The notes beneath the pieces are model-generated. The model had not been told where the DNA came from. It saw nothing but the letters and a program-made list of their open reading frames with translations, and made no database searches. The position numbers were made by a program, and so were the translations under genes. Positions 1 to 52,114 of a stretch of 52,114 nucleotides of DNA are shown in pieces. The stretch spans positions 1 to 52,114 of the forward strand of contig JAFTID010000017.1 of NCBI GenBank assembly GCA_017457085.1, written 5' to 3'. Numbering within the stretch: the stretch's first letter is position 1; every line of letters begins with the position of its first letter. The DNA is from Phascolarctobacterium sp. GTDB taxonomy: Bacteria > Bacillota > Negativicutes > Acidaminococcales > Acidaminococcaceae.

Positions 1-36
1 AGACCCTACTGCATTTCTTATGTAATTTGGGGCAAA

Positions 37-123
37 CCCTCAAGTTTGCCCCTCAAACCAAATCCTCAAAAACGCCCCTCAAGTTTGTCCCTCACGAATG
101 ACCCTCAGGAAAGGTGCCCCTCA
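37..123. repeat. 13-bp periodic CCCTCA array
   Basis: The hexamer CCCTCA (one copy TCCTCA) starts at 37, 50, 63, 76, 89 and 102, exactly 13 bases apart, and again at 118 after a 16-base step. Two units share the longer consensus CCCTCAAGTTTG. The period is not a multiple of three and no open frame covers it, so it is unlikely to be coding. The rest of 1-328 is AT-rich and shows no gene; the downstream gene's ribosome site lies near 313. An iteron-like replication or regulator-binding array from a mobile element is possible, but nothing else here supports that. Confidence 0.6.
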
Positions 124-328
124 AAAACTTTGAATACCCAGGTTTTTTTGCTTTTCTTTTATGACTTATAAATCCCACAAGAAAAATGATTGACCCTAAA
201 TTTTTTAAGACATACTATGTTCTCACAAACAAAAAATAAAAAATTGAGGTGTATTGTAGTTGTTTGAAAGAAATTAGTATAATAACTAAAACAGTAAAAA
301 TCAACTGTGTTTTAGGGAGGTAAGTACT

Positions 329-1546
329 ATGTTGTTGGACTTAAGTAAATACGATAATTTGAAAACTTATCAAAGGCATGGCAAAGAATGTTATATGGAT
401 AATATAACTAAACAGTTGCGTCCTAAAACCCCGGAAGAAACGATAAGACAAAAAATTTTGATGTGGTTAATTAAAGATTTAGAAGTTCCTGAGTTTGCAA
501 TAGCTGTAGAAGAGTCTATGGCTCACTATGAGAAAAAGAATGCTAAGAGGGCAGATATTTGTGTTTATGCACGGTATTATGATGAAAAACAGCAAAAAGT
601 AATTGATTTGGCTTTGCTTGTTATAGAATGTAAGAAAGAGACAGTGCCATTAACGGACGATGTCTTTATTCAAGGTGCATATTACGCTGATACTTTAGGA
701 GCACCTTTAATGGCAATAACTAATGGTATAGAGTTTGAACTTTACAAATATGATGATAAAGATGATAGGTATCATCTTCTGAAAGAAGTGCCTAAATATA
801 AGCAACTATGTGAACCTAATAATCTTGAGGCGTATCCTAATTTGGAGAGCAAATATGTTAGGTATGCAGATTATTTCAATACCACCGAAGAATTATATAG
901 TACTTTGTATGATCATGGATTGATTGGGAAAAGTACAGATATCAAAAAATGCCCAGTTATCGCAAAGATGATAGACCTACTACTTGATGATAAATATATA
1001 TTAAAATCATTAGATATTGATGGTTGCACATTTATAAAGGATAACGGAGTTAGAAATACCAGTTTTGGTAATTATGCAGGTGGTTCTTATCCTGGTGACT
1101 ACAGAACATTCGCGATAATGGATGGTTCAGGAAATACCCAGATTATAAGTATTGGAATTTTTGGGACTTTCGACTGTATTAATGATGAGAAGTTTGGAAC
1201 TAGAAAAGGACATACTACATTAAATGTAGCTATCGATGATTTTAAAAAGTCTCACAATTCATTACAGTTAAAGCTTGATGAAAATTTACATATAAATTCT
1301 GGGAAAATTACAATTACTCATAATGGAAAACTAACTAAGGGGAAGAGTGGCGCTGTAAAATCTGAACTTGTTAGGGAATACATTAAGCGAAATAGCAATA
1401 TTAAATTTTTGGGGGATCAGATGATATTAGGCAGTTGGGTAGATGAAGATGAATATGACATTAACAGTACTAGTATTAAACAATTTTTGTCTAATTTAAT
1501 TAAATATGCTCTATTACGTGATGAGTTTCGTAATATAAACGATTAG
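329..1546 (+). CDS. Stand-alone HsdR N-terminal-domain protein (PD-(D/E)XK fold)
   Basis: The 405-residue protein has, at about residues 35-140, the type I restriction HsdR N-terminal nuclease-like domain. The PD-(D/E)XK signature is visible as D76 in RADICVY and E100-x-K102 in IECKKE. The helicase and coupling domains of a full HsdR (about 1000 residues) are absent, and no hsdM or hsdS lies nearby. The C-terminal 250 residues are not recognised. The start has a strong AGGGAGG site 8-10 bases upstream. Codon use is AT-rich, as in the terminal island at the other end of the window, which suggests transferred DNA. It could be a nuclease of a small defence system or an orphan; cleavage activity is inference. 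Confidence 0.75.
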   Translation: MLLDLSKYDNLKTYQRHGKECYMDNITKQLRPKTPEETIRQKILMWLIKDLEVPEFAIAVEESMAHYEKKNAKRADICVYARYYDEKQQKVIDLALLVIECKKETVPLTDDVFIQGAYYADTLGAPLMAITNGIEFELYKYDDKDDRYHLLKEVPKYKQLCEPNNLEAYPNLESKYVRYADYFNTTEELYSTLYDHGLIGKSTDIKKCPVIAKMIDLLLDDKYILKSLDIDGCTFIKDNGVRNTSFGNYAGGSYPGDYRTFAIMDGSGNTQIISIGIFGTFDCINDEKFGTRKGHTTLNVAIDDFKKSHNSLQLKLDENLHINSGKITITHNGKLTKGKSGAVKSELVREYIKRNSNIKFLGDQMILGSWVDEDEYDINSTSIKQFLSNLIKYALLRDEFRNIND

Positions 1547-1624
1547 TTTTAGGTAGTAAGGCATTGTATGTTGTTATGTTTGATAAAATTGCTAGGTTAA
1601 GCATAATTTCTAAATAATAAATAT

Positions 1625-1675
1625 AGGCACATTATATAGTAGATTCTAAAAGAAATCTGACCGTATAATGTGCCT
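1625..1675. terminator. Hairpin terminator between converging genes
   Basis: A perfect 12-bp stem (1625-1636 with 1664-1675, AGGCACATTATA) closes a loop that itself holds a small AGATTCT hairpin. The spacing suits the 3' end of both the plus-strand gene ending at 1546 and the minus-strand gene ending at 1718. T-rich stretches are modest on both sides. Confidence 0.6.
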
Positions 1676-1717
1676 TTGTTGCTTACAAGCTAGTTTTGAC
1701 GAGGATTTTTGGGTTGC

Positions 1718-2572
1718 CTACTTATTATTCAATTCCAACATTTTTTCAATCGCCGCAAGTCCGCACTCAACACCGTGGTCGTGGAGTTCCAGAAGCTTGT
1801 CAGGTTTAATGGAAAGACGTGCAATTTCCAAAGGTTTTTCCGGACGGATGATGATGAGGTTACCTTCACGTTCCATCTGCTCAATACGTTCTAACTGTTC
1901 GTTGTAAAGCTTAGGACGATTTTGCATTGCTGCCCATAATTTAGGATATTGGCTGTACCAAGCTTTCAAAAGCAATTTGGGGACAGCGCCTTTTTTGCGA
2001 TAGCCTTCGTTACGGGTGAGGACAACTACAAATTTTTTGTAGCCTGCTTCCATCGCCTTGTTCAAAGGAATGGGAGAAACGATTGCTCCGTCCAGCAAGG
2101 GACGGTTGTCAATATTAACGATGGGTGCTAAGAAGGGCAGGGAAGCAGAAGCGATTACAGATTGAAAGGCGATTTCTGCACGCTTATTGTAATGCCAAAC
2201 AGCTTCACCAGTACTTACATCCGTTGTGCCAACGTGAAGCTCGCCGGGATATTGAGCATAAGTTTCGTAATCGAAGGGTAACAATTTTTTAGGCAGGGTG
2301 TCAAAAATAAAATCCCAGCCGAAAAGGCTACCAGTACGTAAATAGTTGTTGATGCTAAAGTAAGGTTTAGTAGCAACATAGTTTTCGATAATTTTACGGG
2401 TACGCATGGGTTGGTGAGACATATAGGATAAAATGTTGCACGCCCCCGCAGAAACCGCAGTTATATATGGAAATGTCAATTCTTTTTGCAAGAAAGCTTC
2501 GAATACGCCGGCGCTGAACATGCCACGCATACCACCGCCTTCGAGAACTAAGGCAATATTTTCTAAATGCAT
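1718..2572 (-). CDS. Patatin-like phospholipase family protein
   Basis: The 284-residue protein is a bacterial patatin-type acyl hydrolase (YjjU/RssA-like). The glycine-rich oxyanion segment EGGGMRG is at residues 11-17, the nucleophile serine S41 sits in AVSAG (family consensus GxSxG, with the first glycine replaced here), and the catalytic aspartate D161 is in DGA. The reading frame is open for a further 71 codons upstream, but those run through a terminator hairpin and repeat DNA. I chose the ATG at 2572 because GGAGG lies 8 bases before it. Substrate is unknown; a cytosolic lipid acyl hydrolase is likely. It is transcribed alone. Confidence 0.85.
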   Translation of the reverse strand: MHLENIALVLEGGGMRGMFSAGVFEAFLQKELTFPYITAVSAGACNILSYMSHQPMRTRKIIENYVATKPYFSINNYLRTGSLFGWDFIFDTLPKKLLPFDYETYAQYPGELHVGTTDVSTGEAVWHYNKRAEIAFQSVIASASLPFLAPIVNIDNRPLLDGAIVSPIPLNKAMEAGYKKFVVVLTRNEGYRKKGAVPKLLLKAWYSQYPKLWAAMQNRPKLYNEQLERIEQMEREGNLIIIRPEKPLEIARLSIKPDKLLELHDHGVECGLAAIEKMLELNNK

Positions 2573-2614
2573 AGATTTTACCTCCAACATATAGATTATA
2601 CACCAGCAAAAAAT

Positions 2615-2650
2615 AAAAGACACAAGTTGCAGATGCAACTTGTGTCTTTT
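2615..2650. terminator. Strong 16-bp hairpin upstream of the patatin gene
   Basis: Bases 2615-2630 pair perfectly with 2635-2650 around a 4-base loop, with an A-rich start and T-rich end, so it can terminate in both directions. It probably closes the minus-strand dipeptidase transcript after repeat copy A and insulates the patatin gene. Confidence 0.8.
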
Positions 2651-2684
2651 ATTTATAATCGAGCAATTAAAATCTAATAAACTT

Positions 2685-2807
2685 AAAAAGTGATAGAAGT
2701 ACCGGAAGGCGCGAAGCAGTGAAATTCGTGAAGCGAAGGCGTACTGAGCGTACGTCGAGCAAGCGAATGAACTGCGACAAAGCATAACGGTGCTTATAGC
2801 ACTTTTT
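2685..2807 (-). repeat. Dispersed palindromic repeat, copy A
   Basis: This is a full copy (about 123 bp) of the repeat also found at 3762, 14107 and 39281. Read on the minus strand it begins inside the last codons of the dipeptidase gene (stop at 2794-2796). Outer arms (AAAAAGTGATA / TATAGCACTTTTT) pair with a 2-base bulge. The inner stem pairs GCAGT..ATTCG with CGAAT..ACTGC, and the tip is CGTAC, 5 bases, GTACG. It may act as the gene's own terminator. Confidence 0.85.
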
Positions 2808-3741
2808 GAAGGAGATTGAGTGCGTTTTTGTGAGTGATTTTTTGAATCGTGCTGTCGCTGTAATTTTTGCTTTGCAGATATTCAACAATCTCTTTGTAAT
2901 TTTGTACGCCTTGCATATCGTAGGGCAGGGTAGTGCCGTCAAAGTCACTGCCAAAACCAATGTGGTCGTCGTTGCCCATCAGGTTCAGCATGTAATCAAT
3001 GTGGCGGTATACGTCGTCAATGCAAGCCTTGTTAATGTCTTCATTTAAGAATTGTCTTGCGTAAGTAATGCCAATTAAACCGTCATTTTCGTTAATGGCA
3101 AGAATTTGCTTGTCATCTAAATTGCGGGGATGGGGGCATAAGCCTTTGGCGTTGGAGTGGGTTGCAATAATCGGTTTGCTGGAAAGATTGATTACATCCC
3201 AGAAGCCTGCAGGTGCAATATGGGAAACGTCAATCAGCATACCAAGACGGTTCATTTCTTGGACAACCTTGCGACCAAAAACGGTCAAGCCGCCACCGCT
3301 GCTTTCTTCGTTTACGCCGTCGGCAATGTCATTGCGATTGCTCCAAGTCAAAGTCATGGCACGAAGTCCCAGTTCGTACAAGCAACGTAAAGCTTCAATG
3401 CTTCCGTCAATAGCGCCACCTTCTTCGATAGCGAGCAGGGTTGCTGCTTTGTGGTTAAGTGCATCTGCTGCATCAGCTTTAGTCAAAATAGGCAGCAAGT
3501 CCACGCCGTCAGCTTGCATCTTTTTGATTTCAGTCAAGTATTTGTCTAAGAGACACATGGTATAGCGCAAGCCACCATAATAACGAAACTCGTGAGTGGG
3601 AACGAAGATGGCGCAAAATTGCAAGCCGCCGCCCAGTTCAATCATACGTTTTACGTCAAAGTGTTGCTCGTTGCTATACATGGGGATGTTCTTTTTATAG
3701 AGTTCGGTTAATGTATCACAATGGCAGTCTACTATATACAT
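2794..3741 (-). CDS. Membrane dipeptidase, peptidase family M19
   Basis: The 315-residue protein matches the zinc-dependent renal-dipeptidase family, which cleaves dipeptides, often with broad or D-residue tolerance. Visible metal and active-site elements are H7-x-D9 in DCHCD, E106/E107 in AIEEGG, H174 in SHIAP, H195 in THSN and the D266 motif GSDFDG. Length is typical for bacterial members, and there is no signal peptide, so it is probably cytosolic. The last codons and stop lie inside repeat copy A, so the C terminus (QKVL) is partly shaped by repeat sequence. A single gene, flanked on both sides by repeat copies. Confidence 0.9.
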   Translation of the reverse strand: MYIVDCHCDTLTELYKKNIPMYSNEQHFDVKRMIELGGGLQFCAIFVPTHEFRYYGGLRYTMCLLDKYLTEIKKMQADGVDLLPILTKADAADALNHKAATLLAIEEGGAIDGSIEALRCLYELGLRAMTLTWSNRNDIADGVNEESSGGGLTVFGRKVVQEMNRLGMLIDVSHIAPAGFWDVINLSSKPIIATHSNAKGLCPHPRNLDDKQILAINENDGLIGITYARQFLNEDINKACIDDVYRHIDYMLNLMGNDDHIGFGSDFDGTTLPYDMQGVQNYKEIVEYLQSKNYSDSTIQKITHKNALNLLQKVL

Positions 3742-3761
3742 ATTCTTATCCTTTCTCTGGG

Positions 3762-3882
3762 AAAATCGTTATAAGCACTGTTATGCTTTGTCGCAACTCA
3801 TTCGCTTGCTCGACGTACGTCTAGTACGCCATCGCTTCACGAATTTCGCTGCTTCGCGCCTTCCAGCACTTCTAACGATTTT
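3762..3882 (+). repeat. Dispersed palindromic repeat, copy B
   Basis: Full copy, 121 bp. Outer arms AAAATCGTTA (3762-3771) and TAACGATTTT (3873-3882) are perfect complements. The inner arms at 3793-3804 and 3840-3852 pair through ATTCG/CGAAT, and the tip CGTAC/GTACG is at 3814-3828. It lies between the dipeptidase start and the dcuC terminator. Confidence 0.9.
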
Positions 3883-3936
3883 GAGTGGTTTGGGTTATTT
3901 ATGAGTTTTGTTACACTAATTATACCATACAATAAA

Positions 3937-3964
3937 AAATGCTGCCTCTCACGAAACAGCATTT
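3937..3964 (-). terminator. Terminator of dcuC
   Basis: AAATGCTG (3937-3944) pairs with CAGCATTT (3957-3964). On the minus strand it is followed by a run of T, 24 bases past the dcuC stop. Confidence 0.8.
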
Positions 3965-3987
3965 AATTTTAGAAATCAGCTCTATTC

Positions 3988-5358
3988 TCACCAATTAGAG
4001 AAGTAGTAGAAGAAGGTCATGCCAATGTTGCACGCCATTGCGCCTGCCATGGGGATTGCGGTACGTTTAATCAAATCGAATGAAGAAACGCCGCCCATAC
4101 CGGAGGATACTACGATAACCGCAGTAATCGGAGAGCAGTTACGCATAATGGAAGCTGCAAAGTGCATGGGAAGGAGCATCAATACCGGAGCCAAGCCGCT
4201 GTGAGCAGCTACTGCCGGGGTAAGGGAAGCAAACGCAAAGAAGGGAGCGTTGCCACTGCCCATAACAATTGCAGAAACAGAGATGATACCAACCATAACC
4301 AGCATCATTGCCATCGGAGGGAAGCCCAAATCTTTGGAGCCGTCAATCAAGCTGCTGATTGCGCCCATGGAAATCAAGCCTTGAGCAAAGGTTTGACCTG
4401 CTACGATAAGGGTAATTACGTTAGCCATTTGCATACCCAAGCCGTCGAAGAAGGTTTGGATATCGTCAAATACTTTTTTGCCGTTACGCCATCTGATAAA
4501 TTCACAGCAAACGCCGATGAACAGACCGATGAACATTGCCATAACGATGTTCATTTTGATGGTGGTAATCCACAAGGAGCTGAAGGACAAAATCAAGGAC
4601 AGGGGGATAACAGGCAGAATTGCGTACCAGATGGGAGCGTTATCTGCTTCGTCTTGAACGCGTTCAACTTCAATAGGAGTTACAACGTGACCGTCGCGTT
4701 TATCCATATATTTTTGAGTGAAGTAGTGCAAGGTGCCTACAACGATGAATGCCAATGCAACGATGGGAACTTGGTAGTGGCTCCAGTAAATTACCGGGTC
4801 AACGCCTGCCATTTCCGCAGAGTAGATGGTGCCGGTGTCACTGGGGCTCCAGTCGAAGCAGAGGGTGGTAGCTACTGCTGCAGTTGCAGAAAGACGGCTT
4901 ACACCCAAACCAATCAAAATGGGGAATATGGTTACCATCAAGAGCATGGCCAAGCCGGAAGCACTGTTGATGCACAAGCCGATGAGCATGCCGGTAACCC
5001 AAGTGCCTGCCAAAACCAGGTAGGGGGATTTCAATGCCAAGAGGGGTTTAATAGTTAAACGAACCAAGGAACGGGATGCGCCAATTTTATCCATGTAACG
5101 AGCAAATGCGCCAACGGACATAATGTTCAGACCAAGTTTTGCTGCGTTGGAGCTCATGGTTCTGCGAATAAACTCAAAAGCATCGAAGAAAGCGCAGCCA
5201 GTGGTAGCTTTTGCTCCTAAAATTTGACCATAACCTAAAATAACAGCTAAATACATTAACACCATACCGCCCATGAAGAGAACAGGTTGGGGTTTAAACT
5301 TTTTGTAGATTAAGTAACCTACCCAAAAAGTTACAACGGCAGAGATAACCAGTGCCAT
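3988..5358 (-). CDS. dcuC: DcuC family anaerobic C4-dicarboxylate transporter
   Basis: The 456-residue polytopic membrane protein has the length and features of the DcuC carriers (E. coli DcuC is about 460 residues). These include an N-terminal pair of membrane segments, a central hydrophilic loop with charged stretches near residues 215-235, and many glycine/alanine-rich membrane spans such as GSGNAPFFAF. Family members exchange or export succinate, fumarate and malate during anaerobic growth. In a Negativicute it could serve succinate uptake or efflux; the direction cannot be read from sequence. It is monocistronic with its own terminator. The start ATG at 5358 has a GAGAGG site somewhat far upstream. 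Confidence 0.85.
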   Translation of the reverse strand: MALVISAVVTFWVGYLIYKKFKPQPVLFMGGMVLMYLAVILGYGQILGAKATTGCAFFDAFEFIRRTMSSNAAKLGLNIMSVGAFARYMDKIGASRSLVRLTIKPLLALKSPYLVLAGTWVTGMLIGLCINSASGLAMLLMVTIFPILIGLGVSRLSATAAVATTLCFDWSPSDTGTIYSAEMAGVDPVIYWSHYQVPIVALAFIVVGTLHYFTQKYMDKRDGHVVTPIEVERVQDEADNAPIWYAILPVIPLSLILSFSSLWITTIKMNIVMAMFIGLFIGVCCEFIRWRNGKKVFDDIQTFFDGLGMQMANVITLIVAGQTFAQGLISMGAISSLIDGSKDLGFPPMAMMLVMVGIISVSAIVMGSGNAPFFAFASLTPAVAAHSGLAPVLMLLPMHFAASIMRNCSPITAVIVVSSGMGGVSSFDLIKRTAIPMAGAMACNIGMTFFYYFSNW

Positions 5359-5472
5359 CTAAATATCATCCTCTCTTTTTAAAAATCAATAGCAAAATTA
5401 TATCATTTGAAAAAACTTTTGGCAATCAATTTATATTTGCTTAATCCTCAATAAGCCCATTATAACGTAATA

Positions 5473-5501
5473 AAAAAGCGTTAGAAGTGCTGGGAGACGC
5501 G
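5473..5501 (-). repeat. Truncated relic of the dispersed repeat (copy E)
   Basis: On the minus strand this stretch reads as the right-hand end of the dispersed repeat: CGCGTCTCCCAGCACTTCTA followed by ACGC and a T-run. Only about 29 bases remain; the middle and left arm are missing. It abuts the mntR-side terminator. Confidence 0.65.
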
Positions 5502-5505
5502 AAAA

Positions 5506-5539
5506 AAAGCAACTTACACCATTCGATGCAAGTTGCTTT
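5506..5539. terminator. Terminator of the DtxR-family gene
   Basis: AAAGCAACTT (5506-5515) pairs with AAGTTGCTTT (5530-5539). On the minus strand T residues follow, 12 bases after the regulator's stop. Confidence 0.8.
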
Positions 5540-5551
5540 AAAAGTATGTTA

Positions 5552-5917
5552 TTATTTTTCCAATTGCTTTTTGATGCCGTCAAAAGTCTCCGGACTAATG
5601 ATGTGCTCGATACGGCACGCATCTTTTTCTGCAATGTCTTCGGGAACGCCCAAAACTTCGTTGATGAAGCGAGTCAGGATTAAGTGACGTTCTAAAATGG
5701 AAGTTGCTTTTTGCAAGCCTTCTTCTGTTAAGAGCAGGCGACCGTCAGTTTCCATGGTGATGAGATTTTCACGTTTCAAAATGCTCATGGCACGGCTCAC
5801 GCTTGCTTTAGTAAAGTTCATTTCATTGGCAACATCTATGGAACGCACACTACCGTTGCGTTGTGTCAAAACAAGGATTGTTTCTAAATAATTTTCACCG
5901 GATTCAAGTAAGGACAT
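5552..5917 (-). CDS. DtxR/MntR family metal-dependent regulator
   Basis: The 121-residue protein has the N-terminal winged helix of DtxR-type metalloregulators (about residues 1-65; recognition helix around TKASVSRAMSIL) followed by the helical dimer and metal domain with LERHLILTRFINEVLG and EKDACRIEH. It has no C-terminal SH3-like domain, so it is of the short MntR/IdeR-core type. The likely role is Mn or Fe homeostasis as a metal-activated repressor; the metal cannot be decided. ATG at 5917 follows GGAGG by 8 bases. Neighbouring genes are not obvious metal transporters, so targets are probably elsewhere. Confidence 0.85.
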   Translation of the reverse strand: MSLLESGENYLETILVLTQRNGSVRSIDVANEMNFTKASVSRAMSILKRENLITMETDGRLLLTEEGLQKATSILERHLILTRFINEVLGVPEDIAEKDACRIEHIISPETFDGIKKQLEK

Positions 5918-6039
5918 AATAAACCTCCAAGAGTCTTTGTATTAGTATACATTTTATCATACATATACAAATATATAAAGCAGTATTGAGGCAATTTGAA
6001 GATAGTGTATAATTAATGTAGGAACTTGGAGGAAATTTT

Positions 6040-7110
6040 ATGCTTGATTTTATAAAAGAAAAGGTAAGCGTGTGGGAACGCTTGCTGCAAACTGAAAAAC
6101 ATATAGTTTTATATGGAATGGGTAATGGCGCTGACAAGATTGTTGACTGGTGTGAAGCCAACTCTGTGAAAATCAGTGGTATTTTTGCCAGCGATGAGTT
6201 CGTACGCTACCAAAGCTTCCGTGGTATGACGGTGCAAAAATACAGCGACATCATTGAGCAATTTGGCGAAGATATTTTGGTGGTGATTGCTTTTGCCAGC
6301 GAAAGACCGGAAGTTTTGGCACGTTTCAAGGAATTGGCAGAGGCGCATGAAACTTTAGCACCACACCTTCCGCTTTTTGATGAGCCAGAAACTGTAAGTC
6401 TTGCGTGGCTAGAAAAGTACGAAGCCGAATTGCAGGAGGTTTATAAAAAACTGGCAGACGATGTTTCCCGTAAAACCTTTGCTGCCGTTTTGAATTATAA
6501 GCTGAGTGGCAAGGTGCAGTATCTTTTTGACTGTGATACTGCTCGTGAGGAAGATTTGCGCCAAATTTTTACCTTCGGCGAAAACGAAGTGTATATGGAT
6601 TTAGGCGCCTATAATGGCGATACGGTGCAGGAGTTTTTGAATTTGGTAGACGGCAAATATCAGCACATTATTGCTGTGGAGCCTGATAGAAGAAATTGCA
6701 AGAAGCTTACTGCCCTGGCGGAACAGCTTGGTGAAATTACGGTACACCAGTGTGGCGTGTGGGACGAAGCTGGCGAATTAGGATTTTCTGACAGCGGAGG
6801 CAGGCAGTCTACATTTTTAGCAGTGCAAAAGAAAACTGTTCCTGTAAATTCCATAGACAATCTTGCGGAAGGGAAAGCAGTTTCCTACATTAAAATGGAT
6901 GTTGAGGGAGCAGAGGTACAGGCTTTGCGTGGCGGCGAAGCTGTAATTAAGGAGTACGCTCCCAAAATGTTCATAGCTGCGTATCACTACGACGTGGACG
7001 TTTTTAGACTGCCTTTACAAATTTGGCAGCTTGTTCCTGAATACAAAATCTTCTTTAGAAAACATCCCTACGTTCCAGCGTGGGAGCTGAATTTTTTAAT
7101 TATAAAATAG
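6040..7110 (+). CDS. FkbM family methyltransferase with N-terminal Rossmann-like domain
   Basis: The 356-residue protein has a C-terminal SAM-dependent FkbM methyltransferase domain (about residues 180-335): SAM motif DLGAYNGDT at 187-195, acidic strand AVEPD at 212-216 and IKMDVEGAE near 290. The first 110 residues carry a nucleotide-fold GMGNGADKI motif (26-34) like those in glycan-biosynthesis proteins. This two-domain layout is common in polysaccharide or glycan O-methylation loci, but no other glycan genes lie here. The substrate is unknown. ATG at 6040 follows GGAGG. Confidence 0.8.
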   Translation: MLDFIKEKVSVWERLLQTEKHIVLYGMGNGADKIVDWCEANSVKISGIFASDEFVRYQSFRGMTVQKYSDIIEQFGEDILVVIAFASERPEVLARFKELAEAHETLAPHLPLFDEPETVSLAWLEKYEAELQEVYKKLADDVSRKTFAAVLNYKLSGKVQYLFDCDTAREEDLRQIFTFGENEVYMDLGAYNGDTVQEFLNLVDGKYQHIIAVEPDRRNCKKLTALAEQLGEITVHQCGVWDEAGELGFSDSGGRQSTFLAVQKKTVPVNSIDNLAEGKAVSYIKMDVEGAEVQALRGGEAVIKEYAPKMFIAAYHYDVDVFRLPLQIWQLVPEYKIFFRKHPYVPAWELNFLIIK

Positions 7111-7331
7111 TGGGACACAAACTGTTCCCGTCAGGACAAAACGCACTGTTTGTAAATTTGTGGTGGAGTGTCTACCATAAAAGCGTTACTGTGACAAAAC
7201 TTTTAATTTTACGTGAAAGATTTTGTAAACTGTAAGCAGGAAATTTGCAGGATAGGTAGAAATCTAAATTAAGTAGTCTAGATATCTCTATGCCTATGAT
7301 AAAAACTTATTTTGAAAAGGAGTGTTTTTGA
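7111..7331 (+). other. Intergenic leader of the ABC importer operon
   Basis: This 221-base stretch holds no gene. It contains two nested pairings, AACGC (7140-7144) with GCGTT (7182-7186) enclosing a TGGTGGA/TCTACCA hairpin, and an imperfect ATAGG/CCTAT pairing nearer the start codon. That would fit a structured 5' leader, but I do not recognise a known riboswitch class. The ribosome site AAGGAG lies at about 7317. Confidence 0.35.
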
Positions 7332-8360
7332 ATGAAAAAATCTACTTGGGTTTTAGGCGCAGCTGCATTATTGGCATTGTCCGTAGCAGTAGCTGGTTGC
7401 GGTGGCGGCGACAAAAAAGAAGCTGCTAAAGGTGTTAAAGGCGAAGTAATGGTATACACTTCCATTTATCCTGACATCATCGACAATATGTGCAAACCTA
7501 ACCTGGCAAAAGCTTTCCCCGAAATGAAAGTTAACTGGTTCCAAGGCGGCACTGAAAAAGTTGTAACCAAAATCACTGGCGAAATGAAAGCTAACAAAGT
7601 TGGCACCGACGTATTGATGGTTGCTGACCCCTCCTACTATCTGAAATTGGATAAAGAAGGCTGGCTCATGCCTTACAAATCCAAAGAACACAACAACGTT
7701 ATCGCTGATAAAGCTGAAAACGGTGCTTGGTATGCAGTTCGCGTTTGCAACATGATCATTGCTTACAACGCTGACAAACTGAAAGCAGAAGACGCTCCGA
7801 AATCCTGGCAAGAATTGACCGATCCGAAATGGAAAGGCAAAATCGCTATGCCGAACCCGATGCTCTCCGGTACCGCTTATGTAGCCGTTGGCGCATTGGC
7901 TGACAAATTCGGTTGGGAATACTTCGACAAACTGAAAGCTAACGGCATCCGTGTTGAATCCGGTAACTCCGCAATTCAAAACAAATTGTTGACTGGCGAA
8001 TATGCTGCTGCAATGATTCTGGAAGAAAACATCCTGAAACTTGCTGCAACCAAAAAAGAACCGTTGAAAGTTTCCTATCCGGCAGAAGGCGTTATCAACA
8101 TTCCTTCCCCGATCGCTATCTTCAAATCCACCAAAAACGCTGAAGGTGCTAAAGCTATGGTTGACTGGTGGCTGTCCAAAGAAGGCCAACAAGCAGTTGT
8201 TAAAGGCTGGATGCACTCCGTTCGTGGCGACGTAAAAGAACCTATCGGTTCCGTTGAAACCAAAAAATTGGTTGAAAACAGAATTAAAGTTAACTGGCAA
8301 AAACTTGCTGACAACAACGCAGCAATTAAAGAAGAATTCCGTAAACGCGTTATGGAATAA
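7332..8360 (+). CDS. ABC transporter substrate-binding lipoprotein (ferric iron/polyamine type)
   Basis: The 342-residue protein starts with a lipoprotein signal (hydrophobic core, then AVAGC with the lipid-anchored cysteine C23). The mature part is a type II periplasmic binding protein of the AfuA/FbpA/PhnS group, recognised from MVYTSIYPD, the NMIIAYN strand, SWQELTDPKWKGKIAMP and the INIPSPIAI region. Relatives bind Fe(III), 2-aminoethylphosphonate or polyamines; the ligand cannot be assigned. It heads an operon with permease and ATPase genes, and a hairpin after the gene would let it be made in excess. Strong C-ending Ser/Thr codon use suggests high expression. Confidence 0.85.
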   Translation: MKKSTWVLGAAALLALSVAVAGCGGGDKKEAAKGVKGEVMVYTSIYPDIIDNMCKPNLAKAFPEMKVNWFQGGTEKVVTKITGEMKANKVGTDVLMVADPSYYLKLDKEGWLMPYKSKEHNNVIADKAENGAWYAVRVCNMIIAYNADKLKAEDAPKSWQELTDPKWKGKIAMPNPMLSGTAYVAVGALADKFGWEYFDKLKANGIRVESGNSAIQNKLLTGEYAAAMILEENILKLAATKKEPLKVSYPAEGVINIPSPIAIFKSTKNAEGAKAMVDWWLSKEGQQAVVKGWMHSVRGDVKEPIGSVETKKLVENRIKVNWQKLADNNAAIKEEFRKRVME

Positions 8361-8403
8361 TCTTTTGGTGTAGTTAATTTAAAATAATTTGTAACTATAT
8401 GGG

Positions 8404-8434
8404 AAAACAGGGACGCTTTTGCGCTCCCTGTTTT
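8404..8434 (+). terminator. Partial terminator between binding protein and permease
   Basis: AAAACAGGGA (8404-8413) pairs with TCCCTGTTTT (8425-8434), 43 bases after the binding-protein stop. As the permease gene follows on the same strand, it probably trims read-through so that more binding protein than membrane parts is made. Confidence 0.75.
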
Positions 8435-8541
8435 CACACATTATAAAAGAAGGCTATTTTTGAAGGCTTTCTGGCAATTTTCTTTAGTTTTATTCCCGTT
8501 GAACCCCTTAATCTTTAAGGGAAAGGAGAAAATAGTTTTTC

Positions 8542-10212
8542 ATGTTATCACGAATTAATAGTAAATTTATTGTAATATCCCTGTCCGTACTGCTGCTTTT
8601 GTATTTTGTAATATTCCCCATGGGCGTATTGCTTTACGATAGCGTGGTTTTGGGTACCAGCATTAACTTTGACAATTATCGCGAAGTATATAGTCAGGAT
8701 GTAAACTGGCGCGCGCTTACTAATACAATTAACCTGTCCTTATTGGTTATGTTCGCCAGTGTATTGATTACCTTCCCCCTTGCTTGGCTGGTTGGTCGTA
8801 CTGATATGCCTGGCAAAAAGAACTTCCGTACCTTGCTGGTTTCCAGCTATATGATTCCCCCGTATGTAGGTGCAATTGCTTGGGTACAACTTCTGAACCC
8901 TAGCGTTGGCTATATGAACAATGTTTTCAAAGACATTTTTGGTTTGTCTCAAGCGCCCTTTGATATTTATACTTTCTGGGGCTTGGCTTGGGTACTGACC
9001 TTGTTCTATTCTCCCTTTGCGTTTATTACCATTTCCCGCGCTATGGAAAAAATGGATCCCACCTTGGAAGAAGCTGCTCGCGTATCCGGTGCTTCCCCGC
9101 TCCGCACTTTGCTTGACGTAACCCTTCCCTTGATGGCTCCCTCCATTTTGGCAGGCGGTCTTCTGGTATTTATCGCTGCAGGTTCCTGCTTCGGTATCCC
9201 CTCCATCGTAGGTATGCCTGGTAACATCGAAGTTTTGACCACCCGTATCGTAACCTACGTTTACATGGGCAGCATCGAAGGTGTACGTGAAGCAACTGCT
9301 TTGGCTGCATCCTTGATGTTCTTGGCAAACTTCCTGCTCTTCACCATGACCTACTTGATTGGCAAAAAAGACTACACCACCATCAGTGGTAAATCCACTC
9401 GCCCCAACATCGTTGAATTGGGCAAATGGAAATGGCCTGCATTCTGTGCAGTTCTTGCTTACGGTATGATTTCCGTAATTATTCCCTTGGGCTCCATCGT
9501 TGTAACCTCCTTGCTGAAGAGTATGTCCAAGCCTGTTACCTTGGATAACTTGGGCTTTGAATCCTGGATTCCTGTTGTTACCAGTGCTCAATATCTGGAA
9601 TGCATCTGGAACTCCGTTGTTTACGCTGTTATGGCTGCAACCATCGGTACCGCGTTGTCCCTGTTCGTTGCTTACCTGGCAGTTAAAACCACTGTTAAAG
9701 GCAGAACCATTCCTGACCTCTTAACCGTTATCGGTGGTAGTACTCCTAGTATCGTAATCGCTTTGGCGTTGGTAATTACCTTCTCCGGCAATTATGGCTT
9801 GAACATCTATTCCACCGTTTGGATTTTGGTAGTCAGCTATCTGGTAAAATATATGACCATGTCTGTTCGCACCATCGCTGCTTCTCTTAGCCAAGTACAT
9901 AGCTCCTTGGAAGAAGCTGCTCTCAACTCCGGTGCTGACTGGCTCAGATGCTGTAAAGACATCATCATTCCTCTTATTGCTCCCTCCGTAATTGCAGGCT
10001 GGTTCTTGATTTTCATGCCGTCTTTCTACGAATTGACTATGTCTTTGCTGCTGTACGGCGCTGAAACCAAAACCATCGGCGTATTGCTGTACGATTTGCA
10101 AACCTACGCAGACGCACAAAATGCTTCCGTACTTTCCGTAATCATTTTGGCTGTTGTATTGGTTGGCAATTTGATTCTCAACAAAATTACCAAAGGTAAT
10201 GTAGGTATTTAA
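8542..10212 (+). CDS. ABC transporter permease with two fused membrane domains
   Basis: The 556-residue inner-membrane protein consists of two tandem binding-protein-dependent permease domains, as in FbpB/AfuB-type importers. Each half carries an EAA loop that contacts the ATPase: EEAARVSGASPLRTLLDVTL in the first half and EEAALNSGADWLRCCKDIII in the second. Each is followed by a PLxAPS segment, and around twelve hydrophobic spans are visible. It pairs with the lipoprotein before it and the ATPase after it (15 bases apart). The ATG at 8542 follows AAGGAG at a slightly long distance. Confidence 0.88.
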   Translation: MLSRINSKFIVISLSVLLLLYFVIFPMGVLLYDSVVLGTSINFDNYREVYSQDVNWRALTNTINLSLLVMFASVLITFPLAWLVGRTDMPGKKNFRTLLVSSYMIPPYVGAIAWVQLLNPSVGYMNNVFKDIFGLSQAPFDIYTFWGLAWVLTLFYSPFAFITISRAMEKMDPTLEEAARVSGASPLRTLLDVTLPLMAPSILAGGLLVFIAAGSCFGIPSIVGMPGNIEVLTTRIVTYVYMGSIEGVREATALAASLMFLANFLLFTMTYLIGKKDYTTISGKSTRPNIVELGKWKWPAFCAVLAYGMISVIIPLGSIVVTSLLKSMSKPVTLDNLGFESWIPVVTSAQYLECIWNSVVYAVMAATIGTALSLFVAYLAVKTTVKGRTIPDLLTVIGGSTPSIVIALALVITFSGNYGLNIYSTVWILVVSYLVKYMTMSVRTIAASLSQVHSSLEEAALNSGADWLRCCKDIIIPLIAPSVIAGWFLIFMPSFYELTMSLLLYGAETKTIGVLLYDLQTYADAQNASVLSVIILAVVLVGNLILNKITKGNVGI

Positions 10213-10227
10213 GAAGGAGTGTAATAA

Positions 10228-11274
10228 ATGTCTGAAGTACGTATTGAACATGTATTTAAACGTTTCGGCGCGGTAACCGCTGTTGACGATTTTAACTTAG
10301 TAGTAAAAGATGGCGAATTCGTTTCCATCTTAGGTCCTTCCGGTTGCGGTAAAACTACTACCCTGCGTATGATTGCAGGCTTTGAACGTGCAACTGAAGG
10401 TGAAATTTATATTGGTGAAAAATGCGTAAGCTCTTCCGAAAAAGGAACCTTCGCTCCTCCTGAAAAACGTGACATCGGCATGGTATTCCAATCCTATGCA
10501 GTTTGGCCCCATATGACCGTTGCTGAAAACGTTGGCTATCCTCTGAAAATTCAAAAGGTAGACAAAGAAACCCGCGCTAAACGCGTACAAGAAATGTTGG
10601 AACTGGTTCACCTTGGCGAATACGGCGAACGTTATCCTCACCAACTTTCCGGTGGTCAACAACAACGTGTAGCTTTGGCTCGTGCATTGGTTGCACAACC
10701 GGGCTTGCTCCTTTTGGACGAACCTCTTTCCAACTTGGACGCTAAGCTCCGTGAAAGCATGCGCTTTGAAATTTTGTCCATTCAAAAGAAATTGAACATT
10801 ACCGTTGTTTATGTAACCCATGACCAAGGCGAAGCAATGGCAATGAGTGACCGCGTAGTTGTAATGAGCAAAGGCGTTGTTCAACAAATCGGCGCTCCTC
10901 ACGACATTTACACCAACCCGGCAAACAAAATGGTTGCTGACTTCATCGGTTTGGTTAACTTTATTCCTGGCGAAGCTAAAGGCGACCGCGTATTCATTAA
11001 AGGCACCAACGTTTCCTTCGCTAACCCCACCGATATTACTGGCGAAGCTACTATTGCAGTTCGTCCGGAAAATATCAGCATTTCCGCAAACGGCGGTCAA
11101 TTAGAAGGCACTATGGTAGCACGCTTCTACTTGGGTGACGCTGTTGACTATCGTGTACAATGTGGCGAAAACCTTATCCGCGTTATCGTTAAAGGTGCAG
11201 ATGTGGAAGCTTATCCTGACGGAAGCACCGTATATCTGGACTTCGACAAAACCATGGTATTTGGTCGCGACTAA
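10228..11274 (+). CDS. ABC transporter ATP-binding protein (FbpC/PotA type)
   Basis: The 348-residue ATPase has Walker A GPSGCGKT at 36-43, the signature LSGGQQQR at 140-147, Walker B LLLDEP at 161-166 followed by the D-loop, and H-loop YVTHDQ. The C-terminal part (about 270-345, containing IAVRPENISI) is a TOBE-like regulatory domain typical of the iron, polyamine and sugar importer ATPases. It completes the importer encoded by the two preceding genes. GGAG lies 8-9 bases before the ATG. Confidence 0.9.
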   Translation: MSEVRIEHVFKRFGAVTAVDDFNLVVKDGEFVSILGPSGCGKTTTLRMIAGFERATEGEIYIGEKCVSSSEKGTFAPPEKRDIGMVFQSYAVWPHMTVAENVGYPLKIQKVDKETRAKRVQEMLELVHLGEYGERYPHQLSGGQQQRVALARALVAQPGLLLLDEPLSNLDAKLRESMRFEILSIQKKLNITVVYVTHDQGEAMAMSDRVVVMSKGVVQQIGAPHDIYTNPANKMVADFIGLVNFIPGEAKGDRVFIKGTNVSFANPTDITGEATIAVRPENISISANGGQLEGTMVARFYLGDAVDYRVQCGENLIRVIVKGADVEAYPDGSTVYLDFDKTMVFGRD

Positions 11275-11302
11275 TTTAAAAAATAATTTTAAAAAACATA
11301 AA

Positions 11303-11338
11303 GAACATCGTACAGTTTGTGCGATGTTCTTTTTTTTG
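11303..11338 (+). terminator. Terminator after the ABC ATPase gene
   Basis: GAACATCG (11303-11310) pairs with CGATGTTC (11322-11329), followed by nine T residues: a strong intrinsic terminator ending the importer operon. Confidence 0.9.
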
Positions 11339-11376
11339 GTATAATAGGAACATCTAATAAAAGGAAGATACATTTT

Positions 11377-12432
11377 ATGAAGAAAGTTTACAGATACCTA
11401 ATGCTTTCGGTGCTAACTTTGCTGCTTATGTTTACAAGCATTTGCTGTGAGGCTGCTACAACTGAAAAAGAAGAAGCGCGTTCAAATTCTGATGCTGCTA
11501 TGCATTTATGTAGTAGTATGAGCAAAGGTGTTACAGAGCTTTTGGTAGATGATTTCGTAAAACGCAATGGCGTTAAGGTGCAGATAAGGTATTTGCCAGA
11601 AGGTTCTTGGCAGGAACGTAAGGAATTCCTTGAAAAGAACAGCTTTGATTGCTGGCTAGGTGGTACCGTTGAAGAATGTTACCTTGCTGACCAGGAAGGG
11701 ATGCTTAGTCCCTACAAGCCCAAGGAATTTTACAAGATGCCTGTGGAATTACGTACCAGACAAGGACAATGGACCAGTATCTTTTTAGAATACATTGCTT
11801 TCGTCAGCAACACCAACAAGCTACGTGATAATGGACTATACGCACCGGATACTTGGCAAGAACTTTTGCTACCAGAATTTAAAAATGAAATCGCCATGGT
11901 AAATTTTGCCAACGGAAGTACCAGCTACGCAATGATTACTTCTATTTGGCAACTACGTGGTAAAGATACAGCGCTAAAATTTGCAGATAGATTGAACCAG
12001 CAAAACATCCACTTCACCGAAACCTACGAAGAAGCAGTTGGTATGGTAGATAGGGGAGAGAAAATGGTAGCAGTTGTACCCTTGCGTACAGCAATCCTAC
12101 TGGAAACGAAGCACAAGCATCTATTTGCAACTGTTGTTAAAGATGCTAACCGCAACCTACTGAACTGCGCTGCGGTTATGAACAAGGCTAACAATCTAGA
12201 AGCTGCCCGCAATTTTATTGACTACCTAGTAAGTGATTTTAGCGAAGCAGTGCTTAGAAGCGAAGGCTACCATTATATTTGGCACGCTAAGAATTATCCC
12301 TATAATGACGGACGTAAAGAGCTTATTGGTAACGTCAATGTTCCTGTTGATGATTTAAGCTGGACGGCTGTCAGCAAAGATGAAATTATTAAAGAATGGC
12401 TTAATGTAAGCAAAACGGAGGAAATAAAATGA
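11377..12432 (+). CDS. Diverged extracytoplasmic solute-binding protein paralogue
   Basis: The 351-residue protein resembles the binding protein at 7332 in layout (SWQE.., a YLADQEGMLSPYKPKE segment, YIAFVSNTNKL, TWQELLLPEFKNEIAMVN) but is strongly diverged. The N terminus is a signal sequence with an ICC at its end rather than a clear lipobox. I start at the ATG at 11377, which follows AAGGAAG; an upstream extension of the frame covers the terminator. Its stop overlaps the leuA start by 4 bases (ATGA), implying translational coupling. Ligand unknown; it may be an accessory receptor or sensor for the same importer. Confidence 0.75.
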   Translation: MKKVYRYLMLSVLTLLLMFTSICCEAATTEKEEARSNSDAAMHLCSSMSKGVTELLVDDFVKRNGVKVQIRYLPEGSWQERKEFLEKNSFDCWLGGTVEECYLADQEGMLSPYKPKEFYKMPVELRTRQGQWTSIFLEYIAFVSNTNKLRDNGLYAPDTWQELLLPEFKNEIAMVNFANGSTSYAMITSIWQLRGKDTALKFADRLNQQNIHFTETYEEAVGMVDRGEKMVAVVPLRTAILLETKHKHLFATVVKDANRNLLNCAAVMNKANNLEAARNFIDYLVSDFSEAVLRSEGYHYIWHAKNYPYNDGRKELIGNVNVPVDDLSWTAVSKDEIIKEWLNVSKTEEIK

Positions 12433-14108
12433 AACAAGCAAAACAATACGTACCCTTTGAACGAGTGAACCTGCCTGACCGCCAATGGCCTGACAAAATT
12501 ATTACTAAAGCTCCCATCTGGTGCAGTGTTGACTTGCGTGATGGTAACCAAGCTTTGGTAACCCCCATGGGCATTGAAGAAAAGTTGACTTTCTTCCATA
12601 CCTTGGTTGATGTTGGTTTTAAAGAAATCGAAGTAGGCTTCCCCTCTGCTTCCGAAACTGAATATGATATTTTACGTACCTTGATTGAAGGTAACCACAT
12701 CCCTGATGACGTTACTATTCAAGTTTTGGTGCAAGCCCGCGAAGAACTTATTCGTAAAACTTTTGAAGCAGTCCGCGGCGCAAAAAACGTTATTATCCAT
12801 TTCTACAACTCCACCTCCACCCTGCAACGTAAGGTTGTATTTGGCAAAGACATGGACGGCATCGTAGATATTGCTGTGCAAGGCGCACGTCTTATCCGTC
12901 AATTGACCGAGGAAGAAGTGGCTCGCAGTGGTATGAACATTCGTTACGAATATTCTCCTGAAAGCTTTACTGGTACTGAAATTGATTTCGCTATCAGAAT
13001 TTGCGAAGCTGTTATGGAAGAAATGGGTGCTACCAAAGAGAACCCCATCATTCTTAACCTGCCTTCTACCGTAGAAATGTGCACCGCTAACACCTACGCA
13101 GACCAAATTGAATATTTCTGCCGCAATATGAAAAACCGCGAGGCTGCCATTATCAGTATTCATCCCCACAATGACCGTGGTACTGGCGTAGCTTCTGCAG
13201 AGCTTGCAGTTATGGCAGGTGCTGACCGCATCGAAGGTACTCTTTTTGGTAATGGCGAACGCACTGGTAACTTGGACATCGTAACCGTTGCCCTGAATAT
13301 GTTTACCCAAGGCGTAGATCCTGAACTGGACTTCTCTGAAATTTTGGAAATCAAAAAGATTTACGAAGCTTGCACCCATATGCACGTGCCTGAACGTCAA
13401 CCCTACGCAGGCGAGCTTGCTTTTACTGCGTTCAGCGGTTCTCACCAAGATGCTATTCGTAAAGGCTTTGAATATATGGAAAATACAGGTACTCCTTACT
13501 GGGAAGTTCCGTACCTGCCCATTAACCCTGCGGACTTGCATCGCGAATACGAACCTGTAATTCGCATCAACAGCCAATCTGGCAAGGGTGGTGCTGCTTT
13601 CGTACTGCAACACGCTGTTGGCTACAACCTGCCCAAAGAAATGCATCCTGAATTTGGCAATATTGTTAAGGCTGCTGCTGACGAATATGGTGACGAACTT
13701 AGCCAAGACCAAATTGTTGACCTGTTCCATCGCGAATACATTGAACGTTCTGGCGCATACAAACTGCTCCGTCATCGCTTCGCAGAACTCCACGAAGCAG
13801 ATGGTTCCGTTCACAGCCGTTTCGAAGGATCCATTAACGTTGGCGAAAAAGAATGCCACATTGTTGGCGTAGGTAATGGTCCTATCGACTCCTTCTTTAA
13901 TGCTTTGTCCCACGCTGGCATTGAAGGCTACAAATTTGTTAACTACCACGAACACGCTGTATCTAGTGGTTCCAATGCGCAAGGTATCTGCTACATCGAA
14001 CTGAAGAAACCCAATGGGGAACATATCTTTGGTGCGGGCATGCATCCCAACGTTAACGTGGCGGCACTTTTAGGCATTATTTGCGCAATTAATAGAGCTG
14101 AGCAATAA
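12429..14108 (+). CDS. leuA: 2-isopropylmalate synthase (LeuA type 2)
   Basis: The 559-residue enzyme condenses acetyl-CoA with 2-oxoisovalerate, the first step of leucine synthesis. The DRE-TIM barrel occupies about residues 25-310, with SVDLRDGNQAL at its start and metal-binding HPHNDRGTG near 240. The C-terminal LeuA allosteric domain (about 430-555) ends in the G-MHPNVNVAAL region. The PDRQWPDK and LRDGNQAL features place it with the longer LeuA2 form found in many bacteria. It is coupled by a 4-base overlap to the binding-protein paralogue. No T-box or leader peptide is visible before it. Its stop codon lies in the left arm of repeat copy C. Confidence 0.92.
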   Translation: MKQAKQYVPFERVNLPDRQWPDKIITKAPIWCSVDLRDGNQALVTPMGIEEKLTFFHTLVDVGFKEIEVGFPSASETEYDILRTLIEGNHIPDDVTIQVLVQAREELIRKTFEAVRGAKNVIIHFYNSTSTLQRKVVFGKDMDGIVDIAVQGARLIRQLTEEEVARSGMNIRYEYSPESFTGTEIDFAIRICEAVMEEMGATKENPIILNLPSTVEMCTANTYADQIEYFCRNMKNREAAIISIHPHNDRGTGVASAELAVMAGADRIEGTLFGNGERTGNLDIVTVALNMFTQGVDPELDFSEILEIKKIYEACTHMHVPERQPYAGELAFTAFSGSHQDAIRKGFEYMENTGTPYWEVPYLPINPADLHREYEPVIRINSQSGKGGAAFVLQHAVGYNLPKEMHPEFGNIVKAAADEYGDELSQDQIVDLFHREYIERSGAYKLLRHRFAELHEADGSVHSRFEGSINVGEKECHIVGVGNGPIDSFFNALSHAGIEGYKFVNYHEHAVSSGSNAQGICYIELKKPNGEHIFGAGMHPNVNVAALLGIICAINRAEQ

Positions 14109-14226
14109 ACTTTCCATAAGCACTGTCTAACTTTGTTGCCGTAAAATTACTTGCTCGACGTACTACTAGTACGCCTTCGCGGCATAATTTTACGTCGCCT
14201 CGTTATACAGCACTTCTGAAAAGTTT
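14107..14226 (+). repeat. Dispersed palindromic repeat, copy C
   Basis: Full copy, 120 bp. The outer arms at 14107-14115 and 14218-14226 are near-perfect complements (AAACTTTCC against GAAAAGTTT), and the left one includes part of the leuA stop codon. The inner stem is completely different from other copies (CGTAAAATTA with TAATTTTACG) but still perfectly paired. The tip CGTAC/GTACG is kept. The trailing T-run suggests it serves as the leuA terminator. Confidence 0.85.
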
Positions 14227-14261
14227 TTAGTTACTACACTAAGATTTGCCTTTAAAAATTA

Positions 14262-14292
14262 AGAGCTACTCATTATAAAAATGAGTAGCTCT
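14262..14292. terminator. Bidirectional terminator between leuA and the AsmA-like gene
   Basis: AGAGCTACTCAT (14262-14273) pairs with ATGAGTAGCTCT (14281-14292), with T-rich sequence on both strands. It separates converging transcripts. Confidence 0.88.
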
Positions 14293-14298
14293 AATTTT

Positions 14299-16083
14299 TT
14301 ACTTGAACTTATTTCTAATACGATTTAACATTCCGCCAACCGCATCACCCGCATCTTGAACACTTTCTTTGAAAACATCCTTAAGGCTTTCCATTTCAAG
14401 CCCCCAGTCAATTTTGATAGCATTCTTTGCAAAGCTGCAGTGAACAGGAATATTTTTATTGAAGATATGCCAGAAGTTTTCAGCTAAATGCACACCTTCG
14501 TCATCAGTAACTATACGTCCGTGAATACTGCTTAAAGGCAGGTTGCGGTACTTAATATTTTCGATACGGTAAATACCATTAACTGAGCAGCTACGTTCTC
14601 CCGTATTACCGCTAATGGTTACGAAGAAGAAGGTTTCTCCCTTAATGGGCTGGTCTGTCAAAAGAGCAATGTCTAATTGTTCACCACTAAGGTGGAAGAT
14701 GTAATCGCCATTGTTCAAATTAATAAGACAATCGTCAAGGGCAACCTTGCTCTTGTTAATCAAGCAGCTTGCGTGTTTAAAAGTAACAATGCCTTCGTCA
14801 AGCTCAACCTTGCCAACGAACTTTTCTGCAGTAACGGAGCTGTGTCCAGGAATATCAAGGCGCAGGGTTCCGTCCATGTTCAAATCAATAACGGTAGCAC
14901 CGTCAAGCCGTTGAGCAGTTCCGTAAAGGTTAAAGCCATCAAAAATATTGATGTCCACATTGTTTTTCAAGAAAATCTTATCGCTACGCAGCTTAAGCTT
15001 AAATTTGTAGGAAGAATCGTCAGCTTGGGGAGTAGTGATTACGCCATCAACACGCAGGGTGTGATTGTAAAGCTTCAGCTCCAGCTTCTTGATGTTAAAG
15101 GTATCTAGGTCAGTACTGCTAAAGCGACCATCAATTTCTTCAATAATAATGCCATGACTGGCAAGCATAATGTCATTAAAATTCCAGTTAAGGGAGAGAA
15201 TGGACCAAGCATTATTCTTGCGCTCTACCAGCATTTTAAAATCAGTAACTTCACCGTCCAGTAAATTGATACGTTCAATTTTAAAAATGGGGGTGAGGAT
15301 ATTCCACAAACGTTTCAAGGAAATTTTGGAAGCGCGAAGCAGATAGCGGTTCACAGTATTCTGGTTTTGAATGCTGATGTTTTCGTCTTCAAGCTGACAG
15401 GTTAGGTAGTAGTCAATAACCGGGTCATTACGCCACACACCATTAATATTTTCCAAACGCAGATGCTGTCCGTTGATTTTTAAATCTACCACGCCTCGTT
15501 CAAGGTAAAGCTTCAAATTAGGAAGGTCGTCTACAGGGGGTAGGGTAGATGCTTCTTTGGGAGCTTCCGTAGTTTGGGATGTGGTTTGACCTTCTGTAAG
15601 GCGTTCCACGTATTGGGCAAGAAGCTGTTTGTTTTCCAAGGTGTATTCCATATTGAACATGGGCTGTTTCAAAATGATTTCCTGCACGATGGAAAGGAAC
15701 TTGTCCAAAGGCTCCTTGCGAATCAAACTCAAGACAACCTGATAAATATTGGTACGCACTTCAACTTCGTGCACGTTAAGACGTTCCACACCTTTGTCAT
15801 CTTTCCAGCAAAGGTTGAATAAAATAATCTTATCCGTTTTGATGGAGGGGTTGTCGTCAATGGTTAAGGTGCCAGGCAAAAAGTTTTGCTTCGCCAAAAG
15901 ACGGTTGACAATTTCCTGGGAAATATTCCAGCCTAAAGACTTGCAGGCAAAAGCAATGATGGCAGAAAAACTCAGCCACATCAATTTTATACTAATGTCG
16001 ATAATGGCAATACCACCGAATACAACAAGGAAGGCGCACAAAACTGCAATCAATATAATTACGGCAATGACTTTCTTTATCAT
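14299..16083 (-). CDS. AsmA/TamB-like envelope protein
   Basis: The 594-residue protein has an N-terminal membrane anchor (two hydrophobic stretches within residues 1-48) followed by long, beta-rich repeats of the AsmA/DUF748 kind. Examples are LDGEVTDFKMLV, DGRFSSTDLDTF, LRVDGVITT and VHGRIVTDDEGVHL-like segments. Such proteins bridge inner and outer membranes in diderm bacteria and are linked to phospholipid transport or outer-membrane homeostasis. The assignment rests on pattern, with no catalytic motif to check. Its presence supports a two-membrane Firmicute. It lies downstream of the P-type ATPase on the same strand with a parS site between. Confidence 0.6.
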   Translation of the reverse strand: MIKKVIAVIILIAVLCAFLVVFGGIAIIDISIKLMWLSFSAIIAFACKSLGWNISQEIVNRLLAKQNFLPGTLTIDDNPSIKTDKIILFNLCWKDDKGVERLNVHEVEVRTNIYQVVLSLIRKEPLDKFLSIVQEIILKQPMFNMEYTLENKQLLAQYVERLTEGQTTSQTTEAPKEASTLPPVDDLPNLKLYLERGVVDLKINGQHLRLENINGVWRNDPVIDYYLTCQLEDENISIQNQNTVNRYLLRASKISLKRLWNILTPIFKIERINLLDGEVTDFKMLVERKNNAWSILSLNWNFNDIMLASHGIIIEEIDGRFSSTDLDTFNIKKLELKLYNHTLRVDGVITTPQADDSSYKFKLKLRSDKIFLKNNVDINIFDGFNLYGTAQRLDGATVIDLNMDGTLRLDIPGHSSVTAEKFVGKVELDEGIVTFKHASCLINKSKVALDDCLINLNNGDYIFHLSGEQLDIALLTDQPIKGETFFFVTISGNTGERSCSVNGIYRIENIKYRNLPLSSIHGRIVTDDEGVHLAENFWHIFNKNIPVHCSFAKNAIKIDWGLEMESLKDVFKESVQDAGDAVGGMLNRIRNKFK

Positions 16084-16169
16084 AGGCGTACCTCGCTCAT
16101 AAGATTTCTTGCTTTCATTATATCATAGGCTGTTAGATTAGCCAAAAGGAAATGTCAAAAAGTCAAAAT

Positions 16170-16185
16170 AGTTTCACGTGAAACA
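16170..16185. promoter_or_regulatory. parS site (ParB/Spo0J binding), one mismatch
   Basis: The palindrome AGTTTCACGTGAAACA matches the Firmicute parS consensus TGTTNCACGTGAAACA except for the first base. It lies directly after the stop codon of the P-type ATPase gene, inside the space before the AsmA-like gene. Confidence 0.8.
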
Positions 16186-16186
16186 T

Positions 16187-18805
16187 TTATTTGGATAAGT
16201 TTTTTCTCACTAAATCTACCAGCACCATGCTCAACGCAAAGGCTACTACAACGCCCCACTCCTCTAAATTAAGAGGTTCGGTTCGCAGAACGCGTCCGCC
16301 TACAAAAGTAAGAGCAACCTGAATGGCAATGATTAGAGCCATAACGTCAATGAAGCCTTTGTTAAGGCGTAAGTTTTCAAAAAGATTCACACCGCTTACA
16401 CGGACGTTGAAGCCATTAGCAACTGCCATAAAAATATAGGTACAGAAGAAGCCTGTATAAATGTAGATGTTGTTGGGGGCAGTGCGGAAAAGTTCTGCTA
16501 CGAAGCTGCTCTTGTAGAAGAAGATTGCAACCAAGGTCATATAGGCGCCACCTAAAATGATAGTGGTGAGCATTTTTTTATTGACGATGGACGCGCTTCT
16601 ATCCTTGGGCGTTTCCGCAAGATATTTTTCCAAAGCAGGCTCGCCACCAAAGGCGATGGCAGCCAGCGTATCCATGACAAGGTTAATCCAGAGGATTTGG
16701 GTAATTGTCAAAGGCTTATCAATGCCTACAAAGGGGGCAATGAAATTGATTGCTACTGCAGAAAAGTTAATGGTCAGTTGGAAAACGATAAACTTACAAA
16801 TGGAATTATAAATAGTTCGTCCGTAAAGGATTGCTTTCTTAATGCTGAGAAAGTTGTCGTCTAGAATGACAATGTCGCCAGCTTCCTTGGCAACTTCCGT
16901 GCCGCTACCCATGGCAAAACCGACGTCTGCTTTCTTGAGGGCAGGGGAGTCGTTGACACCGTCACCAGTCATACCTACGACTAAATTCATTTCTTGGGAA
17001 AGACGTACCAAGCGAGATTTATCCATGGGCAAAGCTCTCGCCACAACTCGCAGTTTGGGCAGGAGCAGTTTAACTTCGTCGTCACTTAATGCTCCCAGTT
17101 CGGAACTGGTCAGAACAATTTCTTCCGGGTGCTGCAGTAGATGAGCATCTTTAGCAATGGCAACAGCAGTTTCCTTACGGTCACCAGTAATCATTACCAC
17201 TTGAACGCCTGCATCTTGTACGGCAATGATAGCTTCAACTGCTTCTTGGCGTACTTCGTCACGAATGCCCAAAATACCAACTAAGGTCAGATTTTGAGAG
17301 GGAGTTTCATTTTCATTAAGAGGTTCTTCGTAGGAACACAGTGCCAGCATGCGGATAGCGCTACCTGCCAGTTCAAGCATTCTATCGTCAAGGCTTTGCT
17401 TCATTGCTTCTGTCAAAGGTTGGCGGTTGCCGTCCTTGTCCCAGTAATAGCGAGCCTGTTGCACTAATTTTTCAGGCGCACCTTTCACCAAGCAGTAACG
17501 GTCTGCGCCTTTTTGCACCAACGCCCAGGAAAATTTATTAGCGCTGTTAAAGGGAACAAAGTGCAGACGTTTGGCACCTTGCTCTGCACGATAGGTACCA
17601 ATATATTTGCTCAAGGCAGCTTCCGTCATGTTGCCACCAACAATTTTGCCGTCGGTAACGGTAGCAGAAGTGTTTATTACTACGTTTTGATAAGTAAGCT
17701 CCTTGATTTTCTCAGGAAGCTCTGCAAAATTTAAGAATTCATCTTTGGCACCGGTAATGAAGCGTACAACTTCCAACTTACCCTTGGTAATGGTACCGGT
17801 TTTATCCGTAAAGAGGATGTTCAAGCTGCCTGCGGTTTCGATGCCAACAAGCTTACGAACTAAAACATTATCGTTAAGCATCTTACGCATATTTAATGAA
17901 GAAACAATGGCAATCATCAAGGGCAAGCCTTCCGGTACAGCCATAACGATAATTATGATGCCAAGGATTATTGCTTGGACTAAATCTGCCAAAAGAGTAG
18001 GGGTGTTGCTAAGATAAGCAGAAGCACTGGGCGCCTCTAAAAGCTTTTGCGCCATAACTGCGACGGAAATAAACACGCCACCTGCGTAGCCAAACTTACT
18101 AATGCTTTTTGCCAAGCCTTTTAGTTTTAGCTTCAACGGGCTGTCGCGTTCGTCGTCCTTTAATTCTTGGGTAAGCTTGCCATAAACAGAGTCGTCGCCA
18201 ATTTTGACAGCTTCCATAATGCCGGTGCCTTCAACTACAACGCTACCACGGAACAATCTGTACTTGTCTAAAAAATCTATGTTGTCATCGTTCCAGGTGT
18301 AATCAGCAGGAGCGATAAGCTTGTGAGCTTCTTCACTTTCGCCGTTGAGGGCAGCTTGGTCAAGCTTAACATCGCCTTCAAGCAGGATACCGTCCACGGG
18401 AATTTTGTCCCCTGCTTCTAAAATGACTGCATCGCCTACGACAATATCGTCAATGTGAATTTCTACAGGCTCGCCGTCACGCCAAACCTTGCAACGAATA
18501 CGGCTAGCTTCTTCCTGTAATTTTTGAAAGGCGTTTTCATTGCTGTATTCGGAATAGGTAGAAACCAGGGTTGCCAAAAGAATGGCGATAAAAATACCGC
18601 AGGTTTCAATCCAGTCACCGTGTCCCATAAATACGAAGACAATGTTTACCAGCAGGGCAAAAATTAAAATTCTAATGATGGGGTCTTTGAAATTATCAAG
18701 CAGTTTGTCAAGAAAGGTGTCCCTTGGTGGTTGAGACAGGGCGTTGTTGCCATGCCTTGCCAGAGATTCTGCTACCTGCTGAGAATTTAAACCATACTTC
18801 TTCAT
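16187..18805 (-). CDS. Calcium-translocating P-type ATPase, PMCA-like (P2B)
   Basis: The 872-residue ion pump has the cation-ATPase N-terminal domain, an actuator with the LNGESEEAHK loop, the PEGLP motif in a central membrane span, phosphorylation site D334 in DKTGT, and the hinge TGDGVND at about 613-619. C-terminal membrane spans follow. This order and length fit P2-type Ca2+ exporters of bacteria and plasma membranes; a role in Ca2+ (or Mn2+) efflux is family inference. The frame is open 24 codons further upstream, but the ATG at 18805 follows GGAGG by 8 bases and gives the normal N terminus KKYGLN. Confidence 0.88.
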   Translation of the reverse strand: MKKYGLNSQQVAESLARHGNNALSQPPRDTFLDKLLDNFKDPIIRILIFALLVNIVFVFMGHGDWIETCGIFIAILLATLVSTYSEYSNENAFQKLQEEASRIRCKVWRDGEPVEIHIDDIVVGDAVILEAGDKIPVDGILLEGDVKLDQAALNGESEEAHKLIAPADYTWNDDNIDFLDKYRLFRGSVVVEGTGIMEAVKIGDDSVYGKLTQELKDDERDSPLKLKLKGLAKSISKFGYAGGVFISVAVMAQKLLEAPSASAYLSNTPTLLADLVQAIILGIIIIVMAVPEGLPLMIAIVSSLNMRKMLNDNVLVRKLVGIETAGSLNILFTDKTGTITKGKLEVVRFITGAKDEFLNFAELPEKIKELTYQNVVINTSATVTDGKIVGGNMTEAALSKYIGTYRAEQGAKRLHFVPFNSANKFSWALVQKGADRYCLVKGAPEKLVQQARYYWDKDGNRQPLTEAMKQSLDDRMLELAGSAIRMLALCSYEEPLNENETPSQNLTLVGILGIRDEVRQEAVEAIIAVQDAGVQVVMITGDRKETAVAIAKDAHLLQHPEEIVLTSSELGALSDDEVKLLLPKLRVVARALPMDKSRLVRLSQEMNLVVGMTGDGVNDSPALKKADVGFAMGSGTEVAKEAGDIVILDDNFLSIKKAILYGRTIYNSICKFIVFQLTINFSAVAINFIAPFVGIDKPLTITQILWINLVMDTLAAIAFGGEPALEKYLAETPKDRSASIVNKKMLTTIILGGAYMTLVAIFFYKSSFVAELFRTAPNNIYIYTGFFCTYIFMAVANGFNVRVSGVNLFENLRLNKGFIDVMALIIAIQVALTFVGGRVLRTEPLNLEEWGVVVAFALSMVLVDLVRKNLSK

Positions 18806-18867
18806 AAACTGTTCCTCCAAAATATTTTGAAATTTATTAATTAGTTTCTTTATGCTTAAAATATAAG

Positions 18868-18898
18868 AAAGCTGCATAGCAACACGCTACACAGCTTT
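18868..18898 (-). promoter_or_regulatory. Leader hairpin before the P-type ATPase gene
   Basis: AAAGCTG and GCTA pair with ATAGC and CAGCTTT to give a 30-base hairpin about 65 bases upstream of the ATPase start. On the minus strand it is followed by a weak T-rich run, so it may be an attenuator or simply a structured leader. I do not recognise a known metal riboswitch in it. Confidence 0.4.
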
Positions 18899-19058
18899 CG
18901 CATTATTATTTTTAGGGGATAGTGGGTGGAATTTTGCTTCCTTACAAATTCATATCTGTTACTAGGGTTATTATAACTTAATCTAAAAATTTTTTCTGCA
19001 TGTTTTTACAAAGTTTACCAAATCTTAACAAATTTGAGAAAGTTGTAACAAATAAAAA

Positions 19059-19085
19059 TCCCAAAGCTGAAACTCAGCTCTGGGA
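19059..19085 (-). terminator. Terminator of tRNA-Gly
   Basis: TCCCA..GCTGA pairs with TCAGC..TGGGA around a 3-base loop, followed on the minus strand by a T-run, 12 bases past the tRNA 3' end. Confidence 0.85.
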
Positions 19086-19096
19086 CAAGATTTTTA

Positions 19097-19170
19097 TGGA
19101 GCGGATGACGGGGATCGAACCCGCGTCACTGGTTTGGGAAACCAGTGCTCTACCATTGAGCTACACCCGC
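19097..19170 (-). tRNA. tRNA-Gly (anticodon CCC)
   Basis: The minus strand folds as a full cloverleaf. The acceptor stem GCGGGTG/CATCCGC has one G-T pair, the D arm GCTC/GAGC encloses AATGGTA, and the anticodon stem CTGGT/ACCAG holds loop TTCCCAA (anticodon bases at 19136-19138). The T loop is TTCGATC. The 3' CCA is encoded (19097-19099). The CCC anticodon reads GGG codons. Confidence 0.96.
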
Positions 19171-19324
19171 AGGATGAAGTTGTTGTAGTTTTATCTACAG
19201 GAGTTATTATACACCTGTGGTTTTGTATTGGCAAGCTAAGTGAGGGTGGCAAATATTTTTTGACAGTTGCCCTCCTTTGTCCTATCATATAAGTTAAGAG
19301 ATTTAAGCGAAGGGTAGAGTGACC

Positions 19325-19960
19325 ATGGAACAAGAACTTGTAATTAAAAAGGCTACTTATATAAATGATAGATGCTACATTCCTTTGACGGTGCTTTCTG
19401 CAAATCAACAGCAAAAATATATTGACCTGCTGGTTGAAAAGGATGCTGCTTATGCCAACAAGGAAATGGCTGGCAAATTAATTAATGAATATTTGCCGTC
19501 TGTAGAAAATATTTTGAAGATGCTTACTTCCATGGAGGAAGAAGCTACCCAATTTACGGGGGAGCTGGAAAAATTATATAAAGCTGCCTTGAAGCTTGCA
19601 TATATTTTGCGAGTACGCTTCGGCACCTTGCTGGACTTTATCGCTGGTGAAGAAGATGATGAAGCAAAGGTTAACGCTCTTTTAGGACAAACCTTCTACG
19701 ATTTCCACAATACCGTTTTAGAATTCAACCATCTGTACAGCTTGCTCGCTAAAGGCGAAGGAACCTACAACCTGAATTTGGAAAGTGTTCCCTTAATTCA
19801 AAACGGTATGACCTATTGGGAAATCTCCGACGTTTTGCGCATGCCTTGTAGCGTGAACAAGGGCGACACTTATTACTGGACAAGCGACGAGGAAAACTTA
19901 ACTCTTGTGGTAACCTTTGACAACGAGGGCGAAGCTAGCCACGTACACGTAAATGAATAA
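19325..19960 (+). CDS. Hypothetical protein, helical N-terminal half
   Basis: I do not recognise this 211-residue protein. It is acidic, with a mostly helical middle (residues about 45-150, with repeated leucines and KLAYILRVRFGTLLDFI) and a C-terminal region with aromatic YWEISDVL and TYYWTSDEENLTLVV strands. There is no signal peptide or membrane span. A GTG two codons upstream (19319) is an alternative start, but AGGG at 19311-19314 is better spaced for the ATG. It is transcribed alone, starting 155 bases from the divergently read tRNA, and has a strong terminator. Confidence 0.7.
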   Translation: MEQELVIKKATYINDRCYIPLTVLSANQQQKYIDLLVEKDAAYANKEMAGKLINEYLPSVENILKMLTSMEEEATQFTGELEKLYKAALKLAYILRVRFGTLLDFIAGEEDDEAKVNALLGQTFYDFHNTVLEFNHLYSLLAKGEGTYNLNLESVPLIQNGMTYWEISDVLRMPCSVNKGDTYYWTSDEENLTLVVTFDNEGEASHVHVNE

Positions 19961-19972
19961 ACTCTAAAAGAT

Positions 19973-20020
19973 AAAGCACTAGCTTTTCAAGAAAATTACT
20001 TGAAAGGTTAGTGCTTTTTT
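19973..20020. terminator. Terminator between converging genes
   Basis: AAAGCACTA followed by CTTTTCAAG pairs with CTTGAAAG and TAGTGCTTT, with T residues on the plus side. It serves the hypothetical gene ending at 19960 and may also serve the minus-strand OpuA ATPase gene. Confidence 0.85.
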
Positions 20021-20028
20021 ATGTGATA

Positions 20029-21234
20029 TTAACTATTTAATACAAAGGAAGAAAGTACAGAAGCTTTAGTTACGATACCGCAGAACACTCCGTCCTTATC
20101 GACAACGGGCAGGGGGAAAGGAGTATCTGCAGAAAGCTGGGTAATATTGGCAACGGAAGCGTTAAGGTCTTCAATAATGGGAACGTCAGTTATGAGAACA
20201 TCATCAACTGTAGCCTTGCCTGATTGAATACGCAACGCCCCGTCCAAAGTGATGATGCCCACAAAATGCATGTGCTCATTTACGACGTAAGCACTGGAAA
20301 CGCCACAGTTGCGCATATTACGGAGGGCGACTGCGGCACCGTCACCTCTACGCACCATACAGGTCGGCGTACTCATAACATTGCGCACGCTCAACACTTT
20401 ACTGGAATTTACCGTGTTGATGAAGTTTTGTACGTATCCGTCAGCAGGATTGGTCAGCATTTCTTCGGGAGTTGCAATTTGTACCATACGTCCGTCACGT
20501 AAAATGCCAACGTGGGTGCCAAGACGGAAGGCTTCATTAATATCGTGGGTGATAAAGATAATGGTCTTACCCATTTTTTCCTGGATACGTATAAGTTCAA
20601 ACTGCAGGTCATTTTTAACTAAGGGGTCAAGGGCGGAGAAGGCTTCGTCCATTAAAAGAATGTCCGGGTCATTGGTCAGAGCACGGGCGATACCAACACG
20701 TTGCTTCATGCCACCACTAAGTTCGCTAATTTTTTTGCTTTCCCAGCCTTCAAGGCCAACCATGGCGAGCATCTCTAAGGCTTTTTCAGTACGTTCCTTC
20801 AAAGGAACGCCACGAATTTCTAAACCGTAGTAAGTATTTTCTAAAACGTTGCGGTTATCCATCAAGCCAAAGTGCTGGAAAACCATGGCAGTTTTAGTAC
20901 GTCTAAATTCTTGCAGCTGCTTGGAATTATATTGGGTAATGTCTTCGCCTTCAAAAAGAACTTTGCCGTAGGTTGGTTCGTGGAGCATATTTAGGCAACG
21001 GATAAGTGTGGACTTGCCACTACCGGAAAGACCAATAAGCACGAAGGTTTCACCCTTTTGTACTTCAAAGCTGATATCTGCCAAGCCAGCAGTTATTCCT
21101 GTAGATTGCAGCACTTCAAAACGACCTTGTCCTGCTTGCAAAAGCTCCATTGCTTCTTCAACATTTTGGGAGGCTTCCAAAGGTACGAACAGCTTATAAA
21201 GATTTTCAACTTTTAAAATAGGTTGTCCTGTCAT
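20029..21234 (-). CDS. Glycine betaine/proline ABC importer ATPase (OpuAA/ProV type) with CBS domains
   Basis: The 401-residue ATPase has Walker A GLSGSGKST at 68-76, signature LSGGMKQR at 172-179 and Walker B ILLMDEAFSALDP near 195. The C-terminal 115 residues hold a pair of CBS domains (VRNVMSTPTCMVRRGDG, then a VDDVLITDVPIIED segment), which in OpuA sense ionic strength. Osmoprotectant uptake under salt stress is the family role. ATG at 21234 lies inside the 3' end of the binding-protein/permease gene, with GGAGG 6 bases upstream, so the two are co-translated in one operon. Confidence 0.92.
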   Translation of the reverse strand: MTGQPILKVENLYKLFVPLEASQNVEEAMELLQAGQGRFEVLQSTGITAGLADISFEVQKGETFVLIGLSGSGKSTLIRCLNMLHEPTYGKVLFEGEDITQYNSKQLQEFRRTKTAMVFQHFGLMDNRNVLENTYYGLEIRGVPLKERTEKALEMLAMVGLEGWESKKISELSGGMKQRVGIARALTNDPDILLMDEAFSALDPLVKNDLQFELIRIQEKMGKTIIFITHDINEAFRLGTHVGILRDGRMVQIATPEEMLTNPADGYVQNFINTVNSSKVLSVRNVMSTPTCMVRRGDGAAVALRNMRNCGVSSAYVVNEHMHFVGIITLDGALRIQSGKATVDDVLITDVPIIEDLNASVANITQLSADTPFPLPVVDKDGVFCGIVTKASVLSSFVLNS

Positions 21235-23092
21235 TGTAGTCCTCCTTTTTACGGGCCAAGCTTTGGGTAAGTCTGTCTATGATAATGGCGATAATAACAA
21301 TGGAGATGCCTGCGATTAAACCACGTCCAGATTCAGTACGGTTGATGGCAATAAGTACTTCCATACCAAGACCATTAGCACCAATCATTGCGCAGGTAAC
21401 TACCATGGCAACAGCCATCATCATGGTTTGGTTTACGCCAGTCATAATTGTAGGCATGGCTTGGGGAATTTGTACCTTGAACAAGGTTTGCCAACGGGAA
21501 GCACCAAAGGCGAGGGAAGCTTCAACAATTTCTTCGTCTACCTGTTGGATGCCATGGCTTGTCAAACGAATGACAGGAACCACTGCGTAAACTACAGTTG
21601 CCAAAACTGCAGGAACCTTGCCGGGACCAAGGAGCATTACAGCAGGAATCATATATACGAAAGTTGGCATAGTTTGCATTGCATCAAGGAAGGGGCGTAA
21701 TAATTTATTCGCCAGCTTGCTGGTAGAAACAAGCACGCCAATGGGCAAGCCTATAAATAGGGAAATTGCCACGGCGGCGATGACTACGGCAAGAGTTTCG
21801 TTCATCATATTCCAATAGCCAAAGATGCCAATCAAGAATAAACCTAAGCCATAAAGAATACCATTGCTTAATTTTTGGGTAAGCTTTTTCCCTGCGAAGA
21901 CTGTCATTAAAATTGTAAGCCACCAAGGAATAAGATTTAAGAGGGCTTCAATGGAGCTAATGCACCAGCTAAGGAAATCTTTAATCGTATTGAAAAAGTT
22001 TGCGTATTTAGCGTTGATGTATTTAACGAAGTTGTCAATGGGACCAGTAAAATCTAAGCGCCAATCAGGGAAGTGCAGGAACCAGTTGCTAACTTCTGCT
22101 TGCTTGTTGCTTAAGGATTCTTGTACCAGGTCTGCCTTTTCAGGAGAAAGCCATTGCATTAAAAGCTCCGGGTGATTTTGCAGGAACCATTTGGCAGTGG
22201 TGTGGTAATCTGCTTTAGTATCAGCAATGTAAGCTAAAGCTTCTGCTGTCAGCGCGCTAGAGGTTCTGTATTTTTTGAGGAAGGCTGCAAATTCTGGAGA
22301 TTTTTCCAAAAGTTGCACATTAGCAATTACGCAGACAGGTACGCCACGAGCTTCTGTCAAGCCAGCGTTAAAGGCTTCGGGAGAATAGGGCGCATCTTCT
22401 AAAAGCACCATATCAAGCTTGCCACTTATCCAAGTTGGTTCATAGCAGTAGCCAACGATTGGTTCGCCCTTGGTGTAGGCAGCCATAAATGCGGTGAAAA
22501 GTGCTGCTTCACTGCCGCTACGGAAGTAAATGTAATTTTGGTTTAAGCCGTAAGCGACATACTTCTTGTGCATTACGGCATCAATACCCCAGCCAGGGAT
22601 GGCACCGTAAATACGACCTTTATCTTTATTTTCATCGTCTTTAAATAAATGAGGGTAACGTGCCAAATCACGGACAGTTTTTAAATCGGGAGCCATGGGG
22701 GCAATGTTGCGAGCTTTGTCTCCTTCAATAACGTAGCGAGGAACGTAGAAGCCTTGCTTGTCATCGTCAAAGTTGATGCCTAAATTAACAAGCTTGCCAG
22801 TTTTCATATCTGCTTCGAAAGTAGGAATGTTGTCTGTCCAAGCTTCCATGTTTACGTCAATGTCACCACGTACCAGTGCAGCTTGCACGATGGGGGTGGA
22901 ACCACTGATTGTTGAAAAATTTAGCTCAAAAGCAGTACGACCGATATATTCTGCTACAGCATTGTGAAACTTAACGCTATCCCAGCCTGCATCAGAAAGT
23001 ATGATGGTGGTTTTGTCTTCTTGCGCATTTACGATGGATGTGCAAAAAGTTGCGGTAATAAAAAGCAAAGAACAAATAAATTTAATAAACAA
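21206..23092 (-). CDS. Fused osmoprotectant-binding protein and permease (OpuA type)
   Basis: The 628-residue protein joins an N-terminal secreted binding domain (signal sequence ending near VNAQ; OpuAC-like domain with GWDSVKFHN, VNMEAWTD and GIPGWGIDA-like segments) to a C-terminal ProW-type permease with about six spans. The permease EAA motif is EEIVEASLAFGASRWQTL. Known fusions often carry permease first and binding domain second; here the binding domain comes first. I set the start at the TTG at 23092 because GGAGGTG lies 8 bases upstream; the longer TTG start at 23107 would place that site inside the coding region. It overlaps the ATPase gene by 29 bases. Confidence 0.85.
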   Translation of the reverse strand: MFIKFICSLLFITATFCTSIVNAQEDKTTIILSDAGWDSVKFHNAVAEYIGRTAFELNFSTISGSTPIVQAALVRGDIDVNMEAWTDNIPTFEADMKTGKLVNLGINFDDDKQGFYVPRYVIEGDKARNIAPMAPDLKTVRDLARYPHLFKDDENKDKGRIYGAIPGWGIDAVMHKKYVAYGLNQNYIYFRSGSEAALFTAFMAAYTKGEPIVGYCYEPTWISGKLDMVLLEDAPYSPEAFNAGLTEARGVPVCVIANVQLLEKSPEFAAFLKKYRTSSALTAEALAYIADTKADYHTTAKWFLQNHPELLMQWLSPEKADLVQESLSNKQAEVSNWFLHFPDWRLDFTGPIDNFVKYINAKYANFFNTIKDFLSWCISSIEALLNLIPWWLTILMTVFAGKKLTQKLSNGILYGLGLFLIGIFGYWNMMNETLAVVIAAVAISLFIGLPIGVLVSTSKLANKLLRPFLDAMQTMPTFVYMIPAVMLLGPGKVPAVLATVVYAVVPVIRLTSHGIQQVDEEIVEASLAFGASRWQTLFKVQIPQAMPTIMTGVNQTMMMAVAMVVTCAMIGANGLGMEVLIAINRTESGRGLIAGISIVIIAIIIDRLTQSLARKKEDYNDRTTYFKS

Positions 23093-23280
23093 GCAAAGCA
23101 CCTCCAAGAATTTTCTGACAAATTTACTTTATACAAATAATATCATATATATACATTTGGTGAGAGTGCGTGTGCAATATTTAAGCTATTGATTTTAAAA
23201 TAGGTGCTTTATGAAAGTAAAAAATCCGTATAAAAATAAATTTTTGCTTTTTGGGATAAGTTTTGTTAATGAAATAAAAT

Positions 23281-23318
23281 AGCACTATGAGAAAGCAGAA
23301 CGCTTCACTCATAGTGCT
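23281..23318 (-). terminator. Terminator of the alcohol dehydrogenase gene
   Basis: AGCACTATGAG (23281-23291) pairs perfectly with CTCATAGTGCT (23308-23318), 16 bases past the minus-strand stop at 23334; AT-rich sequence follows. Confidence 0.8.
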
Positions 23319-23333
23319 TTGAGTTTATTTTAG

Positions 23334-24392
23334 TTATTTGTCGAAAATTACTAAGGGCTTAATCAAGTCGGCAGGCTTATCCTTCATAAGCATTAAAGCT
23401 TTGTCTACACCTTCCCAACCATGGAAAACGTGGGTAATCATTTTTTCAGGATGGATTCTGCCAGAGGTGATTAAGCGTGCCAGTTTTTCAGAGCGGAGCC
23501 TACCTCCGGGCATCAAGCCACCGACAATGTGCTTGTGTCCCATGCCTGCGCCCCATTCTACGCGAGGGATTTTTACGAAGTCGCCTACGCCAAGATAGTT
23601 GACGTTACCAATTTTGCCACCGGGTTTCAGCATGCGGATTGCTTGATCGAAGGTATCAACGTCGCCGCCGGCGATGACAATCTTATCAACGGGACCACCG
23701 TTCAGTTTCATAATTTGTTCTACAATATCACCGTTACGGTAGTTAACGATGTGGGTTGCGCCATATTCCAGTGCAAGGTCTGCACAATCTTTGCGAGAAC
23801 CTACTGCGTAGATGTTCGCAGCGCCACGAATTGCCGCTGCTGCTACTGCCATTAAGCCTACGGGGCCAATGCCAATGATTGCCACATTGTCACCGAATTG
23901 GATATCTGCCAGTTCAACTCCGTGGAAACCGGTGGGAACCATATCGCTGAGCATACAAGCTGCACCTAAGTCCATGCCTTCAGGAAGATGTGCCAAGTTG
24001 CCATCCGCATCGTTAACGTGGAAGTATTCAGCGAAAACACCGTCCTTGAAGTTGGAGAACTTCCAACCAGAGAGCATGCCGCCGCTGTGCATTGCGTAAC
24101 CTTCTTGCGCTTCATGACTGTTCCAGTCCGGAGTGATGGCGGAGATGATGACCTTATCACCAGGTTTGAAGTCTTTTACCAGTTCGCCAACCTTTACGAC
24201 TTCGCCAACAGCTTCGTGACCTAAAATCATATCTTCTCTTTCACCGATGGCGCCTTCCCAAACAGTATGTACGTCGGAAGTACAGGGAGCGATGGCAAGC
24301 GGTTTGCAGATTGCATCGAGGGGACCGCATTCAGGAATATCTTTTTCTACCCAACCGGTAGAACCAATTTTTAACATTGCATAACCTTTCAT
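23334..24392 (-). CDS. NADP-dependent secondary alcohol dehydrogenase (TbADH-like)
   Basis: The 352-residue zinc enzyme aligns from end to end, from memory, with Thermoanaerobacter brockii secondary alcohol dehydrogenase. Catalytic zinc ligands C37, H59, E60 and D150 are all at the same numbers, and so are the NADP phosphate-binding residues G198, S199, R200 and Y218. It should interconvert secondary alcohols such as 2-propanol or 2-butanol with ketones, using NADP(H), in the cytosol. It stands alone with its own terminator. ATG at 24392 follows GGAGG. The identity of the physiological substrate is inference. Confidence 0.92.
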   Translation of the reverse strand: MKGYAMLKIGSTGWVEKDIPECGPLDAICKPLAIAPCTSDVHTVWEGAIGEREDMILGHEAVGEVVKVGELVKDFKPGDKVIISAITPDWNSHEAQEGYAMHSGGMLSGWKFSNFKDGVFAEYFHVNDADGNLAHLPEGMDLGAACMLSDMVPTGFHGVELADIQFGDNVAIIGIGPVGLMAVAAAAIRGAANIYAVGSRKDCADLALEYGATHIVNYRNGDIVEQIMKLNGGPVDKIVIAGGDVDTFDQAIRMLKPGGKIGNVNYLGVGDFVKIPRVEWGAGMGHKHIVGGLMPGGRLRSEKLARLITSGRIHPEKMITHVFHGWEGVDKALMLMKDKPADLIKPLVIFDK

Positions 24393-24662
24393 TATGTATG
24401 CCTCCTTTTAAAAGAACGTTATATTAATGTAAGAAATCTCTTTTTTCGCAACAAGTAGAAAATAAATTGCTTGGTTCTGTGGGAACTGCTTTGTCAAATT
24501 TAATTCATATCTTGTTACTAAGAGTTTAACATAATTGTTAAAGTTAGTTGTGTCTAATCGGTGTCCAAGCGGTGAAGAAAAGAAGATGATTGTAGGTTTA
24601 TTGTATTCAATGTAATTTTAAGATATAATCAAACTAAAGAAGATATGAAAGGAGGCAGCCTT

Positions 24663-24989
24663 ATGGAAAAACAAATGGTAGAAGAATTAGTAGATGGTTT
24701 CTTGAAAATTATTGATGAGCAACTGGTTAGTGTCATTCTTTATGGTTCTGTTGCAAGAGGTACTGCTTCCACGGAATCTGATATTGATGTGGCTTTACTT
24801 ATAAAAGGAAGCCTGAATGCAGAGGCAGAAGATAAGTTATCTGATTTTATCGTAGATATGAATTTGAAATATGATAAGGTGTTTTCAGTAATTGATATTG
24901 ATATTGATAACTATGAAAAATGGAAAGCAGTTACGCCTTTTTATAAAAATGTAAAACAAGAAGGGATAGTTTTATGGAAGGTAGCATAG
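24663..24989 (+). CDS. MNT-type nucleotidyltransferase antitoxin
   Basis: The 108-residue minimal nucleotidyltransferase has GSVARG at 28-33 and the metal-binding pair D40 and D42 in SDID. In MNT/HEPN pairs the nucleotidyltransferase acts as antitoxin, in studied cases by AMPylating the HEPN toxin. The ATG at 24663 lies 7 bases after GGAGG; an in-frame ATG at 24645 lies before that site. It overlaps the HEPN gene by 16 bases, as expected for a coupled two-gene module. Confidence 0.88.
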   Translation: MEKQMVEELVDGFLKIIDEQLVSVILYGSVARGTASTESDIDVALLIKGSLNAEAEDKLSDFIVDMNLKYDKVFSVIDIDIDNYEKWKAVTPFYKNVKQEGIVLWKVA

Positions 24990-25378
24990 TAGATTTATCT
25001 AAGTATCGTTATCAAAGTGCAGAAGAAGATTTAACTGCTTCTAAAACTTTACTTAATGCTGGGCAGTATAAGGCTTCGGTTAATCGTTCCTATTATGCAT
25101 TGTTCCATACGTTAAGAGCAGTTACTGCACTTGATGGCTTTGATTCTAGTAAACATTCTGGTATTATTGCTTTTTTCAACAGAACTTATGTAAAAGAAGG
25201 TGTGTTTGATAAAAGTCTATCTAAATTTATAGACTTATCCTTTAGATTGAGAGAGAAAGCAGATTATCAAGATTTTGTAGTGATTACCAAAGAGCAGGCA
25301 GAAGAACAATATAATAAAGCAGAACAGCTTATGCTTGTCGTGAAACCTTATTTAGAAAAACAATGGGAGAAAGAATAA
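24974..25378 (+). CDS. HEPN-domain toxin protein
   Basis: The 134-residue all-helical HEPN protein shows the RX4-6H RNase motif as R38 to H45 in NRSYYALFH. Family partners of MNT proteins are ribonuclease toxins that cut RNA or tRNA. The segment SSKHSGIIAFFNRTYVKEG is typical of the family. It is the second gene of the module and is followed by a strong terminator 5 bases later. Function as toxin is inference from the pair. Confidence 0.88.
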   Translation: MEGSIVDLSKYRYQSAEEDLTASKTLLNAGQYKASVNRSYYALFHTLRAVTALDGFDSSKHSGIIAFFNRTYVKEGVFDKSLSKFIDLSFRLREKADYQDFVVITKEQAEEQYNKAEQLMLVVKPYLEKQWEKE

Positions 25379-25382
25379 AAAC

Positions 25383-25423
25383 AAAACCCCTTACTCGACT
25401 AAAAATGTTAAGTAAGGGGTTTT
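25383..25423. terminator. Bidirectional terminator after the HEPN/MNT module
   Basis: AAAACCCCTTACT (25383-25395) pairs perfectly with AGTAAGGGGTTTT (25411-25423), between converging genes. Confidence 0.9.
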
Positions 25424-25427
25424 ACTA

Positions 25428-25886
25428 TTAATTTTTATTGATTTGATTCTCGCTTTCCCATAAAGAATCTAATATTATATACATACTTTCAGTTAGGGTG
25501 TCTGGAACAACAACTCTTTGAGGTTCATGGGATTGATTCTTGGTATATACATAATCATCTTTGTAGAACTTATATATAGTACTTTTTGGCTGAATGGTTC
25601 TACAATCTAAGTCCCAGTGCTCAAAGTTCTTCGTTTCTGCGTCTTTGCCGGGATAATAACACAAGAACCAAACATCGGCGGTTCTATGGTTGTAGCAATC
25701 AGAACCTTTTTTCTTTTCTCTGCCAAATTTCATGCTTTTTGCATCAAACCACATTATGGCTTGATCGGTTTCTGAAATTTTAATCCAACGTCCAGGGTCT
25801 GGTTTTTCAAACTTGGAAGGTTTAGCAAAGCAAACGGATGTTAAAGCGAATACTAATAATAAAACTAATACAGCAAGTTTCTTCAT
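25428..25886 (-). CDS. Small exported protein of unknown function
   Basis: The 152-residue protein has a clear signal peptide (KK, then a leucine/valine-rich core, ending in VCFA). The mature part is hydrophilic, with several tryptophans, two to three cysteines and the pattern GRWIKISETDQAIMWFDAKS. This looks like the beta-rich secreted proteins found in tandem in Negativicutes, but I cannot name a family. The ATG at 25886 is chosen because GGGAG lies 10 bases upstream; an earlier ATG at 25895 touches that site. Confidence 0.7.
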   Translation of the reverse strand: MKKLAVLVLLLVFALTSVCFAKPSKFEKPDPGRWIKISETDQAIMWFDAKSMKFGREKKKGSDCYNHRTADVWFLCYYPGKDAETKNFEHWDLDCRTIQPKSTIYKFYKDDYVYTKNQSHEPQRVVVPDTLTESMYIILDSLWESENQINKN

Positions 25887-26124
25887 AAATAACATCTCCC
25901 AATGGATTTTTACTTATACACTAACTTTAACACAAGTGTTTGCCAAGGTCAAAAAGCTAAAAACAATCAATTTATATTTTAAATCAGCATTTTTTGAGAG
26001 AACTAATGTGATAAATTAGTTGATTTTTTATCTCAATTCTCACTCTGTTTCAGAAATTTTGTTTTGCTCAAAAGTGTTTATGCTTTATAATATAAATATA
26101 TTTAGTTTTGCAAGGAGAGATACT

Positions 26125-26931
26125 ATGGCTGATTTAGAGCGTTTAGGACAAATAAAATGTTTTCTGTTTGATATGGACGGCACCATCAATTTAGGTAACG
26201 AGCTTATTCCCGGCATGGAAGGCTTCTTTGACAAATTGAAGGCTGCTGGTCGTGAATATTATCTTTTGACCAACAATTCTTCCCGTGACCACCAACACTA
26301 CGTGAATAAAATGAATGGCTTGGGCGTGCCTGTTACCCGTGAAAACGTGTTGATTTCCACTGATGCTTTCACCAATTATATGTGCAAGAATCATCCTGAC
26401 GGAAAGTTCTACGTTTTGGGTACTCCTCAACTGGAAAAGAACATTACTGATGCAGGCCTTACAATGACAAAAACTTTGGAAGAAGGCGCAGATTTTGTAG
26501 TTGTTGGCTTCGACCAAACATTGACCTACGAAAAACTGACCACTGCTTGCCGTTTGATTGATAAAGGCGTCCCTTACGTTGCAACTCATCCTGACGTGCG
26601 TTGTCCCATTGAAGGTGGCGAGTTCATTCCCGATACCGGTGCAATGATTGAGCTTATCAAAACTGCTACCGGCAAAAGCCCTTCTATGATTTTTGGCAAA
26701 CCCTTCCAATATATGGTAGACGTTGTGCTTGACCAAACTGGTTTCCAAAAAGAAGAAATCGCTATGGTTGGCGACAGACTTTCCACCGACATTGCCTTTG
26801 GCCTCAACAATGGCATTCTTTCCGTAATGGTTTTGACTGGCGAAGCAACTATGGAAGATGTTGAGAACGGCAACATTAAACCGGACATTATTCTGCCCCA
26901 CGCGAAAGAGATTTTAAACTACATTAAATAA
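26125..26931 (+). CDS. HAD-IIA family phosphatase (NagD-like)
   Basis: The 268-residue protein has the HAD nucleophile motif FDMDGT (D16, D18), motif II TNNSSR near 51, a cap domain of the C2A type, and the C-terminal VGDRLSTDIAFG motif. NagD-type enzymes dephosphorylate sugar phosphates, nucleotides or phosphoglycolate; the substrate is not assignable. The frame is open 35 codons upstream, but the ATG at 26125 follows AAGGAG. It lies 21 bases before the M24 peptidase gene, so the two are probably one operon. Confidence 0.88.
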   Translation: MADLERLGQIKCFLFDMDGTINLGNELIPGMEGFFDKLKAAGREYYLLTNNSSRDHQHYVNKMNGLGVPVTRENVLISTDAFTNYMCKNHPDGKFYVLGTPQLEKNITDAGLTMTKTLEEGADFVVVGFDQTLTYEKLTTACRLIDKGVPYVATHPDVRCPIEGGEFIPDTGAMIELIKTATGKSPSMIFGKPFQYMVDVVLDQTGFQKEEIAMVGDRLSTDIAFGLNNGILSVMVLTGEATMEDVENGNIKPDIILPHAKEILNYIK

Positions 26932-26952
26932 TGCCCTAAAGGAGAATTTGCT

Positions 26953-28176
26953 ATGGCAATTTTAGAGCAAACTAATTTAACTGATTCCCTCCGTCCCGTG
27001 CCTGCTTCTGAACTGGAAGCACGTTTGGCGAAGTTCCGCCAACTGATGGATAAAGAAAATCCCGGTTGGGAAATGGCAGTAATCAACCACAAAGTAACCA
27101 TGTACTATTTTGCAGGCACTATGCAAGATGGTGCCCTCATCATTCGTCCTCAGGATGCAATTTTGTGGGTGCGCCGTATGTACGACAGGGCTGTGAAAGA
27201 ATCCAAATTTGCAGATATCCGTCCCATGCGTAGCTATCGTGAGGTTGTTGCTGAGTATGGTGCTTGTCCTGCGACAGTTTATATGGAAACCAAGAAGCTG
27301 ACTTGGGATTGGCAGCAAATGTTCCACAAATATTTTGCCTTTGAAGAAATCGCTTCTCTTGACTATGTGCTGACAGATTTGCGTGCGGTAAAGAGTGCTT
27401 ACGAATTGGAACAAATGGAGCGCAGTGGCAAGATTCACGAAACTGTGCTTGACGTTGTTGCTCCCAAGCTCATTGTTCCCGGAATTAGCGAAACTCAATT
27501 GGCTGTAAATGTTTATAGCGAAATGCTTAGCCGTGGCAGCTATGGTATTGTGCGTTTCAACTTGCCCTTGGGCGAAGAAGTTATCGGCATCGCTGCTTTT
27601 GGCAAGAGTGGTTTAGAGCGTTGCGCTTTTGACGGACCTGGTGGCACTCCCGGTACTTGCATTGCTTTGCAATCCATTGGCAATGCTTTCCGCAAGCTTG
27701 CTCCGAACCAACTGGTTTATCTTGATATTCCCTGTGGCTTTGACGGCTACAACACAGATAAAACTGTAACCTATTATTACGGCGACATTAACAAGGACCC
27801 TAACAAAGACGTTATTCTTGATGCCCAAAAGCGTTGCTTGGAATTGGAGCAAAACGTGGTAAATATGATGAAACCCGGCACTCCCATCCAAGATTTGTAC
27901 ACTGTTACCATGGATAACTTCGACAATATCTACGGCGATAATTTTATGAACGGAGGCAAGTTCCTCGGTCATAGCATTGGTCTTGTAATGGACGAAGCTC
28001 CGGCAATCGCTAAAGGTTTCAAAGAAGGTTTGCAGGTTGGTATGACCTTTGCTGTTGAACCGAAGATTGCGTTGCCCGGTATTGGCTTGGTTGGCACAGA
28101 AAACACCTACGTAATTACTGAAAACGGCGCTCGTTGCTTAACTGGTAAATCCTACGAACTGCGCTGCGTAGAATAA
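26953..28176 (+). CDS. M24 family metallopeptidase (Xaa-Pro aminopeptidase-like)
   Basis: The 407-residue protein has a creatinase-like N-terminal domain (about 20-150) and a pita-bread catalytic domain. All five expected metal ligands are present: D258, D269, H340, E369 and E383. Family enzymes remove N-terminal residues ahead of proline or act on amidino compounds; the exact substrate is open. GGAG lies 8 bases before the ATG. It follows the HAD gene closely and is followed by a terminator and a parS site. Confidence 0.88.
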   Translation: MAILEQTNLTDSLRPVPASELEARLAKFRQLMDKENPGWEMAVINHKVTMYYFAGTMQDGALIIRPQDAILWVRRMYDRAVKESKFADIRPMRSYREVVAEYGACPATVYMETKKLTWDWQQMFHKYFAFEEIASLDYVLTDLRAVKSAYELEQMERSGKIHETVLDVVAPKLIVPGISETQLAVNVYSEMLSRGSYGIVRFNLPLGEEVIGIAAFGKSGLERCAFDGPGGTPGTCIALQSIGNAFRKLAPNQLVYLDIPCGFDGYNTDKTVTYYYGDINKDPNKDVILDAQKRCLELEQNVVNMMKPGTPIQDLYTVTMDNFDNIYGDNFMNGGKFLGHSIGLVMDEAPAIAKGFKEGLQVGMTFAVEPKIALPGIGLVGTENTYVITENGARCLTGKSYELRCVE

Positions 28177-28194
28177 AGGCATAAACAAAAATAA

Positions 28195-28224
28195 ACTCCT
28201 GATGATTTTAAAATCGTCAGGAGT
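28195..28224. terminator. Terminator of the HAD-M24 operon
   Basis: ACTCCTGA pairs with TCAGGAGT, with a further AT-rich inner stem (GATTT/AAATC), followed by five T residues. Confidence 0.85.
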
Positions 28225-28238
28225 TTTTGCTTGCCATT

Positions 28239-28254
28239 GTTTCACGTGAAACAT
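28239..28254. promoter_or_regulatory. parS site (perfect consensus)
   Basis: TGTTTCACGTGAAACA is a perfect 16-bp palindrome and an exact match to the ParB/Spo0J site consensus. It lies between the converging M24 peptidase and tex genes. Confidence 0.92.
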
Positions 28255-28293
28255 TTTATCGAGGGGGACATGGCTTTTAAAATTTTTTGTGAA

Positions 28294-30459
28294 TTATTTT
28301 TTCTTTTGTTCTAAACGTTTAAGACTCAAGCCAATTCTGTTGCGTGCTTCGTCAATGCTGATGATTTCAGCTTCGACAACATCGCCAACACCAACTACGT
28401 CCAAAGGATGGCGGAAGTATTTCACGCTAAGTTCGCTCTTATGAATAAGACCGCTCACTTTAAGACCAATATCTACGAAGGCGCCAAAGTCTACTACGTT
28501 TTGAACTTTACCTTTGACTACGCTACCAATTGCCAAATCGCTAAGCTTGGTAACGTGCTTGCGAGTCATGGGAGCAGGAGCATCTTCGCGAGGGTCACGT
28601 CCGGGACGGGCGAGGGCGGCGAGAATATCTGTAACAGTAGGCACGCCTGCGTTCAGTTTGCTGGCAAGTTTTTCAGCATTTGCTTTGTGAGCAGCTTCTT
28701 GCAGGGCAGCAGTACTGCAGTCGCTAAGCTTGAAGCCTAATTCAGTAACGATGCTTTCAGCCAGTGCATAGCTTTCGGGGTGGACGGAGGTGTTGTCCAA
28801 CGGGTTTGCGGCACCTGCGATACGGAGGAAGCCTGCACATTGGGTGAAGGCTGCGGGACCAAGACGAGCAACTTTCAGAAGCTCCTTACGACTTTTGAAG
28901 GTGCCGTGTTCATCACGATAAGCGATAATATTTTTCGCAACAGTACTGGAAACGCCAGCCACATAGTTCAAAAGGGAAGGTGAAGCAGTATTCAGCTCCA
29001 CGCCAACGTGGTTAACGCAGCTTTCTACAACGCTGCCCAAGGTTTGGGTAAGTTCCTTTTGGTTTACGTCGTGCTGGTACTGACCAACGCCAATTGCTTT
29101 CGGTTCAATCTTAACCAGTTCAGCCAAGGGATCTTGCACGCGGCGGGCAATGGACACTGCGCCACGGAGGGAAACGTCCAAATCGGGAAGTTCTTCACGA
29201 GCAAGCTTGGAAGCAGAATAAACAGAAGCACCTGCTTCGCTGACGATGATGTAAGCAGCATCGAAGCTGTATTTTTGAAGCATTTGGGAAGTGAACTGTT
29301 CAGTTTCGTAGGAAGCAGTACCGTTACCAATAGCGATGAGAGTGATGTTGAATTTGCGCATCAGCTCAACAAATTGCTTTTCAGCTTGCTCTTGTTGGTG
29401 CTTGCTACCTGTGATATACATGGCGGTGGTAGCAAGAATACGTCCGTTGGGATCAATTACTGCAGTTTTGCAGCCAGTACGATAACCGGGGTCGAGACCT
29501 AAAACGGTGTGCCCGCTGATAGGTTGGGTAAGAAGTAGTTGGCGGAGGTTAGCTGCAAAAACAGAGATTGCTTGCTTTTCTGCTTTCTCTGTCAGTTCGT
29601 TACGCAGTTCACGTTCGAGAGAGGGGAGCAGTAAACGTTTGTAGCTATCTGTAAGTGCAGCATGATAGTAGGTGTAGAAGGGGCTTTGCTCTTTTAAATT
29701 AAGCTTTTGTGCAACTTTTGCAATAAGCTTTTCGTCAGGACAACGCAAGTTGATTTTAAGCGCTTTCTTATCCTCACCACGGTTCATGGCTAAAATACGA
29801 TGAGGGGGAAGCTGACGGACAGGTTCGCTGTAATCACGGTATTGCAAAAATTCAGGAGCATCTTTCTCGTCAATGATAAGTTCGGAAACAAGTTCCCCTG
29901 CATTCCACAGTTCGCGGCGCAAAAGTTTGCGTACGTCCGCACTGTCGCTAATGTTTTCAGCGACGATATCGCACGCACCTTGCCAAGCATCTTCAATGGT
30001 AGCAATGCCTTTTTCTTCGCTAAGATGCATTGCGGCAAGCTGTTCCAAGGGGAGCAAGGGCTTGCCTTGTTCTTCGATGAGCTGTGCCAAAGGCTCCAGA
30101 CCATTTTCGCGAGCGATTTGCGCACGGGTGCGACGTTTGGGGCGGTAGGGTAAATACAAATCTTCCAGAGTTTGCATTTTTTCTGCAGCGTTAATGGCAG
30201 CTTCCAGTTCAGGAGTAAGTTTTTCTTGGGCAGCGATGGCAGTCAAAATTTCTTGGCGGCGTTGCTCAAGGTTGCGTAGGTACGCCAAACGTTCTTCAAT
30301 GGTACGGATTTGTTCTTCATCTAAAGAGCCAGTTGCTTCTTTACGGTAACGGGCGATGAACGGAACGGTGTTGCCTTCGTCAAGAAGTTGTACAGTGGCT
30401 TCTGCTTGTTTCGGTTTAATGTTTAATTCACGGGCAAGGGCGTTAATTATCTTTTCCAT
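28294..30459 (-). CDS. tex: Tex family RNA-binding transcription accessory protein
   Basis: The 721-residue protein has the full Tex order: N-terminal helical domain with NTVPFIARYRKEATGSL (about 30-47), the YqgF-like nuclease-fold domain (VLGLDPGYRTGCKTAV near 320), helix-hairpin-helix segments (SSTVAKNIIAYR, ARLGPAAFTQCAGFLRI) and a C-terminal S1 RNA-binding domain (about 640-710, GSVVKGKVQNVVDFGAFVDI). Tex binds nucleic acid and affects transcription and stress tolerance. It reads alone on the minus strand. Confidence 0.95.
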   Translation of the reverse strand: MEKIINALARELNIKPKQAEATVQLLDEGNTVPFIARYRKEATGSLDEEQIRTIEERLAYLRNLEQRRQEILTAIAAQEKLTPELEAAINAAEKMQTLEDLYLPYRPKRRTRAQIARENGLEPLAQLIEEQGKPLLPLEQLAAMHLSEEKGIATIEDAWQGACDIVAENISDSADVRKLLRRELWNAGELVSELIIDEKDAPEFLQYRDYSEPVRQLPPHRILAMNRGEDKKALKINLRCPDEKLIAKVAQKLNLKEQSPFYTYYHAALTDSYKRLLLPSLERELRNELTEKAEKQAISVFAANLRQLLLTQPISGHTVLGLDPGYRTGCKTAVIDPNGRILATTAMYITGSKHQQEQAEKQFVELMRKFNITLIAIGNGTASYETEQFTSQMLQKYSFDAAYIIVSEAGASVYSASKLAREELPDLDVSLRGAVSIARRVQDPLAELVKIEPKAIGVGQYQHDVNQKELTQTLGSVVESCVNHVGVELNTASPSLLNYVAGVSSTVAKNIIAYRDEHGTFKSRKELLKVARLGPAAFTQCAGFLRIAGAANPLDNTSVHPESYALAESIVTELGFKLSDCSTAALQEAAHKANAEKLASKLNAGVPTVTDILAALARPGRDPREDAPAPMTRKHVTKLSDLAIGSVVKGKVQNVVDFGAFVDIGLKVSGLIHKSELSVKYFRHPLDVVGVGDVVEAEIISIDEARNRIGLSLKRLEQKKK

Positions 30460-30527
30460 AAGAGACCTCTCTTTTAAATATCGTGACTATATTATACCAG
30501 AAAATCGTTTCCTGTAATAATTATTGA

Positions 30528-30574
30528 TTGACAAAAAATAAGTTCTTGCGATAAAATAAATAATAAAGATTATT
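30528..30574 (+). promoter_or_regulatory. Promoter and Fur/PerR-like operator of the regulator gene
   Basis: TTGACA (30528-30533) and TAAAAT (30552-30557) are 18 bases apart. Directly after the -10 box lies the inverted repeat AATAAT-AAAG-ATTATT (30559-30574), which resembles a Fur/PerR box. A repressor bound there would block its own promoter, so autoregulation is likely (inference). Confidence 0.6.
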
Positions 30575-30611
30575 AAAACGTTATAATAATCCTAGAAAAG
30601 GAGGGAATTAA

Positions 30612-31043
30612 ATGCTGGATAATCAACAATTGAGCGATATCCTGCGTGCCAATGGCTACAAGGTTACGCCACAACGTTTGGCTGTGTACGATGCTTTGGC
30701 TGCAATGAAAACTCATCCCAATGCTGAAATGCTGTATAGTGTTTTACAGCCCAAGTATCCGTCCATGAGTTTTGCTACTGTCTACAAAACTGTAGAAATC
30801 TTGCATAAGATTAATGTAATTCAAATTCTTAATACTGGCGAGGACAGCATGCGTTATGATGCTGATACCAGTATTCACCACCACATTCAATGCATTAGCT
30901 GTGGTCGTGTGGATGACTTGAATGGTTTGGATAGCCTTGCGCTGGTCAAAGAAGCTGAAAGCTTGAGCGGTTATGAGATTGCCGGACATCAGTTCTACTT
31001 CTTTGGGGTTTGTCCAGATTGCAAGAAAATGGTTCAAAACTAG
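30612..31043 (+). CDS. Fur family regulator (PerR-like)
   Basis: The 143-residue protein has the Fur winged helix (YKVTPQRLAVYDAL, ATVYKTVEILHK; recognition helix near 53-66), the histidine cluster SIHHH (88-92), and two zinc-site CxxC pairs, C94/C97 and C134/C137. The size and DADTSIHHHIQC arrangement favour PerR, the peroxide sensor, over iron-sensing Fur, but the deciding residue cannot be assigned with certainty. AAAGGAGG lies 7 bases before the ATG. The palindrome overlapping the promoter suggests self-repression. Confidence 0.88.
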   Translation: MLDNQQLSDILRANGYKVTPQRLAVYDALAAMKTHPNAEMLYSVLQPKYPSMSFATVYKTVEILHKINVIQILNTGEDSMRYDADTSIHHHIQCISCGRVDDLNGLDSLALVKEAESLSGYEIAGHQFYFFGVCPDCKKMVQN

Positions 31044-31063
31044 AAAACTCGTTTTAAAAATTT

Positions 31064-31085
31064 AGAGCGTGCTTTTGCACGCTCT
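31064..31085. terminator. Terminator of the Fur-family gene
   Basis: AGAGCGTGC (31064-31072) pairs with GCACGCTCT (31077-31085) around TTTT, with a short T-rich tail. Confidence 0.85.
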
Positions 31086-31091
31086 GTTTGT

Positions 31092-31430
31092 TTATTTTGA
31101 CCAAGGTAATTTATCTAAGAAAGATTTAGTAAACGGGAGACCGAAAAATTTTCGAGCTTCTTCAAGATTCATTACCAACCAATCTCTTGACTTATGTGCC
31201 TCTAAGGTTTCAGGTAATTCTTTTAGGATACGGTCTGCTTCCCAAGTAGCACCAGCATTATAGCGCAACTCAAGTTATAGCATGAATAGTATCAAAACCA
31301 GAAAATAATTCTTGCCAAGATAATGTTTCTGCTTCCATAAAGTCTAATTTAACAACATCTATTTGATTAAGCATTTTCGTAGTTGTAGTTTCTGATGTTT
31401 CGTCAGGTGTTCCAAATAATGATAAATCTT
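31092..31430 (-). pseudogene. Decayed gene, two fragments of one or two former ORFs
   Basis: On the minus strand, about 31263-31430 reads EDLSLFGTPDETSE..LDFMEAETLSWQ..FSGFDTIHAIT and then a stop. About 31092-31262 reads, in another frame, AGATWEADRILKELPETLEA..MNLEEARKFFGLPF..LPWSK and a stop. Neither piece has a proper start, so an internal deletion or frameshift is likely. The first fragment is faintly like the start of phospholipase-D-type proteins with an ELFSGFDTIHAIT pattern, but I cannot name the gene. Confidence 0.55.
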
Positions 31431-31539
31431 CCGTCTTGGCTAACCTCCGTATTTTAGAATATATGCTTATAATATTATTTTAACATACTGGAGTAGTAAT
31501 AACAAAAAGATAATAAACGTGTATTTTATACAAAAAAGT

Positions 31540-31571
31540 GGCTCTGTACTTGGCGGGTACAGAGCCTTTTT
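31540..31571 (+). terminator. Hairpin with T-run directly before a short ORF
   Basis: GGCTCTGTAC (31540-31549) pairs perfectly with GTACAGAGCC (31557-31566), followed by TTTTT and then immediately the AAAGGAGAGG ribosome site of the short ORF at 31585. Its placement suggests an attenuator or a terminator of an unseen short transcript. Confidence 0.7.
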
Positions 31572-31584
31572 AAAGGAGAGGTGT

Positions 31585-31680
31585 ATGATGAAAAGATGTT
31601 GTTCTATTGCAGCTGCTCTACTCAAGAGCTACTACGGTAAGGAAGTTTGTTTGCTTCCTTGGTTATATGATAGCAAATAG
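31585..31680 (+). CDS. Putative 31-residue peptide with strong ribosome site
   Basis: A short ORF (MMKRCCSIAAALLK, then YYGKEVCLLPWLYDSK) begins 3-4 bases after AAAGGAGAGG and ends at TAG 31680. It contains three cysteines and a mildly hydrophobic start. The region around it (31431-31801) has no other gene. It is bounded by an upstream hairpin with T-run and the downstream hairpin at 31723, so it looks like its own transcription unit. No family recognised; it may be a leader peptide or a dual-function RNA. Confidence 0.4.
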   Translation: MMKRCCSIAAALLKSYYGKEVCLLPWLYDSK

Positions 31681-31722
31681 GTTTGTCCAAAGTAGGTACG
31701 GTAAGTAAACAATTTGTGAACT

Positions 31723-31755
31723 AAAACACGTTATATAGCACTTCTAACGTGTTTT
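31723..31755 (+). repeat. Minimal form (F) of the dispersed repeat, terminator-like
   Basis: Perfect 11-base arms AAAACACGTTA (31723-31733) and TAACGTGTTTT (31745-31755) flank the 11-base loop TATAGCACTTC. This loop equals the two ends of the full repeat (TATAAGCAC and AGCACTTC) joined at their shared AGCAC, as if the middle had been lost or never gained. A T-run follows, so it should terminate the short-ORF transcript. Confidence 0.75.
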
Positions 31756-31772
31756 TGATTTGATAAATGAAT

Positions 31773-31798
31773 AAAAGGACTGCCGAAGCAGTCCTTTT
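31773..31798. terminator. Terminator of the PFOR gene
   Basis: AAAAGGACTGC (31773-31783) pairs perfectly with GCAGTCCTTTT (31788-31798) around CGAA, right after the minus-strand stop at 31802. Confidence 0.9.
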
Positions 31799-31801
31799 TA
31801 C

Positions 31802-35329
<3,528 letters not shown>

Positions 35330-35475
35330 TTAGATTTCATTAATTTAATAGAGCAATAGCCTCTTATACTCCTAGCTTACATTGTACAATATTAGTAGTT
35401 CTTTGTAAAATAATATGAGTGTATACTTGCGTTGTTTACAATAACTCTACAAATAAAAAGTTACTTTGACAATTA

Positions 35476-35503
35476 AAGGCACCCGCTTTAGAGCAGGTGC
35501 CTT
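35476..35503 (-). terminator. Terminator of the universal stress protein pair
   Basis: AAGGCACC (35476-35483) pairs with GGTGCCTT (35496-35503), 5 bases after the minus-strand stop. The stretch 35312-35475 upstream of PFOR shows no gene. Confidence 0.75.
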
Positions 35504-35507
35504 CATT

Positions 35508-35924
35508 TTATTTAACAATTATCACGGGAATATCTGCGTGTTCCAAAACCACTTGGCTAACACTGTTTTTTAACAAGCCTTCCAAGGTTCCGAAACCGCG
35601 ACTGCCTAGAACAATAGCATCACAATTTTCACTTTTTTCTGCACGGAGAATATGCTCTGCAACTTTTCCGCCACGCTCTAAGATATAGGAACAATCAATT
35701 CCTTGACCACGCATTACGGAACGTGCTGAGTCGAGAACTTCATCACCAATATGTGTCGTTAAGCAGTCCCCATCAGCAAACAAAACGGGCACTGGTGAGT
35801 TTTTGGGTGCGACAGTCATAATTACCAGGCTGCCACCGCTTAGCTTCACAAGGGAGCAAGCGTATTCGAGGGCACGCCAAGAATAATCACTACCGTCAAT
35901 TGCTACGAGTACTCGTTTTAACAT
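35508..35924 (-). CDS. Universal stress protein (UspA family), second of pair
   Basis: The 138-residue single-domain Usp starts with VLVAIDGSDYSWRALEYA and ends with the nucleotide-loop region GSRGFGTLEGLLKNS. In the ATP-binding consensus G-2x-G-9x-G-S the last glycine is replaced by asparagine (NS), so nucleotide binding may differ from its neighbour. It lies 4 bases after the stop of the other Usp gene; the two form an operon, probably from an old duplication. Confidence 0.9.
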   Translation of the reverse strand: MLKRVLVAIDGSDYSWRALEYACSLVKLSGGSLVIMTVAPKNSPVPVLFADGDCLTTHIGDEVLDSARSVMRGQGIDCSYILERGGKVAEHILRAEKSENCDAIVLGSRGFGTLEGLLKNSVSQVVLEHADIPVIIVK

Positions 35925-35928
35925 AAGC

Positions 35929-36366
35929 TTATTTTACAATCAGAACAGGAACGCTTGCGTATTGAGCAACTTTGGAGCTTACGCTGCCAAGGAAGAATTC
36001 TGCAATACCGGAAAGACCACGGCTGCCTAATACGATAGCTTCAGCTTCTGCTTGTTTTGCCAACGCAATAATGCGTTCAGAGGGATGACCAACTTCGAGG
36101 GAATACTCAACCTTATGGGGATAGTTAGCCATTCTTTCTTGAGCCATTTCCAAAACTTTATCACCGATTTTTTCTAATTCGGAATTGCCTTTTTCCATTC
36201 TAGCGTGATCCAAAGGAATAGCCAACAAAGAAGCATTGTTGTAGGGTTGAATTACGTTTGCAACGATAATAGTGCTTTCAAATTTTTCACCCAGAACAAC
36301 TGCGTGTTCTAATGCGCGCCAGCTACCTTCACTGCCGTCTACAGGTACTAGAATTTTTTTGAACAT
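35929..36366 (-). CDS. Universal stress protein (UspA family), first of pair
   Basis: The 145-residue Usp starts with ILVPVDGSEGSWRALEHA and carries the complete ATP-binding loop GSRGLSGIAEFFLGS (G-2x-G-9x-G-S), followed by VAQYASVPVLIVK. Cytosolic stress-resistance role by family. It has GGAGGTG ahead of the ATG and heads the two-gene operon. Confidence 0.92.
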   Translation of the reverse strand: MFKKILVPVDGSEGSWRALEHAVVLGEKFESTIIVANVIQPYNNASLLAIPLDHARMEKGNSELEKIGDKVLEMAQERMANYPHKVEYSLEVGHPSERIIALAKQAEAEAIVLGSRGLSGIAEFFLGSVSSKVAQYASVPVLIVK

Positions 36367-36469
36367 ATTAAGACACCTCCATGTGTTATTTCGATATTTC
36401 GGTTAGAGCGAAAACTAACCTATTTCTAGAATATAATATTCTTTGCCAGGTATTAAAAATCCTGCAAGA

Positions 36470-36859
36470 TTATCTGCCGCCACGTTTTTTCCTAGCTTCG
36501 TGAATGCGTTGAGATTTTTTGCTGAATTTTTTCGGTTCAAGCACTTGGTTTTGCGCAGCAGCCATTTGAGAAGGAGTTTGTTCACCCAGAACGCTTTCGC
36601 CTTTGATGAAGTAATAGTACAAAAGAATTAAGCCAATGAGAGCGAGGGGGATACTGCCAACCCAGTATTTGTATTCGCCAGATGCAATGCAAATGAAATC
36701 AAAGAAGATTACGCAAGCAGGAATGCAGATGATTTGGGTCCAACGGCTCAAAGCGCCTTCTTTACCCATGCAACGAACAACCAGAGCGTAAGCTAAGAAC
36801 GCAACAGCGAAAGAAATTACGGACATAAAGATCAGGAACATAAAAAACTCAAAATTCAT
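36470..36859 (-). CDS. Small membrane protein of unknown function
   Basis: The 129-residue protein has three hydrophobic spans (about residues 5-28, 41-60 and 68-87) and a basic, hydrophilic C-terminal tail ending in KKRGGR that should face the cytosol. No family recognised. Its start lies 17 bases after the stop of the FAD oxidoreductase gene, so they are likely co-transcribed, which might hint at a shared membrane-linked redox role (weak inference). Confidence 0.7.
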   Translation of the reverse strand: MNFEFFMFLIFMSVISFAVAFLAYALVVRCMGKEGALSRWTQIICIPACVIFFDFICIASGEYKYWVGSIPLALIGLILLYYYFIKGESVLGEQTPSQMAAAQNQVLEPKKFSKKSQRIHEARKKRGGR

Positions 36860-36876
36860 TTTAAAATACAGCCTCC

Positions 36877-38256
36877 TTAATTTTTAGCACGCTCGCCTAT
36901 GATGCGTGCTGCCCAAACACCGCTGGCGCTGGCTTGGGATAACCCGCGGGTAATGCCTGCACCGTCACCGATGGCGAACATGTTGGGAATTTTTGTTTCT
37001 AAGTTTTTATCTAACTCCAGACGTGCACTGTAGAATTTTACCTCCACACCGTAGAGTAAGGTATCGGCATTTGCCATACCCGGAGCAATTTTGTCTAAAG
37101 CATAAATCATTTCAATAATATCATCTAACTGGCGTTTGGGCAAGACTAAGCTTAAATCTCCCGGTGTTGCAGAGAGGGTTGGCTTGGTAAAGCTTTTTGC
37201 CATACGCTTTTCGTCAGTACGGCGACCTTTCACTAAATCGCCAAAACGTTGTACCAGTACGCCGCCTCCCAGCATATTGGAGAAGGAAGCGATACGTTTG
37301 CCGTATTGGATTGGTTCGTGGAAGGGTTCCGTAAATTTATTGCTTACCAGTAAAGCGAAATTGGTATTTTTACTTTGCAGTTTGGGATCACGGAAGCTAT
37401 GACCGTTAACCGTAATGATACCGTCAGTATTTTCTGCTACCACGTAGCCATAAGGATTCATGCAGAAGGTACGCACTAAATCATTATACTGATGAGTGCG
37501 ATACAAAATTTTTGCTTCATATACTTCATCAGTAATGTGCTTGAAAACTTGGGCAGGAACTTCCACGCGCACGCCAACGTCAACTTGGTTGTTGATGAAG
37601 CTTAAACCAAGCTTTTTGCATTGCTCGCTAAACCATTCTGCACCGGCACGACCGGGAGCGGCAATTAAATATTTGCAGTCAATAATTCTTTCGTCGTTAG
37701 CGAGCTTTAAGGTGAAGCTGCCGTCTGTGTTGTGCAGAATTTCTGAAACGGTGGTGTTGCACAGGATATCCATCTTCTCGCGTAAAAACTTGTAGATGTT
37801 TTCCATTATAATAAGGTTGTTTTCTGTGCCAAGGTGGCGCACCTTAGCATTGAGCAAATGCAAATCGTGCTGCAAAGCCTTTGTGCCAATGGTGCTGTTT
37901 TTGGTAGTGAAATATTCTCCGGGTGCGCCGTGACGACAGTTCAATTCGTCAACGTAATCAATCAGTTCAATAACTTTCGCTTCCGGCAAGTAATCATTCA
38001 GCCAGCCACCAAACTCCGTCGTGAAATTATACTTTCCGTCAGAAAATGCACCTGCACCGCCAAACCCACGCATGATGCTACAGGGTTTGCAGTTAATGCA
38101 ATGGTCAACCTTTTTCGCTGCCAAAGGGCAGAAGCGTTTTTCAATGCTGTTGCCAGCTTCAAGCATAATCAGCTTCAGTTCAGGATATTTTATTGTAAAT
38201 TCATAAGCGGCAAAAATAGCTGCGGGACCACCGCCGATAATAGCAACGTCGTACAT
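36877..38256 (-). CDS. FAD-dependent oxidoreductase (COG2509-like)
   Basis: The 459-residue flavoprotein has the dinucleotide-binding motif IIGGGPAAIFAA (6-17), a cysteine-rich segment CPLAAKKVDHCINCKPC followed by RGFGGAGAFSDGK, and the C-terminal FAD motif MFAIGDGAGITRGLSQA. This matches the uncharacterised FAD-dependent dehydrogenase family common in anaerobic Firmicutes. The clustered cysteines are a family feature whose role is unknown. The substrate is not assignable. Confidence 0.85.
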   Translation of the reverse strand: MYDVAIIGGGPAAIFAAYEFTIKYPELKLIMLEAGNSIEKRFCPLAAKKVDHCINCKPCSIMRGFGGAGAFSDGKYNFTTEFGGWLNDYLPEAKVIELIDYVDELNCRHGAPGEYFTTKNSTIGTKALQHDLHLLNAKVRHLGTENNLIIMENIYKFLREKMDILCNTTVSEILHNTDGSFTLKLANDERIIDCKYLIAAPGRAGAEWFSEQCKKLGLSFINNQVDVGVRVEVPAQVFKHITDEVYEAKILYRTHQYNDLVRTFCMNPYGYVVAENTDGIITVNGHSFRDPKLQSKNTNFALLVSNKFTEPFHEPIQYGKRIASFSNMLGGGVLVQRFGDLVKGRRTDEKRMAKSFTKPTLSATPGDLSLVLPKRQLDDIIEMIYALDKIAPGMANADTLLYGVEVKFYSARLELDKNLETKIPNMFAIGDGAGITRGLSQASASGVWAARIIGERAKN

Positions 38257-38371
38257 AAATACACCATCCTTATAGAAAGTTTTGACGACTAGATAGATTA
38301 GGTAGGTTTTATTTTATGATGTATATTTCGGAAAGGGAGGGACAAATTCCTGCCTTAACCTTCCATAAAAA

Positions 38372-38396
38372 AACCGCAGTCAAGAAAACTGCGGTT
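38372..38396. terminator. Terminator of the DUF190 gene
   Basis: AACCGCAGT (38372-38380) pairs with ACTGCGGTT (38388-38396). On the minus strand a T-run follows. Confidence 0.85.
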
Positions 38397-38403
38397 GAAA
38401 ATT

Positions 38404-38793
38404 TTATTGTTGCGCTGCTTCGTGAGCTTCGCGTTCTGCCTTTCTCTTGCGGGTGTAGTCAGTTACCAGATATTCGCTGTCTTCTAAAATAACTAAGCCG
38501 TTGGTAACATTCTTTTCCAGATAGGGCAGGAAGGCTTCCAGTTTTTCGCGGGTATCAACAATTTCAATGATGATGGGGTAATTTGCGTTACCGCTTACGA
38601 AATAGTTGATGGCTCTGCCAACGCCACGCATTTTGGTTGCATAGCCTTCAATACCTTTAATGACAGTACCGCCAGCCAATTGCATTCTTCTTGCTTCTTC
38701 AATAATTGCTTTGTACAAGGGTTTATCATCTAACATAACGTCTTCGCCGGTATAGATTTTTAAGAAAGTAATTTTTTCAAATTCCAATGCCAT
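38404..38793 (-). CDS. DUF190 family protein (PII-like)
   Basis: The 129-residue protein shows the DUF190 signature: FLKIYTGEDVMLDDKPLYKAI at the start, RMQLAGGTVIKGIEGYA in the middle, and PIIIEIVDTREKLEAFLPYLEK near the end. The fold is PII-like, and the family is often found beside CrcB fluoride channels, but none is here. I start at the ATG at 38793, which follows AGGAG by 8 bases, rather than at the upstream GTG (38802). Role unknown, perhaps ligand sensing. Confidence 0.88.
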   Translation of the reverse strand: MALEFEKITFLKIYTGEDVMLDDKPLYKAIIEEARRMQLAGGTVIKGIEGYATKMRGVGRAINYFVSGNANYPIIIEIVDTREKLEAFLPYLEKNVTNGLVILEDSEYLVTDYTRKRKAEREAHEAAQQ

Positions 38794-39006
38794 ATAAGTC
38801 ACTCCTATCTAGTAAATTAAAGCAATTTACAACTTAATTATAGCAGTTTTAGAAATCTGATGTAAGTAAAATTTTTGTGAAGGCTTTTAAAAATTTTTGT
38901 GGGAATACAAAATGTGGGCAGGAAATTTTATTGGGGCGTAGAATACTATATATACACAAGAGAATGAGAAACTTTCTTAAAATACACAATATGTTTTGTT
39001 AACTTC

Positions 39007-39035
39007 TTAACAGTTTTACTGTTAGTTGTTATAAA
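39007..39035 (+). promoter_or_regulatory. Candidate promoter of the small structured transcript
   Basis: TTAACA (39007-39012) and TATAAA (39030-39035) are 17 bases apart, pointing toward the short ORF and hairpins that follow. Confidence 0.5.
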
Positions 39036-39067
39036 GGTGATTGGTTTACATTAAAGGAGTGCTTGCC

Positions 39068-39136
39068 ATGTTAAAGAAGAAATTTATTCTAGTTAGCGGC
39101 AGAGTAGTGCAAGCCGCTGCGTGCTACTTGGTGTAG
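39068..39136 (+). CDS. Putative 22-residue peptide
   Basis: The short ORF MLKKKFILVSGRVVQAAACY plus LV starts 8 bases after AAAGGAG and ends at TAG 39134-39136. It is basic at the start with a short hydrophobic stretch. It could be a translated leader or a peptide of a dual-function small RNA. No family recognised. Confidence 0.4.
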   Translation: MLKKKFILVSGRVVQAAACYLV

Positions 39137-39239
39137 ACTCCCCATTGCGTAACATATATTTAGAAGGTTGATTATTGGACGCAATCAACTCACCCCCCAT
39201 CCATATAATTGCTGCTGTGTCCGTCTGCAGCAGCGCGAA

Positions 39240-39270
39240 AAGCCCCTTGAACGTTGGAGTCAAGGGGCTT
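39240..39270 (+). terminator. Terminator of the small structured transcript
   Basis: An 11-bp perfect stem (39240-39250 with 39260-39270), followed by CTACTTTTTA. Repeat copy D starts 11 bases later. Confidence 0.85.
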
Positions 39271-39280
39271 CTACTTTTTA

Positions 39281-39403
39281 AAAATTAGCTATAAGTATTG
39301 TTATGCTTTGTCGCAGTTCGCTTATTTGCTCGACGTACCACTAGTACGCCTTCGCTACATAAGCTTCACTGCTTCGCGCCTTCCAGCACTTCTAGCTAAT
39401 TTT
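39281..39403 (+). repeat. Dispersed palindromic repeat, copy D
   Basis: Full copy, 123 bp. The outer arms AAAATTAGCTA (39281-39291) and TAGCTAATTTT (39393-39403) are perfect complements, and the right one includes two bases of the larE stop codon. The inner stem pairs GCAGT..GCTTAT with ATAAGC..ACTGC, a different sequence from copies A-C but still paired. The tip CGTAC/GTACG is kept. Confidence 0.9.
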
Positions 39404-40214
39404 ACTGTTCGTGAATTGAAACGTTCATGCTTCCACTACGGAACCCTTCTAAGTCGAGTGCCACATACGCAAAGCCTGCATCCTTGACTGCGCTGATAAT
39501 TTGCTCACGTAATTCTGTGGCAGCAAGCACAATTTCTTGTGGTGCTACCTCTACGCGAGCTAAATTATTGTGGCATCTAACACGTACATCATTTAACCCC
39601 AAGTCTTTCAAAGCATCTTCTGCCTTTTCAATTTGGGCAAGTTTTTCTAAGGTAACAGCTTCGCCGTAGGCAATGCGAGAAGCAAGACAAGCGTAAGCAG
39701 GTTTTTTGGCAATGGAAAGCTTGTACTTTTCTGCGAGAGCACGCACGTCAGCTTTTGTAAAGGTACATTCTAAAAGGGGGCTAACTACGCCCAGCTCCTT
39801 CGTCGCCTGCATGCCCGGTCGGTAATCGCCCAAGTCATCAAGGTTGGCGCCGTCAAGAAGTGTTTCACAGCCAAGCTTTTCCGCTTCTGCCTTAATGGTA
39901 CTGAATAGAAGCTTCTTACAATGGTAGCAACGCTTGCTGTCGTTAGCACAGAACTCCGGCAAATTAAGAGGATTAGGGTATAAAAAATTAACCTTAAAAT
40001 CAAGCTCGAAGATTAGCTTAGTTATATCAAGCTTTTCAAAGGAAGGCATCAAGGGCGTGATGGCGCTAAACACTTTTAGATTCACCTTTGCCTTTTGGCA
40101 GGCAGCTAAAAGCAGTGCGGAATCAACTCCTCCGCTAAAGGCGAGGGCAGGGGCTTCCAGCTTTTGCAGAAATTTTATTAAGTTAGATTCTTTTTGCTCT
40201 AAAGTATTTATCAT
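39402..40214 (-). CDS. larE: LarE-like ATP-dependent sacrificial sulfur transferase
   Basis: The 270-residue PP-loop protein has SGGVDS at 27-32 and C176 in YACLASR, the cysteine position used as sulfur donor in LarE. It also has C96 and C99 (RCYHC), which are typical of LarE forms that carry an iron-sulfur cluster. LarE inserts sulfur into the nickel-pincer cofactor of lactate racemase and related enzymes. No larA, larB or larC lies in this window, so the partner is elsewhere. The stop codon is in the arm of repeat copy D. Confidence 0.9.
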   Translation of the reverse strand: MINTLEQKESNLIKFLQKLEAPALAFSGGVDSALLLAACQKAKVNLKVFSAITPLMPSFEKLDITKLIFELDFKVNFLYPNPLNLPEFCANDSKRCYHCKKLLFSTIKAEAEKLGCETLLDGANLDDLGDYRPGMQATKELGVVSPLLECTFTKADVRALAEKYKLSIAKKPAYACLASRIAYGEAVTLEKLAQIEKAEDALKDLGLNDVRVRCHNNLARVEVAPQEIVLAATELREQIISAVKDAGFAYVALDLEGFRSGSMNVSIHEQ

Positions 40215-40347
40215 TTTAGCACCTTAATAGGAAAAATTTTCTTCTTTTCTCTAATTATATCGCATTTGCACTTGCCATAAAACAATTTTTGAATTATTAT
40301 TGTATACGTTGAATTTTAATGGGATAAAAAGGAAGAGGAAATATATT

Positions 40348-40740
40348 ATGGCAAATTTACAAGCAGGTCTTAACGGCACTGCAACAACTATTGTTTCTGA
40401 TAAAAATACTGCGCAAACCATGCGTAGTGGTTCTTTACCGGTATTTGCTACTCCGGCAATGTGCGCTTTGATGGAAGAAGCTGCTTGTGCAGCTCTCGTT
40501 GGTTGCCTTGAACCGGGTATGGGCAGCGTTGGTGTAAGCTTGAACATTACCCACAACGCACCTACAGCTTTGAATAGCGAAGTAACTGCCACCGCACAAC
40601 TTACCAGCATTGAAGGTCGCAAGCTTACTTTTGCTGTAGTAGCTAAAGATGAGCACGGCGTTATCGGCAAAGGCACTCATGAACGCTTCATCATTGACAA
40701 TGAAAAATTCATGGACAAGCTGGCACAACTGAACAAATAA
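40348..40740 (+). CDS. Hotdog-fold thioesterase (FlK-like)
   Basis: The 130-residue protein matches the small thioesterase family that includes fluoroacetyl-CoA thioesterase FlK. Catalytic-type residues are visible as T35 in FATP, E43/E44 in LMEEAA and H69 in ITHNAP, with GKGTHERFI near the C terminus. It probably hydrolyses acyl-CoA; fluoroacetyl specificity is not implied. I start at the ATG at 40348, after GGAAGAGGA; the frame is open 16 codons earlier. It ends at a parS-containing palindrome. Confidence 0.85.
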   Translation: MANLQAGLNGTATTIVSDKNTAQTMRSGSLPVFATPAMCALMEEAACAALVGCLEPGMGSVGVSLNITHNAPTALNSEVTATAQLTSIEGRKLTFAVVAKDEHGVIGKGTHERFIIDNEKFMDKLAQLNK

Positions 40741-40744
40741 TAAG

Positions 40745-40780
40745 AAAACGGAAATGTTTCACGTGAAACATTTCCGTTTT
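40745..40780. promoter_or_regulatory. parS site inside a 36-bp perfect palindrome that reads as a terminator
   Basis: The exact ParB-site palindrome TGTTTCACGTGAAACA (40755-40770) is extended on both sides by AAAACGGAAA and TTTCCGTTTT, making 18 bp of perfect stem with a T-run on the plus side and A/T on the other. It lies between the converging thioesterase and ABC ATPase genes, so it looks like both a ParB site and a bidirectional terminator. Confidence 0.9.
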
Positions 40781-40795
40781 TTACGTTAGAGCATA

Positions 40796-41554
40796 TTATT
40801 TTTTGATTACATTTAAGAAATGTTTAAGACGTTCGTTGGTGGGGTTCTCGAAAATTTCTTCGGGAGTGCCACAAGCTTGAACGTAACCATCTGCCATAAA
40901 GACAACTTTAGTTGCAACTTCGCGAGCAAAACCCATTTCGTGAGTTACAACCACCATGGTCATTTTTTCTTCCGCAAGTTCACGCATGGTGCGCAGTACT
41001 TCGCCGGTAAGTTCCGGGTCCAAAGAAGAAGTAGGTTCGTCAAAAAGCATGATTGCCGGTTTCATGGCAAGAGCGCGGGCAATAGCTACACGTTGTTGCT
41101 GACCACCACTTAATTTGCGGGGGTAAACGTCACGTTTATCAGAAAGACCAACTTTTTCCAAAAGGATTTCTGCTTCCTTAATAACTTCAGCTTTATTGCG
41201 CTTTTGTACTTGTACGGGAGCTTCAATTAAATTTTCCAGAACGGTCATGTGGGGGAACAGGTTAAATTGTTGGAACACCATACCCATTTTGCAGGCAATG
41301 CGTCGTGCATCTTCAGTAGAAGCGTATTCTGCACCTTTACCTGTATCCTTTGCCAAGGTTTCGCCGTCAATGATGATGGTGCCTTGCTCGATGGTTTCCA
41401 ATTTATTCAGGCAACGGAGCAAAGTAGACTTGCCACCGCCGGAAGGTCCGATTACGGCAACAACTTCGCCTTCGCTTACTTCAAGGTCAATGCCTTTCAG
41501 AACTTCAAGGTTTTGAAATCTTTTATAAATATTACGTGCTTCAATCTTTTTCAT
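40796..41554 (-). CDS. Polar amino-acid ABC importer ATPase (GlnQ type)
   Basis: The 252-residue ATPase has Walker A GPSGGGKST at 36-44, signature LSGGQQQR, Walker B IMLFDEPTSSLDPE and H-loop VVTHEMGFAREV, all as in GlnQ/HisP-type amino-acid importers. It is the last gene of a three-gene minus-strand operon (binding protein, permease, ATPase), 11 bases after the permease. The TGKGAEYASTEDARRI insertion after the Walker A half is a feature of some cystine or polar amino-acid ATPases. Confidence 0.93.
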   Translation of the reverse strand: MKKIEARNIYKRFQNLEVLKGIDLEVSEGEVVAVIGPSGGGKSTLLRCLNKLETIEQGTIIIDGETLAKDTGKGAEYASTEDARRIACKMGMVFQQFNLFPHMTVLENLIEAPVQVQKRNKAEVIKEAEILLEKVGLSDKRDVYPRKLSGGQQQRVAIARALAMKPAIMLFDEPTSSLDPELTGEVLRTMRELAEEKMTMVVVTHEMGFAREVATKVVFMADGYVQACGTPEEIFENPTNERLKHFLNVIKK

Positions 41555-41565
41555 GACAAATCTCC

Positions 41566-42213
41566 TTATTGGTCGTATCTGGAGAAATGTTTTTCCAGAT
41601 TTTCAAACAGCACAGTTAAAACTAAGGTAGCCAAGAGATAGAACACGCCTGCAACTAAGAAGGGAGTGATATCAAAGTCTCTTTGTACCAAGTTACGGGT
41701 GGTGCGCATCAAATCGTTCATTGCCAGTACGTAAACCAAGGAGGTATCTTTTACCAAGGTAATGGTTTCGTTACTTACAGGAGGCAGAACAATGCGGAAC
41801 ACTTGGGGCAGTACGATACGGCGCATGGTTTGCACGTAGCTCATACCCAAGGTGTGAGCAGCTTCGTATTGTCCTTTAGGAATTGCTTGGATACCTGCGC
41901 GGAAAATTTCGCAGAAGTAAGCAGCATAGTTCAGTACGAAAGCAATCATTGCTGCGGTAAAGTCATCAAAGCGAATGCCAACGGAAGGCAACGCAAAATA
42001 GAAGAACAATAATTGCAACATTAAGGGAGTGCCACGCATTACCCAAACGTAGAAGGCAATGAAATGTTTAACTAAACTCAGGTTGGAAACCCTGCCAAAG
42101 GCAAGGAGCAAGCCCAAGGGAATACTCAATATAATGGTAAGAAAAAATACTTGGGCGGTTACTTGGCAACCTGCCAGCATTTGGGGAATAATACTAATAA
42201 TATAATCTAGCAT
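41566..42213 (-). CDS. Polar amino-acid ABC importer permease
   Basis: The 215-residue permease has five or so membrane spans and the His/Glu/Gln/Arg-family features: RGTPLMLQLLFFYFALP and the ATPase-contact loop EAAHTLGMSYVQTMRRIVLPQ. It forms the membrane part of the importer with its operon neighbours, probably as a homodimer. Confidence 0.92.
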   Translation of the reverse strand: MLDYIISIIPQMLAGCQVTAQVFFLTIILSIPLGLLLAFGRVSNLSLVKHFIAFYVWVMRGTPLMLQLLFFYFALPSVGIRFDDFTAAMIAFVLNYAAYFCEIFRAGIQAIPKGQYEAAHTLGMSYVQTMRRIVLPQVFRIVLPPVSNETITLVKDTSLVYVLAMNDLMRTTRNLVQRDFDITPFLVAGVFYLLATLVLTVLFENLEKHFSRYDQ

Positions 42214-42251
42214 AATAAACTCCGTTTTTAAGAACAGTTAAATAAACAGGC

Positions 42252-42281
42252 AAAAGGGGCGAAGGTTTCTTCGTCCCTTTT
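42252..42281 (-). terminator. Partial terminator between binding protein and permease
   Basis: AAAAGGGGCGAAG pairs with CTTCGTCCCTTTT (one G-T pair) between the two minus-strand genes. Like the hairpin at 8404, it probably lets more binding protein be made than membrane components. Confidence 0.8.
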
Positions 42282-42297
42282 GGTTAAAATCTGTATT

Positions 42298-43068
42298 TTA
42301 GTATTTGGTAATGTCGGCGCCCATCCATTTTTCAGAGATTTTTTTGCAGGTGCCGTCTTTTTTCATTTCGTCAAGAACTTTGTCGATTTTTTCGCGGAGA
42401 GCATTATCGTCTTTACGGAATGCAACTGCTACAACTTCATCGCCCATGGTTTCGTCAAGAACTGCATATTTGCCAGGATTTTTGGTGTTGTAGTAACGAG
42501 CGAGAACTGCGTCTACTACCATAGCATCAACACGACCAGCGTCCATATCCATGTAAACTGCTGCGAAGTCAGGATATTTTCTGAAATCTTTCAAGGAATC
42601 TTTCAACGCTTTGTTTTCCGGAAGGTTGAACAGGTAATCGCCAGTAGCGTCGTCTTGTACTGCTACAACTTTGCCAGCCAAGTCAGAGATTTTTTTGATG
42701 CTGGAGCCAGCCGGAGTAACGATGATTTGAGAATTGGTGATGTAAGGTTTGGACAAGCCATAAACTTTTTCACGTTCCGGGTTAACGGTGAAGCAGTTCC
42801 AGATAGCATCGATGCGTTTGGATTTAATTTCAGCTTCTTTTGCACCCCAATCGATGGGTTTGAATTCTACTTCCATTTTCAAGCGTTTGCAAGCTTCACG
42901 AGCCAAGTCGATGTCGAAACCAACGATTTCATTTTTTTCGTTACGGAAGCCCATGGGAGCAAAGTTGTCGTCCAAACCGATTACAACTTTTTTCGGAGCA
43001 TCATTACCGCAAGCGGTCAACATCATAACCATTGCTAAGCTCATTAATACCATTAATAATTTTTTCAT
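42298..43068 (-). CDS. Polar amino-acid-binding lipoprotein
   Basis: The 256-residue protein has a lipoprotein signal ending LTAC with lipidated C20. The mature domain is a family-3 solute-binding protein (VVIGLDDNFAPMGFRNEKNE, VGFDIDLAREACKRL, IDAIWNCFTVNPER, VVAVQDDATGDYLF). It should capture a polar amino acid (glutamine, arginine or cystine are options; not decidable). First gene of the importer operon. Confidence 0.92.
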   Translation of the reverse strand: MKKLLMVLMSLAMVMMLTACGNDAPKKVVIGLDDNFAPMGFRNEKNEIVGFDIDLAREACKRLKMEVEFKPIDWGAKEAEIKSKRIDAIWNCFTVNPEREKVYGLSKPYITNSQIIVTPAGSSIKKISDLAGKVVAVQDDATGDYLFNLPENKALKDSLKDFRKYPDFAAVYMDMDAGRVDAMVVDAVLARYYNTKNPGKYAVLDETMGDEVVAVAFRKDDNALREKIDKVLDEMKKDGTCKKISEKWMGADITKY

Positions 43069-43093
43069 AAATAAAACCCCTCTCCATATTTTG

Positions 43094-43115
43094 CTTGTCG
43101 CTCCGTCGCGACAAG
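43094..43115 (-). promoter_or_regulatory. Leader hairpin of the amino-acid importer operon
   Basis: CTTGTCGC (43094-43101) pairs perfectly with GCGACAAG (43108-43115), 26 bases upstream of the binding-protein start. There is no T-run, so it is more likely an mRNA-stabilising or protein-binding hairpin than a terminator. Confidence 0.5.
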
Positions 43116-43246
43116 TGGTTTGTTATTTGGTATGAGCCTATTATACTTTAGTTCGCTAAAATTGTAAAGTGTTAAAAGTGAAATTTTTCAACAATTTTTT
43201 TCAGAATGGTTTATAATAAATTCTATAAAGCAAAGGAGGGGCTAAG

Positions 43247-43597
43247 ATGCTTTTCACAGATAAAAAGACTGACATTGCTACCAATCGTTTTGGTGGCGAC
43301 GGAGATGTAATTATTAACCACTATATTGATGAAAAAATGATTAACGATTCCATCGTGATGTACGCAGAAGTTGTTTTGAAACCTGGCTGCAACTTAGGTT
43401 ATCATCAACACAGCGGCAACAGCGAGACCATCGTAGTTTTAAGTGGTAATGCTGAATATAATGATAATGGTAAAACCATGACCTTGAAGCCTGGCGATAC
43501 TGTGCATTGTCCTGACGGAGAATGGCACAGCATTGGCAACGCGAAAGATGCAACCGAAGACTTGCATTTGCAAGCACTCATCGCAAAAAGCAATTAA
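43247..43597 (+). CDS. Cupin-domain protein
   Basis: The 116-residue single cupin barrel has metal-ligand candidates H53, H55, E60 (GYHQHSGNSE) and H94 (GEWHS), with the second motif PGDTVHCPDGEWH. Such small cupins bind metals and may act as isomerases or sensors; no function can be assigned. It lies 33 bases before alr on the same strand and may share its transcript. Confidence 0.85.
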   Translation: MLFTDKKTDIATNRFGGDGDVIINHYIDEKMINDSIVMYAEVVLKPGCNLGYHQHSGNSETIVVLSGNAEYNDNGKTMTLKPGDTVHCPDGEWHSIGNAKDATEDLHLQALIAKSN

Positions 43598-43630
43598 ATC
43601 TAATGAAGAAATAAGAAGGAGGAAGTTGGC

Positions 43631-44749
43631 GTGCATATAGAACGAGGCGCTTGGGCGGAAATTAATTTAGATGCCATTGCTCACAATGTGCAAGTAGCAA
43701 AAGCAAATTTAAAACCGTCTACCAAGCTGTGCGCAGTTGTCAAAGCAGATGCTTACGGACATGGTGCAGTGCGTGTTGCCCAAGAAGCTGCTAGAAATGG
43801 CGCTGACTTTTTGGCTGTAGCACTTTTACAGGAAGCGGTTAAACTGCGTGAAGCAGGAATTGACCTGCCAATTTTAATCTTAGGCTCCATGCTTCCGGAA
43901 GTTGCAGATTTAGTGGTGCGCTACGATATTAGCCAAGCAGTTTTCGATGAAGAACGTTTATATGCTTTAAACGAAGCTGCCTTAAAACAAAATACCAAGG
44001 CGAAAGTTCACATTAAGATAGATACAGGCATGCATCGTATTGGTGTGCACGTACGTGATGCTGGCAATTTTGCCAAACTGGCGGCAAGCTTGCCGGGAAT
44101 TGAAATTGAAGGCGTGTTCTCCCACTTCGCCACAGCAGATGCAGATGATAAGGGTTACGCTGCTTATCAGTTCGGGCGTTTTCAAAAAGCACTTGCTGCC
44201 ATTGAAGCAGAGGGCGTAAATCCTGGCATTCGTCATATTGCCAATAGTGCGGCTTTGACAGAACTGCAGGAATATCAAATGGATATGGTGCGCCAAGGCA
44301 TTACCTTGTACGGCTTGCACCCTGCCCACATGATGGACTGCTACCAAGGTTTTGAGCCTGTAATGAAAGTTAAAACAAAAATTTCCTTCATTAAAGAACT
44401 ACCTGCAGATGCAACCATTGGTTACGGTAGAACTTATACTTTAAATAGACCTAGCATTATTGCAACCTTGCCCATTGGTTACGCTGACGGAGTAAGCCGT
44501 CGTATTTCTAACAAAGGGTATATGATTATTAATGAAGAAAAAGCTCCCATCGTTGGCAGGGTATGTATGGATCAGGTGATGCTTGATGTAACTGATATTC
44601 CTGATGTCAAAGTTGGGGATGAGGTTATCGTTTTTGGTGGACGTGAATTACCTATGGAGCTTGTGGCAGAATGGGCAGATACCATTTGCTACGAAGTCGT
44701 TTGTGGCGTAAGTCCTAGAGTGCCGAGACATTATGTAAGAGGTAATTAA
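43631..44749 (+). CDS. alr: Alanine racemase
   Basis: The 372-residue PLP enzyme interconverts L- and D-alanine for peptidoglycan. The PLP lysine K38 lies in VVKADAYGHG. The catalytic tyrosine is in the GYGRTY segment near 265, and RVCMDQVMLDVTD marks the C-terminal beta domain. The start is GTG at 43631, 8 bases after GGAGG. It is the last core gene before the accessory island. Confidence 0.95.
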   Translation: MHIERGAWAEINLDAIAHNVQVAKANLKPSTKLCAVVKADAYGHGAVRVAQEAARNGADFLAVALLQEAVKLREAGIDLPILILGSMLPEVADLVVRYDISQAVFDEERLYALNEAALKQNTKAKVHIKIDTGMHRIGVHVRDAGNFAKLAASLPGIEIEGVFSHFATADADDKGYAAYQFGRFQKALAAIEAEGVNPGIRHIANSAALTELQEYQMDMVRQGITLYGLHPAHMMDCYQGFEPVMKVKTKISFIKELPADATIGYGRTYTLNRPSIIATLPIGYADGVSRRISNKGYMIINEEKAPIVGRVCMDQVMLDVTDIPDVKVGDEVIVFGGRELPMELVAEWADTICYEVVCGVSPRVPRHYVRGN

Positions 44750-44775
44750 AAAGAGTACTAGTCACAATCTTACTC

Positions 44776-44889
44776 CTACACTCTCGAAACAACTTCTACA
44801 GCATCACCTTGACTGCGAAGCCAAATGTCCAAGCCTTTTCCGAAAACTTCTGCGGTGACAAGGTAACCTTTTTCGTCTTGACCGCACAC
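44776..44889 (-). pseudogene. 3' remnant of a WYL-domain regulator gene (copy 1)
   Basis: On the minus strand the segment reads VCGQDEKGYLVTAEVFGKGL, then DIWLRSQGDAVEVVSRV and a stop: the C-terminal end of a WYL-domain transcriptional regulator. The homology to copy 2 (46793) stops abruptly near 44889, and no upstream part exists, so it is a truncated remnant. The 124-bp block 44766-44889 is directly repeated at 46783-46906. A 3' scrap of another ORF on the plus strand (VVLANGTIKGKEPEKVKNLT, stop near 44975) follows. Confidence 0.75.
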
Positions 44890-44960
44890 CTGAAAAATAT
44901 TTGCAGGTCGTTTTGGCTAATGGTACAATTAAAGGAAAAGAACCAGAGAAAGTAAAAAAT

Positions 44961-44990
44961 TTGACAAGCTCTTAAAGAGTGCATTATAAT
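44961..44990 (+). promoter_or_regulatory. Consensus sigma-A promoter
   Basis: A perfect -35 box TTGACA (44961-44966) and a perfect -10 box TATAAT (44985-44990) are separated by 18 bases. There is no coding gene downstream before a terminator, which points to a small RNA. Confidence 0.8.
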
Positions 44991-44996
44991 TAAGAC

Positions 44997-45082
44997 ACAA
45001 AGAGGTACTACCGGTGACGGTTAGCCTTATAAGTGAATTACAAAAGTAACCGCTTAGTTTGCAGACCGGCGGTTATTTTTTT
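44997..45082 (+). ncRNA. Candidate small RNA of about 86 nt
   Basis: The transcript expected from the consensus promoter at 44961 ends at the terminator TAACCGC (45047-45053)/GCGGTTA (45069-45075) with seven T residues. A second pairing, GGTTA (45019-45023) with TAACC (45047-45051), would compete with the terminator stem. No ORF with a ribosome site fits inside. The layout resembles antisense RNA antitoxins of type I toxin-antitoxin loci (from memory, unconfirmed), but no hydrophobic toxin ORF is seen on the opposite strand. Confidence 0.55.
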
Positions 45083-45120
45083 GCGTTTTTTCCGAAAGAG
45101 AACCCTATCTGTAAAGCTTT

Positions 45121-45193
45121 AAGTTTACTAATCCTGCGAGTGAAAGCTTGCAGGATTTTTCTTTGCTCAACTATTGTAAAAGTAAACGCAAAA
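45121..45193 (+). repeat. 73-bp direct repeat R2, copy 1, with terminator hairpin
   Basis: The 73-bp block recurs at 47660-47732 with about five differences. It contains the hairpin AATCCTGC (45130-45137)/GCAGGATT (45150-45157) and a T-run, so it can terminate plus-strand transcripts. It lies between the candidate small RNA and the HigBA promoter. Confidence 0.85.
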
Positions 45194-45223
45194 ACTTTGA
45201 ATCCCCGATTTTCTTTTGTATAA

Positions 45224-45299
45224 ATTTACCTCCAAGGTAAATAATGTTATTGACCGATTGTAAAACTAACGTTATAATTAATTTACCTAACAGGTAAAT
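45224..45299 (+). promoter_or_regulatory. Promoter and paired operators of higBA
   Basis: Two identical-arm palindromes, ATTTACCT-N3-AGGTAAAT, lie at 45224-45242 and 45281-45299. Between them are TTGACC (45250-45255) and TATAAT (45273-45278), 17 bases apart. HigA-type antitoxins repress their own operon by binding such paired operators around the promoter, so these are very likely the HigA sites. Confidence 0.85.
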
Positions 45300-45315
45300 T
45301 AAGAGAGGTGGTTTC

Positions 45316-45612
45316 TTGGAAATTACTTACAAAAACAAAAAGATGAAAGATGTGTGTACGAATTATTCCTGTGCGGTAAAGAAGTATGGTGAGCATATAG
45401 CTTATAAAATTCATCAACGTATTGATAGTATTAGAGCTTTTGACAGAGTTGAAGAATTGATAGCTCATAAAATTGGTAGATGTCATGCATTACAAAATGA
45501 CCGTAAGGGACAATATGCTATGGATTTAGAGCATCCGTATAGACTAATATTTAGTAAAAATGGGAATGAAATACAAATAGTTAATATTTTGGAAATTGTA
45601 GATTATCATTAA
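45316..45612 (+). CDS. higB: HigB/RelE-type toxin
   Basis: The 98-residue basic protein matches the HigB/RelE ribosome-dependent mRNA interferase fold: conserved stretches are HKIGRCHALQNDRKGQYAMDL and HPYRLIFS. The start is TTG at 45316, just after GAGGTGG. It is encoded before its antitoxin, as is usual for hig loci (toxin first), and is controlled by the double operator upstream. Activity by family inference. Confidence 0.88.
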   Translation: MEITYKNKKMKDVCTNYSCAVKKYGEHIAYKIHQRIDSIRAFDRVEELIAHKIGRCHALQNDRKGQYAMDLEHPYRLIFSKNGNEIQIVNILEIVDYH

Positions 45613-45643
45613 TTTTCGAAATGCAGGCTTAGGGGGAAATAAG

Positions 45644-46693
45644 ATGATTAAGAGTAGAACTTATATAGCGATACCACCTGGGGCAACCATAAAAGAGCAA
45701 TTATCTGATATGAAGATGACACAGAAAGAATTTGCAGTAAGAATGGATATGTCAGAAAAGCATATAAGCAAACTTATAAATGGTGAAGTGCAGTTAACGT
45801 CTGATGTCGCAGAAAGATTAGAGTTGGTTTTGGGTGTGCCTGCAAAGTTTTGGAATAATCTAGAAGCACTTTACCGTGAAAAACTTGCTAAAGCTAAAGC
45901 GGAAAACGAAATGGATAACGATATTATTATTGCTAAAAACTTACCATACAATGAAATGGTAAAATTAGGCTGGGTATCTTACACAAAAAATCCTGTAGAA
46001 AAGGTTACCAATTTGCGTAAATTTTTTAGAGTTGTAAATTTACCTTTGCTGGAACATTCTCAAATAAGTAAGATTGCTTGCAGAAGATTAATGATAACTG
46101 AAAAAGGAGATTTTGCGTTGCTGGCTTGGGCAAACAAAGTAAAAATTTTAGCAGATTTCATTCCAACAGCGCCTATTAATATAAAGAAGCTGTCTAATAA
46201 TTTGTTAGCCATTAAGAAGATGACTACACAAACACCAGAAGAATTTAACAAGCCGTTAAAAGATTTGTTGGCAAGCTGTGGTATTGCTTTAGTGTTCTTA
46301 CCGCATCTTAAAGGTTCGTTCTTACATGGTGCAACCTTTCTAAGTGGGAATAAAATTGTTTTGGGATTAACAACCAGAGGTTATGATGCGGACAAGTTTT
46401 GGTTCAGCTTATTTCATGAATTGGCACACATTGCGCTAGGTCATATTAGCAAAGCAGGAGAAATTGATGAGCAGGACGAGAAATCCGCAGATTTTTGGGC
46501 AAGTGACATCTTGATACCTAAAAATGATTTAGAATTATTTTTGCGTTCCAACGAATTGTCCCATCAATCTATTTGTGCATTTGCAAATGATATTGGCATT
46601 GCACCTGGTATAGTTGTTGGCAGATTACAATATGACAGAAAAATTAAATACAGTGAGTTTAATGAACTTAAAGAGCATTATGTAATAGCGTAG
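45644..46693 (+). CDS. higA: HigA antitoxin with XRE domain fused to an ImmA/IrrE-like peptidase domain
   Basis: The 349-residue protein has an XRE-type helix-turn-helix (about 24-75, MTQKEFAVRMDMSEKHISKL) followed by a long C-terminal part with the zinc-peptidase motif HELAH (H258, E259, H262) and a downstream DEKSADFWASDILIP segment, as in ImmA/IrrE proteins. Classic HigA antitoxins are only about 100 residues, so this is a long fused form. It should bind the operators at 45224 and 45281 and neutralise HigB; whether the peptidase part is active is unknown. Confidence 0.88.
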   Translation: MIKSRTYIAIPPGATIKEQLSDMKMTQKEFAVRMDMSEKHISKLINGEVQLTSDVAERLELVLGVPAKFWNNLEALYREKLAKAKAENEMDNDIIIAKNLPYNEMVKLGWVSYTKNPVEKVTNLRKFFRVVNLPLLEHSQISKIACRRLMITEKGDFALLAWANKVKILADFIPTAPINIKKLSNNLLAIKKMTTQTPEEFNKPLKDLLASCGIALVFLPHLKGSFLHGATFLSGNKIVLGLTTRGYDADKFWFSLFHELAHIALGHISKAGEIDEQDEKSADFWASDILIPKNDLELFLRSNELSHQSICAFANDIGIAPGIVVGRLQYDRKIKYSEFNELKEHYVIA

Positions 46694-46732
46694 AAATATT
46701 GGGCAAGATTAAGGCTATTAAGAATTAAAAAG

Positions 46733-46773
46733 AAAAGCTGTGGCTAATCATAACGACTAGCTACAGCTTTTTT
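46733..46773 (+). terminator. Terminator of higBA
   Basis: AAAAGCTGT..GCTA pairs with TAGC..ACAGCTTTT, followed by a T-run, 40 bases past the higA stop. Confidence 0.85.
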
Positions 46774-46792
46774 GTTATTTATAATCTTACTC

Positions 46793-46985
46793 CTACACTC
46801 TCGAAACAACTTCCACAGCATCACCATGGCTGCGGAGCCAAATGTCCAAGCCTTTGCCGAAAACTTCTGCGGTGACAAGGTAACCATTTTCGTCTTGACC
46901 GCACACTTTTGCGGTAGGAAGTCTATCTAGCACGGCTTCAAGGGACTTTCCTTTATAGTCATATCCTCTAAAAATTTAGTCAAGT
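46793..46985 (-). pseudogene. 3' remnant of a WYL-domain regulator gene (copy 2)
   Basis: On the minus strand the segment reads IFRGYDYKGKSLEAVLDRLP, then TAKVCGQDENGYLVTAEVF, GKGLDIWLRSHGDAVEVVSR, V and stop. It is the same WYL C terminus as copy 1 but 26 codons longer. No start or N-terminal part exists upstream; the next 200 bases (to 47188) are AT-rich and show no gene. Together the copies suggest repeated recombination into one ancestral WYL gene. Confidence 0.78.
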
Positions 46986-47188
46986 ATGATTTTGTAAATC
47001 GTGTTTGAGTAAAAATGTGGATTAAGGAAAATAATCGTTTAAATTGACTATTAAAGCGTTAAATTTTTTTCTTTTCATGAAAGTTCACGGGGATTTCACA
47101 AACTCGCGAATTTTATCTAGAATATTAGATAATGATAAGGTAAAATGAAGATGCGCAGTACCATTAAGACATAAAAGGAAGTGTAGAA

Positions 47189-47524
47189 ATGTTAAAGTTG
47201 GAAATAAGGCTAAATGAAGATTTGATAAAGCAAGAAGCAAAATATACTGCAATCAGCATTTATCAAGCTTTAGACAAAATCTTTTTAAAACATGATTTCC
47301 ATAAAACTAATTTACCAGACGGTACTGTGTGTTATTCTGGCACAGGCAAGAAACAAGATTATGGTGTTTTTGGTTATCTAATTACAACCTTAAAAGATAA
47401 ACAGTGGTTTATGGCTTATTTAGAAAAATGGTTGTGGTATAACAGTGACGATGGAGTCAATGAAGATGACTACATTGTTGAGGATGTTTTGTACTTTTAT
47501 ACTAAGAAGGAGAGTGCTGCCTAA
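47189..47524 (+). CDS. Unknown 111-residue acidic protein
   Basis: I do not recognise this protein. It is small and acidic (LPDGTVCYSGTGKKQDYGVF, FMAYLEKWLWYNSDDGVNED), with no membrane span or signal. GGAAG lies 8 bases before the ATG. It sits in the payload between WYL remnant copy 2 and direct repeat R2', next to a 38-codon ORF, in an island of toxin-antitoxin and restriction genes. An anti-phage or antitoxin role is conceivable but unsupported. Confidence 0.6.
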   Translation: MLKLEIRLNEDLIKQEAKYTAISIYQALDKIFLKHDFHKTNLPDGTVCYSGTGKKQDYGVFGYLITTLKDKQWFMAYLEKWLWYNSDDGVNEDDYIVEDVLYFYTKKESAA

Positions 47525-47528
47525 TAGA

Positions 47529-47645
47529 ATGAAAGTTGTCTTGCCGTGGTTAAAATATTGTATCAATCATTTTGAAGTAACCAATATTGGAGCTAATTAT
47601 GATTTGTTGCCATTGTTTGATGCTAGTATTGATGAACCAATATAG
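47529..47645 (+). CDS. Short ORF, possibly truncated gene
   Basis: A 38-residue ORF (MKVVLPWLKYCINHFEVTNI, then GANYDLLPLFDASIDEPI) starts 4 bases after the stop of the 111-residue gene, with AAGGAGAG upstream inside that gene. It ends 15 bases before direct repeat R2' begins, so it may be the 5' part of a longer gene cut at that junction. No family recognised. Confidence 0.4.
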   Translation: MKVVLPWLKYCINHFEVTNIGANYDLLPLFDASIDEPI

Positions 47646-47659
47646 ACATAAAAATTTAT

Positions 47660-47732
47660 AAGTTTACTAATCCTGTGAGTGAATGCTTGCAGGATTTTTC
47701 TTTGCTCAACTATTGCAAAAGTAAATGCAAAA
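47660..47732 (+). repeat. 73-bp direct repeat R2, copy 2, with terminator hairpin
   Basis: Counterpart of 45121-45193, offset 2539. The hairpin is kept with one G-T pair (47669-47696) and a T-run, so it still reads as a terminator. Confidence 0.85.
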
Positions 47733-47938
47733 TTTTTCTAGGAAAGCAAATTCGTTGTTAAAAGTGCCAAAGTATGACACATACAAAATATATAATTAGG
47801 GTATCTACCTGTATAAAAGTAGTATGTAGATTTAATTAGACAGGTACTTATTGCCTTAAAGTAGAATATAGCTATATAATTAAACTGTATTAGTGTATCT
47901 AATGCGTAGTTATATTTTGTTTTACAAAGAGGTTTAAA
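47733..47938 (+). promoter_or_regulatory. AT-rich leader of the restriction-modification pair
   Basis: No gene lies here. TACCTGT near 47807 and ACAGGTA near 47842 form a spaced inverted repeat that could be an operator for a control protein, though no controller gene is seen. The ribosome site AGAGG is about 7 bases before the methyltransferase ATG. Confidence 0.35.
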
Positions 47939-50047
47939 ATGCAAGAAGTAAACCAAAACACTGTTGATATAAAAGAAAATTTAATAATAGAACAACATCC
48001 AGAATTATTAGAATTGCTTTTAAAAGATTGCACTACAAAACGAAATATAATTTGGGCTACTGATGATTATTCAGAATTAGGTATAGGTTATAGTGCTAGC
48101 GATGAAATAAAGATTGAATCCATTACTGGTGTCAACGGTCAAATCATTATGCCACGTTCTGTAAAATCCAAAGAAAAACAAGGTGCTAGAACAAGAAATA
48201 TGGCTGAAGTTTTTACACCTACTTGGATTTGTAATAAGATGAATAATTTAGTAGATGGCGCATGGTTTGGGAAAGAAAATGTTTTCAACGTAGAAGAAAA
48301 TACAAGTTGGAATGCTTGCGTTGAAAAAATTGACTTCCCTAATAAAAGTAAAACTGGCATTGGTAGCTGGATGAATTATATTGCTGCCAAAAGATTAGAA
48401 ATTACCTGTGGCGAAGCACCTTATCTTGTAAGTCGTTACGATACTGTTACTGGTGAAACTATAGCTTTAGAACAGCGTATTGGTCTTTTGGATAGAAAGT
48501 TACGTGTTATAAACGAAAAAGTACGCAATTTTAAAGATGTGGATAGAGCTAAAAAACGTTGGCTTCAATTAACAAAATTAGCGTTGCAAAGCACTTATGG
48601 TTTTGATTGGCAAGGCGACAACGTACTTTTAGCTAGAGAAAATTTATTATATACTATCGTAGATTATTACGAGGCTAAATTTACTGAACAATTACCAACC
48701 GAAAGCTTACTTGAATTGGCGAAAATCATTGTTTGGAATATTTGGCAAATGGATGGTATTAAGTGCGTTATTCCAGATTCTTGTCATGACTATAAAAAAC
48801 AAAGAAAGCCAATGGAGCCAAGTTTGTTTGACAGCAAAGCTTTTGGCGCAACTACTTTAAAACGTAGTGTGAGCCTTTGTGATGTAAACGAAGATGAATT
48901 GCAGAAATGCCAAGGATGTTTGAAAGACAATGTGTATTTACACAATGGTATTTATTGCAAGGTGAAAAATTGGTCTAATGGGAAAATCTACAAATTCAAG
49001 GATTTGTTAAGCAAACAGGAGAGTGGAGTAGATATGAGTAAAGATTTTAAATTTGATGTGGTAATTGGCAATCCTCCGTATCAGGTTTCAGATGGTGGTG
49101 GAGTTGGTTCAAGTGCTTTGCCTGTTTATCAAAATTTTGTAATGCAAGCTAAAGAAATGCTGCCCAATTATATAGTGATGATTACTCCTTCTAGATGGTT
49201 TGCTGGAGGAAGGGGATTGGATGCCTTTAGAGATAATATGCTAAATGACAAAAGAATAAGGGCATTACATGATTATATGGATGCAAGTAAATGTTTCCCT
49301 GGCGTAGAAATTAAAGGTGGCGTTTGTTATTTTTTGTGGGATAGGGAGCATAATGGCAACTGTAAAATTATAACAACTGATGCTAATGGTAATGTATTTG
49401 CAAGTGAAAGACCGTTGTTGGAAGATAATATGGATACATTTCTACGTTACAATGAACAAATTTCTATATTGAGAAAGGTAACTAGTAAGAATGAAAAAAG
49501 TTTCTCCGAACTCATATCTGCAAACGATCCTTTTGGGTATGATGTAAGGGTTGCTGGTAGTTACAAGCGTGTAAAGCCTAATTATCGGTTATCAAAGTTT
49601 GATGGTGCACTTGAATTTTACTATAACGGTTGGCGTAAAGAAGGTGTAGGGTACATAGAACCTGATAGCGTTAATAAAAACAAAGAATTTGTTGATAAGA
49701 TAAAAGTGTTTATCCCCAAAGCTTGGGGTTCTGGTAATCCTACAACTGATAGGTTAAATCCGTTTGTTGTTGGTGTTAATAGTGTATGTACCGAAACGTA
49801 TTTGTGTGTTGGTCCATTTGATGATTTGAATATAGCTAACAATGTTGTTAGTTATATTCAAACTAAATTTTTTCATTTCATGGTGTTCATGAAAAAGATA
49901 ACACAAAATACAATGAAGTATGTTTATGGCGTAGTGCCAATTCAAGATTTCACAAAACCATGGACGGATGAAGAACTTTATCAAAAATATAATTTAACAG
50001 AAGAAGAAATTTCTTTCATAGAAAACACGATTAAGCCTATGGATTAG
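47939..50047 (+). CDS. Eco57I-like adenine-specific DNA methyltransferase
   Basis: The 702-residue protein has the adenine-methyltransferase motif IV NPPY at 378-381 (VVIGNPPYQVSDG). The expected SAM motif I is atypical: ITCGEAPY at 155-162 in place of the usual DPxxGxG, preceded by AEVFTPTWICNKM. The C-terminal part (about 480-700) may hold target recognition (YNGWRKEGVGYIEPDS, KAWGSGNPTTDR). It pairs with the helicase/nuclease gene 11 bases downstream to form a restriction-modification system. N6-adenine methylation is family inference. Codon use is AT-rich. Confidence 0.82.
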   Translation: MQEVNQNTVDIKENLIIEQHPELLELLLKDCTTKRNIIWATDDYSELGIGYSASDEIKIESITGVNGQIIMPRSVKSKEKQGARTRNMAEVFTPTWICNKMNNLVDGAWFGKENVFNVEENTSWNACVEKIDFPNKSKTGIGSWMNYIAAKRLEITCGEAPYLVSRYDTVTGETIALEQRIGLLDRKLRVINEKVRNFKDVDRAKKRWLQLTKLALQSTYGFDWQGDNVLLARENLLYTIVDYYEAKFTEQLPTESLLELAKIIVWNIWQMDGIKCVIPDSCHDYKKQRKPMEPSLFDSKAFGATTLKRSVSLCDVNEDELQKCQGCLKDNVYLHNGIYCKVKNWSNGKIYKFKDLLSKQESGVDMSKDFKFDVVIGNPPYQVSDGGGVGSSALPVYQNFVMQAKEMLPNYIVMITPSRWFAGGRGLDAFRDNMLNDKRIRALHDYMDASKCFPGVEIKGGVCYFLWDREHNGNCKIITTDANGNVFASERPLLEDNMDTFLRYNEQISILRKVTSKNEKSFSELISANDPFGYDVRVAGSYKRVKPNYRLSKFDGALEFYYNGWRKEGVGYIEPDSVNKNKEFVDKIKVFIPKAWGSGNPTTDRLNPFVVGVNSVCTETYLCVGPFDDLNIANNVVSYIQTKFFHFMVFMKKITQNTMKYVYGVVPIQDFTKPWTDEELYQKYNLTEEEISFIENTIKPMD

Positions 50048-50058
50048 AGGTGGATAAT

Positions 50059-52114
50059 TTGACTATAAAATTTAATCCTTATACTGTAATCAGACCACAA
50101 GTTTATGCCTACACCACTCCAGAAATACCGTCTCACGATGGTTGGACGAAGATTGGTTATACCGAAAAGCAAACTGTAGAGGAACGCATTAAACAGCAAA
50201 CCCATACGGCTGATATTAAATACAATATTGAGTGGCACGAGATTGCCCAATATACAGATGGTGTTAGAAAAGGTGATTATTTCAAAGACCATGATTTCCA
50301 TGATTATTTAGTACGTTTTCATCAAATACCACGTATGGATGGGAAAGAATGGTTTAAAATCGATGGCGATAATTCACATAAGCTGTTCAGTAAATTTGCT
50401 GCACAAGATTATAGTGGCTTACAAGTAGATGGTGAAGGTGCTAGGTATATACTGCGTAAAGAACAGCAAGAAGCAGTAGACAAAACAGTTGAATATTATA
50501 ATGATTGTAATTTATCAATTGGCGGTGAGTTTTTATGGAACGCTAAACCTCGTTTTGGAAAAACCTTAACTGCTTATGATTTTATGTGCCGTATTGAAGC
50601 AAAAAATGTACTTATAGTTACCAATAGACCTAGTATTGCAAATTCTTGGTACGATGATTTTGCTAAATTTATAGGTTGGCAGGGTAAGTATTATTTCATT
50701 TCTGAAACAGATGCTTTGAGTGAAAGACCTGCATTAAAGAGAGATGAGTTTCATGAAATTATTACACCCATAATTGCCGAAGATGAAAATGCCGATGTAC
50801 GACAAGTATGTTTTGAAAGCTTACAAGGTTTAAAAGGTTCTATTTATTTTGGTGGTCAATATGACAAGCTAAAATGGATTTTAGAAACTGAATGGGATTT
50901 ACTAATTGTAGATGAAGCCCATGAAGGTGTAGATACTTATAAAACGGATAAGGCATTCAAAGATATTCGCAGAAAATTTACTTTGCATTTATCAGGAACT
51001 CCCTTTAAAGCTATTTCTATGGGTAAATTTGGACAAAGGCAAATCTTTAATTGGTCTTTTTCTGATGAACAAGAAGCCAAAGAAAATTGGTATAAAGAAT
51101 CTGAGGAATATAATCCTTATGCAGTTATGCCAAAGATGAACCTTTTTACCTATCAAATGTCTAAAATTATTCAAGAACAAGTTAATCAAGGTCTTGATTT
51201 GACTGATGGTGAAAACGTAGAATACGCTTTTGACTTAAACGAATTTTTTAAGACAAATGAGAGTGGTAAATTTGTTTATGAAAAAGATGTTAAAAAGTTT
51301 TTGAACGCGTTAACAGAACAAGAAAAATTCCCGTTTTCTACACCGGAATTAAGAAAAGAATTAGCACATACTTTTTGGCTTATGGAACGTGTAGATAGCG
51401 TTAAAGCTATGGCTAAACTTTTAAAACAGCACCCTGTTTTTGAACAGTATGAAATTGTAGTAGCTGCTGGTGATGGACAGCTTGGTGATGAAAGCGAAGA
51501 TAACCAACAAAGCAAACGTAGCTACGACAAAGTGCGTGACGCTATTGCAAGTAAAGAACGTACTATTACTTTAAGTGTTGGACAGTTGACAACTGGTGTA
51601 ACAATTCCTGAATGGACAGCAGTGTTTATGCTTAGCAATATGCGTAGTTCTGCTGAATATATCCAGGCTGCTTTTAGGGCGCAAAATCCTTACGAGTTTG
51701 TAAAAGATAACAAGGTTTATCGCAAGGAGAATGCTTATATCTTTGACTTCGCTCCAGAACGCACCTTGCTTGTATATGATGATTTTGCTAATAGCCTTTA
51801 TTCAAGTACTGCTGGCGGTGGTGGTACTAAAGAAGAACGTGAAGCAAACATCAAACGTCTTATAAACTTCTTCTCTGTCTACGCAGAAGATGATGAAGGT
51901 AAGATGGTAGAGCTTGATGCTGCCCAAGTATTAACTGTTCCCATCAAAATTAAAACAGAAGAAGTTATCAAGAGTGGTTTTATGAGCAACTTTTTATTCA
52001 GCAATATTTCTAACGTTTTTGCTGCACCAGCAGAGGTAGTAAAAATTTTAGAGCAAATTAAACCTGTTGAAGAACAAGGTCGTAAAAAAGATATTCCGTC
52101 AATGGATAACATAG
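50059..52114 (+). CDS. GIY-YIG nuclease/SF2 helicase restriction protein (partial)
   Basis: The frame is open from a TTG start at 50059 (after GAGGTGG) to the window end, 685 codons seen. Residues about 15-40 (VYAYTTPEIPSHDGWTKIGY) resemble a GIY-YIG nuclease domain of the T5orf172 kind. An SF2 helicase follows: Walker A PRFGKT at 164-169, DEAH at 285-288, SGTP near 313 and QAAFRAQNP from 536 as motif VI. The start codon is TTG; no ATG is nearby. It is the restriction/translocation subunit paired with the methyltransferase. The 3' end is not in the window. Confidence 0.82.
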   Translation, partial: MTIKFNPYTVIRPQVYAYTTPEIPSHDGWTKIGYTEKQTVEERIKQQTHTADIKYNIEWHEIAQYTDGVRKGDYFKDHDFHDYLVRFHQIPRMDGKEWFKIDGDNSHKLFSKFAAQDYSGLQVDGEGARYILRKEQQEAVDKTVEYYNDCNLSIGGEFLWNAKPRFGKTLTAYDFMCRIEAKNVLIVTNRPSIANSWYDDFAKFIGWQGKYYFISETDALSERPALKRDEFHEIITPIIAEDENADVRQVCFESLQGLKGSIYFGGQYDKLKWILETEWDLLIVDEAHEGVDTYKTDKAFKDIRRKFTLHLSGTPFKAISMGKFGQRQIFNWSFSDEQEAKENWYKESEEYNPYAVMPKMNLFTYQMSKIIQEQVNQGLDLTDGENVEYAFDLNEFFKTNESGKFVYEKDVKKFLNALTEQEKFPFSTPELRKELAHTFWLMERVDSVKAMAKLLKQHPVFEQYEIVVAAGDGQLGDESEDNQQSKRSYDKVRDAIASKERTITLSVGQLTTGVTIPEWTAVFMLSNMRSSAEYIQAAFRAQNPYEFVKDNKVYRKENAYIFDFAPERTLLVYDDFANSLYSSTAGGGGTKEEREANIKRLINFFSVYAEDDEGKMVELDAAQVLTVPIKIKTEEVIKSGFMSNFLFSNISNVFAAPAEVVKILEQIKPVEEQGRKKDIPSMDNI

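Follow-up and report, generated by a model that had tools for sequence, protein, structure and literature searches.

The 33-bp hairpin at positions 31,723–31,755 of the Phascolarctobacterium contig analysed here (the window, 52,114 nt in all) is very probably what an internal deletion has left of a 120-bp element, an imperfect palindrome of MITE/ERIC-like kind that is non-coding and dispersed in the genome. Its kinship to the 120-bp repeat is not chance, because a covariance model of the element matches it end to end and its inner 19 nt, GTTATATAGCACTTCTAAC, are obtained from one deletion with zero mismatches. The window genome (G000) comprises 1.93 Mb in 90 contigs; the genomes compared with it, G001, G002 and G003, represent separate species, keeping in mind that many sister genomes are incomplete drafts.

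The hairpin, its surroundings and its probable deletion junction

The hairpin has a perfect 11-bp stem and an 11-nt loop, and its predicted fold has an energy of −9.7 kcal/mol (z −3.5). By itself a perfect 11-bp inverted repeat in 52 kb is, by our estimate, mildly unusual at most. The covariance model of the 120-nt element, built from 85 copies, matches 31,724–31,754 from model position 1 to 120 with the middle missing (19.4 bits, E 0.014 in the window search), and sequence, fold and model together bear out an earlier note on this DNA that had pointed to a hairpin with repeat-like arms here. The features of the locus are:

31,723–31,755, plus strand: minimal 33-bp form, arms AAAACACGTTA/TAACGTGTTTT, loop TATAGCACTTC (sequence, fold, covariance model, deletion-junction match)
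31,773–31,798: canonical bidirectional terminator of a nifJ-like gene (ORF 31,802–35,311, minus strand), distinct from the minimal hairpin (terminator scan)
31,540–31,566: second canonical terminator, left of the 31,723 locus (terminator scan)

The closest named relatives of the nifJ-like gene are from Phascolarctobacterium and other Acidaminococcaceae. The hairpin is situated between its terminator and the apparent promoter region of a small minus-strand gene, thioredoxin-like to judge from its sequence, that is present in G002, G013 and G025 and deleted in the window genome (31,590–31,720) and G001, where its ends remain. The stub probably does little more than fold into a weak hairpin, with the nifJ terminator on one side and the promoter region of this lost neighbour on the other. 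A search of plasmid DNA with the locus as query gave no match. Close by, at 31,572–31,616, is a block, AAAGGAGAGGTGTATGATGAAAAGATGTTGTT, that resembles a ribosome site with a mini-ORF, following a terminator; it is near-constant across genera (G002 L033, G013 L036, G025 L035) while its surroundings diverge, and short pieces of it have further matches in G019 and G029.

In full copies of right-end subtype B (described below) GTTATA occurs at the end of the left arm and again just within the right end, and a join between them reproduces the inner sequence without any difference and retains both matched arms; a single internal deletion between the two GTTATA repeats derives GTTATATAGCACTTCTAAC from four existing full copies without a mismatch. 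This one-step match, with the covariance match over both ends, upholds the proposal that the minimal form arose by collapse of a full element, but not the junction proposed for it. Collapse at AGCAC would yield TATAAGCACTTC or TAAGCACTTC instead of the loop TATAGCACTTC, and AGCAC has no part in the junction at this locus. As a deletion junction AGCAC does have a place in sister species, two minimal hairpins (G001 L181 and G002 L244:19157, the latter also in L215) being joined exactly at AGCAC and AGCACT, but it is only one of several junctions. A second minimal form of the 31,723 type, G003 L081, has GTTATAC at its junction, and for the minimal form in G002 L258 it is TCT, or TCTAAC (read by eye) if one mismatch is allowed.

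The short forms grade in size between about 33 and 100 bp, with varied junctions of 1–7 bp homology (1–5 bp in the longer remnants), intermediate sizes being represented by L072, L074/L087, L293, L303, L304, L315 and L318. All those found retain both arms and element sequence from both ends, though for one, L079, there is no single-deletion parent among the full copies compared. A scan for the end motif gave 17 candidates with the real motif against 1–4 with each of four control motifs. Since the junctions are at several different short repeats, they have the signature of deletion and not of insertion into a fixed target. Deletion would run from full to short, a direction taken from the junctions and not from observation, perhaps by slipped mispairing or hairpin-stimulated deletion at replication. 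Such deletion during replication is the usual behaviour of palindromes. Both arms would outlast it because the junctions fall inside the hairpin base. The parent would be a MITE/ERIC-like repeat dispersed by some enzyme. The hairpin at 31,723 could have arrived already short.

Full and short forms at orthologous sites

Among orthologous sites, six are occupied by full elements in some species and by short forms in others:

Site 1: G000 L030 full, G002 L258 minimal, G001 none
Site 2: G002 L259 full, G001 L181 minimal
Site 3: G000 L024 full, G002 L244:19157 minimal
Site 4: G001 L219 full, G002 L244:16226 short
Site 5: G001 L064 full, G000 L079 short
Site 6: G003 L061 and G002 L063 full, G000 L086 short

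The alternation of full and minimal forms that had been foreseen is thus found, with AGCAC as the exact junction at two of the six, but among the sister species compared it does not extend to 31,723. There no hairpin is seen in G001 or G002, the locus has been rearranged in G003, and a full element is present in none of them, and so insertion followed by deletion is not seen stepwise at this locus. G002 has a full element at three of the four full-copy sites of the window, all four of which the covariance model recovers:

2,686–2,806, minus strand: full element, subtype A; full in G002, none in G001; stop codon of the upstream gene within the left arm region (read from sequence)
3,762–3,882, plus strand: full 120-nt element, right-end subtype A; full in G002 and G003 (with different arms in G003), none in G001
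14,107–14,226, plus strand: full element, subtype B; full in G002; first left-arm bases shared with the stop codon of ORF 12,429–14,108
39,282–39,402, plus strand: full element, subtype A; none in G002; G001 has GACGCGTTTTA there, which may be a relic right arm

At some orthologous sites the element is entirely absent in one species, and comparison of G000 L004 with G001 L213 points to the possible replacement of one copy by another. As outright absence is also seen, presence/absence, shrinkage and possible replacement all occur.

That the minimal hairpin of G000 has no counterpart in G001 or G002, and that short forms occur in all four genomes, would also suit a short version that is mobile in its own right as a unit. 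This is improbable, as the inner sequences and arms vary among the short forms and six of them are at sites with a full element in a relative, as local deletion predicts. Less probable still is that the hairpin is an empty pre-insertion site or a terminator, with full elements inserting into its loop and AGCAC duplicated as the target, for which the two minimal forms joined exactly at AGCAC and the terminator-like AAA/TTT ends could be cited. In all minimal forms, however, both element ends are represented by element-specific sequence, three different repeats act as junctions (GTTATA at 31,723) and the element-free sister species are without a hairpin at the locus, so that the label of empty site given to it in the earlier note has to be given up. 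The same holds for a 5-base target duplication, because AGCAC is within the element arms and a scan for direct repeats beyond them gave no convincing excess at lengths of 2–5. That an ordinary intrinsic terminator resembles the repeat by chance is scarcely credible, for although its 11-bp stem is followed by five T, it has a loop of 11 and low GC where such terminators have a GC-rich stem, a short loop and a T-run, it received no call in the scan that called two proper terminators close by, and its 19 nt are exactly what one deletion step in existing copies would give.

The 120-bp element, its placement and its arms

The 120-nt unit has the form [AAA-N5-6-A]TAAGCAC...tip GACGTAC-nnnnn-GTACGCC...GCACTTCT[N6-TTT], with two right-end subtypes, A (CCTTCCRGCACTTCT) and B (CGTTATAYAGCACTTCT). 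Full copies recognised with the covariance model number about 57 in the window genome, 30 in G001, at least 59 in G002 and at least 59 in G003. In the hairpin of the element 96.0% of cells are paired, compared with 82.5% in shuffles, with changes on both sides in 22 of 30 pairs. The core string is nearly restricted to the genus and to genus g17. Matches to the left end without the core are either due to chance or belong to copies that are short, diverged or truncated, and no autonomous copy was recognised among them in a survey that covered ORFs unsystematically. Related hairpins with other ends were found by model search in other Negativicutes families, e.g. 53 copies in G044; many copies per genome of hairpin repeats that follow this plan and have long constant ends (GACAGATAGG..., GGCTGTTSAAAAAGG...) are present in G044 (L329, L334, L344, L349) and G047 (L330, L337, L342). 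Other repeats were noticed in passing: a 131-bp direct repeat with 93% identity at 44,759–44,889 and 46,776–46,906, 2 kb apart, with more repeats at 45,113 and 47,652, and, at L088 (G000 contig C65, ~19,021), repeats AATTTCTACTnTTGTAGAT, which we take to resemble a Cas12a-type CRISPR array.

Of 103 copies, 69 have the stop codon of a long ORF between −20 and +14 relative to the left arm, in most cases overlapping the first arm bases, and 12 have one on the right side; counting either side gives 72, compared with about 11 for shifted positions. A co-oriented ORF starts within 110 nt downstream in 55 copies, and within the same distance 37 have a separate terminator-like hairpin (control 4). From these positions the copies are mostly 3′-untranslated or intercistronic, and oriented, though the 103 placements are not all independent events as some related copies share a site. 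The separate terminators just downstream, like that at 31,773–31,798, tell against the idea that full elements grow inside the loops of intrinsic terminators.

The end arms are 9–10 bp long, pairing ending sharply beyond about 10 bp, and there are 59 different left arms among the 103 copies. Nonetheless the outer nine arm pairs are Watson-Crick in 88.6% of cases versus 63% with shuffled partners (shuffle maximum 67%). Between the orthologous copies G000 L015 and G002 L253 there are differences at 4 of 61 unpaired positions and in two compensated arm pairs, and G000 L027, with arms AAACTCGTTA/AGCGAGTTT, differs from its ortholog G002 L200, with AAACGCGTGA/GACGCGTTT, at 7 of 61 unpaired positions. 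Arm changes between close orthologous pairs are 46 single and unmatched versus 15 double and fully matched; the greater frequency of single unmatched changes makes gradual compensation possible. Two full elements in G002, L259 9447 (AAACGCGTGA with GACAAATTT) and L258 6532 (AAAATAGCTA with AACGCTTTT), have mismatched arms and may be chimaeric or half replaced.

Selection on a top-strand RNA was considered and set aside, as top-strand mismatches are G-T in 32 cases versus A-C in 78, the opposite of what it predicts, a count that is suggestive only as the copies are related. Copying of the arms from the target was likewise discarded, since a 7/8 direct match is present in 4 of 103 left flanks versus a shuffled mean of 3.1. 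Template switching from one arm to the other may be what keeps the arms matched, or selection may act on the DNA hairpin; quasipalindrome mutation by template switching is described for E. coli (PMC7202029). The parent repeats are odd in that each copy has its own matched end pair and most sit exactly at a stop codon. It is conceivable, though rather doubtful, that they form a mobile or maintained class of DNA hairpins with constant inner bulges, in which each copy, even at one site in sister species, has its 9–10-bp end stems rewritten to a matched pair of its own, perhaps through a template switch in the palindrome or by an enzyme requiring a closed hairpin, and which settle at stop codons in one orientation.

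Relation to known repeats and implications

Imperfect-palindrome intergenic repeats such as ERIC, MITEs and REP are well known as a general kind. Searches of the literature yielded no description of this 120-bp repeat, those with sequence strings giving unrelated matches only, and comparison of the window with Rfam 15 at gathering score returned tRNA alone, the element matching no family. The ERIC/IRU sequences of enterobacteria are imperfect palindromes of about 127 bp, intergenic and without an ORF, with length variants and with effects on mRNA at gene 3′ ends (partly after the review PMC10969869). The Phascolarctobacterium element is like them in plan only, with no sequence relation claimed, and unlike them in that its arms are copy-specific and compensated and its copies share a single orientation at stop codons.

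MITEs, e.g. the Correia elements of Neisseria, are short and non-coding with terminal inverted repeats, tens of copies, presence/absence between relatives and size variants (PMC10969869), all of which the Phascolarctobacterium element shares. It has terminal inverted repeats (arms paired in nearly all copies), no coding capacity and 57 copies; unlike MITEs its terminal repeats vary between copies instead of being constant, and no target-site duplication or parent transposase was detected. With REP/BIME sequences and their RAYT it has in common extragenic hairpins with conserved mismatches, but it is 3–4 times longer, and a Y1 (PF01797) transposase, of which G002 has two, was found in none of G000 (92% complete), G001 and G003. 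As the mover, a Y1 transposase was rejected on its absence from the window genome as assembled. In Geobacter a family of multicopy palindromic elements, 24 predicted short RNA elements with the centre GRCGTAGCGCTGCTACGCC, is intergenic (PMC2700814), and its tip looks very similar to GACGTAC-nnnnn-GTACGCC of the Phascolarctobacterium element. The distant Negativicutes elements matched by the model have the plan in common with it and different ends.

The 31,723 stub is therefore an ordinary decay product, and the parent repeat a new variant of a well-known repeat kind. It is an example of how such repeats die, by shrinkage at short internal repeats, leaving behind a small hairpin that is mistakable for a terminator or an insertion target. 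Of greater importance than the stub is the parent family, whose tight and oriented association with stop codons allows a direct test of insertion choice or of a function at 3′ ends, and whose end stems, specific to each copy yet matched internally and showing few G-T intermediates, are a natural record of the upkeep of palindrome pairing.
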